A DNA stretch of 64,000 nucleotides from assembly GCF_000023325.1 (NCBI RefSeq), contig NC_012785.1:124001-188000 (forward strand), given 5' to 3'. Every line of letters begins with the position of its first letter. Positions within the stretch are counted from its first letter, which is position 1. The notes under the pieces were generated by a model. That model did no database searches. It saw nothing but the letters and a program-made list of their open reading frames with translations, and was not told where the DNA came from. Of this stretch, positions 1 to 64,000 are shown piece after piece. This stretch comes from Kosmotoga olearia TBF 19.5.1. GTDB taxonomy: Bacteria; Thermotogota; Thermotogae; Petrotogales; Kosmotogaceae. The position numbers and the translations under genes are program-made.

Positions 1-124
1 TCTTTCCCACGCTTTTCTTTGAAGCCAGAAGAACAAGGTCGTCGTTGACAAGTCCCCTTTCATTGAGGACCCTGATCATTGCATTTCCTACCTCACCAGT
101 CGCACCCACTACGGCAATTCTCAT
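1..124 (-). CDS. asd: Aspartate-semialdehyde dehydrogenase, N-terminal part (3' end outside window)
   Basis: The 41 complete codons start MRIAVVGATGEVGNAMIRVL, the classical Rossmann NADP-binding start (GATGEVG) of aspartate-semialdehyde dehydrogenase. The enzyme reduces aspartyl phosphate to the semialdehyde that feeds lysine, threonine and methionine synthesis. The start ATG at 124 has an AGAGGTG ribosome-binding site just upstream. A lysine riboswitch, an intrinsic terminator and a promoter sit immediately upstream, and the same arrangement is known for T. maritima asd. The gene runs off the left edge, so catalytic Cys and His residues cannot be checked. The regulatory context makes the assignment strong. 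Confidence 0.9.
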   Translation of the reverse strand, partial: MRIAVVGATGEVGNAMIRVLNERGLVNDDLVLLASKKSVGK

Positions 125-135
125 CTTAGCACCTC

Positions 136-174
136 TAAAAATGACAAAATGGGTGTCTCCGCATGGAAACACCC
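136..174 (-). terminator. Riboswitch attenuator (intrinsic terminator)
   Basis: On the minus strand GGGTGTTT pairs with AGACACCC across an 8-nt loop (151-174) and is followed by a T-rich stretch (136-150). It lies between the lysine aptamer and the asd start. It is therefore the expected expression platform: lysine binding should favour this terminator and stop asd transcription. Confidence 0.8.
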
Positions 175-210
175 GTGGTATGAAATACTAAAATACTATG
201 TATTTTCATG

Positions 211-379
211 CCCACCAGCGCTCCACGAGACACAGCCCCGTGACAGTTATACGGGTATTCCCCGTATACCCAGGAGTACAGAGCTTGGGGTACCCTGTAT
301 CCTTCGGCACCTTCGCCTTTCAATCCGTCCCGATCCCCATGATGGACGGTTTACTCATCTCCGGTGCACCTCTGTGGGG
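211..379 (-). ncRNA. Lysine riboswitch (L box) upstream of asd
   Basis: The minus strand carries the conserved lysine aptamer blocks in order: AGAGGTGCACCGGAGATGAG, AGTAA, a GGCGAAGGTGCCGAAGG block, the ACTGTCAC block and a final TGGAGCGCTGG that closes P1 against CCCCACAG. Block order and spacing match the T. maritima asd riboswitch whose structure is known. P1 strands lie near 373-379 and 211-218. The downstream terminator at 151-174 implies transcriptional attenuation by lysine. Confidence 0.93.
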
Positions 380-391
380 TAAATTATGTTG

Positions 392-419
392 ATTATAACA
401 TCATTGAATTAAATAGCAA
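392..419 (-). promoter_or_regulatory. Putative sigma-A promoter for asd
   Basis: Reading the minus strand, TTGCTA (414-419) and TATAAT (392-397) are separated by 16 bp. They sit about a dozen bases upstream of the riboswitch 5' end, as expected for a riboswitch-controlled transcript. Confidence 0.65.
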
Positions 420-625
420 GTCAAATAACAAGTTTTTTCTTTGCCAGCTTCTTGCATTTTCTTTGAGCTAATATTACCTGTGATTTTAGCAACTTCCCGA
501 CGCTCTTTGAAACAACTTAAATCTTCTTTCTCACCATATGAACCTTCAATCTGAAACAATGATCATAGTTTGAAAAACCACTTCTGGCAGCCAGAGGGTT
601 GGGGCGAGCAGATTTAATTCACCCT

Positions 626-694
626 AAAAAACTGGACAAAAAATCAACCAGATTTGTATAAACTCATGGATTCTTCGAATATGTCTTATGGGCT
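626..694. mobile_element. Remnant of the left end of the IS3-family element
   Basis: About 68 bp (AAAAACTGGACAAAAAATCA onward, through the ATGGATTCTTCGAATAT segment) nearly matches 5760-5829, the left end of the IS at 5752-6962. The outermost TGCTCCCC tip and the rest of the element are absent. It is a relic of an earlier insertion of the same IS. The flanking stretch 420-720 holds no gene I recognise. Confidence 0.7.
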
Positions 695-723
695 TCGCCA
701 TCTCAGTTTCTATAAGTCCCAAT

Positions 724-755
724 AAAAAAGGCCTACCATCTCGTAGGCCTTTTTC
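724..755 (-). terminator. Terminator downstream of the cold-shock gene
   Basis: AGGCCTAC pairs with GTAGGCCT around a 6-nt loop. The stem is flanked by A6 and T5, so it can work in both directions. It lies 14 bp past the csp stop codon. Confidence 0.85.
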
Positions 756-768
756 AGGTTTATTAGAA

Positions 769-969
769 TTATTCGACTGTTTTAACGTTTACTGCCTGAG
801 CACCCTTCTGACCGTTTTCAATGTCAAATTCCACTCTTTGGCCTTCTTCAAGTGTTTTAAATCCATCTGAGACAATCCCTGAAAAATGGATAAAAACGTC
901 CTCTCCTTCGTCTCTGGTAATGAATCCGTAGCCCTTCTGAGCATTAAACCACTTAACTGTTCCTTTCAT
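769..969 (-). CDS. csp: Cold-shock protein (CspA family)
   Basis: This 66-residue single cold-shock domain has both RNA-binding motifs: KGYGFI (RNP1, about residues 12-17) and DVFIHF (RNP2, about 25-30). It also has the usual MKGTVKWFN start. Proteins of this size bind single-stranded RNA and DNA and act as RNA chaperones in the cytoplasm. An AGGAGG site lies 4-5 bp before the ATG. Just upstream is a small hairpin (CTTGCA...TGCAAG, 988-1004) in the leader; csp leaders are often structured, but a regulatory role here is only a guess. The gene has its own terminator and is monocistronic. Confidence 0.95.
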
Positions 970-1019
970 GTTTCCTCCTGAAAATCTCTTGCACCATTTG
1001 CAAGTAGCGAATTATCCTT

Positions 1020-1599
1020 TCGGATATAGAAATTGTACCCTATTTCGACGCTTTTATTATGTCTATCACATGTACTCAATGTGCCATTCTCGCTTAGGAA
1101 AAACAGACAAAAAATAGTAGGGTCAAGAGATGTGCCAGAGGTTATGTGACTTATCGGCCCGGAAGTGCTTTCGGGGTGTAATATCGTATTTCGTAGTTGT
1201 TGTATATCCCGGTGGTTTTCTGTATCCCTTCCCTACTCCACTTTATTCTATTAATTCATTCCCTTTGTTTCTAAACAACTACAACAGACACTTTTTTAGT
1301 AAAAGAGTAGCATAATGGTGAATTTACATATACAAAACATAACGCCTGTGAAAGTATAATGCCAATGAAAAGAGAACATAATGGAACAGCATATAGCTAA
1401 AAGTGAAGTGAGTTCAAAGTGCACACTTTTAAGGCGAGATGAAAGGTCATTGAAAAACAGTATGCTGCTTTAAAAAAGTACGGGAAGATAGCCTCGCACC
1501 CGTATAAAACCATCATATCTTCTGTGTAATTAAATACTCACTAAGAACATCATTTTGACAAGATCATCATTGAAGGTTGAAGCATTTTAAGGAGGAATA
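1020..1599. other. Intergenic region, no gene recognised
   Basis: Between the csp leader and the kinase leader I see no convincing coding sequence. The only sizeable open frame (1130-1315, +) has no ribosome-binding site and no recognisable motif. The region presumably holds the promoters for the divergent csp and kinase genes, but no clear -35/-10 pair stands out. Confidence 0.5.
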
Positions 1600-1632
1600 A
1601 TGGAAATGTTTGATTTCCTGGAGGCGTTATGA
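1600..1632 (+). CDS. Ten-codon leader ORF coupled to the histidine kinase
   Basis: ATG at 1600 follows a strong AAGGAGGAATA site and reads MEMFDFLEAL before TGA at 1630-1632. That stop overlaps the kinase ATG (1629-1631) in an ATGA junction. The kinase has its own GGAGG inside this ORF. The layout suggests translational coupling or a leader peptide. It could also be the relic of a longer upstream gene. No amino-acid run typical of attenuation peptides is present. Confidence 0.45.
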   Translation: MEMFDFLEAL

Positions 1633-3308
1633 ATAAGTTGATGAACGTCTTCAGAATGAGTCTGTTTGTTTCTTTGCTGATCATATTTCTCGCTGTGACC
1701 TTTGGGATTTACCTGCCAATGAAAAATGAACTTACAAAAGAACTCAATGAAAAATTTTCAAACAACGCTAAATTATCCAAGAAGGCCATTGACAATTTTC
1801 TTAAGCGTTGTATTCAGGGAGCAGAAAGCCTTTCTAGCCGTACTATGATCAGAAAGATGATAGTTGAATATCTCAGTGGAAACATCACTTTCAAAGAACT
1901 TCAAAAATATACTGCACCGAAATATCTCGATGGTGCTAATGTTCTCCAAAACTTAAAAAGAGCCACACGGATTGTTTCAGGAAACATCATTGCTTCTGTT
2001 GGAAGCTTAGACAATTTAGATATTGGAAAAGCAATAAGTTGTGAAGACGTGTCAGAAACAACTTTAGATATAGAATTTGAGAATCAATTTATTGTTGTCA
2101 ATGTGTGTTCTCCAATACGTGAAAATACTACTCACAATTTTGTTTTTATGACCTCTTCGAGAGGACGCAATGGCGAAAATGCCACGGTTATAGGTCATGA
2201 TTTAGTTTCTTTTGACATGACAAAACTCTTAGATGAGATCAATACAGGAAATATTGTATATGAGATCTATATCGCAACTAATTCAAAATACATCTCATTA
2301 AAAGGAAAAATATTTGACGTTCTCAAAGACGACACTTTGAGTTCAGATGGGAAAACAACGCGGTACACCATGAAATTAAGAGATACAGACGCTTTTCTCG
2401 TTGCAAGTGTACCCAATAATATTATCTATACTCGCATAAAAAAAATATCCCTAACCATTTTCATTGTTATTGCTGCTGCATTTCTGATTGTTGTTCTCTT
2501 AATACATTTTACGATTCTCACAAACGCAAGGAAGATGATAAAAACCATAGAACAAGATAATATCAAGATCAAAGAGTTAGAACGTCTTAAATCTGAATTT
2601 CTTGCTACCATGAGTCATGAGTTGAGAACCCCTCTCAACTCCATTACTGGGTTCGTTAGCATGATTTTACAGGGCATTTCAGGAGAAATCAACGAAGAAC
2701 AAAGGAAACAACTCTCTATGGTTCACAGTTCTTCAATACATCTCTTAAATCTGATAAACGATATTCTGGATATCTCCAAGATTGAAGCTGGTAGAATGAG
2801 TTTTTCTAAGGAAAGATTCAACATTAAAGACGTTATTTCTGAAGTTGTACAAAATGTTTCGCTGTTGATTTCTAAAAAAGAAGTGAAGTTAATAACAGAA
2901 ATACCTGATGAGATTCCAGAGATCTACAGTGATAAAAGGAGGGTTTTCCAGATTCTCCTGAATCTGGTCAGTAATGCGATTAAATTCACGGAGAAGGGCG
3001 AGGTAAGGATAAAATGCGAGGTAGATGGAAATAAACTGAAAATCAGTGTTTCTGATACAGGAAAAGGGATAAAGGAAGAAGATATGGAAACATTATTTGA
3101 AGCTTTTCGACAGATAAGTGGTTCGGCACGGCGCAGGTACCAAGGTGCTGGACTGGGGCTCTATCTCTCCAAAAAGCTTGTGACATTGTTGGGCGGTGAG
3201 ATCTGGGTTGAGAGCGAATACGGTAAAGGTTCTACATTTACATTCACCCTGCCGCTCAAATCTGTGGAGGAGAATAATCATGAAGAAAAAAGTACTGGTG
3301 ATAGATGA
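1629..3308 (+). CDS. Membrane sensor histidine kinase
   Basis: This is a 559-residue kinase. A transmembrane helix (about residues 8-28) is followed by an extracytoplasmic sensor region (about 30-268) and a second helix (about 270-297). The dimerisation/phosphoacceptor segment is SHELRTPLN with His330. The HATPase domain carries the N box (NLVSNAIKF), the DTGKGI G1 box and the GAGLGLYLSK G2 box. The protein would sense an external signal and phosphorylate a receiver. The neighbouring receivers are a broken one (3280-3416), which overlaps this gene by 29 nt, and the HD-GYP regulator at 3451. Loss of the first leaves the HD-GYP protein as the likely partner. No HAMP or PAS domain is evident, and the sensor ligand cannot be predicted. 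Confidence 0.93.
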   Translation: MNKLMNVFRMSLFVSLLIIFLAVTFGIYLPMKNELTKELNEKFSNNAKLSKKAIDNFLKRCIQGAESLSSRTMIRKMIVEYLSGNITFKELQKYTAPKYLDGANVLQNLKRATRIVSGNIIASVGSLDNLDIGKAISCEDVSETTLDIEFENQFIVVNVCSPIRENTTHNFVFMTSSRGRNGENATVIGHDLVSFDMTKLLDEINTGNIVYEIYIATNSKYISLKGKIFDVLKDDTLSSDGKTTRYTMKLRDTDAFLVASVPNNIIYTRIKKISLTIFIVIAAAFLIVVLLIHFTILTNARKMIKTIEQDNIKIKELERLKSEFLATMSHELRTPLNSITGFVSMILQGISGEINEEQRKQLSMVHSSSIHLLNLINDILDISKIEAGRMSFSKERFNIKDVISEVVQNVSLLISKKEVKLITEIPDEIPEIYSDKRRVFQILLNLVSNAIKFTEKGEVRIKCEVDGNKLKISVSDTGKGIKEEDMETLFEAFRQISGSARRRYQGAGLGLYLSKKLVTLLGGEIWVESEYGKGSTFTFTLPLKSVEENNHEEKSTGDR

Positions 3309-3416
3309 TAACGAACAGAATCTGTTATCGCTGTAACTTCTTAAGCTATGCCAGCAGATGAAGAAAAGGCGCTTGCCATCGGCTGTGTTGGGTACATCAA
3401 GAAACCTTTTTCCTGA
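3280..3416 (+). pseudogene. Internally deleted response-regulator receiver gene
   Basis: ATG at 3280, after GGAGGAGAA, opens a typical receiver start MKKKVLVIDDNEQNLLSL and hits TAA at 3334. A few bases later another frame encodes AMPADEEKALAIGCVGYIKK followed by PFS and TGA (3414-3416). This second piece is the end of a receiver domain, including the conserved Lys-Pro. The central part, with the phosphorylated Asp (about 75 residues), is missing and the two ends are out of frame. The 29-nt overlap with the kinase shows it was the original cognate regulator. The gene must be non-functional. Confidence 0.8.
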
Positions 3417-3450
3417 GAATTTCATACCAGAAATAGGGAAGGTGATAAAC

Positions 3451-4551
3451 ATGAAAATTCTGGCTGTTGATGATAACAAAGAAAATATCTATATGTTAGA
3501 GACTCTGTTCAAGAGCTATGGTTATGAAGTTGAATCTTCCCAGAATGGTGTTGAAGCTCTGGAGAAATTGGCCGAACAGGATTTTGACGTGGTAATTTCC
3601 GATATTTTGATGCCCGAGATGGACGGCTTTCAATTATGTCGCAGGGTGAAAATGGATGATAGATTAAAAGAAATCCCTTTTATACTTTATACCGCTGCCT
3701 ACACCGATCCAGAAGATAGAAAATTTGCCCTCAGCCTTGGAGTCGATAGGTTTATTATCAAGCCATTAGAACCAGATGCTTTTGTTAAGATAGTAAGAGA
3801 AGTTATTCAGAACCATAAAGTGAAACCTTTAAACAACAACAAGGTAGTGAATAAAGAAGAGATTGTATATCTTAAGAACTACAACGAGAGATTGATCAAG
3901 AAATTGGAAGATGGAATGCTTCAGTTAGAAGAAAAAAATAAAGAACTCGAACAAAGCTATAAAAAGGTACAGAGAACCCTGGATTCCGTTGTTGAAACAA
4001 TAGGATTGGTAATTGAAATGAGAGATGCCTACACTTCTGGTCATCAACGACGCGTAAGCCAGCTTGCCTGCGCTATTGCCAGAGAAATGAACCTGTCAGA
4101 AGAACAAATTGAGGCTGTTCGTATAGCTGGCCTTCTACATGATATTGGCAAGATATCCATACCGACAGATATTTTGAACAAGCCCGACAAACTGAATAAA
4201 TTTGAACTCGGAATTGTAAGAAACCATCCACAAACTGCATTTGAAATATTAAAAGACGTGGAATTTTCCCAGCCCATAGCTGAGATTGTGCTCCAGCATC
4301 ACGAACGAATAGATGGATCTGGTTATCCTAATGGCTTGAAAGGTAACCAAATTCTCACAGAAGCGAAGATACTAGCAGTGTCAGATGTTGTTGAAGCCAT
4401 GGCGTTCCACAGACCTTATCGTCCGGCACTTGGTATAGCTAAAGCTTTAGAGGAGATCACCACAAATTCAGGTAACCTCTACGACCCTGAGACTGTAAAA
4501 GCTTGCATAGCAGTGTTCTCGCGGGGATTTGATTTTGAAAAAGAAAGGTAA
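3451..4551 (+). CDS. Response regulator with HD-GYP phosphodiesterase domain
   Basis: The 366-residue protein has an N-terminal receiver (MKILAVDDN, acceptor Asp51 in SDILMPEMDG, conserved KPL near 110). A coiled-coil linker (about 140-175) follows, then an HD-GYP domain with HDIGK (His230), HHE and the diagnostic DGSGYP. HD-GYP proteins hydrolyse cyclic di-GMP, so phosphorylation by the adjacent kinase probably controls c-di-GMP levels. I chose ATG 3451 because GGGAAGGTGA precedes it and it gives the normal receiver start. The frame is open further upstream only because it runs through the dead receiver gene. No terminator is seen after the stop. Confidence 0.92.
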   Translation: MKILAVDDNKENIYMLETLFKSYGYEVESSQNGVEALEKLAEQDFDVVISDILMPEMDGFQLCRRVKMDDRLKEIPFILYTAAYTDPEDRKFALSLGVDRFIIKPLEPDAFVKIVREVIQNHKVKPLNNNKVVNKEEIVYLKNYNERLIKKLEDGMLQLEEKNKELEQSYKKVQRTLDSVVETIGLVIEMRDAYTSGHQRRVSQLACAIAREMNLSEEQIEAVRIAGLLHDIGKISIPTDILNKPDKLNKFELGIVRNHPQTAFEILKDVEFSQPIAEIVLQHHERIDGSGYPNGLKGNQILTEAKILAVSDVVEAMAFHRPYRPALGIAKALEEITTNSGNLYDPETVKACIAVFSRGFDFEKER

Positions 4552-4929
4552 AAAGTTTGCCTTTTCCAGCCGAACTCTCCCCAGCCTCGATACCTCATCA
4601 TATGCCTCCTGAGTTTCATTTTCACTCTCTGTCCCACATTTCCGAAGCATTTGGAGGAATGATCTATTCGGAAGTAGCCAACCATCCTCTGAGTATTGGA
4701 TTTACTTTTCCAACCGCCTTTTCGATAAATTGGATCAAAAATGAGCAGACATTTTTATGTGGTCAAATAAAATTGGTTCTTCCGCAAAATATAGGAATTA
4801 GAGCATAAGAATCTTCAGCCTAGCAGTCCAAATGAGCATCTTCCAAACATAATTTTCTTGACTCTACCTGTCTTGTCATAGTTTTTTTGTTCCTGCTTCG
4901 ATTCTGCTTTTTTCACTGGTTAAATCAGT
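4552..4929. other. Gene-poor stretch before the endonuclease remnant
   Basis: No credible gene, RNA or terminator is seen. The small open frames lack ribosome-binding sites and family motifs. The stretch may hold decayed DNA of the endonuclease N-terminus, but I cannot recognise any of it. Confidence 0.4.
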
Positions 4930-5529
4930 AAATTTACGGAAGAAGCAAAAACCTATTGACTTTATACAAACTAGATCCAGAAGGATTCGAAAAAATATTG
5001 ATCGAGGCATTAAAAATCCTTATGACGACATTTTGATAAAACCAAACTACCCTGTAGATGATGAAGGAGAGCCCATCAATCATGCACCCGGTAATAAACC
5101 AGATACCGAGTGTTATTATAGAACATTCAAGGCTATATGTGAGGTAACCTTGAATACTTCTAATTTACAATGGGTACAAGAAGGGCAACCTGTGATGAGA
5201 CATCTAAGAAATTTCAAAAGAGAGCATGAATTTGAAAATATTTAGTCGCTCCAAGGATACATAAAGATACTTATTCCCAATTCTGGATTTCTGTAAAGTA
5301 CGAATATGATGGAAAACCCCAGAAGATAATTCCCTTAACCACACAACACTTTGCCCTGCTGCTAAAGAAACTACTACAATATATAGAAACAGGGAAAAAG
5401 TTCAGTCATTACGAATTACACAAATTATATGAGAAGATTATAAACGAAACAAAAAGGGTAAATAGTTTTTCCGAATGGACGAGAAAAATAGATCAACTTT
5501 TGGAATGTTGGATGGAGGAAAGAATATGA
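4930..5529 (+). pseudogene. AlwI-like type IIS restriction endonuclease, C-terminal remnant with frameshift
   Basis: The frame open up to TAG 5243 encodes a segment with DDEGEPINHAPGNKPD, CEVTLNTSNLQW and EGQPVMRHLRNF. After a shift the next frame resumes with APRIHKDTYSQFW and ends at TGA 5527-5529. As I recall the AlwI family, these are its conserved blocks (catalytic E-V-T-L region and the VMRHLR segment). The N-terminal part is missing and a frameshift near 5240 breaks the rest, so no active enzyme is expected. The final TGA overlaps the ATG of the next methyltransferase, which shows these genes once formed one operon. The family call is from memory; a profile search against RE_AlwI would settle it. 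Confidence 0.68.
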
Positions 5530-5751
5530 AAACAGGTCATATTTATAAAGGAGACTGCATAAAGGTAATGCGAGAACACATAAAAGATGAGAATATTGAT
5601 TTAATCTATGCCGATCCGCCTTACAATCTGTCTGGAAAAAGTCTTAATTTGATAAACAATAAAACTGGTGGCCCATTTTACAAAATGAATGAAGATTGGG
5701 ATACCTGGGACTATAATGAATATGTAGAATTTACAGAAAATTGGTTTGTAA
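5526..5751 (+). pseudogene. DNA adenine methyltransferase 1, N-terminal fragment (split by IS)
   Basis: Starting with ATG overlapping the endonuclease stop, this fragment carries the motif IV block YADPPYNLSGKS (about residues 34-45), typical of N6-adenine methyltransferases of the beta type. It continues to EYVEFTENWF, where the IS3-family element begins. The remainder, with the S-adenosylmethionine site, lies beyond the element at 6963-7546. Together the pieces would make a protein similar to the intact methyltransferase at 7539. Confidence 0.85.
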
Positions 5752-5777
5752 TGCTCCCCGAAAAACTGGACAAAAAA

Positions 5778-6606
5778 TCAAGCAATTTTGTGTAGACTCA
5801 TGGATTCTTCGAATATCTCTTTTGGGCTTTTGTATCCTAAAGCACTATGGGGATATTCTTCGTTATAAAACTTTTCAAAAGCTTTCGTCTTTTCGATTAG
5901 CTCTTCGTAACTCGGATTGTCCAATACCCATGCAACTTCTTCTTTGTATGTTCTGAAATACCTTTCCGTGTTGGCATTACCTTTGGGATTGTTGTAGCTC
6001 GTGAATATCTGTTTTATCCCAAGTACAGTACATTCTTTCAGGAACTTCGTGCTCGTTGGTTGGCTGCCGTTGTCGCTCACCAGTATTACTCCTTCGCCCC
6101 GCACACCTTCGGGATATCCCTCATTTAAGGCTCTGTCCAACGCTTTTAACCATTCTTCTGCTCTACACCTGAGACTTATTTCCGATCCAAGGATTTCTCT
6201 TGTGTACCAATCTATCACTGCTATGTAATATGCCCAACCAGCATCTCTTGTGAATACTTTTGTCATGTCGATCCCAAGCACCTCTCTGGGCCTGGTGGGC
6301 TTTATTTTCTTTTGAATGGTTCTACAAGCTTTTTTGTGCTCAACTTTGAAGAGTAATCCATTTTCTTTCATTATTCGGTATACCCTCTTTTGGTTGAGCT
6401 TATTGCCTTTTTTCCTCAACATCGCCCAGATTCGACGATATCCCCAGTAAGGATGCTCTCTTTTGAGTTCTTCTATTTCCTTGAATTTTTTCATCATCTG
6501 TTCTTCGACTGTATTCCCTAGGCTTGTAGTAATACGTGCTCCGGTTGATTTTCAAATACCTCAGCGCTTCTGAAACGCTGAATCCCTCATTAACAAGCAG
6601 TGCCAC
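5778..6606 (-). pseudogene. IS3-family transposase OrfB (DDE integrase), frameshifted
   Basis: The reading frame starting at GTG 6606 (ALLVNEGFSVSEALRYLKI, the typical OrfB start with STYYY) is lost at a T6 run (6486-6491 on the plus strand). The neighbouring frame continues to 5778. It carries HPYWGYRRI and the DDE triad region: GIDMTK, SDNGSQ and a Glu in NTERYFRTYKEE. Removing one base from the run restores a continuous OrfB. The copy is therefore probably inactive, unless the run causes slippage during expression. Domain content and length otherwise match a full-length OrfB. Confidence 0.82.
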
Positions 6607-6896
6607 TATTTCCCGTTGCCTGGATGTACTACTGTTTTTTTTAATGTCTCAATGACGATGGTCTGTTTCCCTATTACCTTCTCGAGTTCTTCTACTTTTT
6701 CTTCGAGCTGCTTTACCCTGGATTTCTTCCCGTTTTCCAAGCCTTCTTTGGCTCCTTCGAGAAACCTGTCACGCCATTTGTAATACTGAGCTTGTGAAAT
6801 TCCATGTTCTCTGCAGATTTGAGAAACGCTCTTTTCTCGACGAAGCCCTTCCAGAATTATTGCCATCTTTTCTTCTGTCGAGAGTTTCTTTGCCAT
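6606..6896 (-). CDS. IS3-family transposase OrfA (HTH protein)
   Basis: About 96 residues: a helix-turn-helix (SVSQICREHGISQAQYYKWR) followed by a leucine-zipper-like coiled coil (QLEEKVEELEKVIGKQ). OrfA binds the IS ends and, by -1 frameshifting, supplies the N-terminus of the OrfAB transposase. An A8 run (within ETLKK, near 6634-6641) is a good slippage site: a -1 shift there reads straight into the OrfB frame. I chose ATG 6896 because GGGGGTG precedes it. The stop shares its last G with the OrfB GTG. Confidence 0.85.
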   Translation of the reverse strand: MAKKLSTEEKMAIILEGLRREKSVSQICREHGISQAQYYKWRDRFLEGAKEGLENGKKSRVKQLEEKVEELEKVIGKQTIVIETLKKTVVHPGNGK

Positions 6897-6962
6897 TATC
6901 TGCACCCCCTTGCCTTTATTTTATCTCTCTACTTTTTTCCTGTCCAATTCTTCAGGGGAGCA

Positions 6963-7546
6963 GTATATGGTTAAAAGAAGCATGGAGAGTTTTAAAGTCT
7001 AACGTAAGTTTATATGTGTCATGTACATACCACAATATCGGAGAAATTATATTTTTGGCTAAGAAAATAGGTTTTAGATTAAATAACATAATTACGTGGT
7101 ATAAGACAAATGCAATGCCAAACATAACTAAACGTACTTTTACCCATTCTACTGAATATGTGTGTTGGTTTGTAAAAGGAAACAAGTGGAAATTCAATTA
7201 TGAAGAACTAAAGAAGATCAATCCTAATAAAAGAAAAGATGGAAAACCGAAGCAAATGAGGGATTTCCTGAATTTCATTGAGATGCCTATTGTTCAAGGA
7301 AAAGAGAGAATTAAAGGTGAAAATGGCAGAGCGATTCATCCTACACAAAAACCAGAGAAATTGCTAGAAATAATTATAATCGCATCATCCAATGAAGGGG
7401 ATATTGTTCTGGATCCTTTCTTTGGAACTGGAACAACAGGTGTTGTGGCTGAGAGATTGAATCGTAAATGGATAGGCATTGAAATAAATGAGAAATTTAT
7501 TAAAGTTGCAAAAAATAGAGTTTACGGAGGCATAGGACATGCTTAA
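6963..7546 (+). pseudogene. DNA adenine methyltransferase 1, C-terminal fragment
   Basis: In frame from the right edge of the IS, this piece reads WLKEAWRVLK, then TWYKTNAMPN, HPTQKPEKLLE and the S-adenosylmethionine motif DPFFGTGTTGVVA. These are the C-terminal blocks of the beta-type N6-adenine methyltransferase whose N-terminus is at 5526-5751. It has no start of its own. Its stop overlaps the next methyltransferase gene (ATGCTTAA), preserving the ancestral operon. Confidence 0.85.
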
Positions 7547-8291
7547 TATAAAACTTATTTTAGGGGACTGCATAGAGGAACTAAAAAAACTCGAAGCTGA
7601 AAGTGTAGATTTAATATTTGCGGATCCACCTTATAATCTATCAGGCGAAAACCATCTTACTGTACATGCAGGTAAACCAGTAAAACTCGATAAAGGCGAG
7701 TGGGATAAAATCGATAATATTCACGAATTTAATTTGAATTGGATAAAAGAATGTATCAGAGTTTTAAAGCCTCATGGAACAATATGGATCTCAGGGACAT
7801 TACATAATCATCCTTCCATAGGAATGGCCCTTAAACAACTTGGTTTATGGATAATTAATGATGTGGTCTGGTATAAACCAAATGCCACCCCACTTTTATC
7901 AAAAAACAGATTCGTTCCCTCAACTGAGATCATTTGGGTTGCAGGTAAAAGTAAGAAGTATTACTTCAACTATGAATTAGCAAAAGAAATGAACAAAGGA
8001 AAACAAATGAGAAATTTATGGACAATAAAAGCAAAAAGACATATAACTCCCCACCCCGCAGAAAAACCAGAAGAACTGCTGGAAAGAATAATCCTGATTG
8101 GTAGCAATGAAGCAGATACAATCCTGGATCCGTTTATGGGTTCAGGCACAACAGGTGTTGTAGCTAAAAGATATAATAGAAACTTCATAGGAATAGAAAT
8201 TAATCAAGAATATTTTGAATGGGCAAAAGAAAGAATTGAAAAAACGATCGTAAAACCATCTTTATTCGGGTCTATTAAAAAATCTGTGTAA
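7539..8291 (+). CDS. DNA adenine methyltransferase 2 (intact, orphaned)
   Basis: This 250-residue N6-adenine methyltransferase has motif IV first (FADPPYNLSG, about residues 29-38) and the S-adenosylmethionine motif DPFMGSGTTGVVA near 192-204, i.e. beta order. It overlaps the broken methyltransferase 1 by 8 nt. Type IIS systems of the AlwI kind need two adenine methylases, one per strand of an asymmetric site. This one would protect a single strand. With the endonuclease and the partner dead it is now an orphan methylase, perhaps kept for regulation or simply not yet decayed. The recognition site is unproven; a GGATC-like site is only an inference from the family. Confidence 0.9.
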   Translation: MLNIKLILGDCIEELKKLEAESVDLIFADPPYNLSGENHLTVHAGKPVKLDKGEWDKIDNIHEFNLNWIKECIRVLKPHGTIWISGTLHNHPSIGMALKQLGLWIINDVVWYKPNATPLLSKNRFVPSTEIIWVAGKSKKYYFNYELAKEMNKGKQMRNLWTIKAKRHITPHPAEKPEELLERIILIGSNEADTILDPFMGSGTTGVVAKRYNRNFIGIEINQEYFEWAKERIEKTIVKPSLFGSIKKSV

Positions 8292-8319
8292 ACTCTCTTT
8301 GTCCCGAGATTTGGGATTG

Positions 8320-8602
8320 GAGCGAACTCCTGGTAAGAATCCGAGAGTCCGAGAATCGAGAGGGCCGCTGTGCGGCGGATACGAATCCCTTCGGGATTGA
8401 CCCGAACTCCTTCGGAGTTGTCCCGAACCACTTCGTGGTTGTTCCGAACCGCAAGCGGTTGTTACGAACTCCTGGTAAGAATCGAGAGTCCGAGAACCGA
8501 GAGGGCCACTGCGTGGCGGATACGAATCCCTTCGGGATTGACACGAACTCCTTCGGAGTTGTTCCGAACCACTACGTGGTTGTCTCGAACCGCAAGCGGT
8601 TG
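8320..8602 (+). repeat. Array of short palindromic hairpin units (locus 1)
   Basis: Two blocks of four hairpins with roughly 21-bp period lie at 8384-8460 and 8524-8601. Stems are AATCCC/GGATT, AACTCC/GGAGTT, AACCAC/GTGGTT and AACCGC/GCGGTT, with TTCG, TACG or AAG loops and a constant YCG linker. Each block is preceded by a GCCGC/GCGGC-type or GCCAC/GTGGC hairpin (8364-8376, 8505-8517) and a GAGAGTCCGAGAA module. Stem bases vary in pairs, so base pairing is conserved rather than sequence. The open frames across it are artefacts of the repeats. No gene is present from 8292 to 9354. Confidence 0.9.
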
Positions 8603-8610
8603 AAAAAACT

Positions 8611-8682
8611 GTCATTCTGGAAATGTTCTATCCAGAATCTTGTTTTCTTAAGTACGGGATCCTGAATCAAGTTAAGGATGAC
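8611..8682 (-). repeat. MITE-like repeat copy A (72 bp, full length)
   Basis: This copy is bounded by GTCATTCTGG and CCTTAAGGATGAC-type ends and contains two internal hairpins (TTCTGGA...TCCAGAA and CCTGAA...TTCAGG forms). Full copies occur in the opposite orientation at 33633, 35835 and 35974, with partial ones at 31548 and 33212. It directly follows an AACCGC hairpin unit and GAAAAA, exactly as copy D does. Confidence 0.85.
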
Positions 8683-8694
8683 TAGTTAGACTCA

Positions 8695-8848
8695 AGAACT
8701 TAGAGTCCGAGAGTCCGAGAATCGAGAGGGTCGCTGTGCGGCTGGTGAGCACGCTGCGCGTGGGTAAGCCCTGCTACGCTGGGGGTAGTCTGGCTACATC
8801 AGGGGTGTGCACTCCTTCGGAGTTGTCCCGAACCACTTCGTGGTTGAA
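8695..8848 (+). repeat. Second hairpin module with GGGTAAGC linkers
   Basis: A GAGAGTCCGAGAATCGAGAG stretch leads into hairpins built from CACGC/GCGTG, CCCTGC...GGGG, CTGGC...CAG, AACTCC-like and AACCAC/GTGGTT stems. The same module, inverted and slightly diverged, lies at about 36055-36170. The remainder to 9000 shows nothing I recognise. Confidence 0.75.
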
Positions 8849-9040
8849 AGAGCAGGACGTTTGCGGAGGCAGTAAAAGCTAAAGAGCGAGATTGGATGTT
8901 GAAGATTGGATAGGGTGAACATACGATTTCACCTCTATTGCAGAAATTTACTTCAAGATTGCGGAAATATATTTCCGCAATAAAATGGTAGTGACTACAG
9001 TTTACTGATTACAGGAAAATGAAGCAGAACAGTCCACAAG

Positions 9041-9082
9041 GGAAAATGGGGACAGTCCACTGCGGTGCAGTCCCCATTTTCC
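9041..9082. repeat. Long perfect hairpin with GGGGACAGTCC core
   Basis: GGAAAATGGGGAC pairs perfectly with GTCCCCATTTTCC around AGTCCACTGCGGTGCA. The same core with a different stem extension occurs at 31501-31544. No T-run follows, so it is not an ordinary terminator. Confidence 0.8.
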
Positions 9083-9113
9083 CTACTTTCGAACAACCGA
9101 CAACGGGTTTTAC

Positions 9114-9254
9114 CGTCGCTCCACCAGCTGACAGCCTCACAAGCGTCTTGTTTTTTTCCCGGGCTCTCGGATCTCGACTTTTTATCAGCGTCGCAAGCCT
9201 CCGTCTTCGAGCGTCGCTCCACCAGCTGACAGCCTCGCAAGCGTCTTGTTTTTT
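9114..9254 (+). repeat. Direct repeats of about 43 bp
   Basis: Two near-identical copies (9114-9157 and 9212-9254) begin CGTCGCTCCACCAGCTGACA and end in CAAGCGTCTTG plus a T-run. They are separated by CTCTCGG/CTCGGA words. A diverged third copy lies at 36265-36300. They belong to the same repeat neighbourhood as the hairpin arrays. Confidence 0.8.
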
Positions 9255-9354
9255 CTCGGACTCTCGGTTCTCGGATTCTCGTGTATTCAGTTGGCACGGT
9301 TTTGTGTATAGGTAGTCGAGGCAAAAATTCCAATTTTTAGAGGAGGGGTATTAA

Positions 9355-9792
9355 ATGAGAAAAAGAGGATTTTCACTCGTTGAACTTCTTATCGTTTTGG
9401 CGGTTATCGCTGCGTTAATCGCTACAATCACACCGGTTGCTTTGAACGCTATCAAGAAGGCACAGGCTACAAAGGTTGCACAGAACCTGAAGACACTCGC
9501 TAGCTCCTTTGAGAACAAGGCATATGTTGATGGCACAGCTCCATCATCCATTAGCGATCTTGGAAGAGATATCGACACAGCCAAGTACGGTGTTGCTTAT
9601 ACAGAGTCCGCCGGAGATTACACAGTCGTAGTATTCACAACAGAAGATGTCGACTTCAACACTGTTCAGGGAATCCTGAAGGATGCGGTATCTTCCGATC
9701 CAGGTACCAGTGGTTACACTTTCCTGAGTGGTGGTCTTAGCAGCACAACTGGCGGAACAGTATTCTACGAATTCAGCTTTGTAGTCTATTGA
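9355..9792 (+). CDS. Type IV pilin-like protein
   Basis: A 145-residue protein with a short basic leader and the prepilin peptidase site RKRG|FSLVELL (conserved Glu5 of the mature protein). A hydrophobic helix of about 20 residues follows, then a small globular head rich in Thr, Ser and Gly. Such proteins are processed at the inner membrane and assembled into type IV pili or pseudopili for adhesion, motility, secretion or DNA uptake. A GAGGAGGGG site precedes the ATG and a terminator follows at 9806. The next gene shares its N-terminus and head segment, so the pair arose by duplication. No pilus assembly genes are in the window. Confidence 0.88.
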   Translation: MRKRGFSLVELLIVLAVIAALIATITPVALNAIKKAQATKVAQNLKTLASSFENKAYVDGTAPSSISDLGRDIDTAKYGVAYTESAGDYTVVVFTTEDVDFNTVQGILKDAVSSDPGTSGYTFLSGGLSSTTGGTVFYEFSFVVY

Positions 9793-9805
9793 TGAATTCA
9801 AGTAA

Positions 9806-9837
9806 CAAAAAAGCCTCCCATGTGGGAGGCTTTTTGT
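9806..9837 (+). terminator. Terminator after the first pilin gene
   Basis: GCCTCCCA pairs with TGGGAGGC across a short loop, flanked by A6 and T5, 14 bp after the stop codon. Confidence 0.9.
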
Positions 9838-9938
9838 TTGCTGCCCCCCTAGAAACTATCTTTGTTAAGGGTTGGATGTTGCATTGGCATAATTTTGCAT
9901 TAATCTGCGTGAAAAATATTTAAAAAGGGGTGGCCAAT

Positions 9939-10946
9939 ATGCAAAGAATAAAAAAAGGTTTTTCACTAATCGAGTTGCTGATAGTTCTTGCGGTAATAGC
10001 CGCTGTTGCTTCTGTAATGACCACCATAGCAATAAATGCGGTAAGAGCTGCGAGGGCTACAAAGGTAGCTTACAATTTCAGAATTCTTTCTCAATCAGTA
10101 ACAAACAAAATTTACATAGACAATGAAATTCCCTCCACTATAAATGAACTTGGAGAAAATATTGATACGGAGAATTACGGTGTAGCATGGAGGGGAAGTG
10201 ACGGTTTCTATGAATTTGTCGTGTTCACTTCCGAAGACGTAGATATAACGACGCTTCATGAAAAACTCCTGAACGTTAGCGGAACGGTTCCGTCGGGTGA
10301 TTTTACTTTCATTGCTGGCGGCAAAAGTGATTTTGATGGTATGACTGCATGTTATATCTTCCTGCTGGACGAGCAGGGTAATCCTGCGTCCATGTCTTAC
10401 GGCTCTTACACCTTTGACGAAGATTTTGATATCAGCACGTTGGTGTCAGTTTATGGAAGGGACTGGGTTGCAACTGAACAGGGACTTATGCCATCAAAAT
10501 GGGGCGAAGCAAGAGCAATTCTTCCCGGAGATGAAACCTGGACAGATTACACCGTAAACGTTGTTGCAACGTATTCTGAGGGTAATGGTTATGCAATATA
10601 CATAAGGGCGACAGGTGAAGCTGATAACATAACCGCTTATGCTTTTCAGGTTGACCCCGGATACGGTTCCGGTGCGTTTTTAGTAAGACCTGTATATGAC
10701 GGTAGGGAAAGATCGCCCATAGCAATAACATGGTTCAGAAATATCGATGATGGTTGGACCCTGCCGATAAGACCAGAAAAGCACTATATAACAATTACTG
10801 CCGAAGGTAATCACTTCACCATGACCTTCAACGGTATTGAGGTTCTTAACTTTACAGACGATAGATTCCCCAGCGGACGAGTAGGAATTAGAAAATGGCA
10901 TAAGACAGATGTAGCCTTTGAAAGCATAGAGATACAGCAGAATTGA
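9939..10946 (+). CDS. Type IV pilin-like protein with C-terminal lectin-like domain
   Basis: The start is the same prepilin type (KKG|FSLIELL) and the head resembles the preceding pilin: the NYGVAW and TSEDVDI segments match NYGVAY/KYGVAY and TTEDVDF there. Instead of ending near residue 145 it continues with about 185 residues. This extension has alternating beta strands (WTDYTVNVVATYSEGNGYAI, HYITITAEGNHFTMTFNG, FPSGRVGIRKW), the pattern of concanavalin-like jelly-roll folds of the LamG/DUF1080 kind. It would display a possible sugar-binding domain on a pilus or pseudopilus. ATG 9939 is preferred over GTG 9930 because AAAGGGGTGG lies at the right distance. The fold assignment is by pattern only. 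Confidence 0.8.
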   Translation: MQRIKKGFSLIELLIVLAVIAAVASVMTTIAINAVRAARATKVAYNFRILSQSVTNKIYIDNEIPSTINELGENIDTENYGVAWRGSDGFYEFVVFTSEDVDITTLHEKLLNVSGTVPSGDFTFIAGGKSDFDGMTACYIFLLDEQGNPASMSYGSYTFDEDFDISTLVSVYGRDWVATEQGLMPSKWGEARAILPGDETWTDYTVNVVATYSEGNGYAIYIRATGEADNITAYAFQVDPGYGSGAFLVRPVYDGRERSPIAITWFRNIDDGWTLPIRPEKHYITITAEGNHFTMTFNGIEVLNFTDDRFPSGRVGIRKWHKTDVAFESIEIQQN

Positions 10947-10982
10947 TCCTAGAAGGAAAGTGCTTATCATGTACTTTGCATC

Positions 10983-11324
10983 TCAATTTCCAAAATTTTT
11001 TCTATCCTCTTCATAAACTTTTTTCATTTTATATGATTTAGCGATATCTCTTTCTGTCTGTCTGAAACGAATAATTCCCAAAATGATCGTAAATACGGAC
11101 ATTGGAATCAAACTATAACCAAAGAAAACCCAAATTGTTTCCGTTGGAAAAAGCTTTATGAGAGATAATCCAGAAACGAAGAACATGAATCCTGTTCGTA
11201 CGTAGGCAAGCAGCGTTCTTTCATTAGCAAGTTTTGATCTGCTAATAGCTAAATAATCGCGAAGTATTAGCTTGTTCGTATCGAATTCTTTGCATTTTTC
11301 AATTTCTTTTTTGCTAATTTTCAT
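10983..11324 (-). CDS. DUF202 family membrane protein
   Basis: About 113 residues with the DUF202 hallmark LANERTLLAYVRTGFMFF, followed by two hydrophobic segments and a charged C-terminal tail. The function of the family is unknown; members are small inner-membrane proteins. I prefer ATG 11324 (GGGA upstream). An earlier ATG at 11369 has its GGAG too close to be useful. It lies just downstream of the APC transporter on the same strand (gap about 60 bp) and may be co-transcribed with it. It converges with the pilin gene. Confidence 0.8.
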   Translation of the reverse strand: MKISKKEIEKCKEFDTNKLILRDYLAISRSKLANERTLLAYVRTGFMFFVSGLSLIKLFPTETIWVFFGYSLIPMSVFTIILGIIRFRQTERDIAKSYKMKKVYEEDRKNFGN

Positions 11325-11386
11325 TCCAATTCCCGTCCTATTTTTATATTTGCAAATGACATGAAGCATTCTCCAAAGAAACTATA

Positions 11387-12679
11387 TCATACATTTTTCC
11401 TAACCTTAATCTCTCTTTTAGTACACTTTCTGTATAACCACTCACCAGTAAAACTAAAAAACAGGATAATCATCAAAAATACCAATGTCAACAGAGAATG
11501 ACTCAGTAAATAACGAACTAATATCGAGAATGAAACAAGATTTCCTATGATAGCGAGCCATATCAGGATTAGATTGCCATGAGTTTCCTTTCGTAATCTC
11601 AAGTGTCCGATATTAACGGCTGCATAAACTAAAAGGAATGATGCGCTGCCTACCATAGCAATTTTGCTGAGGTCAAACAAATTAGCAAATAGTATAACAA
11701 GTCCGGCTGTTATAAACAAGCCCTCTATTCCTCTTCCCCAAACTTTTTTTTCGAAATACTTAGGTAATTCGCCTTCTTTAGCAATTATGTAACTAACGTT
11801 TGCTCCGCCATAAAGGGTCGCATTGATAGCTGACGCAGTTGAAAATAAAGCAGCAATAGCAATTATCGTGAACCCTATTGAGCCAAGAAAAGGTTTAGCC
11901 GCTTCGGCCAGGGCATAATCCTTTGCTCTCACAATCTCAGGCAATGGCAAATTTCCTATCACTGCCAATGACACACCAACATAGATCATAATAACAATAA
12001 AAACACTCAAGTAGAGAGCTCGAGGAAGAGTTTTAGCAGGGTCTTTCATGTCTTCTGCAGCATTTGTAATCAAACCGAACCCTTCATACGCAAGGAAAAC
12101 AATCGCTGCTGCAAAAAGTATATTATTAACTGGTGGAAATCTAGAGGGAGATAATAGTTCTGGTTTTATAAAGAAAAACCCAGCAATGGCAAATAATACG
12201 AGTATTCCCACCTTTATTGTAACAATAAATAATTCCGATCTACCCACAGCCTTCGACCCAATAAAATTAACAAAGACGAATAAAAGAATAATACCTGTCG
12301 CAAATATATTCAGTAGCATTGAGGGAGCATCTGGAAAAAAAGTCAACGCATATGCTGCAAACGCTCGTGCATAAAGGGAGAGTGCCAGAATATAGCCAAT
12401 CCACAGCAGAATGTTGAACCCTCCGCTTAAAATCCCACTACCAAAACTCCTGACCAGAAACTCAACAGGTCCACCAGCAGATGGATATTTTGCTCCCAAT
12501 TTGGCATAAGAATACGTACTAAAAAGTGCTACGATCCCCGCGATAACAAAAGAAAGATATACAGCATTGCCTCCTATCTGGCAAGCAGTACCCAATATCG
12601 AAAATATTCCTGCCCCCACCATACCACCAACACCTATTGACACAGCAGACCAAAGTCCTATCGATTTCTTTTCACCCAC
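11387..12679 (-). CDS. APC-superfamily amino acid permease
   Basis: A 430-residue, 12-helix transporter with the conserved first-helix motif GVGGMVGAGIFSILG and the second-helix YAKLGAKYPSAGG, both standard for the amino acid-polyamine-organocation superfamily. It would import an amino acid or similar solute by ion symport or exchange at the inner membrane. The substrate cannot be told from sequence. It starts with GTG after AGGGGGAAATAACT. It is probably transcribed with the DUF202 gene downstream. Confidence 0.9.
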   Translation of the reverse strand: MGEKKSIGLWSAVSIGVGGMVGAGIFSILGTACQIGGNAVYLSFVIAGIVALFSTYSYAKLGAKYPSAGGPVEFLVRSFGSGILSGGFNILLWIGYILALSLYARAFAAYALTFFPDAPSMLLNIFATGIILLFVFVNFIGSKAVGRSELFIVTIKVGILVLFAIAGFFFIKPELLSPSRFPPVNNILFAAAIVFLAYEGFGLITNAAEDMKDPAKTLPRALYLSVFIVIMIYVGVSLAVIGNLPLPEIVRAKDYALAEAAKPFLGSIGFTIIAIAALFSTASAINATLYGGANVSYIIAKEGELPKYFEKKVWGRGIEGLFITAGLVILFANLFDLSKIAMVGSASFLLVYAAVNIGHLRLRKETHGNLILIWLAIIGNLVSFSILVRYLLSHSLLTLVFLMIILFFSFTGEWLYRKCTKREIKVRKNV

Positions 12680-12773
12680 AGTTATTTCCCCCTAAGTAAT
12701 GCTATGGTAGTACAAATTTTAATATTTTGGTTCTCTTCTTTCAAACCTCTCTATCAACTCTCATTTTACCCTC

Positions 12774-12819
12774 AAAAAAAAACAACCCTGAAACGGTTCG
12801 ATGATGATCCGTCTCAGGG
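12774..12819 (-). terminator. Terminator after tRNA-Pro
   Basis: On the minus strand CCCTGAGACGG pairs with CCGTTTCAGGG and is followed by TTGTTTTTTTT, directly downstream of the tRNA 3' end. Confidence 0.85.
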
Positions 12820-12824
12820 ATCCC

Positions 12825-12900
12825 TGGTCAGGAGGCGGGGACTTGAACCCCGGGCCTCTGGTTCCCGAAACCAGCGTTCTACCGACTGAACTACCTCCTG
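12825..12900 (-). tRNA. tRNA-Pro(CGG)
   Basis: A complete cloverleaf can be folded: acceptor CAGGAGG/CCTCCTG, anticodon stem CTGGT/ACCAG with loop TTCGGGA (anticodon CGG), T arm GGTTCAAGTCC and an encoded CCA. The 76-nt length is normal. It lies between mnmA and the APC gene on the same strand and has its own terminator. Confidence 0.95.
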
Positions 12901-12935
12901 CCTACGTGAAATTCTATCACAGCATAAATACGATT

Positions 12936-14009
12936 TCAACTAACGACGTTTTCAATGAAGGCACTTCCCAGAACGATGTTGCCATCGTAAAATACCGCCA
13001 ATTGCCCGGGTGTTATAGCCAGCGCCGGTTTGTCAAATTCGACTTCCACTATATTACTGAAGATTCTTATTGTTGCGCCCTGAGCCTTCATGTTGCTTCT
13101 TATCTGACACTGACACCGAAGCTCTTTTTCATCTAGATCAGCCAACCAGTTCGGTTCAATTGCTCTGAATTTTTTTCTCATCACCGCTTCTTTTGGGCCG
13201 ACTACAACACGGTTTTTATCCGCATCAAGAGCTACAACATAAAGTTTTTTATCAGAAACTATTCCAAGCCCGCGACGCTGGCCAACAGTGTAAAAAGCCA
13301 ACCCTTTGTGTCTACCGAGAACGTTCCCTTCCAGATCGACTATCTCACCGGGTTTAATCTCAATCCCTTCTTCAAGAAGGAACCGCCTGTAATCGTTATC
13401 TGGTATGAAGCAGAGTTCCTGGCTTTCCTTTTTTGAGTGAACTGGAAGCCCTAATTCTCTTGCTATATCCCTTATCTCTTCCTTGGTCATATTACCATTG
13501 GGGAAGATTATATACGGAAGTTTTCTTCTCTTTATCCTTGAAAGAAAATAAGCCTGGTCCTTATACTTAGCAACTCCGCGAGCAAGACTTAATCCGTACT
13601 TCGGATGCTCAACAATTCTCGCATAGTGCCCGCTGGCAAATTTTTCCATTCCGTCGCCGAAGGCTTTCTCCATGAGAGCACCAAATTTCATCAGATCATT
13701 ACAACGAACACAAGGATTCGGTGTCTTTCCTGCTTGATATTCTCTTATGAAATAATCGATAATTTCTTTCCTGAAAATATCATTCAATTTTACTATCCTC
13801 AGTTCAATCCCGAGCTTGGCCGCTATTTTGTGCGTGTCGATAGTATCTGAAGGACTGCAGCAAACCTTCTTCTTTTCAGGGACAAGTTCAAATAACGTAT
13901 CCGGAAGGTTCTTCATGTGATATCCGACAACATCATGCCCCTCTGCCTTTAAAATCGCAGCAGCTACCGCGCTATCGACTCCGCCGCTCAATGCCACACC
14001 TATTTTCAC
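12936..14009 (-). CDS. mnmA: tRNA-specific 2-thiouridylase MnmA
   Basis: The protein opens MKIGVALSGGVDS, the PP-loop ATP site of MnmA, and has the two catalytic cysteines in NPCVRCN (about residue 99) and SQELCF (about 200). GQRRGLG and the C-terminal beta-barrel follow. It thiolates uridine 34 of tRNA-Lys, -Glu and -Gln using ATP and persulfide sulfur. The length (357 residues) is normal. I take GTG 14009 as the start because GGGTGA lies 5 bp upstream and it gives the usual family start. GTG 14018 and ATG 14015 overlap that site. Confidence 0.95.
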   Translation of the reverse strand: MKIGVALSGGVDSAVAAAILKAEGHDVVGYHMKNLPDTLFELVPEKKKVCCSPSDTIDTHKIAAKLGIELRIVKLNDIFRKEIIDYFIREYQAGKTPNPCVRCNDLMKFGALMEKAFGDGMEKFASGHYARIVEHPKYGLSLARGVAKYKDQAYFLSRIKRRKLPYIIFPNGNMTKEEIRDIARELGLPVHSKKESQELCFIPDNDYRRFLLEEGIEIKPGEIVDLEGNVLGRHKGLAFYTVGQRRGLGIVSDKKLYVVALDADKNRVVVGPKEAVMRKKFRAIEPNWLADLDEKELRCQCQIRSNMKAQGATIRIFSNIVEVEFDKPALAITPGQLAVFYDGNIVLGSAFIENVVS

Positions 14010-14061
14010 AAGCATCACCCGATCGATTCTAACACTCTTCTTTGTTTCAAAGGTTTCGAAT

Positions 14062-14091
14062 AGTATAATGACTATGAGAACCTTAATTCAA
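14062..14091 (-). promoter_or_regulatory. Putative promoter for mnmA
   Basis: Minus strand: TTGAAT (14086-14091), 18-bp spacer, TATACT (14062-14067), about 50 bp before the mnmA start. Confidence 0.5.
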
Positions 14092-14404
14092 TGAAACCTC
14101 CCACAATATAATAAGCCTGTGCTGGATGAAAGTTTACGCTACCACAAAATAGACTGTACCGCCTTCTACCCCAGACAAGATACAGGAAATATCCACAAAC
14201 AAGTTAACAAATTTTCAGCAAAGAGGTTTGAAAAATTCTTTGGAAAGAGTCAAATCTAATCATTGCCCATGAACCGTCAGGAGAGCAATTTAAACCGGGG
14301 ATCCTATTGAATTCTACGTTTTACTTTTTTTGTAAACTCAAGGTGCGTAAGTCGAAATCATAATAATGTAGACTATACAAAATCAATCAGGGGAGGAAAA
14401 AGCG
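14092..14404. other. Intergenic region upstream of the secreted protein
   Basis: No gene is supported. A stretch near 14120-14310 has a faint resemblance in translation to transposase N-termini (it includes IIAHEPSG), broken by a shift. It could be an IS relic but is too degraded to call. The ribosome-binding site GGGGAGGAAAA for the next gene is at its right end. Confidence 0.4.
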
Positions 14405-15097
14405 ATGAAACGAATACTGGTTTTTGTGCTTTTGTCTCTTTCAATAATTTCATTTGGTTCTTACAAGCTGGGAATTCTGAGTTTTGAATCACCTTATTCG
14501 ATTCACTTCTCTGGTCTTACCGAAGATCTCGTTTTTGCTGACGATCAGGGTCGCAGTTACCAGTTTTCTAACGTTATTGAACCAGAATTAAGCCTGAAAG
14601 CAAACAAATCCTCCGCTTTAGAATTTGGTATAGATTCTTATGATCTTCAGATAAGTGTCTGGTTTGACACTCTTGGGATCCTGGGTGCCGGACGAAACGA
14701 ATTCAGGATAGGCTGGAGAAAAGGATTCTTTGAAGCCGGGATCGGTATCAGAACCCTGTTTATAAACATCACCAAACAACTGGCCTGGCGCTTAGCAGAT
14801 TATTCTTACTACATGACAATAGACGGAACATTATTTGATCCCACACAAACTGAAGTCCTTTTGATTCACAGGATTAACGATTACTGTCCCGGAATTTATT
14901 TCACTGCTTATTTCGGAAATTTTTGGTTTTCCATTGCAGGCTATCCACTCGAATTTTCCTCTATTTTTGAAGAGCGTTATTTGAAGATCAGCGACGACGA
15001 TAATGAAGAAAAAATCTATTACCCAGGTGGAGGTTCCTTTAGCTTTTCGAACGATGAATTCTCTTTTGCGATAGGCTGGAGCTTTAAACTCTTTTAG
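14405..15097 (+). CDS. Secreted or outer-envelope protein of unknown function
   Basis: A 230-residue protein with a clear signal peptide (MKRILVFVLLSLSIISFGS). The mature part alternates polar and aromatic residues and ends in an aromatic residue after alternating strands (SFAIGWSFKLF), as outer-membrane barrels do. I do not recognise a family. It lies about 40 bp upstream of the amino-acid binding protein gene and may share its transcript, but a specific role in that uptake system is only suggested by position. Confidence 0.6.
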   Translation: MKRILVFVLLSLSIISFGSYKLGILSFESPYSIHFSGLTEDLVFADDQGRSYQFSNVIEPELSLKANKSSALEFGIDSYDLQISVWFDTLGILGAGRNEFRIGWRKGFFEAGIGIRTLFINITKQLAWRLADYSYYMTIDGTLFDPTQTEVLLIHRINDYCPGIYFTAYFGNFWFSIAGYPLEFSSIFEERYLKISDDDNEEKIYYPGGGSFSFSNDEFSFAIGWSFKLF

Positions 15098-15135
15098 AAC
15101 AGCCTTTTATATCCATTGATTGGAGGGGTGAGATT

Positions 15136-15858
15136 ATGAGGAAACTGAGTCTGGTTATCTTGCTTGTTGCCCTGGCTGCGTTTGCTTTTGGAAAGACTTA
15201 CGTTGTAGGAACGAGTGCTGATTTTCCGCCGTTCGAGTACGTGGAAAACGGTGAGTTCAAAGGGTTCGACATGGACCTGATAAGAGCGATAGCTGACGAA
15301 ATGGGATTCAATATCAAGATTGTTGATATGAGCTTCGATTCCCTTATCGCTGCTCTCGTTTCCGGAAACCTTGACATCGTTATCGCGGGAATGACCATCA
15401 CTGCGGAACGTGAAGCGGTTGTCGATTTTTCCAAACCTTATTGGACGGCTGACCAGAGCATTATAGTTAAGGAAGATTCTGACTACACAGTTACCGTTCT
15501 CTTTGGGAAGCATGATATTGGTGTTCAGACCGGTACAACCGGTGACCTGTGGGTTGAAGAGAATCTTGTAAAGACAAAGATCCTCACTGGAAAGTTCAAG
15601 AGATATGATACCTTTGTTCTTGCACTCACCGACCTTATCAACGGCAACGTGGACGCAATCGTTCTGGATTCACCGGTTGCAGAGAGGTTTGCTGAAACAA
15701 GGCCGGTGAAAATAGTTGGTATAATCGTTACCGGTGAAGAATACGGTATAGCCGTAAGAGAAGGAAACAAGGAGCTTCTAAATCTGATAAACGAAGGAAT
15801 TCAACGTTTGAAGGAAAACGGAAAACTTGGAGAAATCGTTGAAAAATACTTCAAGTGA
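15136..15858 (+). CDS. Polar amino acid ABC transporter, substrate-binding protein
   Basis: The 240-residue protein has a signal peptide (MRKLSLVILLVALAAFAFG) and the family-3 solute-binding pattern: TSADFPPFEY, FKGFDMDLIRAIADEMG, GMTITAEREAVVDFSKPY, and the hinge region GVQTGTTGD. Asp of FDMDL and Arg of TAER are the usual alpha-amino acid ligands. It would deliver an amino acid to the two permeases and ATPase encoded downstream. The following hutH gene makes histidine a plausible substrate, but this is inference. Confidence 0.92.
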   Translation: MRKLSLVILLVALAAFAFGKTYVVGTSADFPPFEYVENGEFKGFDMDLIRAIADEMGFNIKIVDMSFDSLIAALVSGNLDIVIAGMTITAEREAVVDFSKPYWTADQSIIVKEDSDYTVTVLFGKHDIGVQTGTTGDLWVEENLVKTKILTGKFKRYDTFVLALTDLINGNVDAIVLDSPVAERFAETRPVKIVGIIVTGEEYGIAVREGNKELLNLINEGIQRLKENGKLGEIVEKYFK

Positions 15859-15880
15859 TTACGAAAGGCGGTAGAGAGCT

Positions 15881-16558
15881 ATCGAAAAGATAAACATCAT
15901 TATCGAGGCTTTACCGGCTCTTCTGAACGGCACATGGATGACACTGAAATTGACCTTCTGGTCTCTGGGGTTAGGGCTGATTTTAGCCCTCCCCTTTTCT
16001 TTCGGCCAGGTTTACGGTGGAAGAATTGCAAAAGGAATCATCGTTGTGTACGAACGACTCTTTAGAAGTATTCCCCTGCTCGTAATCCTGTTTCTGATCT
16101 TCTATGGCTTTCCAAAAATAAATGTGAGGTTTTCACCCTTTACGGCCTGTATTCTGGGCCTCGGTTTAAGAAGCGCAGCGTATCAATCACAGATTTTCAG
16201 AGGAGCCATTCAATCGGTGAGTGAAACACAGATGCGTGCAGCGCGATCTCTCGGTATGTCGCGTCTTCAGGGCTTCAGACATGTTGTCCTGCCTCAAGCC
16301 CTCCGTATCGCACTACCCGGATGGACAAACGAATTCACGATTGTTCTCAAAGATTCTTCTCTGGCCTACGCGCTCGGTGTTACAGAGCTTTTGAGGCAGG
16401 GGGGCTATATCATTTCAACAAAATACGAACCGATGCTCATATACCTGAGTGTTGCTGTCATCTACCTTGTGATAACTTTAGGAATCAACCGGGGTCTGGG
16501 TACTGTGGAGAAAAAACTCGCTATCCCGGGCTTCGCAGTTAAGGAGCAGATAAGATGA
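15881..16558 (+). CDS. Amino acid ABC transporter permease 1 (start codon unusual)
   Basis: Inner-membrane permease of the HisMQ type, with the family NGTWMTL start region and the cytoplasmic loop [21 protein letters not shown] that contacts the ATPase. The only ATG in frame (15938) would delete about 19 residues that align with the start of the sister permease at 17322, and it has no ribosome-binding site. A site AAAGGCGGT lies instead before ATC at 15881, followed by IEKINIII, which matches IERIIDIII of the sister. Translation may begin at ATC, or an original ATG was lost. The 3' end overlaps the ATPase gene. Confidence 0.8.
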
Positions 16559-17325
16559 GCGGTAAAACTACAAACAAACCATTATTACGGATTGAGAATC
16601 TCAAAAAGAGCTTTGGTGATAACGAGGTTTTGAAAGACATTACTTTCTCCGTGAATGAAGGGGAAACCAAGGTCATCATCGGGCCAAGCGGCACCGGGAA
16701 GAGCACCTTGCTCGCGTGTATCAACATGCTTGTCACACCGGATTCAGGAAAGATATGGTTGAAAGATGTGGAAATTACAGGCGCAAAGGATCTGAACAAA
16801 ATAAGGCAAAGAATAGGGTTCGTTTTCCAGGACTTCGGATTGTTCAACCATTTAACAGCATTGCAAAATGTGATGATCGGTCTGACCAAGGTTAAAAAAA
16901 TACCGAAAGATAAAGCAAGAGAGCGTGCACTTGAAGAGTTACAGCGCGTTGGGCTGGAAAAATCCGCAAATTTCTATCCAGCTCAGCTTTCTGGCGGGCA
17001 GAAGCAGAGAGTGGGAATAGCCAGAGCGCTTGCCATGGACCCTGACATCATTCTTTTTGACGAACCAACCTCCGCTCTCGATCCCGAGCTCATAGGCGAA
17101 GTCCTTGCCGTTATGAAAGACCTCGCGAGCAGCGGTATGACGATGCTCGTGGTTACCCATGAAATGGGATTTGCCAGAACAGTTTCAGATGAGATTATCT
17201 TCATGGAAAACGGGGTCATCGTGGAACAGGGGCCACCAGAAGAATTGTTCAGCAATCCTAAACACGAACGAACGAGGCAGTTCCTGTTTAAATTAACGGA
17301 GCTCTACGGGGATGGTGGCGGATGA
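16555..17325 (+). CDS. Amino acid ABC transporter ATP-binding protein
   Basis: A 256-residue ATPase of the GlnQ/HisP class: Walker [10 protein letters not shown] (about residues 43-51), Q-loop, signature LSGGQKQR, Walker [13 protein letters not shown], and the switch His in VVTHEMGFA. The last motif is characteristic of polar amino acid importers. It overlaps both neighbouring permease genes by 4 nt, so the four transporter genes are tightly co-translated. Confidence 0.95.
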
Positions 17326-17996
17326 TTGAAAGAATCATAGATATAATAATAAAGTTCTGGCCTGAATTTTTAAGGGGTCTCGGTGTCACTCTCGAAATGA
17401 CCCTTATCTCCGTTGTAGCGGGTTTTTTAATAGGAATACTCCTCGCTCTGGCCAGGGTTTATGGCAATGCTTTATTAAAGGGGATTGCCACGGTAATCAT
17501 CGAAGTCATTCGGGGTACGCCACTGCTGGTTCAACTCTTCATTCTTTATTATGGCCTTCCGCCTTACGGTGTTTCCTTGACACCCTTGACAGCTGCCCTC
17601 ATAGGATTCTCCATAAACAGCGGCGCGTACCAGGCAGAATATTTGAGAAGTGCCATAAATTCGATCCAACATACTCAAATGCTCGCCGCGCGATCTCTGG
17701 GCATGACAAAATGGCAGGCAATCTTCAATATAATTCTGCCTCAGGCCCTAAGACGGGTAATACCCGCGTGGGCCAACGAGTTCATCTACCTTTTGAAATA
17801 TACTTCATTGGCTTACATCGTTGGTGCGCCAGAGCTGATGGCTAAAGCTAAGTTTATAGCCAGCAGAAACTTTCAATTTTTTGAGGTTTATCTGGTTGTT
17901 GCTTTAATTTACCTTATTGTCGTTCTTGCTTTCACGAAAATCCTGACAACGGTGGAGAAAAAAGTCCGTATACCTGGTTTAGAATGGAGTAGATAG
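17322..17996 (+). CDS. Amino acid ABC transporter permease 2
   Basis: A 224-residue HisMQ-type permease with five predicted helices and the EAA-like loop [21 protein letters not shown]. Its start [12 protein letters not shown] gives the reference for the missing start of permease 1. Two permeases with one binding protein suggest a heterodimeric channel. It is followed 22 bp later by hutH on the same strand. Confidence 0.93.
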
Positions 17997-18018
17997 CATA
18001 TCACTGGAGGTGTCAGAC

Positions 18019-19515
18019 TTGGTAATTATCAATGGTAACGACCTAACAGTCGAACAAGTCTACTCCGTTGCCTTTCATGGTGAAGAAGTCAGGATAGCGG
18101 AATCAACTCTTGACGAATTGAAAAAAAAGCGACTTTTTCTCGAGGAAATGCACAATAAAGATGTCATTTACGGCATTAACACTGGGTTCGGAATTCTCGC
18201 AGACAAGCGAATATCGGACGACGATCTCGAAAAGCTTCAGGTAAACATAGTCAGATCTCACGCGGCTGGTGTGGGAGAACCTCTCAAAACCGAGCTTGTA
18301 AGGGCTATCATGCTCGTTCGAGCTAACTCTCTCTGTAAAGGTTACTCTGCTGTAAGGCCGGAGGTCGTTCAACAGCTTGTCAATTTCCTGAACAAAGGCA
18401 TAGTACCAATTGTACCGGAACAGGGATCTGTGGGGGCAAGCGGGGATCTCGCACCATTAGCGCACATAGCGCTAGCTTTGATCGGAGATGGAGAAGTATT
18501 CCATAATGGAAGAAAAGAAAAAGCGCTGGAAGCCATTCAAGCTGAAGGTCTTAAGCCTCTAACACTGAAAACCAAAGAAGGATTGAGCTTGCTCAATGGG
18601 ACAGCCTTCATGGCTGGAATAGGCGCATGCAGCGTGCATATAGCCGAAAAGATGTTCGATAAAGCTATCCTTGTAGCCGCTATGTCGGTGGACGCCCTGA
18701 TGGGAAGCACTTCTCCTTTTGATCCAAGGATTCAGGAAGCGCGACCCCATCCCGGCCAAAAATATGTTGCAAAAAAACTGAGAGAATATCTTGAAGGAAG
18801 CGAGATAAGGAGATCTCACCTTCACTGTGATAAAGTACAGGACGCGTACACCTTAAGAACCATCCCGCAGGTTTACGGCGCTGTTTACGACACCCTTCAA
18901 TACGTTAAATCCGTAATTACAAGAGAAATAAATTCCGCAACAGATAATCCTCTGATTTTTGATAACGGTGACGTGATCTCCGGAGGAAACTTTCACGGGG
19001 AACCGATAGCGCTGGTACTCGATTTTCTGTCCATTGCCCTTACCGATATGGCCAACATGATGGAAAGGCGCGTCGACAGGCTCGTAAACCCAAAACTCAA
19101 CAATTTTCCCGCTTTCCTTACCCGGGGCAAAGAAGGTCTGAACTCCGGCTACATGATCTGGCAATACACTGCGGCAGCGCTGGCTTCTGAGAACAAAACC
19201 CTCGCGCATCCCGCGTCGGCCGATACCATCCCCACATCCGGATTTCAGGAAGATCATGTTAGCATGGGTGCCTGGGGAGCGCGAAAGCTCTGGAAAATCC
19301 TAAAAAACTGGAGCAATATCCTGGCAATTGAAACCGTCCTCGCCTACAGGGCTCTTTCTTTCAGGAAACCAAAGAAATCCGGAAAGGCGATTGAAGGGTT
19401 TTTCAAAGAACTCTCAAATATCCTTGAAGAACACGTGGAAGACCGTTATTTCGGGAAAGAATTCGCGGATGCGAGGGATTTCTTGTTAAAATCGCAAGGA
19501 CTTAAAGGGTTTTAA
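18019..19515 (+). CDS. hutH: Histidine ammonia-lyase
   Basis: The protein has the self-forming MIO cofactor tripeptide in GSVGASGDLAPLAH, the GINTGFG and SHAAGVG active-site segments, and NGTAFM, TDNPLIF and HPASADTIPTSGFQEDH, all standard for HutH. It deaminates histidine to urocanate and ammonia. The size (498 residues) is typical. TTG 18019 is preferred as start: the GGAGGT site lies 7 bp before it, while GTG 18010 lies inside that site. Being the last gene of the amino acid transporter operon suggests uptake of histidine for catabolism. No other hut genes are in the window. Confidence 0.94.
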   Translation: MVIINGNDLTVEQVYSVAFHGEEVRIAESTLDELKKKRLFLEEMHNKDVIYGINTGFGILADKRISDDDLEKLQVNIVRSHAAGVGEPLKTELVRAIMLVRANSLCKGYSAVRPEVVQQLVNFLNKGIVPIVPEQGSVGASGDLAPLAHIALALIGDGEVFHNGRKEKALEAIQAEGLKPLTLKTKEGLSLLNGTAFMAGIGACSVHIAEKMFDKAILVAAMSVDALMGSTSPFDPRIQEARPHPGQKYVAKKLREYLEGSEIRRSHLHCDKVQDAYTLRTIPQVYGAVYDTLQYVKSVITREINSATDNPLIFDNGDVISGGNFHGEPIALVLDFLSIALTDMANMMERRVDRLVNPKLNNFPAFLTRGKEGLNSGYMIWQYTAAALASENKTLAHPASADTIPTSGFQEDHVSMGAWGARKLWKILKNWSNILAIETVLAYRALSFRKPKKSGKAIEGFFKELSNILEEHVEDRYFGKEFADARDFLLKSQGLKGF

Positions 19516-19532
19516 AGTTTCAATAAATAAAT

Positions 19533-19563
19533 AAAAAAAGGGGGAGCAAAGCTCCCCTTTTTT
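19533..19563. terminator. Bidirectional terminator between hutH and tRNA-Leu
   Basis: AGGGGGAGC pairs with GCTCCCCTT around AAA, with A7 on the left and T6 on the right. It serves the hutH operon on the plus strand and tRNA-Leu on the minus strand. Confidence 0.88.
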
Positions 19564-19650
19564 GGTGCCGGAGGCGGGACTTGAACCCGCACAGGCGTAA
19601 TGCCCACATGATCCTGAGTCATGCGCGTCTGCCAATTCCGCCACCCCGGC
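19563..19650 (-). tRNA. tRNA-Leu(CAG)
   Basis: An 88-nt class II tRNA with acceptor GCCGGGG/CTCCGGC, anticodon stem CATGA/TCATG with loop CTCAGGA (anticodon CAG), a long variable arm, T arm GGTTCAAGTCC and an encoded CCA. Confidence 0.95.
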
Positions 19651-19685
19651 GCACAAAAATAGTTTAGCATTAACGGTTATGGGTG

Positions 19686-20267
19686 TCAAGACGCGCCTGA
19701 TCCGCAATCCATATCCTTCTGGACATCAAAAAAACACAGCAGGATCTTTTTCAAAAAAATCTTTATCGATTCTTCTGTTATGTTGTCCGCCATGGTATAT
19801 GCGCTCATGAATATTCCTCTCATGAAGGCAAACATTTCATCAAAGGGGATTTTGAATTCGTCCCTGTATCTTTCGTATGCCGCCATAAAGACCTTTCTAT
19901 ACTCCGAGGTTATCTCCCGATATTTGCTCCTGTCCTTTAGTCTTTCTCGGTGGAACATCGCCAATATTTTGCTCCTGTTTTCTACATCTTTTGACAGCTT
20001 TTCGGCAAGCAATTCGAGGAATTCCTTAAGGTTTTTGGACATCTCAAGTGCGTATCTGGCGCCATCCACAAATTCCTCGAAGATCCTGAGAGCAACGGCG
20101 TCAAGAATTTCTTCCTTTGATGAAAAATAAACGTATATTGTCCCTTTGCCAACCTTCGCGTCTTTAGCGATCTCGCTTATTGAAACATTAGCGTATCCTT
20201 TCTCGGCAAAGAGTTTCTCTGCGCTTTTGAGGATTCTGTCTTTCTTATCTTCCTTCTTTATTTGCAC
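19686..20267 (-). CDS. TetR-family transcriptional repressor
   Basis: 193 residues with an N-terminal TetR helix-turn-helix (ILKSAEKLFAEKGYANVSI, then VGKGTIYVYFSSKEEIL) and an all-helical ligand-binding domain. It is the last gene of the MFS operon, and a perfect palindrome lies over the start point of that operon (22754-22777). It therefore probably represses its own operon until a transported compound binds. The start is GTG; its GGAGGA site is inside the last codons of the preceding gene, whose stop is at 20268. Confidence 0.92.
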   Translation of the reverse strand: MQIKKEDKKDRILKSAEKLFAEKGYANVSISEIAKDAKVGKGTIYVYFSSKEEILDAVALRIFEEFVDGARYALEMSKNLKEFLELLAEKLSKDVENRSKILAMFHRERLKDRSKYREITSEYRKVFMAAYERYRDEFKIPFDEMFAFMRGIFMSAYTMADNITEESIKIFLKKILLCFFDVQKDMDCGSGAS

Positions 20268-20717
20268 TTACCACACTCCTCCAAGAACCAATCCGTTAAT
20301 ACCTGGAACGACAAATATATCACTTATGAGACTGTCATCACAAAACGATTTTACTACTTTATGAGCCACATACGCCACAACAGAGGATATCACAGAATCA
20401 ACGATCAGGTTTTCAACCCGAAAATCTCCATTGAATGCAAGGTACACGTGCTTTGCAATCACTCCGCCAATCACCGTTCCAACAACAGCACCTGTTTCTA
20501 TGGCATCCGCCATTGTGGTTGAGAAGGGAGAGAATATATCATCTGAAACGAACCCCATCTTATTCATTATGATGAGAGCTGGCACCGCCAAATTCTCACC
20601 GATATAAGCGCCAGCAGATGAACCAACTGCCGACAGCCCCGCCAGCACAGGGCTATAATCCAACGAAAACGCAAGAACTGACATGACCAAAATAAATAAT
20701 ACCAGCATTTTTCTCAT
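20268..20717 (-). CDS. Secreted or envelope protein of unknown function
   Basis: A 149-residue protein with an N-terminal signal peptide (MRKMLVLFILVMSVLAF). The mature part has Gly/Ala-rich stretches (GLSAVGSSAGAYIG, GAVVGTVIGGVIA) resembling glycine-zipper membrane segments. No family recognised. It sits in an operon with an MFS pump, a LolA-like protein and TetR, so a role at the envelope linked to export is possible. Confidence 0.6.
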   Translation of the reverse strand: MRKMLVLFILVMSVLAFSLDYSPVLAGLSAVGSSAGAYIGENLAVPALIIMNKMGFVSDDIFSPFSTTMADAIETGAVVGTVIGGVIAKHVYLAFNGDFRVENLIVDSVISSVVAYVAHKVVKSFCDDSLISDIFVVPGINGLVLGGVW

Positions 20718-20726
20718 ATTACCGCC

Positions 20727-21368
20727 TCACAATCTGAATAGCGAATCTTCAAGTGTGATATTGATCTGAATATCAAAGACGAATATTTCGTACACTTTCT
20801 TCCCATCCTGGTATATAACAATCTTCACCGGAGCCAACGTTTCAGAATCAAACCACACTTCCTGCTTTTCATCTGCTTTCTGAAATACATAATGGTAAGT
20901 ATTAACTTCTTTCTTGTTTATCTTCAAGGTTTCCTCGCCGATATATTCGTGCTGCATGTTGCTGAAAACTCTGTCAAGGTCACCATAAACAAAATCAAAG
21001 AATATTCCCATATCCCTTCCAGGAGCTTTGTTCTTATCAAAATCCCCACTGAGTTCCTTTTTCATAGTCCTTTTTAAACTGGAAATATAATTGTAGAAGT
21101 ACTCACCGTCGATCGCTACAATGCTGCCTTTCATGTTTCTCGGTGCCGTATATTCTATCCTCAGTTTCTGGCCATCCCGATTGAAATAGAACAGGAATTC
21201 GACCTGGCTTTTGCTCCTTTTTGAGAACTTGGTAGCGTTCACAACACACTTAATTGTCTTCATATTTTCTGATGTTACCAATATATCGTTGAGTGAAACC
21301 GAAAGCACGGCACTCGCCACTATCACCATTACCAAAAAAAGCCCCGTGACCATCTTAAATTTTCTCAT
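20727..21368 (-). CDS. LolA-like outer-membrane lipoprotein carrier or sorting protein
   Basis: 213 residues: signal peptide (MRKFKMVTGLFLVMVIVAS) and a single beta-rich domain with the pattern of the LolA/lipoprotein-sorting superfamily (FYFNRDGQKLRIEYTAPRN, IVAIDGEYFYNYI, EVWFDSETLAPVKIVIYQDG). Such proteins bind acyl chains or hydrophobic ligands in the periplasm. It overlaps the 3' end of the MFS gene by 14 nt. The combination suggests the pump handles a lipid-like or hydrophobic molecule, but this is inference. Confidence 0.72.
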   Translation of the reverse strand: MRKFKMVTGLFLVMVIVASAVLSVSLNDILVTSENMKTIKCVVNATKFSKRSKSQVEFLFYFNRDGQKLRIEYTAPRNMKGSIVAIDGEYFYNYISSLKRTMKKELSGDFDKNKAPGRDMGIFFDFVYGDLDRVFSNMQHEYIGEETLKINKKEVNTYHYVFQKADEKQEVWFDSETLAPVKIVIYQDGKKVYEIFVFDIQINITLEDSLFRL

Positions 21369-22737
21369 TGCGGATACCTCCTTTTATCAATATTTTTCTA
21401 AACGCAAACAATCCCAAAATACTCAAGGCCACCTGTATCAGCGTTGAATAAAACGATATGCTGAAGATTTTCATATAAGCCTCTATAAGATTGTCCATAA
21501 CAAAGATAGAGCTAAAATCGACATTTGCTATTATTATCCCGGCTATTGTAGGTCCAACGATTCCTCCAAGGCTCCTCATAACACTTGCTATTCCCGCAGA
21601 GACACCCTGTTTTTCTTTTCCACCTTCTTCCATGATCACGTAATTCATCGGCGTCATTGAAATTCCGAGTCCCGATGCGAGGAGTATAGAGTAGATGTAG
21701 AATGAAGGCCCATCATCTACCATTTTTACGAAAAGATAGGAGAAGATCGAAAAAAGAAGCGCCCCTATAACCATTGATTTCCTTGCACCAAATCTTTTTA
21801 TTAAGATCCCTCCGAGCATGACGAAGAAAATCATCGCTATCGCAAAGGGATCAATAGCGTAAACAGATTCTGAGACCCCGTATCCAAGCAATGTCTGGGT
21901 AAACGAAGGCAGGAAAGTAACAAAAAGGAACATAGAAAAACCAAAGAAGAAAGCAATCAGGCTGTAAATCAAGAACGATGGATTCTTAAAATCCTTTATA
22001 TCTATGACCGGATTCTCCACCTTTAATTCCCTGATAACAAAGAGAATAAAAGATATAACCATGCCAATCATCGGAATTAAAACCTCAGGTGAAAAGAAGG
22101 GAGCCACCGCAAGGTATTTCATCATAAACATAAATGAAATTATAGCAACCGCAAATAAAATACTTCCAATGTAATCTATAGCCTCATGCTTTTTAAACTT
22201 TAATGTCTCCTTCAAGAAAGAAACAGCTATCGGAATAACGATCAGCGTCAGGATGAAAGGAACTATGAACATCCACTTCCAGCCAAGATGATCATAGATA
22301 ATACCTCCGAGGTTTACTCCGACAACAACACCAAGCCCGTAAGTAGCATTAACGAGCGCGAGGGCTTTACCTTTAGAATCCTGGTAAAGCTCAACAGCCA
22401 TGGCATTCGCCACCGGCAGAATCCCACCGGCACCGAAACCCTGGATCATCCTCCCAAGAATAACGATATTGAAGTCATTAGATAAGAAGCTCAGGAGAAG
22501 ACCAAAAGAAAAAATCGATGCCGAAGCTATGAAACCCTTTTTTCTCCCAAAATTATCACTCATTCTTCCGATCATTGGCATGAAAGAGGCGTACGCCATC
22601 ATAAAACCCGTCATCAACCACATAGCGTAGCCCTGATCGACCTCAAATATCTGTCCTGCTATTCCAAGAATAGGTGCCACAATCGTTATGCCAACCGCTG
22701 ATATGAAGTTTACAAAAAGTATCGTGAACATGGACAT
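21355..22737 (-). CDS. MFS drug/metabolite exporter
   Basis: Major facilitator protein with motif A (GRMSDNFGRKKGF) after helix 2 and an export-type motif C region (GVVVGVNLGGIIYD) in helix 5. It resembles EmrB/QacA-type proton-driven exporters. The long frame opens at ATG 22755, but that codon lies inside the TetR operator with no site before it. ATG 22737 follows AAGGAGGT at 7 bp and is the better start (460 residues). First gene of a four-gene operon under a TTGACA promoter. Confidence 0.9.
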   Translation of the reverse strand: MSMFTILFVNFISAVGITIVAPILGIAGQIFEVDQGYAMWLMTGFMMAYASFMPMIGRMSDNFGRKKGFIASASIFSFGLLLSFLSNDFNIVILGRMIQGFGAGGILPVANAMAVELYQDSKGKALALVNATYGLGVVVGVNLGGIIYDHLGWKWMFIVPFILTLIVIPIAVSFLKETLKFKKHEAIDYIGSILFAVAIISFMFMMKYLAVAPFFSPEVLIPMIGMVISFILFVIRELKVENPVIDIKDFKNPSFLIYSLIAFFFGFSMFLFVTFLPSFTQTLLGYGVSESVYAIDPFAIAMIFFVMLGGILIKRFGARKSMVIGALLFSIFSYLFVKMVDDGPSFYIYSILLASGLGISMTPMNYVIMEEGGKEKQGVSAGIASVMRSLGGIVGPTIAGIIIANVDFSSIFVMDNLIEAYMKIFSISFYSTLIQVALSILGLFAFRKILIKGGIRNEKI

Positions 22738-22753
22738 TCTTTCAACCTCCTTC

Positions 22754-22777
22754 ATAATACCGACCAGTCGGTATTAT
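22754..22777. promoter_or_regulatory. Palindromic operator for the TetR regulator
   Basis: ATAATACCGAC and GTCGGTATTAT are perfect 11-bp arms around CA. The ACCGAC/GTCGGT core is typical of TetR-family operators. It begins at the -10 element of the operon promoter and ends just before the ribosome-binding site, so binding would block transcription initiation. Confidence 0.85.
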
Positions 22778-22804
22778 GATACACCTTTATATATTACATG
22801 TCAA
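22776..22804 (-). promoter_or_regulatory. Promoter of the MFS-TetR operon
   Basis: TTGACA (22799-22804) and TATCAT (22776-22781) with a 17-bp spacer on the minus strand. The -10 touches the TetR palindrome. Confidence 0.75.
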
Positions 22805-22903
22805 TTGTGGCGATTGAAAAAAATGCAGATATGTAATCCGAAGCACGAAGGTTTTTTATTTCCTTATTTTTAACAGAATAAGGTTTCTTTCAGTATCTGA
22901 ATC

Positions 22904-23950
22904 CTATCGCTTATTCTGGTTGGTGAAGGCGCCTTCGCTAAGCAGTTTGTTGAACTTTTCTATTTTTTCTTCCTCCCCAAGAACCATGAGGGTATAGCCG
23001 GGGTAGATTCTCGTTCCGGCACTGGGATTGAAGATATTTTTCTCGCCATTGTTAATCGCTATAACGATCAAACCAACTTTTTTGGGAATCTCCATTTCAC
23101 CAAGGGTCAAGCCATCAACCGGGAATCCTTCTTCCGGAACGACAATTTGTTCAAAACGCAGTTCTAGATCGCCTGAGCGGGTAATGGAATCGAGGAACCC
23201 TACAATTACAGGGTTCATTAGCATATTCACGATCCTGTGTGCACCAATCTCTGTAATGGGTACCACATTGTTTGCGCCCGCGTATTGCAGTTTTTTAATG
23301 CTCTCATGCTCATTCGATCTAGCGATTACGTTCAGGTTTGGATTGAGACTTTTCGCGGTTAGAATAACAAAAACGCTTTCCGCATCGCTATCCAGCGTTG
23401 TTACCAATCCTCCAGCCCTTGTCACGCCCGCTTGAATCAGGACCTCTTCATTTTTGGCATCTCCAAGAACGTAGTAAAGATTTTTCTTTTCTTCATCTAG
23501 CAGATGAGATATCAGTTGCTCATCCCGATCCACGATAACAACCTTTTTCCCTTTTCTCGCTAGCTCCTTCGCGACGGTAAGTCCGACCGTTCCAGCTCCG
23601 ATAACTATGCAATGCCCTGTGAGCTTTTCTATCGCTTTCAAGATCCTTCGCCTCCTGAGAAATTCATTAACCCTTCCCTCAACAACAAAAGCCGTGATAT
23701 TCGAGAATCCGTAAACAACGACCGTTACACTGGAGAGTATCAAAAAGCTGGTAAATATTTTTCCAGCTTCTGAAAGGTCTCCTGGAGTACCGTACCCTAC
23801 GGTAGATATGGTTATTACTGTCATAAAGAAAGAATCGAGGAATGACCAATCCTCGATCACTCCATAACCAAAGGTCCCAAATAGAATAACACCGATTATC
23901 ATAAATATTGAACGTAAGATTACCCGGTGTTTCGTTGAAATTTCTTCCAT
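22904..23950 (-). CDS. Potassium channel with RCK (TrkA-N) regulatory domains
   Basis: 348 residues: two membrane helices flanking a pore loop with the selectivity filter TVGYG, then a Rossmann RCK domain (HCIVIGAGTVGLTVAKELARKG, Asp of IVDRD) and a C-terminal RCK-C domain (from about residue 250). This is the MthK-like two-helix channel plan. It would mediate K+ flux gated by a cytoplasmic ligand (Ca2+, nucleotide or NAD). GGAGGGATAAA precedes ATG 23950. It is divergent from the helicase gene. Confidence 0.93.
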   Translation of the reverse strand: MEEISTKHRVILRSIFMIIGVILFGTFGYGVIEDWSFLDSFFMTVITISTVGYGTPGDLSEAGKIFTSFLILSSVTVVVYGFSNITAFVVEGRVNEFLRRRRILKAIEKLTGHCIVIGAGTVGLTVAKELARKGKKVVIVDRDEQLISHLLDEEKKNLYYVLGDAKNEEVLIQAGVTRAGGLVTTLDSDAESVFVILTAKSLNPNLNVIARSNEHESIKKLQYAGANNVVPITEIGAHRIVNMLMNPVIVGFLDSITRSGDLELRFEQIVVPEEGFPVDGLTLGEMEIPKKVGLIVIAINNGEKNIFNPSAGTRIYPGYTLMVLGEEEKIEKFNKLLSEGAFTNQNKR

Positions 23951-24035
23951 TTTATCCCTCCAGAGAAAATAATAACAGAAATCGCGTAAAACAGTTAGCT
24001 CCGGATTGTGATAAAATTTTGAAGAGGAGGAAGCT

Positions 24036-25994
24036 ATGAAGCGCTATAATCTTAAACCACATGGTATACCAAACTTTATCCAGGAATCTCTTGACAACGA
24101 ACAATTAAACGCCGTTCTCAATTCTAAAGGGAGAACGCTTATCGTTGCAGGACCTGGCTCCGGTAAAACCAGGGTCATCACGTTCAAGATCGCTTACCTT
24201 GTCTCTTCAGGGGTGAATCCTCAAAATATCCTTCTGGTCACGTTTACAAGGGCTGCTTCCAGAGAAATGATAGAAAGAGCAAGAAGAGTCAGCGGTTCTG
24301 ACCTTCGGGGAATGCTTGCGGGAACTTTTCATCACGTTTGCAATCATTTTCTTCGGAAATATGCCACCCACTTAGGTATCTCATCTGATTTTACAATCCT
24401 CGACAGAGAAGACTCCAAGGATTTAATAAAACACTGCAAAGCCCAATTGATGGAACAGCGTGGAAATGATGGTTCCCTCAAGCTTCCAAGCCCGGGAGTT
24501 ATCCAGAGTATCTTCTCCTATTCCGTAAACTGCATGGTTTCACTTGACGAATCAATAGCAAAGCACAACCGTAAGTTCTTCGCGGTTCGGGATGAGCTCG
24601 AGGAGATATGGAAAAGCTACACTCAACTGAAGTTAGAACACAACACCCTTGATTACGATGACCTTTTGATAAAAGCCGTTGAATTGTTTGAGAATAACCC
24701 AGAAATCTTAATTCGTGAATCTTCAAGATTCCAGTGGATTCTGGTAGATGAATTCCAGGACACCAATCTCGTACAGTACAAACTCGTTGAGATGCTTGCG
24801 GGTGTACACGGCAATCTCATAGTCGTCGGGGATGACGCCCAATCAATATACTCTTTCCGTGGCGCAAGGTTCGAAAACGTGTACGACTTCCTGAACCGTG
24901 ACCAAACCTCCGTGTTCAAGATTCAAACCAATTATCGTTCAACACCGGAGATCGTCAGGCTGGTAAATCATCTTGTCCCAAAAAGCTCCCTTGAAAAACA
25001 ATTGAAAGCTGTTCGGCCTTCAGGCCCGGTTCCAGTGATCGTGGAAACCTGGGACAATCTTGATGAAGCTTCCTTCGTGGCTCAAAAAATCAATGAGCAT
25101 ATTGAAGACGGCATTCAACCAAACAGGATAGCTGTGCTGTACAGATCTCATTTCCATTCCTTGGAGCTACAACTTGAATTAGACAGGAGAAGAGTCCCTT
25201 ACATAGTTTTCTCAGGCCCAAAGTTCGTTGAAACCGCTCACGTTAAAGACATCCTCGCTTTCCTTAAGATCCTTCAGAATCCATACGATCAATTATCCTG
25301 GGGAAGGGTATTGAGGCTTTTCCCCGGCGTTGGTATACGTAGAGCAACCCAGATCATAAATGCTATTAGAGAGTCTTTAGGAAACGACAACGAGGTTATT
25401 TCCGCTCTCAGGCCATTCGCAACTCCCCGGGTACGGATAGAAAGATTGATTTCACTTTTAGAAGAGCTCAACAGTGAGCAAAGCCCGGAAGAAGTGATTT
25501 CAACTATTTATAAAGGCTTTTATGGTGAATATATGGACGAGCATTTTTCTGACGCCAAAGAAAGGCGTATGGATATCGAAAGGCTTATAGAAGTTGCAGA
25601 TCGTTACGATAGTATAGGAGAATTCCTCGAAGATCTCGCCGTCAGCGAAAAGGTTGATATAGAAAGAGAAATAGTTGACAGAGAAGAGAAAATCGTGTTA
25701 AGCACCGTTCATCAGGCAAAAGGGCTTGAGTGGGATGTTGTTTTCATTCTCGCCATGAATCCGGGAGATTTCCCGCATGCTCTTGCAATAATGGAAGGAA
25801 ACCTCGATGAGGAGGAGCGAATCTTCTATGTGGCTGTCACAAGGGCCCGGGATTATCTTTACCTCATACGCCAGAGAACCGGCAGGTCGCGCCCAATGAT
25901 CGGAAATTCCTACGTCTTCAGGAGCGGACATGACTTTCTTACAAAGATCCCGGAGGATGTGGCTGAAAGATGGGACGTTGGGTGGAATATTTAA
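24036..25994 (+). CDS. uvrD: UvrD/PcrA/Rep-type DNA helicase
   Basis: Superfamily 1A helicase, 652 residues, with all motifs in order: I AGPGSGKTR (about 38-46), II VDEFQDTN, III GDDAQSIYSFRGA, IV TNYRST, V STVHQAKGLEWD and VI VAVTRARDYLYL. It unwinds DNA 3' to 5' in repair and replication-fork processing. It is slightly short of the usual 700 or so, with a reduced C-terminus, as is common in Thermotogota. A GAGGAGGAAGCT site precedes the ATG. The pyrophosphatase gene follows after 39 bp. Confidence 0.93.
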   Translation: MKRYNLKPHGIPNFIQESLDNEQLNAVLNSKGRTLIVAGPGSGKTRVITFKIAYLVSSGVNPQNILLVTFTRAASREMIERARRVSGSDLRGMLAGTFHHVCNHFLRKYATHLGISSDFTILDREDSKDLIKHCKAQLMEQRGNDGSLKLPSPGVIQSIFSYSVNCMVSLDESIAKHNRKFFAVRDELEEIWKSYTQLKLEHNTLDYDDLLIKAVELFENNPEILIRESSRFQWILVDEFQDTNLVQYKLVEMLAGVHGNLIVVGDDAQSIYSFRGARFENVYDFLNRDQTSVFKIQTNYRSTPEIVRLVNHLVPKSSLEKQLKAVRPSGPVPVIVETWDNLDEASFVAQKINEHIEDGIQPNRIAVLYRSHFHSLELQLELDRRRVPYIVFSGPKFVETAHVKDILAFLKILQNPYDQLSWGRVLRLFPGVGIRRATQIINAIRESLGNDNEVISALRPFATPRVRIERLISLLEELNSEQSPEEVISTIYKGFYGEYMDEHFSDAKERRMDIERLIEVADRYDSIGEFLEDLAVSEKVDIEREIVDREEKIVLSTVHQAKGLEWDVVFILAMNPGDFPHALAIMEGNLDEEERIFYVAVTRARDYLYLIRQRTGRSRPMIGNSYVFRSGHDFLTKIPEDVAERWDVGWNI

Positions 25995-26033
25995 TACCAT
26001 ATTTCTCTTGATTCCTATGAAGGAGGGGAAAAA

Positions 26034-28205
26034 ATGAATGCTCTGTATCTCCCACTAACTGCGGGTGTTCTTTCGACCATCTTTGCATTTATCATGCTTG
26101 CCCGTACTTTGAAATTTTCACCCGGTAACAAGACTATGCAAAAATTATCCGGTTACGTTCAAGAAGGTGCATCTGCCTTTCTCTCTGAGGAAGCACGCAA
26201 GATATTCCTGGTGGCCGTCTTAATAGCAGCGGCTCTGGGTATAATCTTTCAGTCGTTCAAATACCCAATCGCTCTTCTTTTCGGTGCCCTTGTATCGGAA
26301 CTCGCCGGCGTAATGGGGATGTACGCCGCGACGAGAGCAAATGCCAGGGTTACCCAGGGAGCTACAAAAGGATTATCTGAAGCCTTTAAGGTAGCCTTTT
26401 CCGGTGGTTCCGTCATGGGGCTCTCTGTTGCGGGATTCTCCCTTACCGGTTTGAGCATAATAATGCTTGTTTTCAAGGATTCTTTCCTCTACAACAACAT
26501 CACAGAAATATCGCAAGCCTTCGGAAAAATATCTTTCCTTGATCCGGTTATGATAGTAAGCTCTTACTCTCTTGGTGCGAGTCTCATTGCCCTGTTCGAC
26601 AGGGTCGGAGGCGGTATGTACACAAAGGCGGCCGACATGAGTGCTGACCTTGTCGGAAAGGTGGAAGCGGGAATCCCCGAAGACGACCCGAGAAACCCCG
26701 CTACTATTGCCGACAACGTCGGAGACAACGTTGGAGACGTGGCCGGGCTCGGTGCGGATATTCTCGAATCCTATGTCGCTTCTGTTGTTTCTGCCATCGT
26801 GCTTGCCATCTTCATGAAACTCGCAGACAAACAAATGATCAATGGGCAGGTCCAATACGGGATGAGCCCTGAACAATATTACGGATTGATCCTGCTTCCA
26901 ATCCTCATCGCCGGCGTTGGTGTCCTTTCTTCGCTCGTTGGAGTGCTGGTTGTGGCAAACATGAAGGCGAAGGATGCCAGAAAAGCCCTCGGTTTTGGTA
27001 ACGTATTCACCGGTATTCTTGTCCTCGCATCAACCGCTATCGTGATCGGAATCGCCGCACCAGATTACGCATTCAAAGATACCTTTATTCTCAACCCTGA
27101 ATTCGTTTCCAGATGGAGATTGTTCTTAGCAATCGCCAGCGGTCTGATCGCCGGGTTGATAATAAGCAAATTAAGTGAGTACTACACCTCCTACGACTAC
27201 AAACCTACACAGGATCTCGCCGAAAAAACAAAAAGCGGTGTTGCAATAAACATAACCTCTGGATTGGCGCTAGGTATGGGAAGCACGTTCTGGCCAGTAA
27301 TTGTCCTGGCTATCGCCATTCTCGGTGCCTACTGGTCAGCGGGTGTCTATGGAATAGCAATAGCGGCCCTTGGAATGCTTTCATTCGTTGGATACATTGT
27401 CAGCGTTGATAGCTATGGTCCTGTTGCTGACAACGCCGGTGGAATCGCCCAGATGGCTGAACTTGATCCAAAGGTTCGTGAGATAACGGATAGACTTGAT
27501 TCTGTCGGAAATACAACCGCTGCGATCGGTAAAGGATTCGCGATCGGTTCAGCAGCTTTCGCGGCTCTTGCGCTCATAGTTTCTTATATATGGAGTGCCG
27601 CACATTCTGCGGAGGAAATCGTAAACAATCCTGTAATTAATCTTGTTTCCCCCTACACAATCATTGGTTCGATCATAGGCGCAATGTTGCCTTTCTTCTT
27701 CACCTCACTGTTGATCCGTGGTGTCGCCGATACAGCAGATCTCATGATAACCGAAATCAGGCGACAGTTCAGAGAACATAAAGGAATTCTGACAGGCGAA
27801 GAAACACCTGATTATAAGAGATGTATAGAAATCACCACAAAGGGTGCGGTCAGCAGAATGCTGCTGCCCGGTATAATCGCAATCGCGACACCTTTTGTTG
27901 TCGGATTCCTCTTTGGTAAGGCAGCGGTTGCCGGATTGCTTCTTGGAGGCCTCGGCAGTGCCATCATGATTGCACTGTTCACAGCGAATTCAGGTGGTGC
28001 ATGGGATAACGCTAAAAAATACATTGAATCCGGGCATTTCGGTGGAAAAGGAACGGATGTTCACTCCGCTGCGGTTGTTGGGGATACCGTCGGGGATCCT
28101 CTGAAAGATACCGTAGGTCCATCAATGGATATTCTGATAAAGCTCATGTCTGTCGTTTCTCTCGTTTTTGGTTCATTATTCCCGGATAAACCGTTCTTTA
28201 TGTGA
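26034..28205 (+). CDS. hppA: K+-dependent membrane pyrophosphatase (H+ or Na+ pump)
   Basis: 723 residues with about 16 helices. It has the catalytic segments GGGMYTKAADMSADLVGKVE, DDPRNPATIADNVGDN and the C-terminal KKYIESG plus DTVGDPLKDT. The GNTTAA tripeptide marks the K+-dependent subclass. The enzyme hydrolyses pyrophosphate and pumps H+ or Na+ across the inner membrane. The T. maritima homologue is known to pump Na+, so Na+ transport is likely but unproven here. A strong GGAGGGGA site and a terminator at 28216 frame the gene. Confidence 0.96.
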   Translation: MNALYLPLTAGVLSTIFAFIMLARTLKFSPGNKTMQKLSGYVQEGASAFLSEEARKIFLVAVLIAAALGIIFQSFKYPIALLFGALVSELAGVMGMYAATRANARVTQGATKGLSEAFKVAFSGGSVMGLSVAGFSLTGLSIIMLVFKDSFLYNNITEISQAFGKISFLDPVMIVSSYSLGASLIALFDRVGGGMYTKAADMSADLVGKVEAGIPEDDPRNPATIADNVGDNVGDVAGLGADILESYVASVVSAIVLAIFMKLADKQMINGQVQYGMSPEQYYGLILLPILIAGVGVLSSLVGVLVVANMKAKDARKALGFGNVFTGILVLASTAIVIGIAAPDYAFKDTFILNPEFVSRWRLFLAIASGLIAGLIISKLSEYYTSYDYKPTQDLAEKTKSGVAINITSGLALGMGSTFWPVIVLAIAILGAYWSAGVYGIAIAALGMLSFVGYIVSVDSYGPVADNAGGIAQMAELDPKVREITDRLDSVGNTTAAIGKGFAIGSAAFAALALIVSYIWSAAHSAEEIVNNPVINLVSPYTIIGSIIGAMLPFFFTSLLIRGVADTADLMITEIRRQFREHKGILTGEETPDYKRCIEITTKGAVSRMLLPGIIAIATPFVVGFLFGKAAVAGLLLGGLGSAIMIALFTANSGGAWDNAKKYIESGHFGGKGTDVHSAAVVGDTVGDPLKDTVGPSMDILIKLMSVVSLVFGSLFPDKPFFM

Positions 28206-28215
28206 TTACACATAT

Positions 28216-28248
28216 AAAACACCGGGGCAAAACTTGCCCCGGTGTTTT
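28216..28248 (+). terminator. Terminator after hppA
   Basis: AAAACACCGGGGCAA pairs with TTGCCCCGGTGTTTT around a short AAC loop, 11 bp past the stop codon. Confidence 0.88.
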
Positions 28249-28313
28249 GCTCTAACATAAATGATATGGTATCATTTTATTCCAAAAACAATTGTTCCAT
28301 CGGAGGTGATTGT

Positions 28314-29843
28314 GTGAGAAAAGCTTTGATTCTTGCATTGGTAATGGTAATGGTTGTATCTACGGTTTCTTTATCGAGGGTAACATTGGATACTTTGACT
28401 TTTTACACCATCGATTTGGAGACAGGTAATAGTTCTATCTTTCCGATAGCTTACTTCACCTTTGAACCTATAAAGGGGATAGGGATAAGGTTAGAAGATT
28501 ATCTTGCCCTCAGCCACGATACGCTTAATCTTGGGCCAATCAGTCTGATGAAACCAAGGCTTTATTACGGCTACTATTACGGTAATGATTTGAGTATCAA
28601 GATCGGTAATTTCCGCTCGAAGTATTACAACACCAGAAAGATAAACTTCCTCAGGGTTGGAGGGTTCTACGATTACAATTACGGAGCCGAAGTAAAATAC
28701 GATTACGGTAATTTCACGTTCCTTGGAAGGTACAACTATGACAGTTACAATTCTGAACATCAATATGGAGGAATGATATCCTATAAAACCAAATCTTCTG
28801 CTCTTGCTTTCTACGGAATGGTTAAAGGCACAACTTATGACCTTTCTGTTGATGGAAGCCTGAAAGTAAAACTTGGCCCAGTTTCCAGCGAAATTTTCGG
28901 TGCTGTTGCTGTTTACGGTTCATCTCCTTTCAGTGCTCCACCAACTTATCTCATCGGAGCTCTTGCTGATTGGAACAAGATTTCTGCTGGAATACAGTAC
29001 GCAAATCAGGGCTCCTGGAGTATCAAATACGATTACTCAGATCCTAACAAGTATTCTGAATGGGTGTTAAATACTTTTGTTGATTATTACTTCACTTCTG
29101 ATATCTCTGTTGGTTTCTTCTTAGATGTGAATCCTACTGGATACAACTATGGAACAAAGTTCAAGTTGAACGATCTGGAACTGCTTGTTTCCAACGGTGA
29201 TGTTGATGGTGGAATGGACGGTATCCAGAGACTGGAGCTTTCGTACTCGAACTATTTCTCCATTGACCTTGAAAAATCATTCAAAGCCCTGATAAGGAGC
29301 ACAAAGAAACTGCCGAAGATAGCTGAAATCAAGAAGACAGCTAAAGTGGGAGACACCGTAACTATCAGAGGAATCGTTGCCGTTGATACCGGCGTAATGG
29401 GTAACAACGTTACTTACGTCGTAGATGAAACAGGCGGTTACATGGTCTGGGGAAGAAACGCTGCCGGATTGAAAGCAGGTGACGAGGTCATCATAACCGG
29501 TTACATCAAAGAATATTACGGTATTCTTGAAATTGTCACAAATTCTGTGGAAAAAATAGCTTCTGGTAAAAAGATACCCATTATCCCTGTTAGAGCCCTT
29601 GATGTATTCTCCGGAAAATACGAATCAGCGCTGGTAAAGATCACAGGTACAGTCATGGAAGTCCAGAAATACTCCATAATGGTCAAAGACGATTCTGGCG
29701 TAATAAAGGTTTACGCAAAGAAAGGAACAAATGTATCCTTCGAGGATATCTCCTTCGGCCAGAAGATCACCGTTATCGGTATCGTTTCGTTGTTCAAAGG
29801 AGAATGGGAGATCATTCCAAGATCCCAGGCTGATATACAATAA
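28314..29843 (+). CDS. Outer-membrane barrel-like protein with two C-terminal OB-fold domains
   Basis: GTG 28314 follows CGGAGGTGAT and gives a good signal peptide (VRKALILALVMVMVVSTVS). Residues of about 25-330 are rich in Tyr/Gly strands (YYGYYYGNDLSIKIGNF and similar), like an outer-envelope barrel. From about 340 two OB-like repeats follow: KVGDTVTIRGIVAVDTG...YVVDETGGYMVWG, and YESALVKITGTVMEVQ...VKDDSGVIKVYA. These resemble the OB repeats of YhcR-type extracellular nucleases. A nuclease lipoprotein gene follows 25 bp later. The long open frame reaches back to 28242 but has no start signal there. Domain fusion is seen; function is inferred. Confidence 0.72.
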   Translation: MRKALILALVMVMVVSTVSLSRVTLDTLTFYTIDLETGNSSIFPIAYFTFEPIKGIGIRLEDYLALSHDTLNLGPISLMKPRLYYGYYYGNDLSIKIGNFRSKYYNTRKINFLRVGGFYDYNYGAEVKYDYGNFTFLGRYNYDSYNSEHQYGGMISYKTKSSALAFYGMVKGTTYDLSVDGSLKVKLGPVSSEIFGAVAVYGSSPFSAPPTYLIGALADWNKISAGIQYANQGSWSIKYDYSDPNKYSEWVLNTFVDYYFTSDISVGFFLDVNPTGYNYGTKFKLNDLELLVSNGDVDGGMDGIQRLELSYSNYFSIDLEKSFKALIRSTKKLPKIAEIKKTAKVGDTVTIRGIVAVDTGVMGNNVTYVVDETGGYMVWGRNAAGLKAGDEVIITGYIKEYYGILEIVTNSVEKIASGKKIPIIPVRALDVFSGKYESALVKITGTVMEVQKYSIMVKDDSGVIKVYAKKGTNVSFEDISFGQKITVIGIVSLFKGEWEIIPRSQADIQ

Positions 29844-29868
29844 TACATCGAGAAAGGAAAGGTGAAAT

Positions 29869-30708
29869 ATGAGTTCCCACAGATCTGTGATAAAGCAATC
29901 ATGGCTGTATGTATCGTTAGTAATTTTAGTTTCAATCTCTGCGCTGTTCCTCACCTCGTGTCCCGGGTGGTTTACTTCATCATATTATGTAACAGAAATA
30001 ATAGATGGAGACACTATTAAAGTTCTATACAATGGCGAAGAAGTCAAAGTCCGATACATAGGCATAGATACCCCGGAAACTCATTCAGATTACCAGGATT
30101 CAAAGCCAAACGGAGAGTTCGGAATTGAAGCAATGGAATTCAACAGAGATCTTATATCTCAGTCTGGTTGGAGAGTTAGTATCATAGCTAGAGGATATGA
30201 CAAATACGATAGGTTATTGGCTTATGTGTACACGAAAGACGACAAAATGATAAACGAGGAGATCATAAGAAACGGTCTCGCAAGACCTTTAACCTACACA
30301 AGCACATCAGAACATTCTCAGGATTTCAAAGAAGCCTATGAGGAAGCCTTTAAAGAGAGACGGGGAATTTTCTCGAAGTATGATCCCGATTCAGACAATC
30401 CAGCACCAACTGTTGATGCTTCAGTTGTAAAAGACAACCTTGATGATTACCTCGGGAAGATCATCTGGTTGAAATTCACTCCAACAGATACCGGTTACGA
30501 TTCTAAATTCGATGAATACTTACTCTTTTCTGATGATGCTGTTATAGCAATTCGTAAAGATGAAGCATACTTGTTTTTTGGCGGTGATCCGAAATTCAAA
30601 AATTACGTTGGCGAAGAAATAAAGGTTTACGGCGAAATATGGGAAGAAGACGGAAAACCGGAAATACTGTTAAGAGCACCCTTTGAAATCAAACCAATAG
30701 GAGAGTAA
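29869..30708 (+). CDS. Thermonuclease (SNase)-like lipoprotein
   Basis: 279 residues with a signal anchor ending in the lipobox LFLTSC and then PGWF. A staphylococcal-nuclease domain follows: VTEIIDGDTIKV, VRYIGIDTPE (catalytic Arg and nearby acidic residues) and KYDRLLAYVY (second catalytic Arg). The C-terminal 95 residues (VVKDNLDDYLGKIIWLKF to EEIKVYGEIWEEDGKPEI) look like an OB-type strand domain. It should be a Ca2+-dependent DNA/RNA nuclease tethered in the periplasm or on the surface. It lies between two genes with OB-fold domains and shares its CPGWF start with the downstream lipoprotein. Confidence 0.86.
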   Translation: MSSHRSVIKQSWLYVSLVILVSISALFLTSCPGWFTSSYYVTEIIDGDTIKVLYNGEEVKVRYIGIDTPETHSDYQDSKPNGEFGIEAMEFNRDLISQSGWRVSIIARGYDKYDRLLAYVYTKDDKMINEEIIRNGLARPLTYTSTSEHSQDFKEAYEEAFKERRGIFSKYDPDSDNPAPTVDASVVKDNLDDYLGKIIWLKFTPTDTGYDSKFDEYLLFSDDAVIAIRKDEAYLFFGGDPKFKNYVGEEIKVYGEIWEEDGKPEILLRAPFEIKPIGE

Positions 30709-30791
30709 GAGAATAACAAAATGATTAACCCTAAATACCTTTGAGGGCTCCCTTTGAGCTCCACTCAATAAATTAATTAGGAGGTGTGGGT

Positions 30792-31457
30792 ATGAAGAAA
30801 GTACTGTTAGTTCTCTCTATTGCTGTACTTATTCTTGCATTAACGGGTTGTCCAGGATGGTTCAATTTTGGTGACGTTCAGAAAATGACCATCCCGGAGA
30901 TAATCGAATGGATCGACACCAACGAAGCGACAGATGTCAGTGAGTTCCTTGTTGAAACAGAAGGAATTGTAACCTATGCTTATTCGTACTATGCTTACAT
31001 AGTAGATGCAGAAAACAACGGGATAATGTTGAGATCCGATAGTAGCGTAATAGACTTCAGAGACTTCAATCCGGGAGATAAAATTTCAGTAGTGGGTTCA
31101 CCATACTTTTCTAAATACGGTGAGTACAGACTGGATACAGATACCCCCGGCGGAACGGCAACCCTAATCGAAAAAAATGTAGCACTTCCTGATCCTTACG
31201 TACTTCCAGCAGGTGAAGGGCTAACAGTTGGCTTATTTGGTAAACTTGTTCAGCTTACCGCTAGATACGATGGAACAGACAGTTATGGACATCATACCTT
31301 TAATAATGGTGGCGTTACTGTTACAGTCTTCAAGTACTCAGACATGCCTAGCGATCTTGCAACTAATACTACATACACAATCATGGGCGTTGTTGGACAG
31401 AGCTACGGTTACAAACTCTTCGTATGGGATAAAAGTTACGTACTGCCTGCTGAATAA
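30792..31457 (+). CDS. OB-fold lipoprotein
   Basis: A 221-residue lipoprotein (lipobox ALTGC, followed by PGWF exactly as in the nuclease upstream). The mature part reads like two OB repeats: FLVETEGIVTYAYSYYAYIV...GIMLRSDS...FNPGDKISVVG, then GLFGKLVQLTARY...TYTIMGVVGQ. The family is YhcR-OBF/DUF5689-like by pattern. ATG 30792 has GGAGGTG at the right distance; GTG 30786 overlaps it. The gene ends the cluster before a terminator. It probably binds nucleic acid or assists the nuclease, but no direct evidence exists. Confidence 0.75.
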   Translation: MKKVLLVLSIAVLILALTGCPGWFNFGDVQKMTIPEIIEWIDTNEATDVSEFLVETEGIVTYAYSYYAYIVDAENNGIMLRSDSSVIDFRDFNPGDKISVVGSPYFSKYGEYRLDTDTPGGTATLIEKNVALPDPYVLPAGEGLTVGLFGKLVQLTARYDGTDSYGHHTFNNGGVTVTVFKYSDMPSDLATNTTYTIMGVVGQSYGYKLFVWDKSYVLPAE

Positions 31458-31471
31458 TCAGTAAATCCAAT

Positions 31472-31500
31472 AAAAAAGCCTCCCGATAAGGGAGGCTTTT
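31472..31500 (+). terminator. Terminator after the OB-fold/nuclease cluster
   Basis: AAAAAAGCCTCCC pairs with GGGAGGCTTTT around GATAA, 15 bp after the stop. It closely resembles the terminator after the first pilin gene. Confidence 0.9.
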
Positions 31501-31544
31501 AACAACAGGGGGACAGTCCACTAAGGTACAGTCCCCCTGTTGTT
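31501..31544. repeat. Second long hairpin with GGGGACAGTCC core
   Basis: AACAACAGGGGGAC pairs perfectly with GTCCCCCTGTTGTT around AGTCCACTAAGGTACA. The core equals that of the hairpin at 9041-9082, while the outer stem is different. It directly abuts the preceding terminator. Confidence 0.8.
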
Positions 31545-31547
31545 TGG

Positions 31548-31598
31548 TCTCATTCATAGAACAAAACCAGATTCTGGATAAAACATCTCCAGAATGAC
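31548..31598 (+). repeat. MITE-like repeat, partial copy B
   Basis: The right half of the 72-bp repeat (TCTCATTC, CCAGATTCTGGATAAAACAT and CCAGAATGAC) without the first hairpin. Confidence 0.75.
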
Positions 31599-31651
31599 GG
31601 CTTTTTTTGAATCACGCAGCGACTTTCTCGGCTCTCACCTACTATGTCAAG

Positions 31652-32944
31652 TCAAGGAGACAGACTACCTGAAACTGTTCCCAAATGGCAGTTGGTTTGA
31701 GCAACAGAGACAGGCAGGGATAACTTTTCTTTCTTCATTTTTTTGGTCCCCGGTATGCTATTTCTTGTTGTATAATTTAACCGAGGACTCTTGTTCCCAC
31801 GTGAGGAAAGGAAGAGTTCCTCATCGTAGGCTTTTAGGTTTCTTAGCATGGCGAAGGCTATCTTGACGAGGATGTTCGCCAATGCTCTGAGGGCAAGAGA
31901 TGGTTTCTTGCCCTCTTTATTTGTCTTCTTGTCATAGTAGCCTTTCATCCATGCTCCGCATTTCTTCGCGTTTATCGCCATCATATGGAGAATGCCTCTG
32001 AGTTTCTTGTCACAGTTTTTCCTCATCCTGCACATGCGAAAATTACCACTCTGGGATACTATTGGCATAGTTCCACAATACTTCTGGAAATCCCTGTAAT
32101 TTTTGAATTCGTGTGTAAGAAATGCTGTTACTAATGCCATTCCTGTAGCTACTCCAACACCCGGGAGCGTCAGTATTATGTTGTATTTCGATTTACGTAG
32201 TTCTTTCTCCATCTCTTTTGTTATTTTCTTTTTCTCTCTTTTTGCTTCCAGAAGTTGTGTGGCAACATTCGCGATCATGTCCCTGGTGTATTTTGACATG
32301 CCCCAGTCAATGGCTTTTTCCCTGAGTTCTTTGACCTTTCTTTTCAATGAGGATGTGTAGCGTAGATGATTCGCTTTGAAATGTCTATTTATCTCCTTGT
32401 CAGATGTCTTCCTGAGTTCGGTTACATCCGGGCATATGGTGAGCAGGAATATCCTCCCGTCACAATCTGTCCAAGAATTACCCATCACCCTAGCATATTC
32501 AGGGAAATAATTATGAAGTTCGTTTTGAAGTTTGTTCTTAAGTCTTGAGGACATGTCGGTATAGTACCTGTAATGCCTCAACAATTCCCTGAAAAGCATG
32601 CCGAGTTCGTCATGTGTTGCCTTAATACAATATTCCGGGTGTTCTTTGTAGGTAAGGGCGATACACCTGGCATCTGTTGAATCTGTCTTCACGCCGTTCG
32701 AATGATAGCCTCTGGCTTCCTTTGACCTTTTCGGTGGCAGGAGATAAACCTCTTTCCCTCTGGACAGCAAGAAATCTCCCAAACGATTGAAACTCTCCTC
32801 AATGACGAAAACAGCGTCTTTTGATACTGTTTTCAGCAGCTTCTCATACCCCGCTATACCATCCTTGATCTTAAAAACCTTATCCTGTTCGATAGAATAG
32901 CAGGTGTGAAAATTCCACGACCAGTCAATTCCCACAATATCCAT
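31652..32944 (-). CDS. IS110-family transposase (DEDD recombinase)
   Basis: 430 residues with the RuvC-like N-terminal domain (VGIDWSWNFH, VIEES, KTDSTDARC) and the C-terminal transposase-20 part (LTLPGVGVATG, then the SQSGNF serine segment). IS110 recombinases use a structured bridge RNA to choose donor and target. ATG 32944 is preferred since TTGGAGGAATC precedes it. About 180 bp of non-coding DNA upstream could encode the RNA. No terminal inverted repeats are expected in this family, so element borders cannot be read from one copy. Confidence 0.9.
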   Translation of the reverse strand: MDIVGIDWSWNFHTCYSIEQDKVFKIKDGIAGYEKLLKTVSKDAVFVIEESFNRLGDFLLSRGKEVYLLPPKRSKEARGYHSNGVKTDSTDARCIALTYKEHPEYCIKATHDELGMLFRELLRHYRYYTDMSSRLKNKLQNELHNYFPEYARVMGNSWTDCDGRIFLLTICPDVTELRKTSDKEINRHFKANHLRYTSSLKRKVKELREKAIDWGMSKYTRDMIANVATQLLEAKREKKKITKEMEKELRKSKYNIILTLPGVGVATGMALVTAFLTHEFKNYRDFQKYCGTMPIVSQSGNFRMCRMRKNCDKKLRGILHMMAINAKKCGAWMKGYYDKKTNKEGKKPSLALRALANILVKIAFAMLRNLKAYDEELFLSSRGNKSPRLNYTTRNSIPGTKKMKKEKLSLPVSVAQTNCHLGTVSGSLSP

Positions 32945-33130
32945 ACTGATTCCTCCAAAAAACATTGTGCAGTCAATGAGTACAGGTTAATCGATGTAGC
33001 GTTCCTGGGTTTCCCCGGATATCCTACTATTGATCCTCTAGTACTCCCAGGATGGAAGAGGGAGTGTGAGAAGCAGTCGCTCTTATGGCGGATCGGTTCT
33101 CTGTTCCTCTCTTCCTCCTGACTGCCTCCT
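32945..33130 (-). ncRNA. Candidate bridge RNA region of the IS110-family element
   Basis: The non-coding stretch directly upstream of the recombinase is the place where IS110-group elements encode their bridge RNA. It contains a paired TCCTGGG/CCCAGGA stem (33003-33009 with 33046-33052) enclosing a large loop. The call rests on position and one stem; guide loops cannot be matched without knowing the insertion target. Confidence 0.4.
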
Positions 33131-33211
33131 TTATTTTACTCCTACATCGGTTCTCGAGTTTCGAGCATGCTGTTCCCCTACATTACTATCCAACCAGAAC
33201 ACCCCTAACCC

Positions 33212-33235
33212 GTCATCCTGAACTTGATTCAGGAT
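33212..33235 (+). repeat. MITE-like repeat, partial copy C
   Basis: Only the first hairpin (GTCATCCTGAA, TTCAGGAT) is present. It overlaps the 3' end of the GIY-YIG gene and supplies that gene's stop codon. Confidence 0.75.
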
Positions 33236-33525
33236 CCACATAGTATATCTTCATAAAGATCACGCATTTCTGGATTAACCTTTTCTATCAAAGCGATTTT
33301 CCACTGCCTTTTCCATGTTTTTAGTTGCTTCTCTCTTTCGATTGCGCTGGAGATTTGTTCGAAGGATTCATAATACACAATATCAACACAATTGTACTTA
33401 GAAGCAAAACCTTCAATTTTCTTGCTTTTATGTTCCTTAACTCTACGCAGGAGATTGTTCGTTACTCCTATATAGAAGGTTGTTCTACCAGGGTTTGACA
33501 TTATGTAAACGAAACCTGGATTCAT
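33229..33525 (-). CDS. Small GIY-YIG nuclease-domain protein
   Basis: 98 residues with the GIY-YIG pattern (FVYIMS, FYIGVT), the conserved Arg in NNLLRRVKEH, and Glu/Lys residues in AIEREKQLKTWKR. This is the short UPF0213/COG2827 type common in bacteria, whose role is unclear; it may act on branched or damaged DNA. AAGGTGATTTT precedes the ATG. The last codons (GS, stop) come from the MITE-like repeat C, so the natural C-terminus may have been altered by that insertion. It sits between mobile elements. Confidence 0.85.
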   Translation of the reverse strand: MNPGFVYIMSNPGRTTFYIGVTNNLLRRVKEHKSKKIEGFASKYNCVDIVYYESFEQISSAIEREKQLKTWKRQWKIALIEKVNPEMRDLYEDILCGS

Positions 33526-33632
33526 AAAATCACCTTCACTTATGCAAATGCTAAATTAAACAACGCTGCGTCTGAAATTTTACACTACTTTTTTAACCAC
33601 AGGCGGTCACGTAACAAAAAAACAGCTTGTTT

Positions 33633-33703
33633 GTCATCCTGAACTTGATTCAGGATCTCGTTCTTAAAAATTAAGATTCTGGATAGAACATTTCCAGAAT
33701 GAC
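33633..33703 (+). repeat. MITE-like repeat copy D (full length)
   Basis: GTCATCCTGAACTTGATTCA at one end, CCAGAATGAC at the other, with the two internal hairpins. It is followed by an AAAAAGG-type junction to the AACCGC hairpin unit next to the intron, matching the order at 8588-8682. Confidence 0.85.
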
Positions 33704-33765
33704 AGCCTTTTTCAACCGCTTGCGGTTATCGAGTAGGAGGGGGGGAATCCCCCCGTCCTCTCACA

Positions 33766-33797
33766 GAACCGTGCGTACGGGCCAACGTACACGGCTC
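33766..33797 (-). ncRNA. Intron domain V (catalytic hairpin)
   Basis: GAGCCGTGTACG and CGTACGCACGGTTC form the two-part helix with the catalytic AGC-type triad and a bulge. It overlaps the reverse transcriptase stop codon by three bases. Confidence 0.85.
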
Positions 33798-35067
33798 ATG
33801 GATTGAGTATCGGATTCTCCGACAGTGGTACATGCGAAAGCTTCATATCATACAGCCCTATCTTCTGGAAATACTTGTTCGGCAGTAGCCTACTGACCAA
33901 CCGGGATTGAGAGCTTCTCCATTTGTTCATCCTTATTCCAGATATTTCGCCTCTGTATCCTTTTTGTCTCATCACCCTGCATAGTTTCTTTGTCGTCTTC
34001 CATTGTCGCAGGATTATGGCTCTCAATCTCCTTCTTATCCAACCCATGAGGCCTTTGAATACTCCCACCCAATCGATTATTTTGTAGTAATTGCTGAAGC
34101 CTCTCAGCAATTGGTTTAGCCGTTTTATTATCTCTCCAATCGGTGTACATTGGTTTCTCCGGGTGAGTGTTTTTACTTTCGCTTTGAACCTTTTTATTTT
34201 CTTTTCCTGGATTCGTATTTTGCCTTTTTGTATGGTAAATCCAAGGAATTCGATTCCATCATCTATCGTGGTTATTCTCGTCTTTTCTTTGTTGACCTTC
34301 AATTTCAGCTCTTTTTCCAGTATCCGGATAGCTATTTTTAGGTATTTTTCCGCGCTTTTGTAGCTCTTTGCGAAGATTAGTATGTCGTCTGCATATCTCA
34401 CTATCCTTATTCCTCTGGCCATCATTTTCTGGTCAAATTTGTTCAGATAGATGTTGGCTAACAAGGGGCTTATTACTCCGCCCTGTGGACTTCCCATCTC
34501 ACTGGGTTGGTATTGGTCCGTTATGACTCCACTTTTGAGGAAACTTCTTATTAATCTCAATATTTTGCCATCGCTTATTCTTTCCGCTACTGCGTCTATC
34601 ATCTTTTCGTGGTCTAAGGTGTCAAAGCATTGACTAAGGTCTAACTGTACCACGTATTTCATTTTGTATTTGCACGCGAAGGCATAGGCTTTCTCTACTG
34701 CCTGGTGTGGATTCCTTCCTTTCCTGTATCCATAACTTGAAGGATGAAATCCTTCCTCAAAGATTGGTTCCATTATTTCTTTCAGCGATTGTTGTACTAT
34801 TCGATCCTCTACCGTCGGTATCCCGAGCATACGTGTCTTCCCATTTCCTTTCGGGATTTCTACCCTTTTTACCGGTGAAGGCCGGTATTCTCCTTTTCGC
34901 AACTTTTCGCTGAGTTTCTTAATCCTTTCCAGAAGGTTTTCTCCATACTCCTGAACCGTTACTCCATCTATCCCGGGTGCTCCGTTGTTTCTTCGCACCT
35001 TGTGATATGCTTTGGCCAGGTTCGATTCCAGATAAACTTTGTCAATAAGACTGTAGTACTTCCTCAT
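33796..35067 (-). CDS. ltrA: Group II intron reverse transcriptase/maturase
   Basis: 423 residues: N-terminal RT0-RT7 blocks including NNGAPGIDGVTV, LGIPTVEDRIVQQ, QLDLSQCFDTLDH, SPQGGVISPLLAN and the active-site YADD. The maturase (X) domain with LRGFSNYYKI and WIRRRLRAIILRQWK follows. There is no endonuclease domain, as usual for class C introns, which target stem-loops. The protein splices its intron and copies it into DNA. All active-site residues are present, so the element may still be mobile. Confidence 0.95.
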   Translation of the reverse strand: MRKYYSLIDKVYLESNLAKAYHKVRRNNGAPGIDGVTVQEYGENLLERIKKLSEKLRKGEYRPSPVKRVEIPKGNGKTRMLGIPTVEDRIVQQSLKEIMEPIFEEGFHPSSYGYRKGRNPHQAVEKAYAFACKYKMKYVVQLDLSQCFDTLDHEKMIDAVAERISDGKILRLIRSFLKSGVITDQYQPSEMGSPQGGVISPLLANIYLNKFDQKMMARGIRIVRYADDILIFAKSYKSAEKYLKIAIRILEKELKLKVNKEKTRITTIDDGIEFLGFTIQKGKIRIQEKKIKRFKAKVKTLTRRNQCTPIGEIIKRLNQLLRGFSNYYKIIDWVGVFKGLMGWIRRRLRAIILRQWKTTKKLCRVMRQKGYRGEISGIRMNKWRSSQSRLVSRLLPNKYFQKIGLYDMKLSHVPLSENPILNP

Positions 35068-35720
35068 GTTTCCTCCTGTATGGCCTTCCGGATAAGTCGC
35101 ATATAACAGAATCGGTTTCTTCTCCCATCCAAAGATTGGATTCTTTACCCCCCCCGGGAATCTTCCTATCTTTGCAATGGTTACTTACCTGCCCCGGCTA
35201 TTCTCAACCGTCGTTAGCATTTCAGCCTCCGTTACGGACTCCTGTTATACTCGCTTCCCTTTGTGCCATTTCCTCAATCCTTCCCCCCTTCGCAAGTAAC
35301 AGGCCCTTTCGGTTCCTGTTACCCCCATCGCTCAAGGCGATAGTCCCTTCTCCTTTCAGAGAGGTTCAACACTACTACGGGTTCATCTGCCATCCTCCTC
35401 CGCTTTACCGGTCCTTGGGTCTCCCCTTGTTCCGGCTTACCCATTTTGGGACGAGTGAGGACTTCCCCGGGTAAGACATACAGCTTTCATCCGAATCCTG
35501 CCATCCAAACCTGTAGAGTTGGAGCTCGGGCTTACCCATTCTCGGCAAGGTTACCCACTCTACCGGCCAACACTGGTTCACTTTCGTTCAGTTCCGGATT
35601 TTGCCTTAGGCTTCCTTCAGATTCACCGTTACCAGTGACACCCTTGCCCTCAGCTAATGCTTATTTCGCTCCCCGCATTCGGGACTTTCACCCTATAGTT
35701 GTATGTCATGCCGGGCACAC

Positions 35721-35834
35721 CGCGACAACTCCGCAGGAGTTCGTAACACCGGCGTAGCAGGTCGTAACAATCCCGAAGGGATTCGTGTCGCCGCGCAGCG
35801 GCTACCGGTTCACGAATCTCGATTCCCGTCACCT
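35721..35834 (-). repeat. Hairpin array (locus 2), 5' exon side of the intron
   Basis: Read on the minus strand this is the same unit series as locus 1: a CCGC/GCGG-type hairpin, AATCCC-TTCG-GGATT, ACCTGC-TAC-GCCGGT and AACTCC-TGC-GGAGTT, then TCGCG and the intron. The linkers again end in YCG or ACG before each AAC. The hairpin adjoining the splice site is the type of structure recognised by class C introns. Confidence 0.88.
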
Positions 35835-35906
35835 GTCATCCTGAACTTGATTCAGGATCTCATTCTTGAGAAAACCAGATTCTGGATAAGACATTTCCAG
35901 AATGAC
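35835..35906 (+). repeat. MITE-like repeat copy E (full length)
   Basis: GTCATCCTGAACTTGATTCA start, CCAGATTCTGGATAAGACAT middle, CCAGAATGAC end; 72 bp. Confidence 0.85.
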
Positions 35907-35973
35907 AAAGAGAGGCCTCTCGCCTCGTTAACCCGACACTTGTTCCCTAACCCGTTGTCCTGCCCCACAACCC

Positions 35974-36044
35974 GTCGTCCTGAACTTGATTCAGGATCTC
36001 GTTCTTAAAAAACAAGATTCTGGATAGAACATTTCCAGAATGAC
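35974..36044 (+). repeat. MITE-like repeat copy F (full length)
   Basis: GTCGTCCTGAACTTGATTCA start and CCAGAATGAC end. Internally it matches copy D almost exactly (GTTCTTAAAAA, GATTCTGGATAGAACATTTC). Confidence 0.85.
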
Positions 36045-36054
36045 GGTTTTTACC

Positions 36055-36405
36055 CACCCCAAAGGAGTGCACACCCCTGACGTAGTCAGGCTTACCCCCA
36101 GCGTAGCAGAGCTTACCCACGCGCAGCGTGCTCACCAGCCGCACAGCGGCCCTCTCGGTTCTCGGACTCTCGGACTCTCGATTCTTACCAGGAGTTCGTG
36201 TCAACCGCTTGCAGTTCGTGTCGCTTTATTAACTGACAGCGTCTGCAAGCCTCAGCCTCGCAAGCGTCGCTCCACCAGTTGACAGCCTCTGCAAGCGGCC
36301 TGCTCTTTCAACCAAAAGTGGTTCGAGACAACTCAGGATGAGTTCGCTCCACCGGCGCAGCCGGTCGTGCCCGCTGCGAAGCAGCTCTCTCGAACTCTCG
36401 GTCTT
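36055..36405 (-). repeat. Hairpin modules and 43-bp repeat copy (locus 2)
   Basis: On the minus strand the stretch 36055-36210 repeats the module of 8695-8820: GCCGC hairpin, CACGC/GCGTG hairpin, GGGTAAGC linkers and CTGACTACGTCAGG. A GAGAGTCCGAGAA block and a GAACTCCTGGTAAGAATC block follow. 36265-36300 is a diverged copy of the 43-bp direct repeat of 9114. The run ends at the stop codon of the DUF2207 gene. No gene is present from 35721 to 36408. Confidence 0.8.
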
Positions 36406-36408
36406 TTA

Positions 36409-38199
36409 TCAAAACGCTCCGCCGCCTCCGCCGCCGGAACCTCCACCGACACCACCGGCTCCACCGCCGCTGGAAGAGCTTGAAGAACTTGCTTGAGCGG
36501 TGCTGGCAACGCTACCAAACTGTCTCGAGATATTGAACATGGCAGGATGGTACATGCATGACCTACCGCCTCTTTCCTGCCATACTTCGTATGGAATTAT
36601 CCGTTCCATATTTTTCCTGACCTTATCGGCGATCCCGAGAGCGGCAGCATACACAAGGTATTCTTCCCACAGGGTTATGCTTTCCGGTGGATGTTCAGAC
36701 AGGAGCGAATAATCTTCAAGGAATCTCTGGAATTTTTTCCATTTGAGATAATACTCTCTGCCTTGTCTGGTCCACCTTCCGAACACATCAATCGGGAGAA
36801 ACAGAACACTGAAACCAAGAACCCAGAATCCACCGTAAACATATTTTGTCCATGAATTCATGAACAAAATTTCAGGATATTTTACGGAAACAACCAAGAT
36901 CAAGAGGTTAATGCCAAGCAGAATAACTGCAAAAAGCTTGGCATATGTGTTTCCCGTAGTTACCATGTATCGTCTCTCTTTAACCTTGTTTTTTATCAGC
37001 TTTTTCCAGGCCTGGAATTGCTTCGTGAATGTTCTTGCTTTCGTCTGGGATTTTCTTAAATCGGATTTGACAGCATCGAAATCGAACACGTTATCATGAG
37101 AGTATCCTTTAAGAAAGGATAAGAAGAATTTCTCGCTATCCGTGAGTTCGCCACCTAATTTCAAAATCCTGATGCCTCTTATCTTTTCATTTTTTGGATC
37201 CGTTTCAAATGTTATAAATCCTTTCCTGTAAAGGTTAAGAAGCATCGCACCTATCCCGTCATTATCTGCACCGGTACAAAGGTTCTTTACTATCGCATTG
37301 ACTTCTTCCGGGTTGTCTTTGAACGGCGGCTCGCGTTCATATTCAGCATTGTAAGAAATCTCTGGTTCCCTTCCAAAATAGAAGAATAAGAGGGACAGAA
37401 TCACAAAAGCACCTATCCCCATAAGGAACGGGAATTGGAATTTCAGGAACTTTACCTTTGAAGAATATTCTTTTTCGATTTTCTCTATATCGCTATACAT
37501 GAAATCACCCGGGGTTATAGCTGAAAGTGATAATCCTCTAAGATTCTCCTTCGGGAAAACAAACCTGACCTCCGCGAATGTTCTTGGAGGAAGTTTTTCG
37601 GCCTTGAAAATGTACTGTGTTCCTATTTTTTCGACTCTAAGGAATGGGTGCGTATAATACTCCATAATGGGGAAATACTCCGGAAACTCGAATATACCGA
37701 TCAGACTTTTCACAGGGACATCCCAACCATCGCCCCATATTTTTCTGAAAAGCTGTGCTGTATCTTTGCCAACCTGGATTGCTCCACGAACGGTATAGGA
37801 AAGGTGGAGAGTCACCCTCTGACCACCCTCTGGCGGTTTAACTGGTTCTGATTGGTAAGGTACAAACCACACCTTTACGTCTATAGAGTTCTCGGTGCTG
37901 TTATTTTCAATATGCTGTATGGGTAATCCATCCGCCCAAACCTTCAGGTTGCTGTAATGAGTCCTAAAATCGTAAGGAATTTCGCGGTAAACCCCACGAT
38001 ACGGTTTAACAAGAAGATAGTCGATTTTCTCATGCACTACGATCGAACCATCTTCCTGGATTTTTTGCTCTATCGTTGCACCCTCTAATTTATAAATAGA
38101 GCCAATAGAGCTTCCATAGGTCAAGATTAAGAACAGAAAAACCCAGATTATCCCGCCAATTATTCCGCCCACAAGCGCTCGTTTAAGGCTTTGACTCAT
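36409..38199 (-). CDS. DUF2207 membrane protein with glycine-rich tail
   Basis: 596 residues: N-terminal helix (about 10-30), a large extracytoplasmic beta-rich DUF2207 region (GSIVVHEKIDYLL, RGVYREIPYDF), a helix near 255-275 and a cytoplasmic region. Two more helices (near 415 and 445) follow, with a C-terminal Ser/Gly tail (SSSSSSSGGG...GGGGAF). This plan and tail are typical of the YciQ/DUF2207 family, whose function is unknown. It starts with ATG after GGGGAGAGAAAT. The 3' end abuts the repeat array, but the tail is normal for the family and not repeat-derived. Confidence 0.88.
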   Translation of the reverse strand: MSQSLKRALVGGIIGGIIWVFLFLILTYGSSIGSIYKLEGATIEQKIQEDGSIVVHEKIDYLLVKPYRGVYREIPYDFRTHYSNLKVWADGLPIQHIENNSTENSIDVKVWFVPYQSEPVKPPEGGQRVTLHLSYTVRGAIQVGKDTAQLFRKIWGDGWDVPVKSLIGIFEFPEYFPIMEYYTHPFLRVEKIGTQYIFKAEKLPPRTFAEVRFVFPKENLRGLSLSAITPGDFMYSDIEKIEKEYSSKVKFLKFQFPFLMGIGAFVILSLLFFYFGREPEISYNAEYEREPPFKDNPEEVNAIVKNLCTGADNDGIGAMLLNLYRKGFITFETDPKNEKIRGIRILKLGGELTDSEKFFLSFLKGYSHDNVFDFDAVKSDLRKSQTKARTFTKQFQAWKKLIKNKVKERRYMVTTGNTYAKLFAVILLGINLLILVVSVKYPEILFMNSWTKYVYGGFWVLGFSVLFLPIDVFGRWTRQGREYYLKWKKFQRFLEDYSLLSEHPPESITLWEEYLVYAAALGIADKVRKNMERIIPYEVWQERGGRSCMYHPAMFNISRQFGSVASTAQASSSSSSSGGGAGGVGGGSGGGGGGAF

Positions 38200-38231
38200 A
38201 TTTCTCTCCCCTTCTAAAGATTTTTGCTATT

Positions 38232-38723
38232 TTATTCCTGTCTCTGGCCAAGCTGAGCGTCGATCATCATCAAACCCTGTTTAGAATCTCCGACCATTTT
38301 CAACTTTTTAACGATGGAGCTGAAGGATGTTTCTTCTTCAAGCTGTTCGGTCACGTACCATTGAAGGAAATCTGCCGTGAAGTAATCTTTTTCTTCTTCA
38401 GCGGTTTCCATTAATTTGAATATTCTTGAGGAAATATACTTTTCGTGTTCAAGGCCCTTTTCAAAAACATCCAGCAACGAATTGAATTCAACGTTTGGTT
38501 TATCGATACCGGGAACCTCTACATCCGCGTGCACCTGATCGAGGTAACGTATGAATTTCATGGCATGTTCGTGTTCTTCGGCAGCCTGCTTGAGCAACCA
38601 CATTAACGCTCCTTTGTATCCTTTCCTTGAGCACCAGAGCGCCATAGACAGGTAAAGGAATTCAGATTCAAATTCAGCTTTAATCTGGTCATTGATCATC
38701 CTTACCATCTTTTCACTGATCAT
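38232..38723 (-). CDS. ftn: Ferritin
   Basis: 163 residues of the non-haem bacterial ferritin type with the ferroxidase ligands in KAEFESEFLYLSMA (Glu), AEEHEHAMK (Glu, His) and EQLEEE. It forms 24-mer cages that oxidise and store iron in the cytoplasm. GGAGGGATCAAAAC precedes the ATG. Single gene, 32 bp upstream of the DUF2207 gene on the same strand; co-transcription is possible. Confidence 0.95.
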   Translation of the reverse strand: MISEKMVRMINDQIKAEFESEFLYLSMALWCSRKGYKGALMWLLKQAAEEHEHAMKFIRYLDQVHADVEVPGIDKPNVEFNSLLDVFEKGLEHEKYISSRIFKLMETAEEEKDYFTADFLQWYVTEQLEEETSFSSIVKKLKMVGDSKQGLMMIDAQLGQRQE

Positions 38724-38845
38724 GTTTTGATCCCTCCAACACTTTGATTTGAATCACATGTATATTGTAGCATTCATACATATCAGTATGAAAATGGTTG
38801 TATAAGTGTTGAAAGAACTATAATATAGAATAGGAGGTGTCTTCG

Positions 38846-39979
38846 TTGGAAAAAAAAGCCGAGGTTATCATAATCGGTGCAGGCCCGGCCGGAAGTACCG
38901 CTGCAACTGTTCTGGCAAGAAGAAACTTCGACATTTTACTGATAGATAAGTGCCAATTCCCCCGTGACAAGGTCTGTGGAGGGGTGCTCACCGCCAAGTC
39001 TATGAAACTTCTGGAGAAGATTCATCCCGGGGTTGTATTCTCCCTTAATTTGAAACCAATTACAAAGGTTTCATTTGGGTATCCAGGTACTGAACGAAAA
39101 AACGAATCGATTACCTATATATACAAAAAACCGCTCTTCTATGTTGCGACAAGAAAAGAACTGGATAATGCGCTCATGGAAAACGCTCTGAGAAACGGCG
39201 CAAAGTATGAAAATGATGCTATTATCCGGATAGAAAGATTGGATGACGGATTTATCTGCCACGGTAGAAGCGGTAATACTTATAGTGCCCCATATGTTGT
39301 CATAGCCGCAGGTGTCTTTGGACACAATCTTCTTGAAAATACATCGAAAATCTCATATTCAATAGCGTACAAAGCACAGACGGCATCCGTACCAATCACC
39401 ACCGCAACTATAAACTTTCACGACTTTGGTTATACGTGGATTCTACCGGGAAAAGGGTTTTTCAATGTAGGGATTGGCAGTTACGATAATTCCCTCACAT
39501 ACGCTGATGCGGAAAATATTGTCAAGAAGCTCTTTAACTTCCCCATTGGTAAACTCAACGCAGCTCCATTACCAATGTTTGATAAAACTATCTCCGTAGA
39601 TCTCAATAACATGGTTCCTGGATGCTTGTTCGTTGGAGATAGCGGCGGATTCGTGGATCCGTGGACCGGAGAAGGTATATCCTTTGCCATGGAAACAGGT
39701 TTTTGCTCGGCTAAAGCGATCATTGAAAAAGGCGGAGACCGATTGAAGGTTAATGACGACTTCCTTGGCAGAATACGGAGGATTGGAATCCACCTTCAAA
39801 TAGCCGGAATCCTCAGGGAAAAACTTACTACAACTCTTCCGGAACGTTTTGATCTACTCTCCGACATCCGAATGGCAAAATTACTGTATGTGTATCTGAA
39901 CGGATACCTCAAAGGAATAGATAGACTAATGATAAAAGGCTTCTTCTTTCAGGGAGTTAAGGGTATCGAGACCCGTTAA
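38846..39979 (+). CDS. FAD-dependent oxidoreductase, geranylgeranyl reductase family
   Basis: The N-terminus has the dinucleotide motif VIIIGAGPAGSTAA, followed by the family block DKVCGGVLTAKS. A second FAD motif is at CLFVGDSGGFVDPWTGEGI. Members reduce isoprenoid double bonds or act on related lipids. The substrate here is unknown. TTG 38846 is preferred: AGGAGGTG lies before it, whereas GTG 38837 is inside that site. A TATAAT-like box lies just upstream. The gene converges with the lyase gene, their stop codons overlapping. Confidence 0.85.
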   Translation: MEKKAEVIIIGAGPAGSTAATVLARRNFDILLIDKCQFPRDKVCGGVLTAKSMKLLEKIHPGVVFSLNLKPITKVSFGYPGTERKNESITYIYKKPLFYVATRKELDNALMENALRNGAKYENDAIIRIERLDDGFICHGRSGNTYSAPYVVIAAGVFGHNLLENTSKISYSIAYKAQTASVPITTATINFHDFGYTWILPGKGFFNVGIGSYDNSLTYADAENIVKKLFNFPIGKLNAAPLPMFDKTISVDLNNMVPGCLFVGDSGGFVDPWTGEGISFAMETGFCSAKAIIEKGGDRLKVNDDFLGRIRRIGIHLQIAGILREKLTTTLPERFDLLSDIRMAKLLYVYLNGYLKGIDRLMIKGFFFQGVKGIETR

Positions 39980-41160
39980 GTTCCTTTTAGATTTTTAACC
40001 GCTGTTTCGAGCTGTTCCAGAGCTTTTTTGAGTATGGAACGCGGGCAGGCGATGTTCATTCGTTGAAATCCTTTACCCTCTTCTCCAAAAGTAACTCCAT
40101 CATTGAGGCCGAGCTTCGCTTTTTCAATAATAAACTTTCTGAGTTCTTCCTGATCCATTCCCAGGCCTCTGAAATCAAGCCAAACGAGGTAAGTCCCTTC
40201 AGGCTCTACAACCTTAATTTCCGGCAATCTTTCAGAGATGAATTTTTTGAGAAACTCTAAATTCCCTTTAAGGTATTTCAGAAGTTGCTCCAGCCATTCC
40301 TCTCCGTATCTGTACGCTGCTTCAGTAGCAACGATCCCGAAAACGTTTCCAAGATTGAGTTCAAGAGAAGAAAGCATATTGTTGTAGATCCTTCTTAAAC
40401 GTTGATTGGAAATGATAACAGTTGAAGTTGTAAGCCCGGCGAGATTAAAGGTTTTACTTGGCGCTATATAGGTGATGGTTCGATCAGCAAGCTCCTGCGA
40501 AATTGATGCTATGGGAATATGTTTGTACCCGGGCATGATTATGTCAGAATGTATTTCGTCGGATAAAATTATCAGATCGTGTTTAATACAAAGCTCACCG
40601 AGTTTCAACAGCTCGCCTTCGGTCCAGACCCTGCCACCGGGATTGTGGGGATTACATAGTATCAACATCCTCGCCCGTTCATCTATCTTTGACTCCAGAT
40701 CTTCGAAATTCATAAAGTATTTTCCGTTTTCGAGTTTCAACGGATTTTTCACGAGCTGCCTTCCGTTCTCACGGACAGTTGAATAGAAAGGATGGTAAAC
40801 AGGCGTCTGTATGATAACCTTATCGCCCGGGTTCGTAAATGCCAATATCGCTATTACTATCCCGGGAACAACACCAGGTGAATGCAAAAGCCACTCTTTT
40901 TCTACTTTCCAGCTGTGTCTTTTTTCCAGCCAGTTCATTATGCTCTCGTAATAGCTATCGGGTCTCGCTGTATAACCGTAACACCCGTGCTGCGCGCGAT
41001 TTTTAATGGCTTCTATTACTGGTTTTGGAGCCTCAAAATCCATATCTGCTACCCACATGGGAATCAAATCCCGGGTGCCAAAGGCCTCATCTAAATAATC
41101 CCATTTGTATGAGTTTGTCTCCCTGCGATCTATGAACTTATCAAAATCGTATTTTTCCAT
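39976..41160 (-). CDS. patB: PatB/MalY-type PLP-dependent lyase or aminotransferase
   Basis: 394 residues, fold type I PLP enzyme with the PatB/MalY signature start (RRETNSYKWD, MWVADMDFEAPKPV), NPHNPGGRVW, DEIHSDI and the Schiff-base lysine in APSKTFNLAGL. Such enzymes are cystathionine beta-lyases (C-S lyases) making homocysteine, pyruvate and ammonia. Some are aminotransferases, and sequence alone does not decide. ATG follows AGGTGGGATT. Confidence 0.88.
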   Translation of the reverse strand: MEKYDFDKFIDRRETNSYKWDYLDEAFGTRDLIPMWVADMDFEAPKPVIEAIKNRAQHGCYGYTARPDSYYESIMNWLEKRHSWKVEKEWLLHSPGVVPGIVIAILAFTNPGDKVIIQTPVYHPFYSTVRENGRQLVKNPLKLENGKYFMNFEDLESKIDERARMLILCNPHNPGGRVWTEGELLKLGELCIKHDLIILSDEIHSDIIMPGYKHIPIASISQELADRTITYIAPSKTFNLAGLTTSTVIISNQRLRRIYNNMLSSLELNLGNVFGIVATEAAYRYGEEWLEQLLKYLKGNLEFLKKFISERLPEIKVVEPEGTYLVWLDFRGLGMDQEELRKFIIEKAKLGLNDGVTFGEEGKGFQRMNIACPRSILKKALEQLETAVKNLKGT

Positions 41161-41168
41161 AATCCCAC

Positions 41169-41987
41169 CTATTCATTCTTTGTTTTCATTGCAAATACAT
41201 ATGTAAGCAGAAATTCCAGAAACAGAATCAAAACCACAACCGGACCGGGTGGTAAGTCAAAAAGGTACGAAATACCAAGGCCAAAGATCATTGCAAAAAC
41301 ACTCAACAGAAGAGAAAAAAGTATCATACTCCTGTAGGTTTTTACAATGAGTTTGGCTGTTGCAGCCGGTGTAACTATAAAAGCCGTCACAAGAATTATA
41401 CCAGCAATCTTGACCGAAGCCACGATACTTAGGGAAAGTCCTATTAAAATAGCGTAATGTATAAAGTTGACATTCACTCCACAATGCCTCGCCATAGTTT
41501 CATCATAGGAATAATAAAGAATCTCCCTTCTAAAAAAGCAGAAGAAAAGAACGGCAGCAACCGTGAACCCAAGCAGCAACCAGATATCATTCTTCCCTAC
41601 AAGAAGGATATTCCCGAATAAATAGCCCATAACATCCGGGGTGTATCCCCTGACAAAGGAAAGAAGTATTACCCCTACCGCCATTGAAAGCGGGAGCAGC
41701 ATACCTATCATGCTGTTTTCACTGATTTTTTCACGCCTGCTGAAATAGCTGATTGTGAGCGCGAAGATTATGGCCGTTACCATTGCCATGATCTCGCTAC
41801 CCGCACCTATAAGGAAACCAAGTGCCAGACCGCCGAAGGCAGCGTGCGCGGCTCCATCACCGATAAACTCTATTTTTCTCAATACAACAACCGTTGAGAA
41901 AAGCGATGTCAGGACGCTTACCAGAATTCCAGCAATAAAGGCATTTCTTAAAAATTCATACGTCAGGATATCCTGTATTATGCTCAT
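41169..41987 (-). CDS. znuB: Zinc/manganese ABC transporter permease
   Basis: 272 residues, about eight helices, ABC-3 family (GDGAAHAAFGGLALGF, IVASVKIAGIILVTAFIVTPAATA). It forms the metal channel with the ATPase ZnuC, whose gene it overlaps by 4 nt. Last gene of the zur-znuACB operon. Confidence 0.93.
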   Translation of the reverse strand: MSIIQDILTYEFLRNAFIAGILVSVLTSLFSTVVVLRKIEFIGDGAAHAAFGGLALGFLIGAGSEIMAMVTAIIFALTISYFSRREKISENSMIGMLLPLSMAVGVILLSFVRGYTPDVMGYLFGNILLVGKNDIWLLLGFTVAAVLFFCFFRREILYYSYDETMARHCGVNVNFIHYAILIGLSLSIVASVKIAGIILVTAFIVTPAATAKLIVKTYRSMILFSLLLSVFAMIFGLGISYLFDLPPGPVVVLILFLEFLLTYVFAMKTKNE

Positions 41988-42733
41988 TTTTTATCGTGCT
42001 CCTTGTGATAATGTCTTTTGCCCCTGATCAATATATCGAAATCCATGGAGAATATTCGCCTGATCTCGTCTGGAGAAATATCAGCTGATTCCCTGTAGCA
42101 ATGAAGTGTTTTATTTAAACACATTACCTTATCGCATGAATCGAAAACCATACCTATGTCGTGACTGACCATGAGAATACTGATTCCCTGTTTGTTCCTA
42201 AATTCTTCGAGCAATTCATAAAAGGAAGCCTTTCCCATTTCATCCACACCTGCTTCCGGTTCATCTAAAATAAGCAGATCCGGCTCCATAAGGAGGGCTC
42301 GCGCAAGCATCAAACGCTGGTGTTCGCCACCAGAAAGAACTCCTATCTTTCTATTCTCCAGATGTACAATACCAACAGCTTTAAGCGTTTTCTTGACCTG
42401 CTCCCAATCTTCCCTGGTGTATTTCTTGAAGAGCCCACGTTTGGGATACAATCCCATAGCTGCAACCTCTTTCACCGTTATGGGAAACTCACGGTCGATT
42501 TTCTCTTGCTGCGGTAGATATCCAATTCTACCGTTCACGGTGATCTCCCCTGTGTAACCTTCCAGATCCCCGACGATAGCTTTCACAAGTGTTGATTTAC
42601 CGGCTCCGTTGGGGCCTATGATTCCAACAAAGGACCCCTGTTCCATTTCAAAAGAGATATTTCTGAGGATATAGTGGTCTCCCGTCTTGAAACTCAGATT
42701 TTCGACCTTCAATATGATTCTATCTTGCACCAT
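41984..42733 (-). CDS. znuC: Zinc/manganese ABC transporter ATP-binding protein
   Basis: 249 residues with Walker A GPNGAGKST (about 40-48), signature LSGGEHQR, Walker B LLILDEPEAGVD and the His switch VSHDIGM. It is the family of Zn/Mn uptake ATPases. It overlaps both the binding-protein gene (14 nt) and the permease gene. Confidence 0.94.
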   Translation of the reverse strand: MVQDRIILKVENLSFKTGDHYILRNISFEMEQGSFVGIIGPNGAGKSTLVKAIVGDLEGYTGEITVNGRIGYLPQQEKIDREFPITVKEVAAMGLYPKRGLFKKYTREDWEQVKKTLKAVGIVHLENRKIGVLSGGEHQRLMLARALLMEPDLLILDEPEAGVDEMGKASFYELLEEFRNKQGISILMVSHDIGMVFDSCDKVMCLNKTLHCYRESADISPDEIRRIFSMDFDILIRGKRHYHKEHDKK

Positions 42734-43598
42734 GAATAACCCTCTCTATCTGGTTGAGATTCCAGCTCAATAACTCAATTATAGAGCCTTTGTCAAATCC
42801 CAGCGGATCGAGTTCTGATAACGGCAATCCGGTGGATTTTGCGATAATCTCCACCGGCTTTTTGTTTTGCTGATATTCTCCAAAGATCCCAAAAACTGTA
42901 TTTTTTCTTGCAAAATTTATCAGAACCTTCAGCTCAGAGATAGACGGTTCATCACCGTGACCGCTGAAAATAGTCCTTTCCTCAATACCATAGCGGTTGA
43001 AAAAATACTCAAAACTCGGATGCGCAACTATCACCGCTTTGCCTGAAAAAGGCGCAAGCAAATCCGCCACTTTCCTGTGAAATTCCATCAGATCATCTAT
43101 CAACAGGTTTGCACGTTCAGCAAAAAACTCTTTATTCGCTGGAGATATTTTTGATAAAGCTTTTACTATTCCAGGTACGATATACTCACTTAAAAGCACG
43201 GGATCAAGCCAAACATGGGGATTCACTGAGGTATGATCGGCTGTATCATGTTCAGTATTGATTGAAATTAGCATTCCCATTGGTACAAACTCTCCGGCAT
43301 AGACCACGGGTTTCCCTCGTTTTTCAAGATCCTTTAATGTGTCTAAGAGAAAATTCTCCAATCCCAGCCCATTCGCGACCACTATATCAGCCTTAAACAG
43401 TTTTTTTACATCGCTCATCTTTGGCGAATATATGTGAGGATTCTGACCGGCAGGAATGAGGAGTTCAACGTTACCTTTATCCCCAACGATCTCTTTGACG
43501 ATCAGATAATACGGATTTATCGTTGTTACAACGTTCAGTGAAAAGCCAAGACTCGCCATTATTATAATCCACGCTATAAAGACAGATAGCTTCTTCAT
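42720..43598 (-). CDS. znuA: Zinc/manganese-binding periplasmic protein
   Basis: A signal peptide (MKKLSVFIAWIIIMASLGFS) is followed by the cluster A-I metal-binding pattern: His in PAGQNPHIYSPK, His in VNPHVWLDP, His in VAHPSFEYFFNRYG and Asp in the C-terminal LDPLG. A short His/Asp segment (TEHDTADH) replaces the long His-rich loop of some ZnuA proteins. The frame is open further upstream, but ATG 43598 has GGGGGAGAGA before it and overlaps the stop of zur. Confidence 0.93.
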   Translation of the reverse strand: MKKLSVFIAWIIIMASLGFSLNVVTTINPYYLIVKEIVGDKGNVELLIPAGQNPHIYSPKMSDVKKLFKADIVVANGLGLENFLLDTLKDLEKRGKPVVYAGEFVPMGMLISINTEHDTADHTSVNPHVWLDPVLLSEYIVPGIVKALSKISPANKEFFAERANLLIDDLMEFHRKVADLLAPFSGKAVIVAHPSFEYFFNRYGIEERTIFSGHGDEPSISELKVLINFARKNTVFGIFGEYQQNKKPVEIIAKSTGLPLSELDPLGFDKGSIIELLSWNLNQIERVIHGAR

Positions 43599-43996
43599 GT
43601 CTCTCTCCCCCTTCCGGGATAGTTGTGCCTGCATTCGCTGCACAGCCCTATGAAATAAAACACATGGTCTGTTATCGTGCAATCGTGCTTTTTCTCAATC
43701 TGTGCCTGAATCCTGTCCGCAAAGCATTCGTTGAAGACCTCTATTTTTCTGCAGTTTTTACAGTATATAAAATGCAATGGATGATTTTTTTCCACAGGAT
43801 AGAAAAAGCGGACATGGGAGTCGAAACTTATCGATTTTATCATCCCGTTGTCTTCAAGAAAGGAAAGCCCGCGGTAAACTGACGATAGATTCGGCTTTGT
43901 TTCAAGTTTCTGATAGATTTCTTCGGCGTTCAGTGGCACTTCAGAGGTTTCGATGATCCTTAAGATCTCTTTTCTCAGCTCGGTTAAGCGTTTCAA
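43595..43996 (-). CDS. zur: Fur-family metal regulator, probably Zur
   Basis: 133 residues with the Fur winged helix (NAEEIYQKLETKPNLSSVYRGLSFLEDNG), a His-rich sensing segment (HPLHFIYC) and two CxxC pairs (CKNC, CSEC) for structural zinc. It is the first gene of the znu operon, which makes zinc control most likely. TTG 43996 is the start: CGAGGTG lies 6 bp upstream and the tandem operator directly behind it. The longer frame to 44077 would run through the promoter. Confidence 0.9.
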   Translation of the reverse strand: MKRLTELRKEILRIIETSEVPLNAEEIYQKLETKPNLSSVYRGLSFLEDNGMIKSISFDSHVRFFYPVEKNHPLHFIYCKNCRKIEVFNECFADRIQAQIEKKHDCTITDHVFYFIGLCSECRHNYPGRGRET

Positions 43997-44008
43997 AACA
44001 ATCACCTC

Positions 44009-44034
44009 GCAAATGATTTGCGCAAATGATTTGC
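44009..44034. promoter_or_regulatory. Tandem Fur/Zur-type operator
   Basis: Two adjacent identical 13-bp palindromes GCAAATGATTTGC (44009-44021 and 44022-44034) lie between the promoter and the zur ribosome-binding site. They are the likely autoregulatory operator of the zinc operon. Confidence 0.8.
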
Positions 44035-44041
44035 ACATATA

Positions 44042-44070
44042 TTTATACAACATTCTCTTCCAGCTGTCAA
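44042..44070 (-). promoter_or_regulatory. Promoter of the zur-znuACB operon
   Basis: TTGACA (44065-44070), 17-bp spacer, TATAAA (44042-44047) on the minus strand. The transcript would start inside the tandem operator. Confidence 0.8.
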
Positions 44071-44073
44071 GCA

Positions 44074-44107
44074 TCAAAAAAAGAAGTGCCGGTTATCGGC
44101 ACTTCTT
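44074..44107 (-). terminator. Terminator of the GntR-controlled ABC operon
   Basis: AAGAAGTGCCG pairs with CGGCACTTCTT around a 5-nt loop and is followed by T8 on the minus strand, right before the zur promoter. Confidence 0.9.
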
Positions 44108-44140
44108 ATCTTTCGAATATTGTAATTGATGTTCAGGAGA

Positions 44141-45817
44141 TCAAACGTCCCTGCTTAATGCACTTCCGAACATCCTCGTTGCGATAGGGGCACATAGTGC
44201 TGAACCAGCCACTCCGACAAGGAGAAGGATTGAAGACATCACCACCGGAGATAATGTGCCTTTCAGCACAAAACCAAGATAACCAAATCCACCCACGAAA
44301 CCAAAGATTATGGGAATGGTCAGCGCAACATTGATGTTCTGCTTCATGGCTTTGCTCGGGTTGTCCCAGTCTAATACCGGTTTCTTCGAATCTATCATCG
44401 TCTGGAGAAGGTTCAAAAATAAAAGATTCACTGTGGAAATGAAGAAAATCGACAGACTCTGTATCAAGCTGAGCTCTAAAAACATATGCAGCGCTATTGA
44501 CACAAAGATCGGAGCAATAATTGTAATCGTCATGATGTGGGTAAATTTAACAACGAAGATGGTCGTTGGGCTCACCGGCAGCGCTTTGAGTTCGATGAAC
44601 AATCTTCCTTCCCGGCTGAGAAGGGTAGGAGAAAGCGAGTTTATACCACCAGCAAGTACGGCAACTAAAACGCCGAGAGGCACTGCATAGGGTTTTATCA
44701 GTGGGATAAACCTCTTTATCTCTTCCATCTGTTCACCGTTGACAGATGCAAAGATTAAAAGCAGTATCGGAAAGATCACCACATTTATGAACCCGTTGAA
44801 AGAAAAGGACGGTACCCTGAGGAAATATTTCCATTCCCTCGCCATCAATGCCGCGAATCGGCTCCTGGATTTTCCAAAAAGACGTTCAAGTTCATCTTTT
44901 CCAACTTTAGTCCTTTTAGCGTGAGCTTCCTGGAGTTCTATATAAGTGCTGTAGTAGAATTTCTTGCCCATGTACAAAAGCAGGAGGAACACAAACACAT
45001 GTAACACCACAAATCCCAGAAACGCAATCAATCCTTCAAAACCACCAGCTGTCAGGCTCTTCACAACAAGGATTGCCGGCGGATAGATTCTTCCAACTTT
45101 GTTTATCAAACTTTCCGGATCGCTGAGAATCCTGGCAAGGGCTTCCGGGGAGAAGCCTCCTGAGAAACTCATTCTGTTGGTAATCGCAACGAAGAATAGA
45201 GAAGCTACGAGAAGAAGGCTCGCCAGGATAAAAATGAAGAAATCCCTGTATCTGTCGAATTTTATCACCCTGTACAGCGGCAGGATTATAACCGTCGCCA
45301 GCATTACGGGAAGTATCTGCGATAACAAAAAGATCACAGCGGCAAAAAACCAGTAAAGTAATCCCTGAGAGGTCTTTACTCCAAAATATATAAGCGGCGG
45401 CAACAGCAATACCAGCGAGATAAGCATCTGGTCGAGTATTATCACGCTGAATTTAGCCGTCATAACCTCTGACGGCTTCAAAGGCAGTGGCAAAAGCACC
45501 TTCATCTCTCTGGAAAAGAAAAGGTAATTCACGACGATAAACAAACCAAAAAAGAAACCAATAAAGGTCGTTGCTGTGAACGCCTGCATGAGAAACAGAT
45601 TTTGAAGCCCCATGGCTGTCATCTGCTCAAATGAGGTTTTCATAATGATCGAATACAGCGGAACCATACCGACGATCATGGAGAAAATTGCGAAGGTTAT
45701 GAGTATTGGTTCCCAGAGCCTTTCTTTCTTTTTGAAGTAAATAAACTTTTTATACGATATCCCGTAATGCGAGTTAATCAGCGTCGAGATAAGAGAAATC
45801 AGTCGCTTCCATTTCAC
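44141..45817 (-). CDS. ABC-2 type transporter permease (large)
   Basis: 558 residues with about 12 predicted helices in two halves, separated by a cytoplasmic region (residues about 290-335, YIELQEAHAKRTKVGKDELE). The conserved FFSREMKVLLPLPLKPSEVMTAK and LLSREGRLFIELKALPVSPTTIF segments repeat, suggesting an internally duplicated ABC-2 exporter subunit. It overlaps the upstream ATPase gene by 44 nt and is the last gene of the operon. Substrate unknown. Confidence 0.82.
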   Translation of the reverse strand: MKWKRLISLISTLINSHYGISYKKFIYFKKKERLWEPILITFAIFSMIVGMVPLYSIIMKTSFEQMTAMGLQNLFLMQAFTATTFIGFFFGLFIVVNYLFFSREMKVLLPLPLKPSEVMTAKFSVIILDQMLISLVLLLPPLIYFGVKTSQGLLYWFFAAVIFLLSQILPVMLATVIILPLYRVIKFDRYRDFFIFILASLLLVASLFFVAITNRMSFSGGFSPEALARILSDPESLINKVGRIYPPAILVVKSLTAGGFEGLIAFLGFVVLHVFVFLLLLYMGKKFYYSTYIELQEAHAKRTKVGKDELERLFGKSRSRFAALMAREWKYFLRVPSFSFNGFINVVIFPILLLIFASVNGEQMEEIKRFIPLIKPYAVPLGVLVAVLAGGINSLSPTLLSREGRLFIELKALPVSPTTIFVVKFTHIMTITIIAPIFVSIALHMFLELSLIQSLSIFFISTVNLLFLNLLQTMIDSKKPVLDWDNPSKAMKQNINVALTIPIIFGFVGGFGYLGFVLKGTLSPVVMSSILLLVGVAGSALCAPIATRMFGSALSRDV

Positions 45818-46532
45818 TCTCGGTCACCTCTAAGAAAAGTTTTTCGAGGCTTTCTTCACCCCTGGCTTTTTTCAGTTCTTCAACCGTTCCTACGAACAAA
45901 AGTTTTCCCTTTCCGATAATCCCTATCCTGTCACAGACCTTTTCCGCTACTTCCATAACGTGTGTTGAAAAGAATACTGTTTTCCCTGAATCGGCGTGTT
46001 TTCTCATCATCTTCTTTAGGATGTACGCGGATTCAGGATCGAGACCTACGATGGGCTCGTCCAGTATCCAGAGATCAGGTGCGTGAAGAAGAGCAGCAAT
46101 CAGGGTTAACTTCTGTTTCATTCCATGGGAGTACGAAGATACCGGATCTTTTATCGCATCCTTCAACTTAAAATCTGCGAGCAATCTCTCCAGGCGCTCT
46201 CGTCTAACATCAGACGGAACTCCAAAAACATCGGCTATGAAATTCAAATACTCGTAGCCTCTGAGTTTTTCCATAACAAGAGGCTCATCGGCGACGTACC
46301 CGATCCTTTGTTTTATCGCTTCCGGCTCTTTCGAAAGTTCTTTCCCAAAGACCTTTATCTGGCCACTCGTGGGCTTCAAAAGACCGACAATCATCTTTAT
46401 GGTCGTGGTTTTCCCGGCGCCGTTGGGTCCAAGAAAACCAAATATCTCTCCCTTTTCAACCGAAAGCGAGAGGTTATCAACCGCTTTCACTCCACCGCTA
46501 TACACCTTGGTAACATTCTTCAGTTCTATCAT
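45774..46532 (-). CDS. ABC transporter ATP-binding protein 2
   Basis: 252 residues: Walker A GPNGAGKTT, signature YSHGMKQK, Walker B LWILDEPIVGLDPESA and His in FSTHVMEVAE. The SHGMKQK form is seen in EcsA-like exporters. It partners the overlapping downstream permease. Confidence 0.92.
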   Translation of the reverse strand: MIELKNVTKVYSGGVKAVDNLSLSVEKGEIFGFLGPNGAGKTTTIKMIVGLLKPTSGQIKVFGKELSKEPEAIKQRIGYVADEPLVMEKLRGYEYLNFIADVFGVPSDVRRERLERLLADFKLKDAIKDPVSSYSHGMKQKLTLIAALLHAPDLWILDEPIVGLDPESAYILKKMMRKHADSGKTVFFSTHVMEVAEKVCDRIGIIGKGKLLFVGTVEELKKARGEESLEKLFLEVTESEMEATDFSYLDAD

Positions 46533-46545
46533 CGTTTCACCTTCT

Positions 46546-47406
46546 TCATTCTCCTCTAATTAGGAACTGAAAAAACTCCTCAAGGTTCGGAGCGGTTCCT
46601 TCCATCTCAGAGAGATTTTCCAGCTCTTCCCATTCTTCAGGGTCCTTTGAAAGGACGACGATTCTATTGGGTACCTTTCTTAAAGAGGAGAAATCTCTAT
46701 TATCCAGTTTTTTCATGGCTTCTATTGGTAAATAAAAGATTCTAAACTGTTCTTTTAACCCGTCAAGAGCTCCAGAATAGCGTATCTTTCCTTTGTCGAT
46801 TATATAGATCCTGTCAGATATTTTTTCGACTTCGGAGATGATATGGGAGGTGTACAGGACGCTTTTTCCCTGGATGACCTTCTCCCTGATCATTTCGAGA
46901 ACGTCATCTCTCATAATCGGGTCGAGTCCCCAGGTCGGTTCGTCGAGGATGTAAAGGTCTGCTTCCTGAGCCAGTGTGAAGCTCAGATATACCCCTGTCT
47001 TCATTCCGCTTGAAAAACCGGCGATTTTTTTATCCATGGGAAGCCTGAAGTGTTTTATCATCTCAAGGCTCTTTTTGCTGTCAAAATTCGGGAGAAATCT
47101 CTCACAGAATTTCATTGCTTTGGAAAGGGTCATATAACCGTAAAAACTCCTCTCTGCCGGTACGAATGAGATCCTATCCCTGACTTCGTCAATCGGTTTG
47201 CCAAAGACTTTTATCTCCCCTTCATAATTGATAAAACCAAGAATGGATTTGAGAGTGGTTGTTTTACCCGCACCGTTTGGCCCCAGCAAAGCGCAAACCT
47301 CGTGAGGCTCTATGTCGAGATCTATCCCTTTTACAGCTTCAACGCCATTTCTATAGGTCTTTTTCAGATTCCGGACGGTTATCACTTTCATTTCTTCTCG
47401 TTCCAT
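46546..47406 (-). CDS. ABC transporter ATP-binding protein 1 (YtrB-like)
   Basis: 286 residues: Walker A GPNGAGKTT, signature FSSGMKTG, Walker B LYILDEPTWGLDPIM, His in YTSHIISEVE. The SSGMK signature and position directly after a short GntR gene match YtrB of the ytr-type operons. ATG 47406 has GGAGGTG about 11 bp upstream; a second ATG at 47391 overlaps the GntR stop as ATGA, so the exact start is uncertain. Confidence 0.9.
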   Translation of the reverse strand: MEREEMKVITVRNLKKTYRNGVEAVKGIDLDIEPHEVCALLGPNGAGKTTTLKSILGFINYEGEIKVFGKPIDEVRDRISFVPAERSFYGYMTLSKAMKFCERFLPNFDSKKSLEMIKHFRLPMDKKIAGFSSGMKTGVYLSFTLAQEADLYILDEPTWGLDPIMRDDVLEMIREKVIQGKSVLYTSHIISEVEKISDRIYIIDKGKIRYSGALDGLKEQFRIFYLPIEAMKKLDNRDFSSLRKVPNRIVVLSKDPEEWEELENLSEMEGTAPNLEEFFQFLIRGE

Positions 47407-47762
47407 ATCTTACTAATCACCTCCACAATCTCGTCCAGAGAAAAGCCGGCTCTCCTGGACTTAGAAACAATCTCCCGAAAATCTTTTTTAAGGTCTTCAA
47501 GCATAAACTCTTTAATACCTTCCTTGTCCTTTATCACTATATAGCCTACTCCCTGATGTGCCATAACAATGCCTTCCATCTCAAGTTCCCTGTAGGCTCT
47601 TGCCACTGTATTTGGGTTCACCCTTATACTCGAAGCCATATCCCGAATTGAAGGCAATGTATCCCCTTCATTTAGCTTTCCCCGGAGAATGGCTTCCCTG
47701 ATTCCTCTTTTAATCTGTTCGTATATAGGTGTTCTTGATCTTAGATCCACGTTAAACCACAC
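47388..47762 (-). CDS. GntR-family regulator, YtrA type
   Basis: 124 residues: a GntR winged helix (IYEQIKRGIREAILRGKL, DTLPSIRDMASSIRVNPNTVARAYRELE) with only a short helical tail. This is the YtrA subfamily, which controls adjacent ABC transporter genes. Start GTG 47762 with GGTGATATAAA before it. It is second in the operon after a permease gene. The palindrome at 48596-48620 is its likely operator. Confidence 0.92.
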   Translation of the reverse strand: MWFNVDLRSRTPIYEQIKRGIREAILRGKLNEGDTLPSIRDMASSIRVNPNTVARAYRELEMEGIVMAHQGVGYIVIKDKEGIKEFMLEDLKKDFREIVSKSRRAGFSLDEIVEVISKIWNEKK

Positions 47763-47778
47763 TTTATATCACCACGTT

Positions 47779-48549
47779 TTAAAATTCCTTGGTTTTGAAT
47801 ATCCTGTAACTCTGAAAAGCAATAACCAGCGTTAAAACAGCAAGGGATAAAGTGTACCACCAATCTATCCCGGATCCGTTAATTATGTCCAGACCTAAGA
47901 TGTACGGATAAGGATTGAGAAAGGCTATAGACTCAATCAAAGAAAGGAATGGCAGAGCTATGATAACAACAAGACCACCCACAACAGGCTTCACCTGGTC
48001 GTTGCTCAATACCGAAAAAAGAATAAAAAGGCTGTAGAAAAATGATACCCCAACTATTTCATGAACGAGTATGAGACCGGTGTTTCTAAATCCAATCTGG
48101 TAACCAGCGATTTTCATCGCGATAGGACCAGCAAGCGAGAAAATAACGATTATGGCAGTTATTACAAAATATCCCACGAAGAACTTCTTCCAGAAAACCT
48201 CTTCCCGTTTCCTTCGTGATAGCAGGAAGTAGATCGTCTTTTTGTCCACTTCTCTTGCGAACACTGGAAAGGCTATGATCAAAACAAATATCGGCAGGAA
48301 TTGCCCAAGGTTTTTCCCGTGCCACTGGCTATTTATGTAGTACTCATCGTTTGTGAGCTTTTGGGCAATCGAAGGATCACCGATCATCTTCTGCAGAAAC
48401 TCAGGCATCTCCTCAAGTTCATTGACCATCTGTTCCATCATGCTGGACGCATAGGGTCTCAAAGCAACCGTTGTGGTCAGCACAATCAGAGACAGTATAA
48501 ATATAACTATCGCTCTTGTCTTATGTTCATTCCATTCTTTGTAGAACAC
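47779..48549 (-). CDS. ABC-2 type permease
   Basis: 256 residues with six helices and a large extracytoplasmic loop (about residues 40-85), followed by AREVDKKTIYFLLSRRKREEVFW, the cytoplasmic loop typical of ABC-2 permeases. GTG 48549 has GGGAGG 7 bp upstream and is better than the more upstream start at 48570, which precedes that site. First gene of the operon; ATPase 1 is its likely partner. Confidence 0.85.
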   Translation of the reverse strand: MFYKEWNEHKTRAIVIFILSLIVLTTTVALRPYASSMMEQMVNELEEMPEFLQKMIGDPSIAQKLTNDEYYINSQWHGKNLGQFLPIFVLIIAFPVFAREVDKKTIYFLLSRRKREEVFWKKFFVGYFVITAIIVIFSLAGPIAMKIAGYQIGFRNTGLILVHEIVGVSFFYSLFILFSVLSNDQVKPVVGGLVVIIALPFLSLIESIAFLNPYPYILGLDIINGSGIDWWYTLSLAVLTLVIAFQSYRIFKTKEF

Positions 48550-48595
48550 GCACGTGCCTCCCTTCACCAAGATATTCGTTCACAACTAACAATCT

Positions 48596-48620
48596 ACTGT
48601 ACTATATCACATAGTACAGT
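48596..48620. promoter_or_regulatory. Palindromic operator for the GntR regulator
   Basis: ACTGTACTAT and ATAGTACAGT are perfect 10-bp arms around ATCAC, lying within the spacer and -10 of the operon promoter. Size and spacing suit a YtrA-type dimer. Confidence 0.8.
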
Positions 48621-48630
48621 TAACTGTCAA
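48601..48630 (-). promoter_or_regulatory. Promoter of the GntR/ABC operon
   Basis: TTGACA (48625-48630), 18-bp spacer, TATAGT (48601-48606) on the minus strand. The palindromic operator covers the spacer and -10. Confidence 0.7.
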
Positions 48631-48768
48631 GCAAGTCATTTATCGAGGCTGCGTAAAGCTTAAAACCTTGAAGAAGCCGCAAAAAGAAAAAAAGAAGGGC
48701 GAAAGTTTCAAGGCCGGGAACTCTTTGATATAACGTTCGTTAATGAAAGAAGTTACGACTTACTATAT

Positions 48769-49530
48769 CTAAGCAGGACTCTTTATTTTCCAACCATCAA
48801 TATTGAATCCACCCATTTTTTCAAGCACGTGATTCGTTAGCATCTTGTATTCCTTCATCATTTCTGATTTATCTTTAATATTGATGGCATTCACATACAT
48901 TTTCACAAATTCCTGGTCCGGGAAATTGCTCACGTGATATTTTTTCTTATCCTTTTCATCTGTAAGAAAACGCTTTATCTTATGAACTGGAATAGAATCA
49001 AATTGCAAAAAATTCGCATAAATTTCAAATAATTCTTTCAAGTGGACATAGAAAACAAAAAAGAATTCTTCCCCATTTGCCTCAAAAACTTCTTCCAGAT
49101 TATCACACAAGTCCCAAATACCATATTTTGCCAATTCTATTTGAATTTTGTTTTGCTCAGGATATTTTTTGACAAGATACTCTCTCGCATCTTGGATCAA
49201 TTTTTTCAATTCACCTGTTTTGTCAAAAAGCACCTTTCCGGTGCAAAGCATATGAGCGTTTACTCTACTTCTTTGTTTATAATCATCCTCTAAATATTCA
49301 TAATGCTTCCTAATTGGATTGACAAAATATTCAATCAAAATTCCATCGATTATTTCATTTCCTCTTTCTCTCCAGGAGGTATCTGAATCCAAAAGAATGT
49401 GTAAATCAATATCAGAGTGTTTGCTCGGATTTCCTGTGATATAGCTACCACAGACGATTGCTCCTATTACTTCCTTTTTGTTTTCCCATTTTTTTAGAAA
49501 TTTCTGCAAAGCAATTTCCCAATTTTTCAT
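48769..49530 (-). CDS. Nucleotidyltransferase-domain protein
   Basis: 253 residues with the polymerase-beta-like nucleotidyltransferase motif CGSYITGNPSKHSDIDLHI (Gly-Ser then Asp-x-Asp, about residues 27-45) and a helical C-terminal part. It resembles aminoglycoside-type nucleotidyltransferases and other stand-alone nucleotidyltransferases; the substrate is not predictable. ATG 49530 is chosen because AGGAGGAGTTAATAAC precedes it. The codon mix is AT-rich compared with its neighbours, hinting at acquisition. Confidence 0.78.
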   Translation of the reverse strand: MKNWEIALQKFLKKWENKKEVIGAIVCGSYITGNPSKHSDIDLHILLDSDTSWRERGNEIIDGILIEYFVNPIRKHYEYLEDDYKQRSRVNAHMLCTGKVLFDKTGELKKLIQDAREYLVKKYPEQNKIQIELAKYGIWDLCDNLEEVFEANGEEFFFVFYVHLKELFEIYANFLQFDSIPVHKIKRFLTDEKDKKKYHVSNFPDQEFVKMYVNAINIKDKSEMMKEYKMLTNHVLEKMGGFNIDGWKIKSPA

Positions 49531-49597
49531 GTTATTAACTCCTCCTGTTTTCAAATATACCAAGTTATGCACCTCAAATTAAAATTAACAGTACGAA

Positions 49598-49630
49598 GGA
49601 AAAAAACAAAAAGCTCCCTTTCGGGAGCTC
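49598..49630 (-). terminator. Terminator after tRNA-Asn
   Basis: Minus strand: GAGCTCCC, loop GAAA, GGGAGCT, then a T-rich tail (TTTTTGTTTTTTT). Confidence 0.85.
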
Positions 49631-49705
49631 TGGCTCCAGCGGAGGGACTCGAACCCCCAACCATCCGGTTAACAGCCGGATGCTCTACCATTGAGCCACG
49701 CTGGA
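49631..49705 (-). tRNA. tRNA-Asn(GTT)
   Basis: 75-nt cloverleaf: acceptor TCCAGCG/CGCTGGA, anticodon stem TCCGG/CCGGA with loop CTGTTAA (anticodon GTT), T arm GGTTCGAGTCC and an encoded CCA. Confidence 0.95.
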
Positions 49706-49772
49706 ACGCAGTATTATTTTAACCCCTATCGGTCATTCTTTCAAGGGGGTACCGGGAATTTTGAGATAAAAA

Positions 49773-50138
49773 TTATTCAGAACGTTTTCTAACATTTCTC
49801 GTCGCTATCAATGCAGTTCCCTTTCCATCAAGATCTTCAACGATCACGTCGCCTACTTTAACAGGCGCTTTTACTGCCACCCTCTTGATCTCCTTCATTT
49901 TATTTATAATGATGTCTTTGTTTATCGGCCTCGAAGTCTTCACTGACACAAGCTCAAGTTCACCGTCAACAACTTTTACGTTTGTTGTTAATACTCTTTT
50001 TGGGCTAACAAGCTCGTCTATCGCATACTGTTTGCCACGCGGACATCTGTTCCCTTCAATTTTGTACTCACCGTTTTTTTCAGATATAGAGATACGACAA
50101 CCAAGAGGGCATAAAACGCAGGTTATATGTCCCTTCAT
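49773..50138 (-). CDS. DUF1667 cysteine-cluster protein
   Basis: 121 residues with CVLCPLGC near the N-terminus and CPRG at about residue 32, an apparent four-cysteine metal or Fe-S site. This family is regularly encoded with an FAD oxidoreductase and glycerol-3-phosphate dehydrogenase, as here and in T. maritima (TM1432-1434). It overlaps the upstream gene by 4 nt. Its biochemical role is not known; it may help electron transfer from the dehydrogenase. Confidence 0.88.
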   Translation of the reverse strand: MKGHITCVLCPLGCRISISEKNGEYKIEGNRCPRGKQYAIDELVSPKRVLTTNVKVVDGELELVSVKTSRPINKDIIINKMKEIKRVAVKAPVKVGDVIVEDLDGKGTALIATRNVRKRSE

Positions 50139-51373
50139 TCAATCACCTCCACGGTAAGCTTCTCGTGATTCTTAATCGCGGCGAGTTTATTCTTGTTCAC
50201 GACAATCTGGAGCATCTCACTTGGGACTCCGTATTTGAAAGAGGATTCAATCCCGAGTTCTTTTAAGACCACCGTACCCGACTCCATTGGTTTTTTCAAC
50301 CTGAGATAAATCCTCAGATTTTCCTCAAGTGATATTTTCCCTGGCACAAGAACTCCTACGTTTTTACCCCTCACAACAGGAAACTGTTTGTGATTTTGAC
50401 GCTTTTCTTGAGCGGTAAGTGCTGCGTGCCTTCCAGCTATCCAGCCCTCGGCCGCAACATAATCGACGAGATCGAAAACGGCTACGTTGTTTCCCGCAGC
50501 AAAGATCCCTGGCTTGGAGGTTTCACAGGTATTGGAAACGAGAAATCCCCTGTTTATACGGTCAACCAGCAACCTGTCGGAGAAATCTTCCACCTGCGGA
50601 AGCAAACCAGCAGAGAGAACCAGCGTATCCACGTTGTACCATTTCTCTGTGCCCGGGATTGGATTGAGGTTTTTGTCAACCTCCATCACCTCTACAGCCT
50701 CTAAACGCGGAAATCCTTTTACATACGTTACAGTCGCTGATAGATAGAGAGGAATTCCGAAATCTTCAAGGCACTGGACCACGTTTCTCGTGAGGCCTCC
50801 AGGATATGGAAGTCTTTCTACAACCCCTACCACTTCCATTCCTTCAAGAAAGAGCCTTCTTGCCATTATGAGCCCTATATCCCCTGAACCGAGAACGAGA
50901 GCCCTTTTTCCCGGAAGCCTGTTTTCCAGATTGACGAACCTCTGGGCTGTGCCGGCAGTAAAGATCCCTGCTGGCCTATCTCCGGGAACCATAAGAGAGC
51001 CAAAAGGACGTTCCCTCGCACCTGTAGATATCACAATCGCTTTCGACTTGACAATGAAAGCATCTTCCGGAGAAAGGATATATGCAATTTTGTTATCTAA
51101 ATCCACTTCCCTCAAATAAGCTTGAGAAATGATATCAATACTTTTCTGACTCATTTCTTCTTCCAACCGTGCTGCGAATTCGGGTCCGGTCAGCTCTTCT
51201 TCGTAAAACTTCAAACCGAAGCCATTGTGAATACACTGGTTAAGAACCCCGCCGGTACGATCTTCACGTTCAATTAGAATCACCTTCGAACCCTCTCTCG
51301 CAGCTCCAATGGCCGCAGCCATCCCGGCCGCTCCACCGCCTATCACGAGTACATCTGTTTTGAGTTTCTTCAT
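50135..51373 (-). CDS. FAD/NAD(P)-dependent oxidoreductase of the glycerol-3-phosphate operon
   Basis: 412 residues: FAD motif VLVIGGGAAGMAAAIGAAREG, a second nucleotide motif ALVLGSGDIGLIMARRLFLEG (NAD), and a C-terminal FAD segment FAAGNNVAVFDLVDYVAAEGW. It resembles small NADH oxidases/thioredoxin-reductase-like subunits encoded between GlpA-type dehydrogenase and DUF1667. It probably passes electrons from the dehydrogenase to NAD+ or another acceptor. Overlaps of 4 nt on both sides imply co-translation. Confidence 0.88.
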   Translation of the reverse strand: MKKLKTDVLVIGGGAAGMAAAIGAAREGSKVILIEREDRTGGVLNQCIHNGFGLKFYEEELTGPEFAARLEEEMSQKSIDIISQAYLREVDLDNKIAYILSPEDAFIVKSKAIVISTGARERPFGSLMVPGDRPAGIFTAGTAQRFVNLENRLPGKRALVLGSGDIGLIMARRLFLEGMEVVGVVERLPYPGGLTRNVVQCLEDFGIPLYLSATVTYVKGFPRLEAVEVMEVDKNLNPIPGTEKWYNVDTLVLSAGLLPQVEDFSDRLLVDRINRGFLVSNTCETSKPGIFAAGNNVAVFDLVDYVAAEGWIAGRHAALTAQEKRQNHKQFPVVRGKNVGVLVPGKISLEENLRIYLRLKKPMESGTVVLKELGIESSFKYGVPSEMLQIVVNKNKLAAIKNHEKLTVEVIE

Positions 51374-52815
51374 GGCCTCACCTTCTCTCTAACCAGCCAA
51401 CTTTCATCCTCATTCTGCAGAACCTCCGATATATCGATATTCAACTCTCTCGCAAGTATTCTTGCAATCTTCCAGCCGCAAAAACCTCCCTGGCACCTTC
51501 CAAAGCCAGCACGGGTTCTGAATTTTATCCCATCTATCGTGGTTGCGCCATCACGAATCGCTTCGACAATTTCCTTTTCTGACACCTGATTACAATGACA
51601 AATGATCTTTCCAAGCAAAGGTTCTCTGGAAATCTCCTCGGCTAATTCATTGAAATCCTTTTCCTTGACCCTTGTCTTCTTTTCAGGGTATTTGATCACG
51701 GTTTTCCCGGTCAGTGCAAGTCCCATTTCTTCATGAATGATCTCTTCAACAACATATTTTGCAATCGCAGGAGCAGCTGTAAGACCTGGAGATCGGATAG
51801 CCCCAACCGTTATGAAGTTTCTGAGCTCTTCACTCCTTTGTATGAAAAAGTCCTTTTCTTTCGTTTCAGGGCGAAGACCGGCAAAGCTTTTTATCACCCA
51901 TTCCCTTTTTGCAAGCCCGGGCATCAGCTGTTCTCCCGCTTCCATAACCTCTTTGATTCCATCAAGCGTTGTAGAAACATCCTCCGGCGAGAATCCCGGA
52001 AGATCCTCCGATGTTGGGCCTAAAAGCACTCCACCGTCCACAGTGGGAACGACAAGTTTTCCTTTCCCTTTCTCGTTTGGCAGGGGGAAAATAATCTTTT
52101 CAACGCGTGTCCCAACAATTTTATCTAAAAGAATGTACTGCCCTTTTCTCAAAAACACTTTCGGGGTTCTTGCTCCAAATAAATTGGCTACATGTTCATA
52201 ATAGAGACCCGCGGCGTTTATAACTACATCTACCCTTATTGTTTTGCCCGAACTAAGTTTGAGGGTTTTTATAGAACCGTTGATGATCTCACCACCAACA
52301 ACTCCGTCCCCTCTAATCAGAGTCGCTCCATTAAGGGCCGCTCCATCGGCAGCGTTAATCGCTATCTCCCACGGTTCAGTAACCCCGGCTGTTGGGCAAT
52401 ACAAGGCATATTTGTAATCTTCTGCTATCCCGGGTTGAATCTTCTCGATTTCGTTTCTATCAATTATTTGAAGCCCTTTTACGCCATTTTCTTCTCCCTT
52501 TTTCATGAGTTCTTTTAACTTTTCGATCTCTTCATTTGTATCTCTTGCCAGCACTATTGATCCTGTCCATTTAATCTCAAAACCAAGTTCATGGCTTAAC
52601 GTTCTATACATTTGATTACCCAGCACACAGAAACGCGCTCTCAAACTCCCTGGTGGATCATCATAACCTCCATGAAGGATCGCGGAATTTGCTTTAGTTA
52701 CGCCCTGACCGAAATCAGACTTCTTTTCGATTAACACAACATCCACATCGTATTTTGAAAGTTTCCAGGCTATTAAGCTGCCAATAACGCCACCACCAAT
52801 TATCGCGAATCTCAC
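51370..52815 (-). CDS. glpA: FAD-dependent glycerol-3-phosphate dehydrogenase, GlpA type with [2Fe-2S] domain
   Basis: 481 residues: FAD motif FAIIGGGVIGSLIAWKLSKY, DAO-type fold (NSAILHGGYDDPPGS, FAGLRPETKE), and a C-terminal BFD-like cluster domain with CHC near 398 and a CQGGFC pair. It oxidises sn-glycerol-3-phosphate to dihydroxyacetone phosphate. L-2-hydroxyglutarate oxidases share the fold, but the operon partners and the GlpP-type leader favour GlpA. GTG 52815 follows GGAGGTGAAACA; the frame upstream of it lies in the leader hairpin. Confidence 0.88.
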   Translation of the reverse strand: MRFAIIGGGVIGSLIAWKLSKYDVDVVLIEKKSDFGQGVTKANSAILHGGYDDPPGSLRARFCVLGNQMYRTLSHELGFEIKWTGSIVLARDTNEEIEKLKELMKKGEENGVKGLQIIDRNEIEKIQPGIAEDYKYALYCPTAGVTEPWEIAINAADGAALNGATLIRGDGVVGGEIINGSIKTLKLSSGKTIRVDVVINAAGLYYEHVANLFGARTPKVFLRKGQYILLDKIVGTRVEKIIFPLPNEKGKGKLVVPTVDGGVLLGPTSEDLPGFSPEDVSTTLDGIKEVMEAGEQLMPGLAKREWVIKSFAGLRPETKEKDFFIQRSEELRNFITVGAIRSPGLTAAPAIAKYVVEEIIHEEMGLALTGKTVIKYPEKKTRVKEKDFNELAEEISREPLLGKIICHCNQVSEKEIVEAIRDGATTIDGIKFRTRAGFGRCQGGFCGWKIARILARELNIDISEVLQNEDESWLVREKVRP

Positions 52816-52826
52816 TGTTTCACCTC

Positions 52827-52880
52827 CAAAAAGAAAAACCACGCCAATATTGGCGTGGTTTTCTCTCCTTCTCCACCACG
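52827..52880 (-). promoter_or_regulatory. Leader terminator/antiterminator of the glycerol-3-phosphate operon
   Basis: Minus strand: CGTGGT (52875-52880) can pair with the ACCACG that begins a strong hairpin (AACCACGCCAAT with ATTGGCGTGGTT, 52837-52860), which is followed by TTTTTCTTTTT (52827-52837). The two pairings exclude each other, so the leader can switch between termination and read-through. It sits just before the glpA ribosome-binding site. Antiterminator GlpP, encoded at 60831, is the probable effector. Confidence 0.75.
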
Positions 52881-52888
52881 GTAAAATT

Positions 52889-52918
52889 ATTATATCATCT
52901 TTTACTACATGACTGCAA
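52889..52918 (-). promoter_or_regulatory. Promoter of the glycerol-3-phosphate operon
   Basis: Minus strand: TTGCAG (52913-52918), 18-bp spacer, TATAAT (52889-52894), directly upstream of the attenuator leader. Confidence 0.7.
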
Positions 52919-53088
52919 GAAAATGATATATTGCAGCTTCTATCAATATTTCAGTTCCATAAAAAACCTACAAAATGATGATTCCTCACATTTTTTTGAG
53001 CTTGATGTGGATTTTTCGAAAAAACACAATTATGTGCTTTTAGTGTCTTTATTCTCCCATAGTCTACTTATTTCGTCCTTTTGCTGAT

Positions 53089-53118
53089 TTGCTCACTTTT
53101 GACTGAATATGGTATATT
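53089..53118 (+). promoter_or_regulatory. Putative promoter of the sugar/polyol operon
   Basis: TTGCTC (53089-53094), 18-bp spacer, TATATT (53113-53118), about 17 bp before the DeoR-type regulator gene. Confidence 0.45.
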
Positions 53119-53135
53119 TCATACGAGGTGATGAA

Positions 53136-53906
53136 ATGAATAAGTCAGAATCGCTCAAAATAATATCAGAAATAATCAGAAAAGAGGGCAATGTATCTAT
53201 AAAAATGGTATCTGAAAAGTTGGGTGTTTCAGAATCCACAGCACGGAGATACATAAATGAATTAATCAAAATTTCTTCGCTTCCGTTAAAAAGAGTGCAC
53301 GGAGGTGTCATTCTTGACACCGGAAAGGGATCCCTTGAACTCATGTTTGACACCAAATTATCTATGAACGCTGAAGAAAAGAAAAGAATCGCTCAAAAAG
53401 CTGTGAATTTTGTAGAAGATGGCGACAGCATAATCATCGACTCTGGTAGTACAGCATTTTACATGGCGAAATATCTCTCGAAAAAACGTGGGATAAAAGT
53501 TATATCGGTAGATATCAGGGTAACTGAAGAGTTGGCAAAAAATCCGGACATAGAAACCTATATAATCGGTGGAATTGTACGTCCAGGATACTACAGCATA
53601 GGAGGAGAACTTGCTGTTGAAACAATAAAGAACTTCTCCGTAGAAAAAGTTTTTTTGACAGTGGACGCGATTGATCTGGAAAACGGAATAACCAACTCTT
53701 CAATGTTTGAAGTTTACGTTAAAAGAGCACTTATCAACGCAGGAAAAACCGTTATACTTTTGGCCGACAGTTCAAAGATAGGGAAAAAAGCTTTTGTAAA
53801 GGTTGCACCAATAGAAAGCGTGGACATCATAATAACCACGCCTGGAATTGACGCCGACACTCTAAAGCAACTCGAAGACAAGGGTGTAAGGATCGTGATT
53901 GTGTGA
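53136..53906 (+). CDS. DeoR/GlpR-family transcriptional regulator
   Basis: 256 residues: N-terminal DeoR helix-turn-helix (GNVSIKMVSEKLGVSESTARRYINEL) and a C-terminal sugar-phosphate-sensing domain (DSGSTAFYMAKYL, the usual GxTx4 type pocket, and LLADSSKIGKKAF). It likely represses the downstream uptake/catabolism genes until a phosphorylated intermediate accumulates. ATG 53136 follows GAGGTGATGAA. First gene of the operon. Confidence 0.92.
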   Translation: MNKSESLKIISEIIRKEGNVSIKMVSEKLGVSESTARRYINELIKISSLPLKRVHGGVILDTGKGSLELMFDTKLSMNAEEKKRIAQKAVNFVEDGDSIIIDSGSTAFYMAKYLSKKRGIKVISVDIRVTEELAKNPDIETYIIGGIVRPGYYSIGGELAVETIKNFSVEKVFLTVDAIDLENGITNSSMFEVYVKRALINAGKTVILLADSSKIGKKAFVKVAPIESVDIIITTPGIDADTLKQLEDKGVRIVIV

Positions 53907-53917
53907 GGAGGGAAAAT

Positions 53918-54700
53918 ATGGCTACTGTAAAGGAAATCTTTGGAAAAGAAAAAGTAATAATTGGTATGGTGCATTTTCCACCGCTTCCTGGTTCTCCGTT
54001 GTATGACGACAAAAAAGGGGTGGAATTCATCGTTGAAAGAATAAAAAGCGATCTTAAATCCCTTCAAAATGGCGGAATAGATGCGGTTATGTTTTGTAAC
54101 GAGAACGACAGGCCATACAAACTGAAGGTGGATTCTGCCACAGTGGCTACCATGAGCAGAGCAATTGGAGAGGTTATGGATGAAATAAGGGTTCCTTTTG
54201 GCGTAGATGTTTTATGGGATCCGTTTGCCGCGATAGCCATAGCTAAAGCTGTTGGAGCTAAATTCATCAGGGAAATTATAACTGGAACTTACGTTTCAGA
54301 TATGGGGCTCTGGAAAACGGAAGTTGGAGAATTTTACAGATATAGAAAATTACTCGATGCTAATGATATAGCGGTGTTTTTTAATATATCTGCTGAGTTT
54401 GCCTACAACCTTGACAGAAGACCTTTAGAAGAAATAGCAAAAAGTGTTGCTTTCTCCTCACTTGCTGATGTAATACTCGTCTCTGGCCCGATGACAGGTG
54501 AATCGCCTTCTCTGGATCACATAAAGAAGGTCAAAGACAAAGTAGGTGAAAAACCCGTCTTTGCCAATACTGGTGTAACCAAAGAAAACGTAAGAGAGAT
54601 ACTCAACATAGCTGATGGCGCCATAATTGGTACAAGCTTGAAAAAAGATGGAATCACAAGGCGTTTCTGGAATGGTTCCTACTTTAATTCTCATAGATGA
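53918..54700 (+). CDS. BtpA/SgcQ-family TIM-barrel protein with altered C-terminus
   Basis: 260 residues with the BtpA start IIGMVHFPPLPGSP, the FGVDVLWDPFAAIAIAKAVGAKFIRE segment and the late ADGAIIGTSLKKDG motif. The family is a TIM barrel found in sugar operons (SgcQ) and in photosystem biogenesis in cyanobacteria. Its enzymatic reaction is not established. ATG 53918 follows GAGGAGGGAAAAT. After KKDGITR the sequence departs from family expectation and is read out of frame from kinase-coding DNA (RFWNGSYFNSHR). This points to a deletion that removed the normal end of this gene and the start of the next. Confidence 0.78.
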   Translation: MATVKEIFGKEKVIIGMVHFPPLPGSPLYDDKKGVEFIVERIKSDLKSLQNGGIDAVMFCNENDRPYKLKVDSATVATMSRAIGEVMDEIRVPFGVDVLWDPFAAIAIAKAVGAKFIREIITGTYVSDMGLWKTEVGEFYRYRKLLDANDIAVFFNISAEFAYNLDRRPLEEIAKSVAFSSLADVILVSGPMTGESPSLDHIKKVKDKVGEKPVFANTGVTKENVREILNIADGAIIGTSLKKDGITRRFWNGSYFNSHR

Positions 54701-55937
54701 AAATGGGAAACCTCTATATAACTCAATCCAGCAAAATGACAGTAGAGCGATAGAAGAAATAGAATACTTCAAAAAGATGATAGACAAAGAAGTATACTTT
54801 TCCGTCACCGGAAATACAGTAAATCAGCAGGTAATATTCCCAAAGTTTTTATGGTTGAGAAAACATGTACCTGATAAAGTCAAACACACAAGGTGGATAA
54901 TGGGTTCATATAACTTCATAAATTTCAAACTTACAGGCATTCCCAACCTTGAAAAGAATTGGGCCCTGGAAAGTGGACTCTGGAAGATTGAAGATGGATG
55001 GTATAAGGATATATTAGACGCTTCCGAAATTCCTGAAAGTATCCTTCCAGAAGTGTATGAACCCTGGGATATAGTGGGTGGAACTACCAGAGAATTAGAA
55101 GAAGAAACAGGGATTCCCGAAGGCATTCCTGTAACAGCAGGATCTGCAGATCATATAGCCTCCGCTCTTGCAGTTGGCATGAGCAGGAATGGTGACCTCC
55201 TCTTAAAATTCGGTGGAGCCGGAGATATATTGTTTGTCACGGAACAATTAAAACTGAGCAAGAAGCTTTTCATTGACTACCACGATATCCCCAACTGCTA
55301 TGTTCTCAACGGCTGTATGGCATCAAGTGGAAGTATAGTGAAATGGTTTAAAAATGAGTTTGCCCCCAATGTGAACTTTGATGAACTCACCGAAATGGCG
55401 AGAACCGCCGGAGTTGGAAGCGGTGGTATTGTCATGTTGCCATATTTCATTGGTGAGAAAACACCTATATTTGATGCAAAAGCCAGAGGAACCATGGTAG
55501 GTCTTTCCCTTTTCCACAACAAGGGCCACATGTTTAGATCAATACTTGAGGCGGTTGCATTTGGATTTAGGCATCACGTGGAGGTCATTGAAGAAATGGG
55601 TTTTGCCATCGAAAGAGTCTTTATGTCAAATGGAGGGGCTAAAAATGAGCTCTGGAGGCAGATAGTCGCAGATGTAGTGGGTTACGATGCCGTTTATATC
55701 ACCAACCACCCGGGGTCATCGCTGGGAGCCGCTTTTATAGCTGGAAAAGCAACTGGGATGTTCGAAGATTGGGACGAGATAAACAAATTTCTAAAAACAA
55801 AAGAAAAGATATCATACGACCAAGATAATCACGAGGTTTATTCGAAATATTACGAGATATACAGAGATACATATACAAGTTTGAAGAGTGTTTTTGAAAA
55901 ACTTTATGAAGTGTACCACGAAAAATCCGAATCTTAA
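54648..55937 (+). pseudogene. FGGY-family carbohydrate kinase lacking its N-terminus
   Basis: 429 residues homologous to xylulokinase/glycerol kinase-type enzymes: VSGMVPTLILIDENGKPL, then TAGSADHIASALAVG, LLKFGGAGD and the C-terminal SNGGAKNELWRQIVADVVG and NHPGSSLGAAFIAG motifs. The first 70-80 residues, with the GIDVGTT phosphate-binding loop, are missing. The frame begins inside the 3' end of the BtpA-like gene, where VSGMVP normally lies about 80 residues in. It is probably inactive for phosphoryl transfer, unless the sequence is a deletion mutant or assembly error. The rest is intact. Confidence 0.78.
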
Positions 55938-55960
55938 AAAAGCCAGATGGGGGTATTACG

Positions 55961-56752
55961 ATGAGCAACTGCAAAAGATTTGAGGGAATGACTGTTTTTA
56001 TAACAGGAGCAGGTAAAGGAATAGGAAAGGCAATTTCAAAAGCATTTGCAAAAGAAGGTGCAAAACTTGCCCTGGCGGATATAAATAAAGAGGTCTTGAA
56101 CGAAACATTAGGCGAAATAAAGCAATATTCTCCAGACTCAAGGGCATATGTTCTGGATGTCACCAATGAAACATTGGTCAAGAACGTTGTCGAAATAGTT
56201 CTGGAGGATTTCGGTACAATCGATATTCTCATCAACAATGCCGGTGTTTCTACTATGAACTGGTTCTGGGAACTTACTGAAGAAGAATGGGATTATAACA
56301 TGAATGTGAATGCAAAAGGGGTATGGCTCGTTTCAAAACATGTTGCTCCACATATGATAAAGAAAAGAAAGGGCAAGATAGTAAATACCGCTTCTATGGC
56401 TTCGAAAATTGGAGCTCCTCTTCTCGCGCATTATTCTGCTTCCAAGTTCGCAGTTATTGGGTTCACACAGGCAATATCAAAAGAACTCGCACCTTACAAC
56501 ATAAATGTAAATGCTGTTTGCCCCGGATTTGTAAAGACAAGCATGCAAGATCGAGAAATCGTCTGGGAAGCAAAACTCAGGGGAATCGATGAACCAGAGA
56601 AGGTAAGGGAAGAGTACATAAAGCAAACCCCTCTTGGAAGACTATGTTATCCAGAAGATGTGGCAAAAGTCGTTCTCTTCCTGGCATCGGAAGACGCAGA
56701 CTTTCTCACCGGCCAGGCAATAAATGTTACTGGGGGAGCATGTACACATTGA
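55961..56752 (+). CDS. Short-chain dehydrogenase/reductase
   Basis: 263 residues of the classical SDR type: cofactor motif TGAGKGIGKAIS, NNAG, and the catalytic Ser/Tyr/Lys set with YSASK. C-terminal GRLCYPEDVAKVVLFLAS and TGQAINVTGG are standard. Asp in LADINKE suggests NAD(H). It probably oxidises a sugar or polyol imported by the operon's transporter. It follows the kinase gene after 23 bp. Confidence 0.93.
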   Translation: MSNCKRFEGMTVFITGAGKGIGKAISKAFAKEGAKLALADINKEVLNETLGEIKQYSPDSRAYVLDVTNETLVKNVVEIVLEDFGTIDILINNAGVSTMNWFWELTEEEWDYNMNVNAKGVWLVSKHVAPHMIKKRKGKIVNTASMASKIGAPLLAHYSASKFAVIGFTQAISKELAPYNINVNAVCPGFVKTSMQDREIVWEAKLRGIDEPEKVREEYIKQTPLGRLCYPEDVAKVVLFLASEDADFLTGQAINVTGGACTH

Positions 56753-56793
56753 TTCGCTCCCGTAAAATTTTCTGCGAACGAGGGGGGAGTTAA

Positions 56794-57615
56794 ATGACAA
56801 GATCTGAAAAACGTTGGAACATAATAGCTCATGCCGTTTTGATAGTATTTTCAATATTAATCCTTTTTCCAATCATCTGGACGATTAGAACGAGTTTCGC
56901 CAGTGATGTAATCGCTTATGAAATCCCTCCAAAACTTATTTTCAAGCCTACTATCAAGAATTATATGGATATTTTTGTGGAAAATAACTTTTTGTTATAC
57001 TTCAGAAACAGCTTTATTGTCTCCATAGTTTCTACTTTAATTTCCATACCTATAGCTTCATTGGCCGCATATGCTTTCGCAAGATACAATGTAGGAGGGA
57101 GTAAATTTAGAATGCTTATAATTCAAACTCAGATGTTGCCGCCTGTTGTATTAATCATTCCTCTTTTTGTTATCTTTATGAAATTAGGTTTGACAAACAC
57201 ACTGACGGGATTGATAATCTCTTACCTTGCCTTTAATTTACCATTTCTTATCTGGACATTAATAGGATTCTTCGAATCAATTCCTCGGTCAATAGAAGAA
57301 GCAGCGTTGATAGATGGAGCAAATAGATTTGTTGCTTTTGTCAGAGTGGTCTTTCCCATAGCCGCCCCTGGAATAATGGCAGCCGCAGTTTTCAGTTTTA
57401 TATTGTGCTGGAACGAGTTTCTCTTCTCACTTGTTTTGTCTGGACCAGGTACCGCAACTATCCCCGTCAGGTTGGCTGCACTTCAAACTTCTAGAGGAGT
57501 GTTGATTGGAAAACTTTCAGCTGGAGTTGTAATTGCGATATTACCAATAGTCATATTAAGTCAGTTTATTCAAAAATACCTTGTAAGAGGATTAAGCTTT
57601 GGGGCCATAAAGTAA
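56794..57615 (+). CDS. Sugar ABC transporter permease (MalG-like)
   Basis: 273 residues, six helices, with the EAA loop EEAALIDGANRFVAFVRVVFPIAAPG typical of carbohydrate uptake permeases of the CUT1 group. GGGGGAGTTAA precedes the ATG. It pairs with the MalF-like permease at 58935; the binding protein gene lies between them, an unusual order. No ATPase is encoded here, so a shared one must serve. Confidence 0.93.
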   Translation: MTRSEKRWNIIAHAVLIVFSILILFPIIWTIRTSFASDVIAYEIPPKLIFKPTIKNYMDIFVENNFLLYFRNSFIVSIVSTLISIPIASLAAYAFARYNVGGSKFRMLIIQTQMLPPVVLIIPLFVIFMKLGLTNTLTGLIISYLAFNLPFLIWTLIGFFESIPRSIEEAALIDGANRFVAFVRVVFPIAAPGIMAAAVFSFILCWNEFLFSLVLSGPGTATIPVRLAALQTSRGVLIGKLSAGVVIAILPIVILSQFIQKYLVRGLSFGAIK

Positions 57616-57654
57616 CACCCTTTGACTTATAACCTTTCCATTGGAGGTGGGGAA

Positions 57655-58917
57655 ATGAGGAAATTCTGGTTTGCACTTTTACTTTTGGTAATTTCTACGA
57701 GTCTTATGGCGACGACTCTGAATGTTCTCATGGAAGATGTTCCTGAAACCCATATCATTAAGAAATTGCTTCCTGAATTTGAAGCAAGCACCGGTATTAA
57801 AGTCAATTTTGAAATCGTTCAGTACGGTGATATGCACGCTAAACTTGTTCCTCAACTTTTAAGCCCAAATTGTCAGTACGACCTTTTACAGGTTGACAAT
57901 TATTGGGCTGGAGAATTTAGCGCAGCTGGTTGGCTCGAACCGCTTGAAAAATATGTTGAAAGAGATGGGTTCGATATATCCGTCTATTTACCTTCGATGC
58001 TAAACATGGTAGGGTATTACAACGGAACTCTGTACATGATTCCTATGTATAACTATGCCATGGGCCTAATTTACAGGAAAGATGTACTGGAAGATCCAGA
58101 AATACAGAATATGTACAGACGGAAATATGGAAAAGAAATTGCCATTCCCAGATCTCTTGATGAATATGTAGAACTCTGCAAATTTATTCAAGAAAACACC
58201 AATCTATACGGTTCCGCAATGCAGGCACAGCGCGGTGATCCAATCGTTATGGAGTGGTCTAACTATCTCTTTTCATCAGGTGGAGACTATTACGATGAAA
58301 AGTGGCATTCGATAATTAATAATGAAAAAGGAATTAAAGCCACACAACTCTACATCGACCTTTTAAAACATGGTGCTCCTAAAGGCGCTCTCTCTTTTAA
58401 CCTTGATGATGCATATAGGATAATGTCACAAGGAAAGGCCTTCAGTATGATTTCCTACAACTGGATGGTAGCCCAGCTTAATGATCCTGAAAAATCCAGA
58501 ATCGCAGGAAAAGTTGCCCTTGAACCAATGCCAGGTGGTGTTGGACTCAATGGGGGATGGGGTTGGGCTATTCCTAGGAATGCTCCTGACAAGGAAGCTT
58601 CCTGGAAATTTATTAAATGGGTTGAATCATTCAAAGTAGCAAAACAAAGAGCTTTATTAGGAGGAGCTCCCACAAGATTTGATATATTCACCGACGAAGA
58701 TGTTGTGAAAGCTTTCCCGTATTATCCAAAAATCATGTGGCTTGTTATGACTGCCAAACCTGTTCCCGAATTCCAATACTCTTCTCAAATGATCGAAATT
58801 ACAGGAAGAGAACTTTCACTTGCTGCTACTGGAGAAAAGAGTATTTCAAAAGCACTCGACACGATTGCAAAAGAGCTTGATAAACTTTCCAAGCTTGCAA
58901 AACTCTGGAAAAAATAA
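57655..58917 (+). CDS. Sugar ABC transporter substrate-binding protein
   Basis: 420 residues of the family-1 type: signal peptide (MRKFWFALLLLVISTSLMA), then LPEFEASTGIKVNFEIVQYGD, YDLLQVDNYWAGEF, and a C-terminal GGWGWAIPRNAPDKEASWKFIKW. It captures a carbohydrate in the periplasm. ATG 57655 follows TTGGAGGTGGGGAA. The frame is open from 57622, but without a site. Confidence 0.93.
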   Translation: MRKFWFALLLLVISTSLMATTLNVLMEDVPETHIIKKLLPEFEASTGIKVNFEIVQYGDMHAKLVPQLLSPNCQYDLLQVDNYWAGEFSAAGWLEPLEKYVERDGFDISVYLPSMLNMVGYYNGTLYMIPMYNYAMGLIYRKDVLEDPEIQNMYRRKYGKEIAIPRSLDEYVELCKFIQENTNLYGSAMQAQRGDPIVMEWSNYLFSSGGDYYDEKWHSIINNEKGIKATQLYIDLLKHGAPKGALSFNLDDAYRIMSQGKAFSMISYNWMVAQLNDPEKSRIAGKVALEPMPGGVGLNGGWGWAIPRNAPDKEASWKFIKWVESFKVAKQRALLGGAPTRFDIFTDEDVVKAFPYYPKIMWLVMTAKPVPEFQYSSQMIEITGRELSLAATGEKSISKALDTIAKELDKLSKLAKLWKK

Positions 58918-58934
58918 GTGGGGTGAAGGGGCTA

Positions 58935-59828
58935 ATGATCAGTAAATACATGAAGAATGAAAAACTAACAGGATGGATATTTGCGACCCCTTCTTTAATT
59001 GTTTTGGGGGCGGTTATAGCCGTCCCCCTTATTTACTCATTCATAGTGAGCTTTTCTGATTATACTTTTGTTAGTCCTTTCTTTAATTTTGTGGGATTCC
59101 AAAATTATCTTGCCGCTTTTCAAGATAGTTATTTTTGGAATTCTTTAAAGGTAACTCTAAAGTTCGTGGTACTTGTTGTATCAATGGAATTTGCTATCGG
59201 ATTTGTGATAGCACTGATGTTGAATAGAGAAATTAGATTAAAAAAGCTATATTATACAATTTTGACACTCCCAATGGTTATGAGTCCAGTTGCAGTAGGT
59301 TTGATATGGAAAATGTTATTACACCCAGATCTTGGAGTCATAAACTATTTTATAACTTCTCTCGGCTTGAAGCCTGTAAATTGGCTAGCTAATAGTACAA
59401 ATGCCTTCTGGACATTAATCATGGTTGACATATGGCAACAGGTTTCTTTTATGATTCTCTTGCTTCTCGCTGGACTTGTTTCATTGCCAAAAGAACCTTA
59501 CGAAGCTGCAACTATAGACGGAGCAAATGAAACACAAAAATTTCTTTATATAACTCTTCCACTAATGAAACCAGTCATTGCAGCTGCGATTACTATTAGA
59601 ATAATACTAGCCTTTAGAACATATGACCTTGTTTATGTTCTTACAAAAGGAGGTCCAGGAGTCAAAACCGAGGTATTAAGTTACTTTATTTATCGAAAAA
59701 CCTTCATGGGACTAAATTTATCTGAGGCTTCGGCTACTTCATATATTCTACTTTTAGTAGTCATGGTTATAGTAATATTAGCCTTTCGATTTATTCTTAA
59801 GAGTCAAAATATCGGTGAACAACAATAA
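58935..59828 (+). CDS. Sugar ABC transporter permease (MalF-like)
   Basis: 297 residues with six helices and the EAA loop YEAATIDGANETQKFLYITLPLMKP. It forms the membrane channel with the MalG-like permease. ATG 58935 is preferred because AAGGGG lies just upstream; GTG 58923 has no good site. Confidence 0.92.
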   Translation: MISKYMKNEKLTGWIFATPSLIVLGAVIAVPLIYSFIVSFSDYTFVSPFFNFVGFQNYLAAFQDSYFWNSLKVTLKFVVLVVSMEFAIGFVIALMLNREIRLKKLYYTILTLPMVMSPVAVGLIWKMLLHPDLGVINYFITSLGLKPVNWLANSTNAFWTLIMVDIWQQVSFMILLLLAGLVSLPKEPYEAATIDGANETQKFLYITLPLMKPVIAAAITIRIILAFRTYDLVYVLTKGGPGVKTEVLSYFIYRKTFMGLNLSEASATSYILLLVVMVIVILAFRFILKSQNIGEQQ

Positions 59829-59864
59829 ACTCGAAGGTGTTTTATTCCAGCAGAGGTGTGTATT

Positions 59865-60638
59865 ATGAATATAAAAACCATGATTAAGGCTGCAGAAGCA
59901 GCGGGTAAATTAGCATTAAAGTACTTCAGAAGTGATTTTCTAAAGTACGAAACAAAATCTTCCAGTGCTGATCTAGTTACCGAAATTGACATTGCTTCTC
60001 AGAATGAAATTTTAGATGTGCTAAGCAAAAATTGTCCTGGCATACCAATAATTACAGAAGAAAAGAACCCACAAACTTATCCTGAGAAGTATTTTCTTGT
60101 AGACCCACTTGATGGAACCTTGAACTATTTTCATGGTATTCCTCTTTTCTGTGTTTCAATTGCTCTCATAGACAAGGGGTATCCGGTTTTAGGAGTTGTT
60201 CATGTGCCAACATTTTCGGAAACATTCACCGCCGAAAAAAGTAAAGGAGCTTATTTGAATTCAAAACGCATTCAGGTATCAAATAAACTCAGATTAGAGG
60301 ATGCACTATGTGTAACGGGTTGGCCATACAATAAAAAACTGCACAATTGGACACAAAACGCTGTTAGAAAGATGCTCGAAGTAACTCAAGAAGTAAGAAT
60401 ATTAGGCTCCGCTGCTTTAGAACTCTGTTATATTGCCGCAGGCAATCTTGATATATATTTTGAAATTGGGCTTTCGCCCTGGGACATCGCTGCTGGTTAT
60501 TTGATAGCGTCAGAAGCTGGTGCAACTGTTTCTTCTATATCGGTAGATGGTTTTGAATTGAATCTTGGGGAAATACTTGCAACCTCACCTGCTATTTATG
60601 CTGATACATTAAAGATACTAAGGAAATCATCTGAATAA
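59865..60638 (+). CDS. Inositol monophosphatase-family phosphatase
   Basis: 257 residues with the metal-binding motifs DLVTEIDIASQNEI, EEKNP, VDPLDGTLNYFHGIP and SPWDIAAGYLIASEAG. These Mg2+-dependent enzymes dephosphorylate inositol phosphates, fructose-1,6-bisphosphate or related sugar phosphates. Ending a sugar operon with a DeoR regulator and SDR, it may clear or salvage a sugar phosphate. AGAGGTG precedes ATG 59865. Confidence 0.9.
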   Translation: MNIKTMIKAAEAAGKLALKYFRSDFLKYETKSSSADLVTEIDIASQNEILDVLSKNCPGIPIITEEKNPQTYPEKYFLVDPLDGTLNYFHGIPLFCVSIALIDKGYPVLGVVHVPTFSETFTAEKSKGAYLNSKRIQVSNKLRLEDALCVTGWPYNKKLHNWTQNAVRKMLEVTQEVRILGSAALELCYIAAGNLDIYFEIGLSPWDIAAGYLIASEAGATVSSISVDGFELNLGEILATSPAIYADTLKILRKSSE

Positions 60639-60739
60639 TAAGCTGATTGATCTAGCGTTGTAGATATCTAATGCATTGAGAGAAGATATAGATCAATAAG
60701 GCTATGTGGTAAAATAACTTCAAGAAGGATTCGATAGTT

Positions 60740-60778
60740 GGGTCATATCATTTAGTAGATATGACCCTTTTCGTTTTT
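60740..60778 (+). terminator. Terminator of the sugar/polyol operon
   Basis: GGGTCATATC pairs with GATATGACCC around an 8-nt loop, followed by TTTTCGTTTTT. It separates the operon from glpP. Confidence 0.9.
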
Positions 60779-60830
60779 CTCATTTCTTCTAATTTTTGCT
60801 TACCCAATCACGTAACAAAGGAGGGATCAC

Positions 60831-61370
60831 ATGCTGAAGGGTATAATTGCTGCATTATGGGAAAGAACCATTCCACCTGAAAGGGTTCCTAACGATACCA
60901 TATTTTTCTTGAATGGTGGGCTTCTGGAGCTTCCCGAAAGGGTGAAAAGATTTAAGGAAAGCGGGAAACGTATTTATGTTGATATAGACTTCATCTCGGG
61001 TTTAAACAGCGACCATGACAGCGTCCAATACCTTAAAGAAATAGGTGTTGACGGTGTGATCACCGCTAAGGTCAGAACCTATAAAATTGCTTTATCCCTG
61101 GGAATACCGGGTTTGTTGCGTTTCTTCGCCCTGGATTCACGCGCAGTAGATAGAGGCCTGGAGCAGATACTCCACAACGATGTTAGAGCTGTTGAGATAC
61201 TGCCCGGGCTGGCAGCCTGCAAGGTATCAAAAAAGCTCAGGGGATTGCTTCCAAATGTCAATATAGTTGCAGCGGGACTGATCGATAATGTTGAAGAATT
61301 GAAAATGATAAAACCCTATGTAGATGCTATTTCCACAAGCAATAAAGAACTATGGTATCAAAGCTGGTAA
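60831..61370 (+). CDS. glpP: GlpP-family antiterminator (glycerol operon)
   Basis: 179 residues matching the GlpP family: TIFFLNGGLLELPERVKRF, KRIYVDIDFISGLNSD, GVDGVITAKV and EILPGLA, IVAAGLID. GlpP is a TIM-barrel-like RNA-binding protein that, with glycerol-3-phosphate, prevents termination in glp leaders in Bacillus. The glycerol-3-phosphate operon in this window has such a leader terminator (52837-52860). AAAGGAGGGATCAC precedes the ATG, and a terminator follows directly. Confidence 0.9.
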   Translation: MLKGIIAALWERTIPPERVPNDTIFFLNGGLLELPERVKRFKESGKRIYVDIDFISGLNSDHDSVQYLKEIGVDGVITAKVRTYKIALSLGIPGLLRFFALDSRAVDRGLEQILHNDVRAVEILPGLAACKVSKKLRGLLPNVNIVAAGLIDNVEELKMIKPYVDAISTSNKELWYQSW

Positions 61371-61371
61371 T

Positions 61372-61404
61372 AAAAAAGGTCGGGAAAACTCCCGACCTTT
61401 TTTA
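61372..61404. terminator. Bidirectional terminator between glpP and the surface protein gene
   Basis: AAAAAAGGTCGGGA pairs with TCCCGACCTTTTTT around AAAC; it serves both convergent genes. Confidence 0.9.
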
Positions 61405-61418
61405 TTTGTTCCTTTTCT

Positions 61419-64000
61419 TCAGTCTAACTTCACCGGGTTCATCGGATCAGTTATGTCGAACAGGATGACCCCTTCTTCGGTAACAACTGCCAGCATTTTT
61501 TCACCGGCAACAAGTTGCTTAACTTTTGCAACATCCTTAATGGCTTTGACTATTTCAGGGTTGTACGGATCTTCAACATTGAGAACGACAAGATCACCAT
61601 CAGCAATTGCGTACAGTGCGTTGCCTTTCAAAAGTAACCTGGTGACAGCATAGAAGCTATCGACTACCGTCTCTTTCATTATGTTGAGATCTACGTACTT
61701 CAGACCACCCTTTGCACCTGTTTCACCAACAAAGGCAACATCATCTTTCAGTACAACAGCCTGCGCATTTCCGCCTTCTTCTCCTGCATATTTGTAATTA
61801 CCATCTTCATCTCTCGTCAACTTGACAACACCTGAAAGGAAATCTGCCAGAACAATCTTCGAAGCATCTTCAGAGACATCGATGTCTGAAATAAACAACC
61901 CATTGTATATGACTTCAGACTGCCCAGGCAATCCCTGGTCGTCCAATGACACTTTGTAAACCTTAGCTCCAACAGCAGGATCTATATCGAGTATCCATAG
62001 AGCGTTATCGGCGTAAACCATGTCTATAGGATCTTTAAGGCCGAGTCCAAGCTCTTGTTTGAAAGCTGGCTGCGTAGTGCTGTAACCCAATTTCAGAGCG
62101 ATAAGATCGCCGTTATTGTTTATAACGTAAACAAGGTCTCCGTTTATTATCGGTGCAACTTCGCTGTTCAGATCAAGGTCGGTTAACCTGCGTTCGTAAA
62201 CCTCATCTATTCCTTCAGCAAAGATCTTTTCTACAAGGACTCCATTTTCGATATATACAACTTTGTCTCTTTCCGGAGCTGTCGTGAAGGTATATACTTC
62301 GCTATTGGAACTGCCACCTCTCGAATCAGTTGCTTTTACACGCCAGTAGTAGGTACTTCCAGCGTTAAGAATCTCTGTGAGCTTATAGCTGTCCTCTGAG
62401 GTGGTGGCAACAAATGTCAGAACGTCAGGATCTTCTCCAAGGTAAATGGTATTTACGATTTCATCACCATCGGGATCTTCTGATTTCCATTCAAACTCCG
62501 GTGACAGAGAAACCATTTCGCTTCCATTCTCCGGAACGCTCAATTGCACTCTTGGGGCGGCATTCCCGGTAACAAAGCTCCAGACATCTGAAACGGCTGA
62601 GTCTATTCCGTCGCTGGCTTCGACTTTCCAATAATAGACTTTATTTCCACTGTATTCAGTGAAACCGTAAGTTGTTTCTGTAGCCAGATCTATCTGTTGC
62701 ATATTATCGACATCTGTTCCAATGTACAGAGTGTAGAACAACGTATCACCATCAGTATCGGTTCCTTCCCAGCTGAGCACTATTTCGCCTGTCAGATCTG
62801 TTGCATCGTTTTCTGGTGCAATCAACTCAACAGCCGGTGGGTTGTTCTTTGTTGTGAAGGTCCATTTAGGTGATTCAGTTGAATTTCCAAATTCATCCCG
62901 CGCTACAACGTGCCAGGTGTATTTTTTGTGGCTTTCAAGCGGTGTCGTTATCGTAGCAACAGGCGTGATCAGTCCTGTGTACAGGGGTTCAGCCTGGCCG
63001 TCAAGGTAAACATCGAAAACAAGCTTTGCGTTGTCCGGATCATACGCATTCCACATTAGAACAACGTCAGTGGTTTCCACATCTTCAGACCCATCCATAG
63101 GAGTCGGATTGGAGAATTCCACAGGATTGTCCTCAACAATGAAACTGCTCACTTTTCCGTAACGCGGTTCTTCATCTTCTATCTTGATTTTCCAGTAATA
63201 TGTTCTGTTTCCTAGCAATGAATCAACAACTTCTTTAGAGAATATCTCAGGAAGGGTCAAAGATGTTTTGGATCCTACGAATTCACGGTCGATCATCTTT
63301 TCCTCACTGTCGTAAAGCACAAAAATGTAATTTACAGTCCCATCATCGCTGGTGTATTCCCATGAGAATGTGGCTGTAGCTGGATCAATTACGCTACCGT
63401 CTTCAGGTGACAGATACTCGAGGTTAGAATCAGCTGTTTCAATTCTCTCAGGCTGCTCTAACCAATTCTTTGCACCGTGAGCATCTGTAGCGACAATGTT
63501 GAGATAGTAAATACTATCAGGTGCCAGATTTTCGGCTACAAAGCTTGACAGATTGATACCGGTAGCCACCAACGTCTCAGGAACTTTGCTTGTGTCAAAA
63601 TAAACCTCAACGAAGACATCTTCGCCTTCAGGATCGGTTGCTTCCCATGTGAATTCAAGAGGAGCAACTGCACCGTATTTCCAGAGGTCTCCAGGACCGG
63701 TTATCTCTATCACCGGTTTTTCGTTACCTGTGACGAAGCTGCGTTTTTCGCTTATTCCTTTCTTGCCGATCGGATCGCTTGCTACTACCCACCAGGTATA
63801 GGTTGTATCAGGTGTCAGCGGGAAGTCAAGCTCGACCTCTTCAACGTTAGCACCAAGATCTACAACCACGGGTTCTTCTTCGCCATCAGGGAGAAGGAAC
63901 AGTTTGGCCGTGAATACAGGATCGTCCTGATCAAATACCGACCAGCTGAATTTTGATTTAATTGTTGAAACCGGAGCACCATCGAAAGGTTCTTTTAATT
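61419..64000 (-). CDS. Large surface protein: fibronectin-type repeats and LVIVD/beta-propeller end (N-terminus outside window)
   Basis: The frame stays open to the window edge, so the start is not seen. At least six repeats of about 90-100 residues end in TYYWKV/TYTWWV-like strands followed by a Phe-Thr-Thr segment (TYTWWVVASD, YYLNIVATD, YYWKIKIED, YTWHVVARD, YYWKVEASD, YYWRVKATD). This is the fibronectin type III-like pattern. The last 270 residues resemble a beta propeller with LVIVD-like blades (DLVVLNVEDPYNPEIVKAI, GVILFDITDPMNPVKLD). Likely a secreted or cell-surface adhesion or polymer-binding protein. Calcium-binding DPDGD loops are visible. Confidence 0.82.
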   Translation of the reverse strand, partial: LKEPFDGAPVSTIKSKFSWSVFDQDDPVFTAKLFLLPDGEEEPVVVDLGANVEEVELDFPLTPDTTYTWWVVASDPIGKKGISEKRSFVTGNEKPVIEITGPGDLWKYGAVAPLEFTWEATDPEGEDVFVEVYFDTSKVPETLVATGINLSSFVAENLAPDSIYYLNIVATDAHGAKNWLEQPERIETADSNLEYLSPEDGSVIDPATATFSWEYTSDDGTVNYIFVLYDSEEKMIDREFVGSKTSLTLPEIFSKEVVDSLLGNRTYYWKIKIEDEEPRYGKVSSFIVEDNPVEFSNPTPMDGSEDVETTDVVLMWNAYDPDNAKLVFDVYLDGQAEPLYTGLITPVATITTPLESHKKYTWHVVARDEFGNSTESPKWTFTTKNNPPAVELIAPENDATDLTGEIVLSWEGTDTDGDTLFYTLYIGTDVDNMQQIDLATETTYGFTEYSGNKVYYWKVEASDGIDSAVSDVWSFVTGNAAPRVQLSVPENGSEMVSLSPEFEWKSEDPDGDEIVNTIYLGEDPDVLTFVATTSEDSYKLTEILNAGSTYYWRVKATDSRGGSSNSEVYTFTTAPERDKVVYIENGVLVEKIFAEGIDEVYERRLTDLDLNSEVAPIINGDLVYVINNNGDLIALKLGYSTTQPAFKQELGLGLKDPIDMVYADNALWILDIDPAVGAKVYKVSLDDQGLPGQSEVIYNGLFISDIDVSEDASKIVLADFLSGVVKLTRDEDGNYKYAGEEGGNAQAVVLKDDVAFVGETGAKGGLKYVDLNIMKETVVDSFYAVTRLLLKGNALYAIADGDLVVLNVEDPYNPEIVKAIKDVAKVKQLVAGEKMLAVVTEEGVILFDITDPMNPVKLD

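Follow-up and report, generated by a model that had tools for sequence, protein, structure and literature searches.

The window analyzed here is a stretch of 64,000 nucleotides from Kosmotoga olearia TBF 19.5.1 (contig NC_012785.1, forward-strand positions 124,001 to 188,000). It contains several blocks of short hairpins and a group II intron that interrupts one of them; the coordinates are collected in Table 1. At 8320-8602, two ca. 141-bp copies that match each other at 92% (TRF) lie in tandem, and each is composed of a header and five hairpins. The stems of these hairpins are GCCGC/GCGGC or GCCAC/GTGGC (5 bp), AATCCC/GGGATT, AACTCC/GGAGTT, AACCAC/GTGGTT, and AACCGC/GCGGTT; in the window, the loop of the AACCGC unit is AA (or CAAG). 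A sequence-only reading had described arrays of 21-bp hairpin units at this place, with further copies at 35721-35834, 8695-8848, and 36055-36170. The arrays were found to be far above chance, the further copies were recovered as blocks, and an additional block was located at about 36311-36386 on the minus strand. Directly ahead of block 1, the interval 5475-8291 begins with a fragment of a methylase start (5475-5792) and an rve integrase-core transposase ORF on the opposite strand (5778-6497), followed by N6/N4 methylase ORFs at 6794-7546 and 7539-8291. This arrangement looks like an insertion sequence beside or within a methylase gene. A lysine riboswitch is present at 208-382 on the minus strand (Rfam RF00168, 96.4 bits).

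Table 1. Hairpin blocks, intron, and associated features of the window.
Feature	Position	Strand	Remarks
Header repeat CGAACTCCTGGTAAGAATCCGAGAGTCCGAGAATCGAGAGG, block 1	8323-8363	+	Recurs ahead of many blocks
Block 1, five hairpins	8364-8460	+	Hairpins at 8364-8376, 8384-8398, 8405-8419, 8426-8440, 8447-8460
Block 2, five hairpins	8505-8601	+	Hairpins at 8505-8517, 8525-8539, 8546-8560, 8567-8581, 8588-8601; 92% tandem copy of block 1
Block 3, GGTGAG/GGTAAG linkers	8695-8845	+	CACGC, degenerate CCCTGC and CTGG, ACTCC, and AACCAC units
Group II (IIC-like) intron	33728-35720	-	Separates linker GTCGCG from the following hairpin; both ends match Rfam (RF02001 and RF00029)
Intron-encoded reverse transcriptase/maturase	33796-35067	-	No endonuclease domain found
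Hairpin unit AACCGCaaGCGGTT	33714-33727	-	Abuts the intron 3' end; other half of the interrupted block
Block 4	35721-35834	-	AACTCC (35727-35741), degenerate ACCTGC, AATCCC (35769-35783), GCCGC; terminates at the intron 5' end
Block 5, GGTGAG/GGTAAG-linker type	36055-36170	-	Header repeat present
Block 6, absent from the sequence-only reading	about 36311-36386	-	GCTGC, ACCGGC (36351), AACTCA (36330), and AACCA/TGGTT hairpins

The repeating unit consists of a hairpin of 15 nt, with a 6-bp stem and a 3-nt loop, and a 6-nt linker, for a period of 21. In most units the linker conforms to G-W-Y-N-C-G, ending in G. The stems belong to five recurrent types with a favored order, B (AATCCC), C (AACTCC), D (AACCAC), and E (AACTGC or AACCGC), and a shorter GCCGC or GCTGC hairpin often precedes the B-C-D-E series. 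The succession counts reflect this order: C was followed by D 40 times and by E 17 times, D by E 29 times and by C once, and B by C 24 times. The units inside one block are arranged head to tail. Direct repeats with palindromic units resemble a CRISPR array, but that identity was rejected, as it had been from the sequence: unique spacers are absent, and the 6-nt linkers belong to the repeat (76 types among 364 perfect units, common to different blocks).

The hairpin pattern was confirmed as real and not attributable to chance. The frame pattern GAAYNNCTNCGNNRTTG had 258 matches genome-wide, compared to 5 for its reversed form. In the window, the count of perfect 6-bp units in the G...G frame with a T-N-Y loop was seven on the plus strand and five on the minus strand, versus none on either strand of the reversed sequence. 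Stretches positioned 21 bp after a perfect unit, which were not chosen for pairing, had at least five of six pairs in 144 of 215 cases, and those 21 bp before a perfect unit in 170 of 215; at the off-register offsets of +10, -10, +31, and +15, the corresponding numbers were 2, 0, 4, and 2 of 215. When left halves were used as seeds (GAAYNNCTNCG, n = 259), each of the first five pairs was completed by the right half in 231-243 instances.

Co-variation was evaluated in 120 distinct hairpin windows (95 from this genome and 38 from relatives, the latter each chained to a perfect unit), to which a loop filter but no pairing filter had been applied. In this set, 87.5% of the cells were paired, compared to 60% after shuffling. 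Cells in which both bases departed from the commonest pair numbered 204 versus 57 in the shuffles (maximum 81, 500 shuffles); the shuffling carries no correction for shared descent, kinship of unit types inflates these counts, and the co-varying cells are non-independent events because many stems represent whole unit types. Perfect stems numbered 22 among the 120 windows, and the number of pair types (22) was not above that of the shuffles (maximum 22-23). Paired change was also present within types: AACTCC, AACTCT, and AACTCA occupy comparable places in blocks, and GCCGC, GCCAC, GCTGC, and GTTGC occupy the first place. The earlier claim that stem changes preserve pairing was thus upheld in this genome and its relatives.

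The loop differs from that first proposed. A TTCG-type loop had been assigned from the sequence, and this assignment did not survive; the loop is a T-N-C triloop. Among the 144 paired windows at +21, base 1 was T in 143, base 3 was C in 127, and the middle base was free (TTC 76, TGC 32, TAC 14, TTT 9, TGT 7, TCC 4, others 2). The full T-N-C form was present in 126 of the 144. The loops of the relatives, for which T-N-Y was demanded by the filter, were T-N-C in 27 of 34 and T-N-T in 7 of 34. A UUCG tetraloop was rejected, as cUUCGg is impossible in AACCAC or AACTGC units unless the stem is broken. The complementary strand of a T-N-C unit reads C-GNA-G, and a C-G pair closes the stable GNA minihairpins. 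DNA minihairpins with GNA trinucleotide loops are very stable (Yoshizawa 1997, cited in an excerpt of PMC6479982). The folding program and its energy model assigned equal stability to both strands of the unit, and the GNA-stability argument therefore rests on the sequence and on the printed work.

Unit sequence was inspected in ca. 264 kb around the pattern matches (ca. 11% of the genome), and this portion yielded at least 72 merged loci, at least 119 chains, and at least 401 units; the loci are listed more densely below about 1.39 Mb (plus strand) and 1.5 Mb (minus strand), and the locus counts are lower bounds. A chain at 887454 that belongs to another family was left out, such that 119 of 120 chains were kept in the locus count. 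Chains (two or more units each) fell outside mechanically called ORFs in 117 of 120 cases, and one of the three exceptions was the chain of the other family. The many intergenic loci and the co-variation to which the sequence-only reading had looked for support were both found. The blocks occur in local clusters, and their orientation along the chromosome switched 29 times compared to 36 expected (p 0.06). CGTC-type REP dimers lie directly behind many blocks (L017, L018, L038, and others); the intergenic mosaics thus combine at least three repeat families.

The pattern was searched in 103 genomes of the phylum with the reversed pattern as a control. Strong enrichment was found only in the K. 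olearia genome itself (G000, 258 matches versus 5 for the control). The next genomes were G002 (30 versus 6), G003 (11 versus 3), G004 (11 versus 1), G001 (7 versus 1), and G018 (10 versus 3), and the remainder of the 103 had 0-5 matches, the same as the controls. In the relatives G002, G003, and G004, the linkers are different (GTTATG, GCCATG, GCTATG), as are some of the stems. A block was found in each of three sister genomes of one genus (G005, G010, and G011), apparently at one shared place. A near-identical copy of ca. 8250-8850 of the window, together with the methylase gene end, is present in G001:C111 (L047, another genus) and in G018:C46 (L150, another family); these copies could be either misbinned contigs or the result of transfer.

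These data bear on the alternative that the stems are kept by copying, i.e. by template correction of quasi-palindromes at the fork or by conversion between arms, with no selection or recognition, and that spread is due to ordinary duplication and recombination between repeats. Such a process would account for the predominance of perfect palindromes (127 windows with six of six pairs versus 17 with five of six, from 161 with at least three), for the 141-bp tandem pair at 8320-8602, and for the local clustering of blocks. It offers no means of preserving an unpaired loop, yet the first and third loop positions hardly vary, the middle base being free, and the same loop is found in the relatives despite other stems and linkers. 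Furthermore, the 72 or more loci across the genome require some dispersal. We regard this explanation as unlikely, albeit the best of the rivals.

Eleven intron copies with a 5' end were found in this genome, plus one 95-bp partial match. In all 11, the 5' end is located 6-7 nt behind a hairpin unit; as background, a hairpin of at least 5 bp ends 5-7 nt upstream of 1.1% of the positions in the window. Ten of the copies are on the T-N-C strand and one is on the other. The 3' end was located at the expected distance in 4 of the 11 copies and was not found there in the other 7; of the four located ends, three continue into a unit (one degenerate) and one into an inverted header repeat. The unit AACCGCaaGCGGTT immediately follows the window intron, which places the insertion exactly at the junction of the 6-nt linker and the next hairpin. 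Group IIC introns need an upstream stem-loop (excerpt of PMC7923331), and the hairpin upstream, together with the result that no endonuclease domain was found, suggests a IIC-like class. The folds stay intact while the sequences change, and every full intron 5' end found in this genome lies directly behind a hairpin; the blocks therefore resemble mobile repeats with a role as folded single-stranded DNA.

Related introns in G005 and G007 are 85-88% identical to that of the window and are positioned behind a CGTC-type hairpin. This hairpin was perfect ahead of 6 of 6 intron copies in G007 and ahead of 7 of the 9 inspected in G005, which has 18 near-full copies. In the K. olearia genome, CGTC palindromes served as the intron site in 0 of 11 copies. 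An association of group II introns with REPs is tabulated for P. putida in 2 of 9 cases (excerpt of PMC1525189), which provides a precedent for the principle of introns at REPs. No description of an intron lineage that switches from one hairpin family to another was found in the open-licence PMC literature.

A second alternative is that the blocks act as RNA, either as 3'-UTR hairpins against exonucleases, as cut sites, or as terminators of the upstream gene. The gene upstream is co-directional with the block in 70 of 116 chains; among the 113 chains with neighbors on both sides, 40 have convergent, 50 same-direction, and 23 divergent genes, and the units fold as RNA too. Against these points, the preference for one strand is weak and comes from non-independent chains, a T-run is missing after most blocks, the introns occupy both strands, and the loop is no known stable RNA tetraloop. 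The units also had no Rfam match, and a known RNA family was rejected for this reason. A role as RNA is accordingly judged improbable, more so than maintenance by copying.

A third alternative, scarcely credible, derives the hairpins from a decayed integron in which they would have been attC-like recombination sites. The simple-site motif of attC is RYYYAAC...GTTRRRY. The units have AAC...GTT arms and precede group II introns, an arrangement known from the IIC-attC introns, but the motif pair was present in 0 of 364 units (the excerpt of PMC7923331, which describes those introns, prints the first half as RYYYACC). No integron integrase exceeded the cut-off (best 71 bits versus 265), and no gene cassettes were seen. 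A coding repeat was rejected because no reading frame survives the mixture of 13-, 14-, and 15-nt hairpins and because 117 of the 120 chains fall outside called ORFs; a phage or plasmid origin was rejected on the lack of a blastn match.

The K. olearia genome encodes two Y1_Tnp genes that are 95% identical; one RAYT-type gene is at 1341659-1342366 on the minus strand. The RAYT-type proteins scored 56-63 bits against Pfam Y1_Tnp (cut-off 23), and their best NCBIfam model was REP_Tyr_transpos at 64-72 bits, under its cut-off of 80. The N-H-V-H (HUH) motif was invariant in eight of eight aligned RAYT-type proteins; searches of the PDB with them gave 0 matches. Remnants of units are situated directly 3' of both genes, with a full five-hairpin block behind the first, and no units were seen 5' of the genes in the stretches inspected. 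Given the 95% identity of the two copies, the association of RAYT genes and blocks amounts to about two independent events. The only block found in each of G010 and G011 is just downstream of a remnant of a RAYT C-terminus (hmmsearch domain E about 3e-14); in G008 this remnant recurs, accompanied by just the first hairpin. By eye, the remnant looks closer to the Kosmotoga-type C-terminus than to the intact genes in the genus that carries it. No block was found behind the RAYT-type gene of G003, and no RAYT remnant accompanies the block of G005. In 80 RAYT loci of other phyla, no block was detected (nhmmer with a block profile, E 0.01). No relative emerged when a window protein or the RAYT alignment was used to scan viral sequences. 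The RAYT elements carry another palindrome, GGGGACAGTCC..., which could be the real RAYT substrate.

It had been stated from the sequence that no family of this form is described. This holds for the exact hairpin-block form, of which no description was found in the open-licence PMC literature, and the REP head motifs are missing; the blocks nonetheless fall into the broad class of REP/BIME-like palindromes, beside RAYT-type genes and as group II intron sites. REPs are short extragenic palindromes beside a Y1/HUH transposase, and the hairpin is recognized as single-stranded DNA in the cases studied (excerpts of PMC2817692 and PMC8266576). The blocks share with GTAG-type REPs, BIMEs, and RAYTs the high-copy extragenic palindromes (258 versus 5 matches), the composite arrangement, and the adjoining Y1/HUH transposase gene. 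They differ in having several stem types per block and no GTAG/GTGG head: a GT(A/G)G head next to the hairpin was found in 2 (top strand) and 3 (bottom strand) of 364 perfect units. Whereas RAYT genes lie between two inverted REPs, the minihairpin blocks were found solely 3' of the gene, and whereas REPs alternate in BIMEs, the minihairpin units run head to tail.

Both K. olearia and M. prima are reported to carry CGTC-3 REPs (excerpt of PMC3733652), with which 65 rows of CGTC-type palindromes at 64 places in this genome (one listed on both strands) are consistent. Like the blocks, these palindromes are dispersed in the same genome, where they often adjoin blocks, and they serve as intron sites in the sister genomes. 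Their 8-bp stem, 5-nt loop, CGTC head, and single main sequence type are not shared by the blocks; a CGTC head was found on 0 of 364 units on the top strand and 14 of 364 on the bottom. CGTC-type REPs are defined by stems of 8-9 bp and loops of 4-5 nt in addition to this head, whereas the units have 6 bp and 3 nt. Since both the GTAG and CGTC heads are absent, the blocks were not classed as classical REPs. The known targets of group IIC introns, terminator stem-loops and attC, resemble the present ones in placing a stem-loop a few nt upstream of the insertion (excerpt of PMC7923331), but the target here is a dispersed tandem hairpin repeat.

On balance, we favor the explanation that the blocks constitute a dispersed repeat, REP-like and non-autonomous, of head-to-tail minihairpins acting as folded single-stranded DNA, which was spread by a RAYT-type transposase and then adopted by introns. 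The fold and loop are conserved while the stems change, the blocks are amplified and mostly intergenic, and introns use them. The unit is most likely a single-strand DNA hairpin recognized via its loop and fold. A RAYT-type transposase, present or lost, would have recognized the triloop hairpins on one strand and dispersed the blocks as whole units, and the intron lineage would later have taken the abundant hairpin as its insertion site. We infer the RAYT-type enzyme as the mover, the strand read, and the order of events by analogy with the TnpA-REP enzymes, which bind single-stranded DNA hairpins strand-specifically; the 3-nt loop is critical for the Stenotrophomonas enzyme (excerpt of PMC8266576). 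A wider and more tentative proposal is that the triloop rule (C-GNA-G, one strand) may unite the family, with a RAYT enzyme that would read the loop and ignore the stem, and with a IIC intron lineage that would re-target to another dispersed hairpin per host genus, a CGTC REP in one and the minihairpin block in the other, thereby living harmlessly on REP-type repeats.

The K. olearia genome bears on how REP-like palindromes spread and on whether enzymes read their fold rather than their sequence. It offers hundreds of natural variants in which the stem is changed and the loop is kept, with a candidate enzyme gene adjoining. The intron family provides an independent readout, as it finds these hairpins in vivo, and in sister genomes the relatives of this intron settle behind a different one. 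Recognition of single-stranded DNA hairpins by their structure thus becomes directly testable in a non-pathogenic thermophile.

Behind RAYT copy 2 (L124, G000 1353600-1357900), near 1355100, a long perfect palindrome is situated beside a unit; it matches the intron 3' end as an inverted duplicate and represents a truncated intron remnant. A second dispersed palindrome, GAAAATGGGGACAGTCC...GGACTGTCCCCATTTTC, was found at 9010-9060 of the window and at L036 and L041; it occurs near RAYT ends, within a RAYT gene, and beside blocks, and is possibly the RAYT element's own terminal repeat.

What the first reader, a model, noticed from the sequence alone, without database searches (positions are those of the whole stretch)
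33728..35720. Group IIC intron inserted inside a palindromic hairpin unit; removing it rebuilds the repeat consensus
The intron ends (GTGTGCCCGG... and ...CTACTCGAT) can be placed to the base. Joining the exons gives GGAGTTGTCGCG plus AACCGCAAGCGGTTG, the same order as an intact unit at 8581-8602. The base pattern just 5' of the site is another hairpin (AACTCC-TGC-GGAGTT). Class C introns are known to target DNA stem-loops such as terminators and attC sites; here the target is a chromosomal hairpin repeat family. That makes these arrays landing pads that could carry many introns in the genome.
Basis: partly seen in the sequence, partly recalled or inferred. Interest (0 to 1): 0.75.

Follow-up and report, generated by a model that had tools for sequence, protein, structure and literature searches.

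The report
Group IIC introns targeting hairpin repeats
A self-splicing mobile intron has copied itself eleven times in this bacterial genome, every time at the same spot behind a small hairpin in a family of repeated hairpins, and its targeting letters have switched to match two kinds of hairpin unit.

Summary
A 1993-nt group IIC intron with an intact reverse transcriptase (RT) sits at 33728-35720 (minus strand). Joining its flanks gives a continuous hairpin array that aligns gap-free across the junction to empty arrays elsewhere, including window 8528-8641. The genome holds 11 copies: five RT-bearing and six ORF-less with one shared deletion. All 11 follow a 5-6 bp hairpin whose apex lies 12.5-13.5 nt before the cut (1% of window positions do), without a terminator T-tract, and all rebuild an array when removed. 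Six sit in YCGAAC-type (A) arrays, one antisense; five sit in a second unit type (B, GGGTAAG|C). Intron position 214 (EBS3) is T in all A copies and G in all B copies, the only one of 87 variable columns to do so; EBS1 (177-181) also tracks IBS1. The copies are mosaics, and both targeting types occur in RT-bearing and ORF-less forms. Mesotoga relatives carry 82% identical introns behind a different chromosomal palindrome, with EBS1 changed to match. Ribozyme class, RT class and shape-plus-EBS recognition are known; the target class and natural switching between two repeat types are not described in the literature I could search.

The parts
33728..35720 (-). Complete group IIC intron (1993 nt), copy 'L020'
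   Evidence: Boundaries from 11 aligned copies with different flanks; Rfam RF02001 and RF00029
33796..35067 (-). Intron-encoded RT/maturase, 423 aa, RVT_1 + GIIM domains, no endonuclease domain, YADD motif intact
   Evidence: TIGR04416 425.6 bits, Pfam, nearest solved chains GsI-IIC RT and E. rectale IIC RT
33728..33799 (-). Ribozyme domains 5-6 and 3' splice site (CTACTCGAT|A)
   Evidence: RF00029 44.2 bits; 14 hits in the genome
35476..35638 (-). Ribozyme domain 1 segment carrying EBS1 and EBS3
   Evidence: RF02001 104.5 bits; the same family hits control class C introns behind terminators
35540..35544 (-). EBS1 (CGAGA, intron positions 177-181) in a 7-nt loop
   Evidence: Tracks IBS1 over the copies, permutation p 0.002; aligned Mesotoga copies carry GAGAT or CAGAT against IBS1 ATCTC or ATCTG
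35507..35507 (-). EBS3 (U, intron position 214)
   Evidence: Only column of 87 that segregates perfectly with the first 3' exon base, 11/11 Watson-Crick
35721..35725 (-). IBS1 (TCGCG), last 5 nt of the 5' exon
   Evidence: 4 of 5 pairs with EBS1
33727..33727 (-). IBS3 (A), first base of the 3' exon
   Evidence: Pairs with EBS3 U
35727..35741 (-). Target hairpin AACTCC-TGC-GGAGTT in the 5' exon; apex 13.5 nt before the cut
33713..33727 (-). Next palindromic unit AACCGCAAGCGGTTG, directly behind the intron
8528..8641 (+). Unoccupied array equivalent to the joined exons (paralogous empty site)
   Evidence: 85% over 115 nt, no gap at the junction

Best explanation
This is a mobile group IIC (class C, endonuclease-less) intron family specialised on a chromosomal family of short palindromic repeats instead of terminators. 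The lariat-RT particle recognises the shape of a 5-6 bp hairpin, base-pairs a 5-nt EBS1 with the spacer behind it and one EBS3 base with the first base of the next unit, and reverse-splices between the two units. cDNA synthesis would then be primed from a replication fork, as known for introns without endonuclease. Because it goes into the spacer of an intergenic array and can splice out exactly, it does little harm, and hundreds of empty sites remain. Two target specificities coexist: EBS1 CGAGA/CGTGA with EBS3 U for A units (..TCTCG|A) and EBS1 CUUAC with EBS3 G for B units (..GUAAG|C). The targeting segment has been exchanged between copies by recombination, gene conversion or RT template switching. 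RT-bearing copies probably mobilise the ORF-less ones in trans. Shown here: site, geometry, rebuild, EBS/IBS covariation, mosaicism. Inferred: splicing, reverse splicing, trans-mobilisation, and the way the segments were exchanged.
For: 11/11 copies behind a hairpin with apex 12.5-13.5 nt from the cut, against 1.0% of window positions. Ten different stem sequences among the 11 sites, so shape rather than stem sequence. Of 153 window occurrences of the six IBS1+IBS3 hexamers used, 9 have such a hairpin, yet all insertions do. EBS3-IBS3 11/11 Watson-Crick, p 0.002, and position 214 is unique among 87 variable columns. EBS1-IBS1 pairs 50/55 against 37.6 in permutations, p 0.002. Empty paralogous arrays match the join. 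Mesotoga introns, 82% identical in the 5' ribozyme part, follow another palindrome with apex 13.5 nt and EBS1 rewritten to match; that palindrome has 76 and 101 copies in the two genomes. At least 9 recombination events by the Hudson-Kaplan minimum, and the window copy is a chimera. All ORF-less copies share one deletion. RT closest to class C RTs.
Against: No splicing or mobility experiment. L016 has an A-type EBS1 (3 of 5 pairs) in a B-type site, and L023 is mismatched and internally deleted. Stems are about half the 12 bp seen in the E. rectale cryo-EM complex (PMC10190682) and only marginally stable as free DNA at 65 C (-0.7 to -4.1 kcal/mol). The 11 copies are related, so the permutation p-values overstate independence. 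In Mesotoga the EBS3-IBS3 pair is not consistently Watson-Crick.
Confidence: 0.9

Rival explanations
1. The hairpins are ordinary intrinsic terminators and this is standard terminator targeting by a class C intron.
For: Same intron class; G019 (same order) and many named relatives lie behind T-tract terminators.
Against: The 6-7 nt between hairpin and cut read GTCGCG, GGTAAG, GTTACG and so on, with no T-tract (one copy has TTT). EBS1/EBS3 are not the A-rich type that pairs with T-tracts (Rfam consensus). Stems are 5-6 bp against about 9-19 bp for most named relatives with a recognisable terminator target.
Confidence: 0.05
2. One or two insertions were multiplied by duplication or recombination of whole arrays, so target preference is an illusion.
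For: Arrays are repetitive and intron copies show recombination.
Against: Flanks differ at all 11 places in stem sequence, unit type, orientation and 3' exon. EBS1/EBS3 track the site. Mesotoga shows the same geometry with a different repeat.
Confidence: 0.03
3. The units are attC-like sites and this is a group IIC-attC intron in a cluster of attC sites.
For: Units begin with AAC and end with GTT, superficially like attC boxes; class C-attC introns insert into attC hairpins (PMC7923331).
Against: No integron integrase above the curated cut-off in the genome. Units are 21 nt with 3-nt loops. The spacer GTTGTYN does not fit GTTRRRY, and the cut is TCG|A or AAG|C, not TTGT|T.
Confidence: 0.02
4. 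The A and B EBS variants arose by independent point mutation in each lineage, not by exchange of a targeting segment.
For: EBS letters are known to be malleable (T. elongatus, PMC2882425). L016 has EBS1 of A type with EBS3 of B type, as expected for a stepwise path.
Against: ORF-less B copies L015 and L024 differ from RT-bearing B copy L021 at 1-2 of 81 positions in 150-230 but at 46-47 of 170 in 501-675; against ORF-less L018 it is 7-8 of 81 and 5-6 of 172. Four-gamete violations are widespread.
Confidence: 0.25

Closest known systems
Group IIC / bacterial class C introns behind intrinsic terminators (B.h.I1, GsI-IIC, E. rectale intron)
   Same: RT without endonuclease, RF02001 domain 1, D5/D6, 5' hairpin plus short EBS1-IBS1 and EBS3-IBS3; RT closest to GsI-IIC and E. 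rectale chains
   Different: Target hairpin is a 5-6 bp unit of a chromosomal repeat array with no T-tract; EBS1/EBS3 are rewritten to the repeat spacer; 5-nt EBS1 pairing in half the copies
Group IIC-attC introns
   Same: Use a non-terminator hairpin in tandem arrays as target
   Different: No integrase, units are not attC, cut site TCG|A or AAG|C instead of TTGT|T
Thermosynechococcus elongatus intron families (PMC2882425)
   Same: EBS change opens new target sites; ORF-less copies from a single deletion outnumber RT-bearing ones; RT probably acts in trans
   Different: Those are class B/CL introns recognised by EBS1-3 sequence only; here the targets are hairpins, and the targeting segment moves between backbones by recombination
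Mobile elements in REP sequences (PMC1525189; P. putida group II intron 2 of 9 copies in REPs)
   Same: A group II intron found in extragenic palindromes
   Different: There a minority association; here 11 of 11, with a defined cut position and matching EBS letters

Membership tests
Group IIC intron | Group II domain 5/6 and class C type domain 1 | tested here: met
   RF00029 and RF02001; RF02001 also hits terminator-located class C controls
Group IIC intron | Class C RT/maturase without endonuclease domain | tested here: met
   RVT_1 + GIIM only; best solved matches GsI-IIC RT and E. rectale IIC RT
Group IIC intron | Hairpin in the 5' exon directly upstream of IBS1 | tested here: met
   11/11 copies
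Group IIC intron | Short EBS1-IBS1 plus EBS3-IBS3 pairing | tested here: met
   Covariation
Group IIC intron | No EBS2-IBS2 pairing | not tested
   No search for EBS2 was made; the position is occupied by the hairpin
Group IIC intron | Self-splicing / retromobility | not testable with these tools
   Needs RNA or mobility assay
Terminator-targeting class C subgroup | Insertion after hairpin + T-tract | tested here: not met
   No T-tract between hairpin and cut in 10 of 11 copies; one has TTT
Group IIC-attC | Insertion in attC sites of an integron | tested here: not met
   No integron integrase above cut-off; cut site is not TTGT|T

The most novel reading that the evidence does not exclude
Interspersed REP-like palindromes are a further target class for group IIC introns beside terminators and attC sites. 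In Kosmotogaceae this lineage follows the local repeat family of each genus by rewriting EBS1/EBS3, and within one genome the targeting segment is exchanged as a module between RT-bearing and ORF-less backbones.
Probability: 0.65. Interest if true: 0.65.

Novelty: new variant of a known kind. Interest (0 to 1): 0.58.

Why it matters
Class C introns are described as using three kinds of place at most, and as reading mainly hairpin shape with 3-4 pairs of sequence. Here eleven natural insertions with ten different stems, two spacer types and matching EBS1/EBS3 letters form a ready-made mutational test of how shape and sequence share the work. The stems are half as long as in the solved complex, which makes the two-point contact model directly testable. 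It also shows how repeat arrays act as safe harbours, and how one intron lineage can move from one repeat family to another. Class C introns have not been used as targetrons because their targeting is not understood (PMC7923331); a natural pair of switched specificities is useful for that.

Tried and rejected
(1) Idea: the RT has lost the prolyl-aromatic loop (E. rectale Y278-F279-P281) that touches the tip of a 12-bp stem because its own targets are short. The loop is indeed missing, but the nearest named relatives (Phaeodactylibacter, Puteibacter, Marinomonas and others) also lack it and insert behind long-stem T-tract terminators. Rejected as an adaptation to short stems; it is a clade feature. 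(2) A fixed apex-to-cut ruler for all class C introns: constant here and in Mesotoga, but not in terminator-located relatives. (3) T187G as a change that keeps EBS1 CUUAC from folding back: folding gave no clear support. (4) First genome-contig scan with the single RT found nothing. (5) The GIY-YIG ORF next to the intron as mobiliser of the repeats: single copy in the genome. (7) The attC pattern scan of the window failed on the tool's pattern rule and was not pursued.

Full report
What is there. The window lies at 124001-188000 of a closed 2,302,126-bp chromosome. A complete group II intron of 1993 nt occupies 33728-35720 on the minus strand. Domain 5/6 and a domain 1 segment are called by Rfam. 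The 423-aa RT/maturase (33796-35067) scores 425.6 bits with TIGR04416, has RVT_1 and GIIM domains and no endonuclease domain, and among solved chains is closest to GsI-IIC RT and the E. rectale group IIC RT. RF02001, the domain 1 family it hits, also hits control class C introns behind terminators.

Organism. G012 has a contig of 2,974,229 bases, the published size of Mesotoga prima MesG1.Ag.4.2 (PMC4603820).

Copies. D5 and DNA searches find 11 copies and one decayed 95-nt fragment. Five carry the RT (about 1993 nt), five are 767 nt without ORF and one is 632 nt with a further internal deletion. All six ORF-less copies share the same breakpoints, so they descend from one deletion. One RT-bearing copy (L028) has an IS256-like element in domain 6, with the 8-bp sequence ATTCCCCC on both sides; the rest of the intron and its 3' exon continue behind it.

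Target. All 11 5' exons end in a perfect hairpin of 5-6 bp with a 3- or 4-nt loop, apex 12.5-13.5 nt before the cut; 1.0% of all window positions have such a hairpin. Ten different stem sequences occur, so the palindrome rather than its letters is shared. Two unit types are used. A: hairpin, GTYNCG| or similar, then AAC.. (L017, L018, L020, L023, L028, and L019, which lies on the antisense strand of an array; the antisense reading of L019 comes from inspection of its flanks). B: hairpin, GGGTAAG or GGTGAG|, then C.. (L015, L016, L021, L022, L024). Joining the flanks of the window copy gives a sequence that aligns gap-free at the junction to unoccupied arrays, among them window 8528-8641. The A junction GTTGNNNCGAAC occurs 163 times in this genome against 8 for the reversed pattern, and small clusters occur in other genera of the family that lack the intron RT (G004, G006). 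The arrays are therefore not made by the intron.

Base pairing. In the alignment of the 11 copies, position 214 is T in all six A-site copies and G in all five B-site copies, complementary to the first 3' exon base; of 87 variable columns it is the only one that segregates perfectly (permutation p 0.002). It falls in the domain 1 stretch where the Rfam consensus has an A-run, as expected for EBS3. Positions 177-181 lie in a hairpin loop and give 50 of 55 possible pairs with the last five exon bases, against 37.6 in permutations (p 0.002). Six copies are perfect Watson-Crick: CUUAC with GTAAG three times, CGAGA with TCTCG twice, CGUGA with TCACG once. L016 is the main exception (A-type EBS1 in a B site), and L023 is poor and damaged. 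Because the copies are related, these p-values are guides only.

Sequence alone does not explain the sites. The six IBS1+IBS3 hexamers used occur 153 times in the window, 9 times with a hairpin in place, yet all insertions have the hairpin. Hairpin alone does not explain them either, since the EBS letters follow the unit type.

Mosaics. The four-gamete test finds 508 incompatible site pairs and at least 9 recombination events. The window copy matches L019 at nearly all sites in domain 1 and in a block around 800-1121, and L021/L022 in 696-746 and from 1167 to the end. ORF-less B copies share the targeting segment with RT-bearing B copies (1-2 differences in 81) while differing at 46-47 of 170 positions in 501-675. 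So targeting segments appear to have moved between backbones. Gene conversion, ordinary recombination and RT template switching cannot be told apart here.

Relatives. Two genomes of another genus in the family carry introns 82% identical over the first 450 nt, with RTs 65% identical. Their 5' exons end in a different interspersed palindrome, GTCATTCTGAGCTTGACTCAGAATCAC| or GTCATGCCGGACCTGATCCGGCATCTC| in G009 and GTCATCCCGAACTTGTTTCGGGATCTG| in G012. The apex distance is again 13.5 nt in most; L073 has no such hairpin, L075 is one base off, and two copies carry one mismatch in the stem. A consensus of that repeat occurs 76 and 101 times in the two genomes and 0 times reversed. EBS1 has become GAGAT and CAGAT, complementary to ATCTC and ATCTG. 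The window genome has 39 copies of a relative of that repeat, and none is used by its introns. More distant relatives, 37-52% in RT, mostly lie behind T-tract terminators with long stems. The move from terminators to repeats therefore looks derived, though no tree was built.

Known and new. A review lists homing sites, terminators and attC sites as known specificities (PMC4424553). Retargeting by EBS change and ORF-less proliferation are known from T. elongatus (PMC2882425). Two of nine P. putida introns lie in REPs (PMC1525189). Shape plus EBS recognition is shown by cryo-EM with a 12-bp stem (PMC10190682). What I did not find described is a class C lineage wholly devoted to short chromosomal palindromes, following different repeat families in different genera, with two natural specificities that covary at EBS1 and EBS3. 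The key terminator paper (Robart 2007) and the attC papers were not readable here, so an earlier remark on other inverted repeats cannot be excluded.

Limits. No RNA or mobility data; no same-species or same-genus genome for orthologous empty sites; the hairpins are only marginally stable as free DNA at 65 C, so binding by the particle, strand separation at replication forks or supercoiling must help if shape is read.

Noticed in passing
8300-8850 and 35721-36320 (window); 163 A-type junctions genome-wide: Arrays of different short hairpins in a repeated order with about 21-nt period, preceded by CCGAGAATCCGAGAG-type direct repeats and followed by AAAAACTGTCATTCTGGAAATG..; origin and function of the arrays are open.
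   Followed up: partly
33633-33657, 35835-35859 and 37 further places in the genome: Interspersed palindrome GTCATCCTGAACTTGATTCAGGATC, 39 copies here, 76 and 101 of related form in two Mesotoga-like genomes where it is the intron target.
   Followed up: partly
L075 (G009), L090 (G019), probably L113 and L171: Introns joined head to tail without any exon between (..CTACTCGAT|GTGCGCCC..), consistent with repeated insertion at the same hairpin.
   Followed up: no
L025, L026, L027 around 3911-4158 (G000:C1 near 82018, 87979, 1522404): Three copies of an about 250-nt repeat with a weak D5/D6 match and nearby RT fragments; probably remnants of another group II intron family.
   Followed up: partly
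L028 4060-5400 (G000:C1:1111530-1112870): IS256-like element inserted in intron domain 6, with the 8-bp sequence ATTCCCCC on both sides.
   Followed up: yes
33229-33525: Single-copy 98-aa GIY-YIG-like ORF right behind the array.
   Followed up: yes
RT residues after LGF (window protein about 275-280): The palm loop that touches the DNA stem tip in the E. rectale complex is absent in this whole subclade, including terminator-targeting members; how they hold the stem tip is open.
   Followed up: partly
208-382: Lysine riboswitch, minus strand, 96.4 bits.
   Followed up: no
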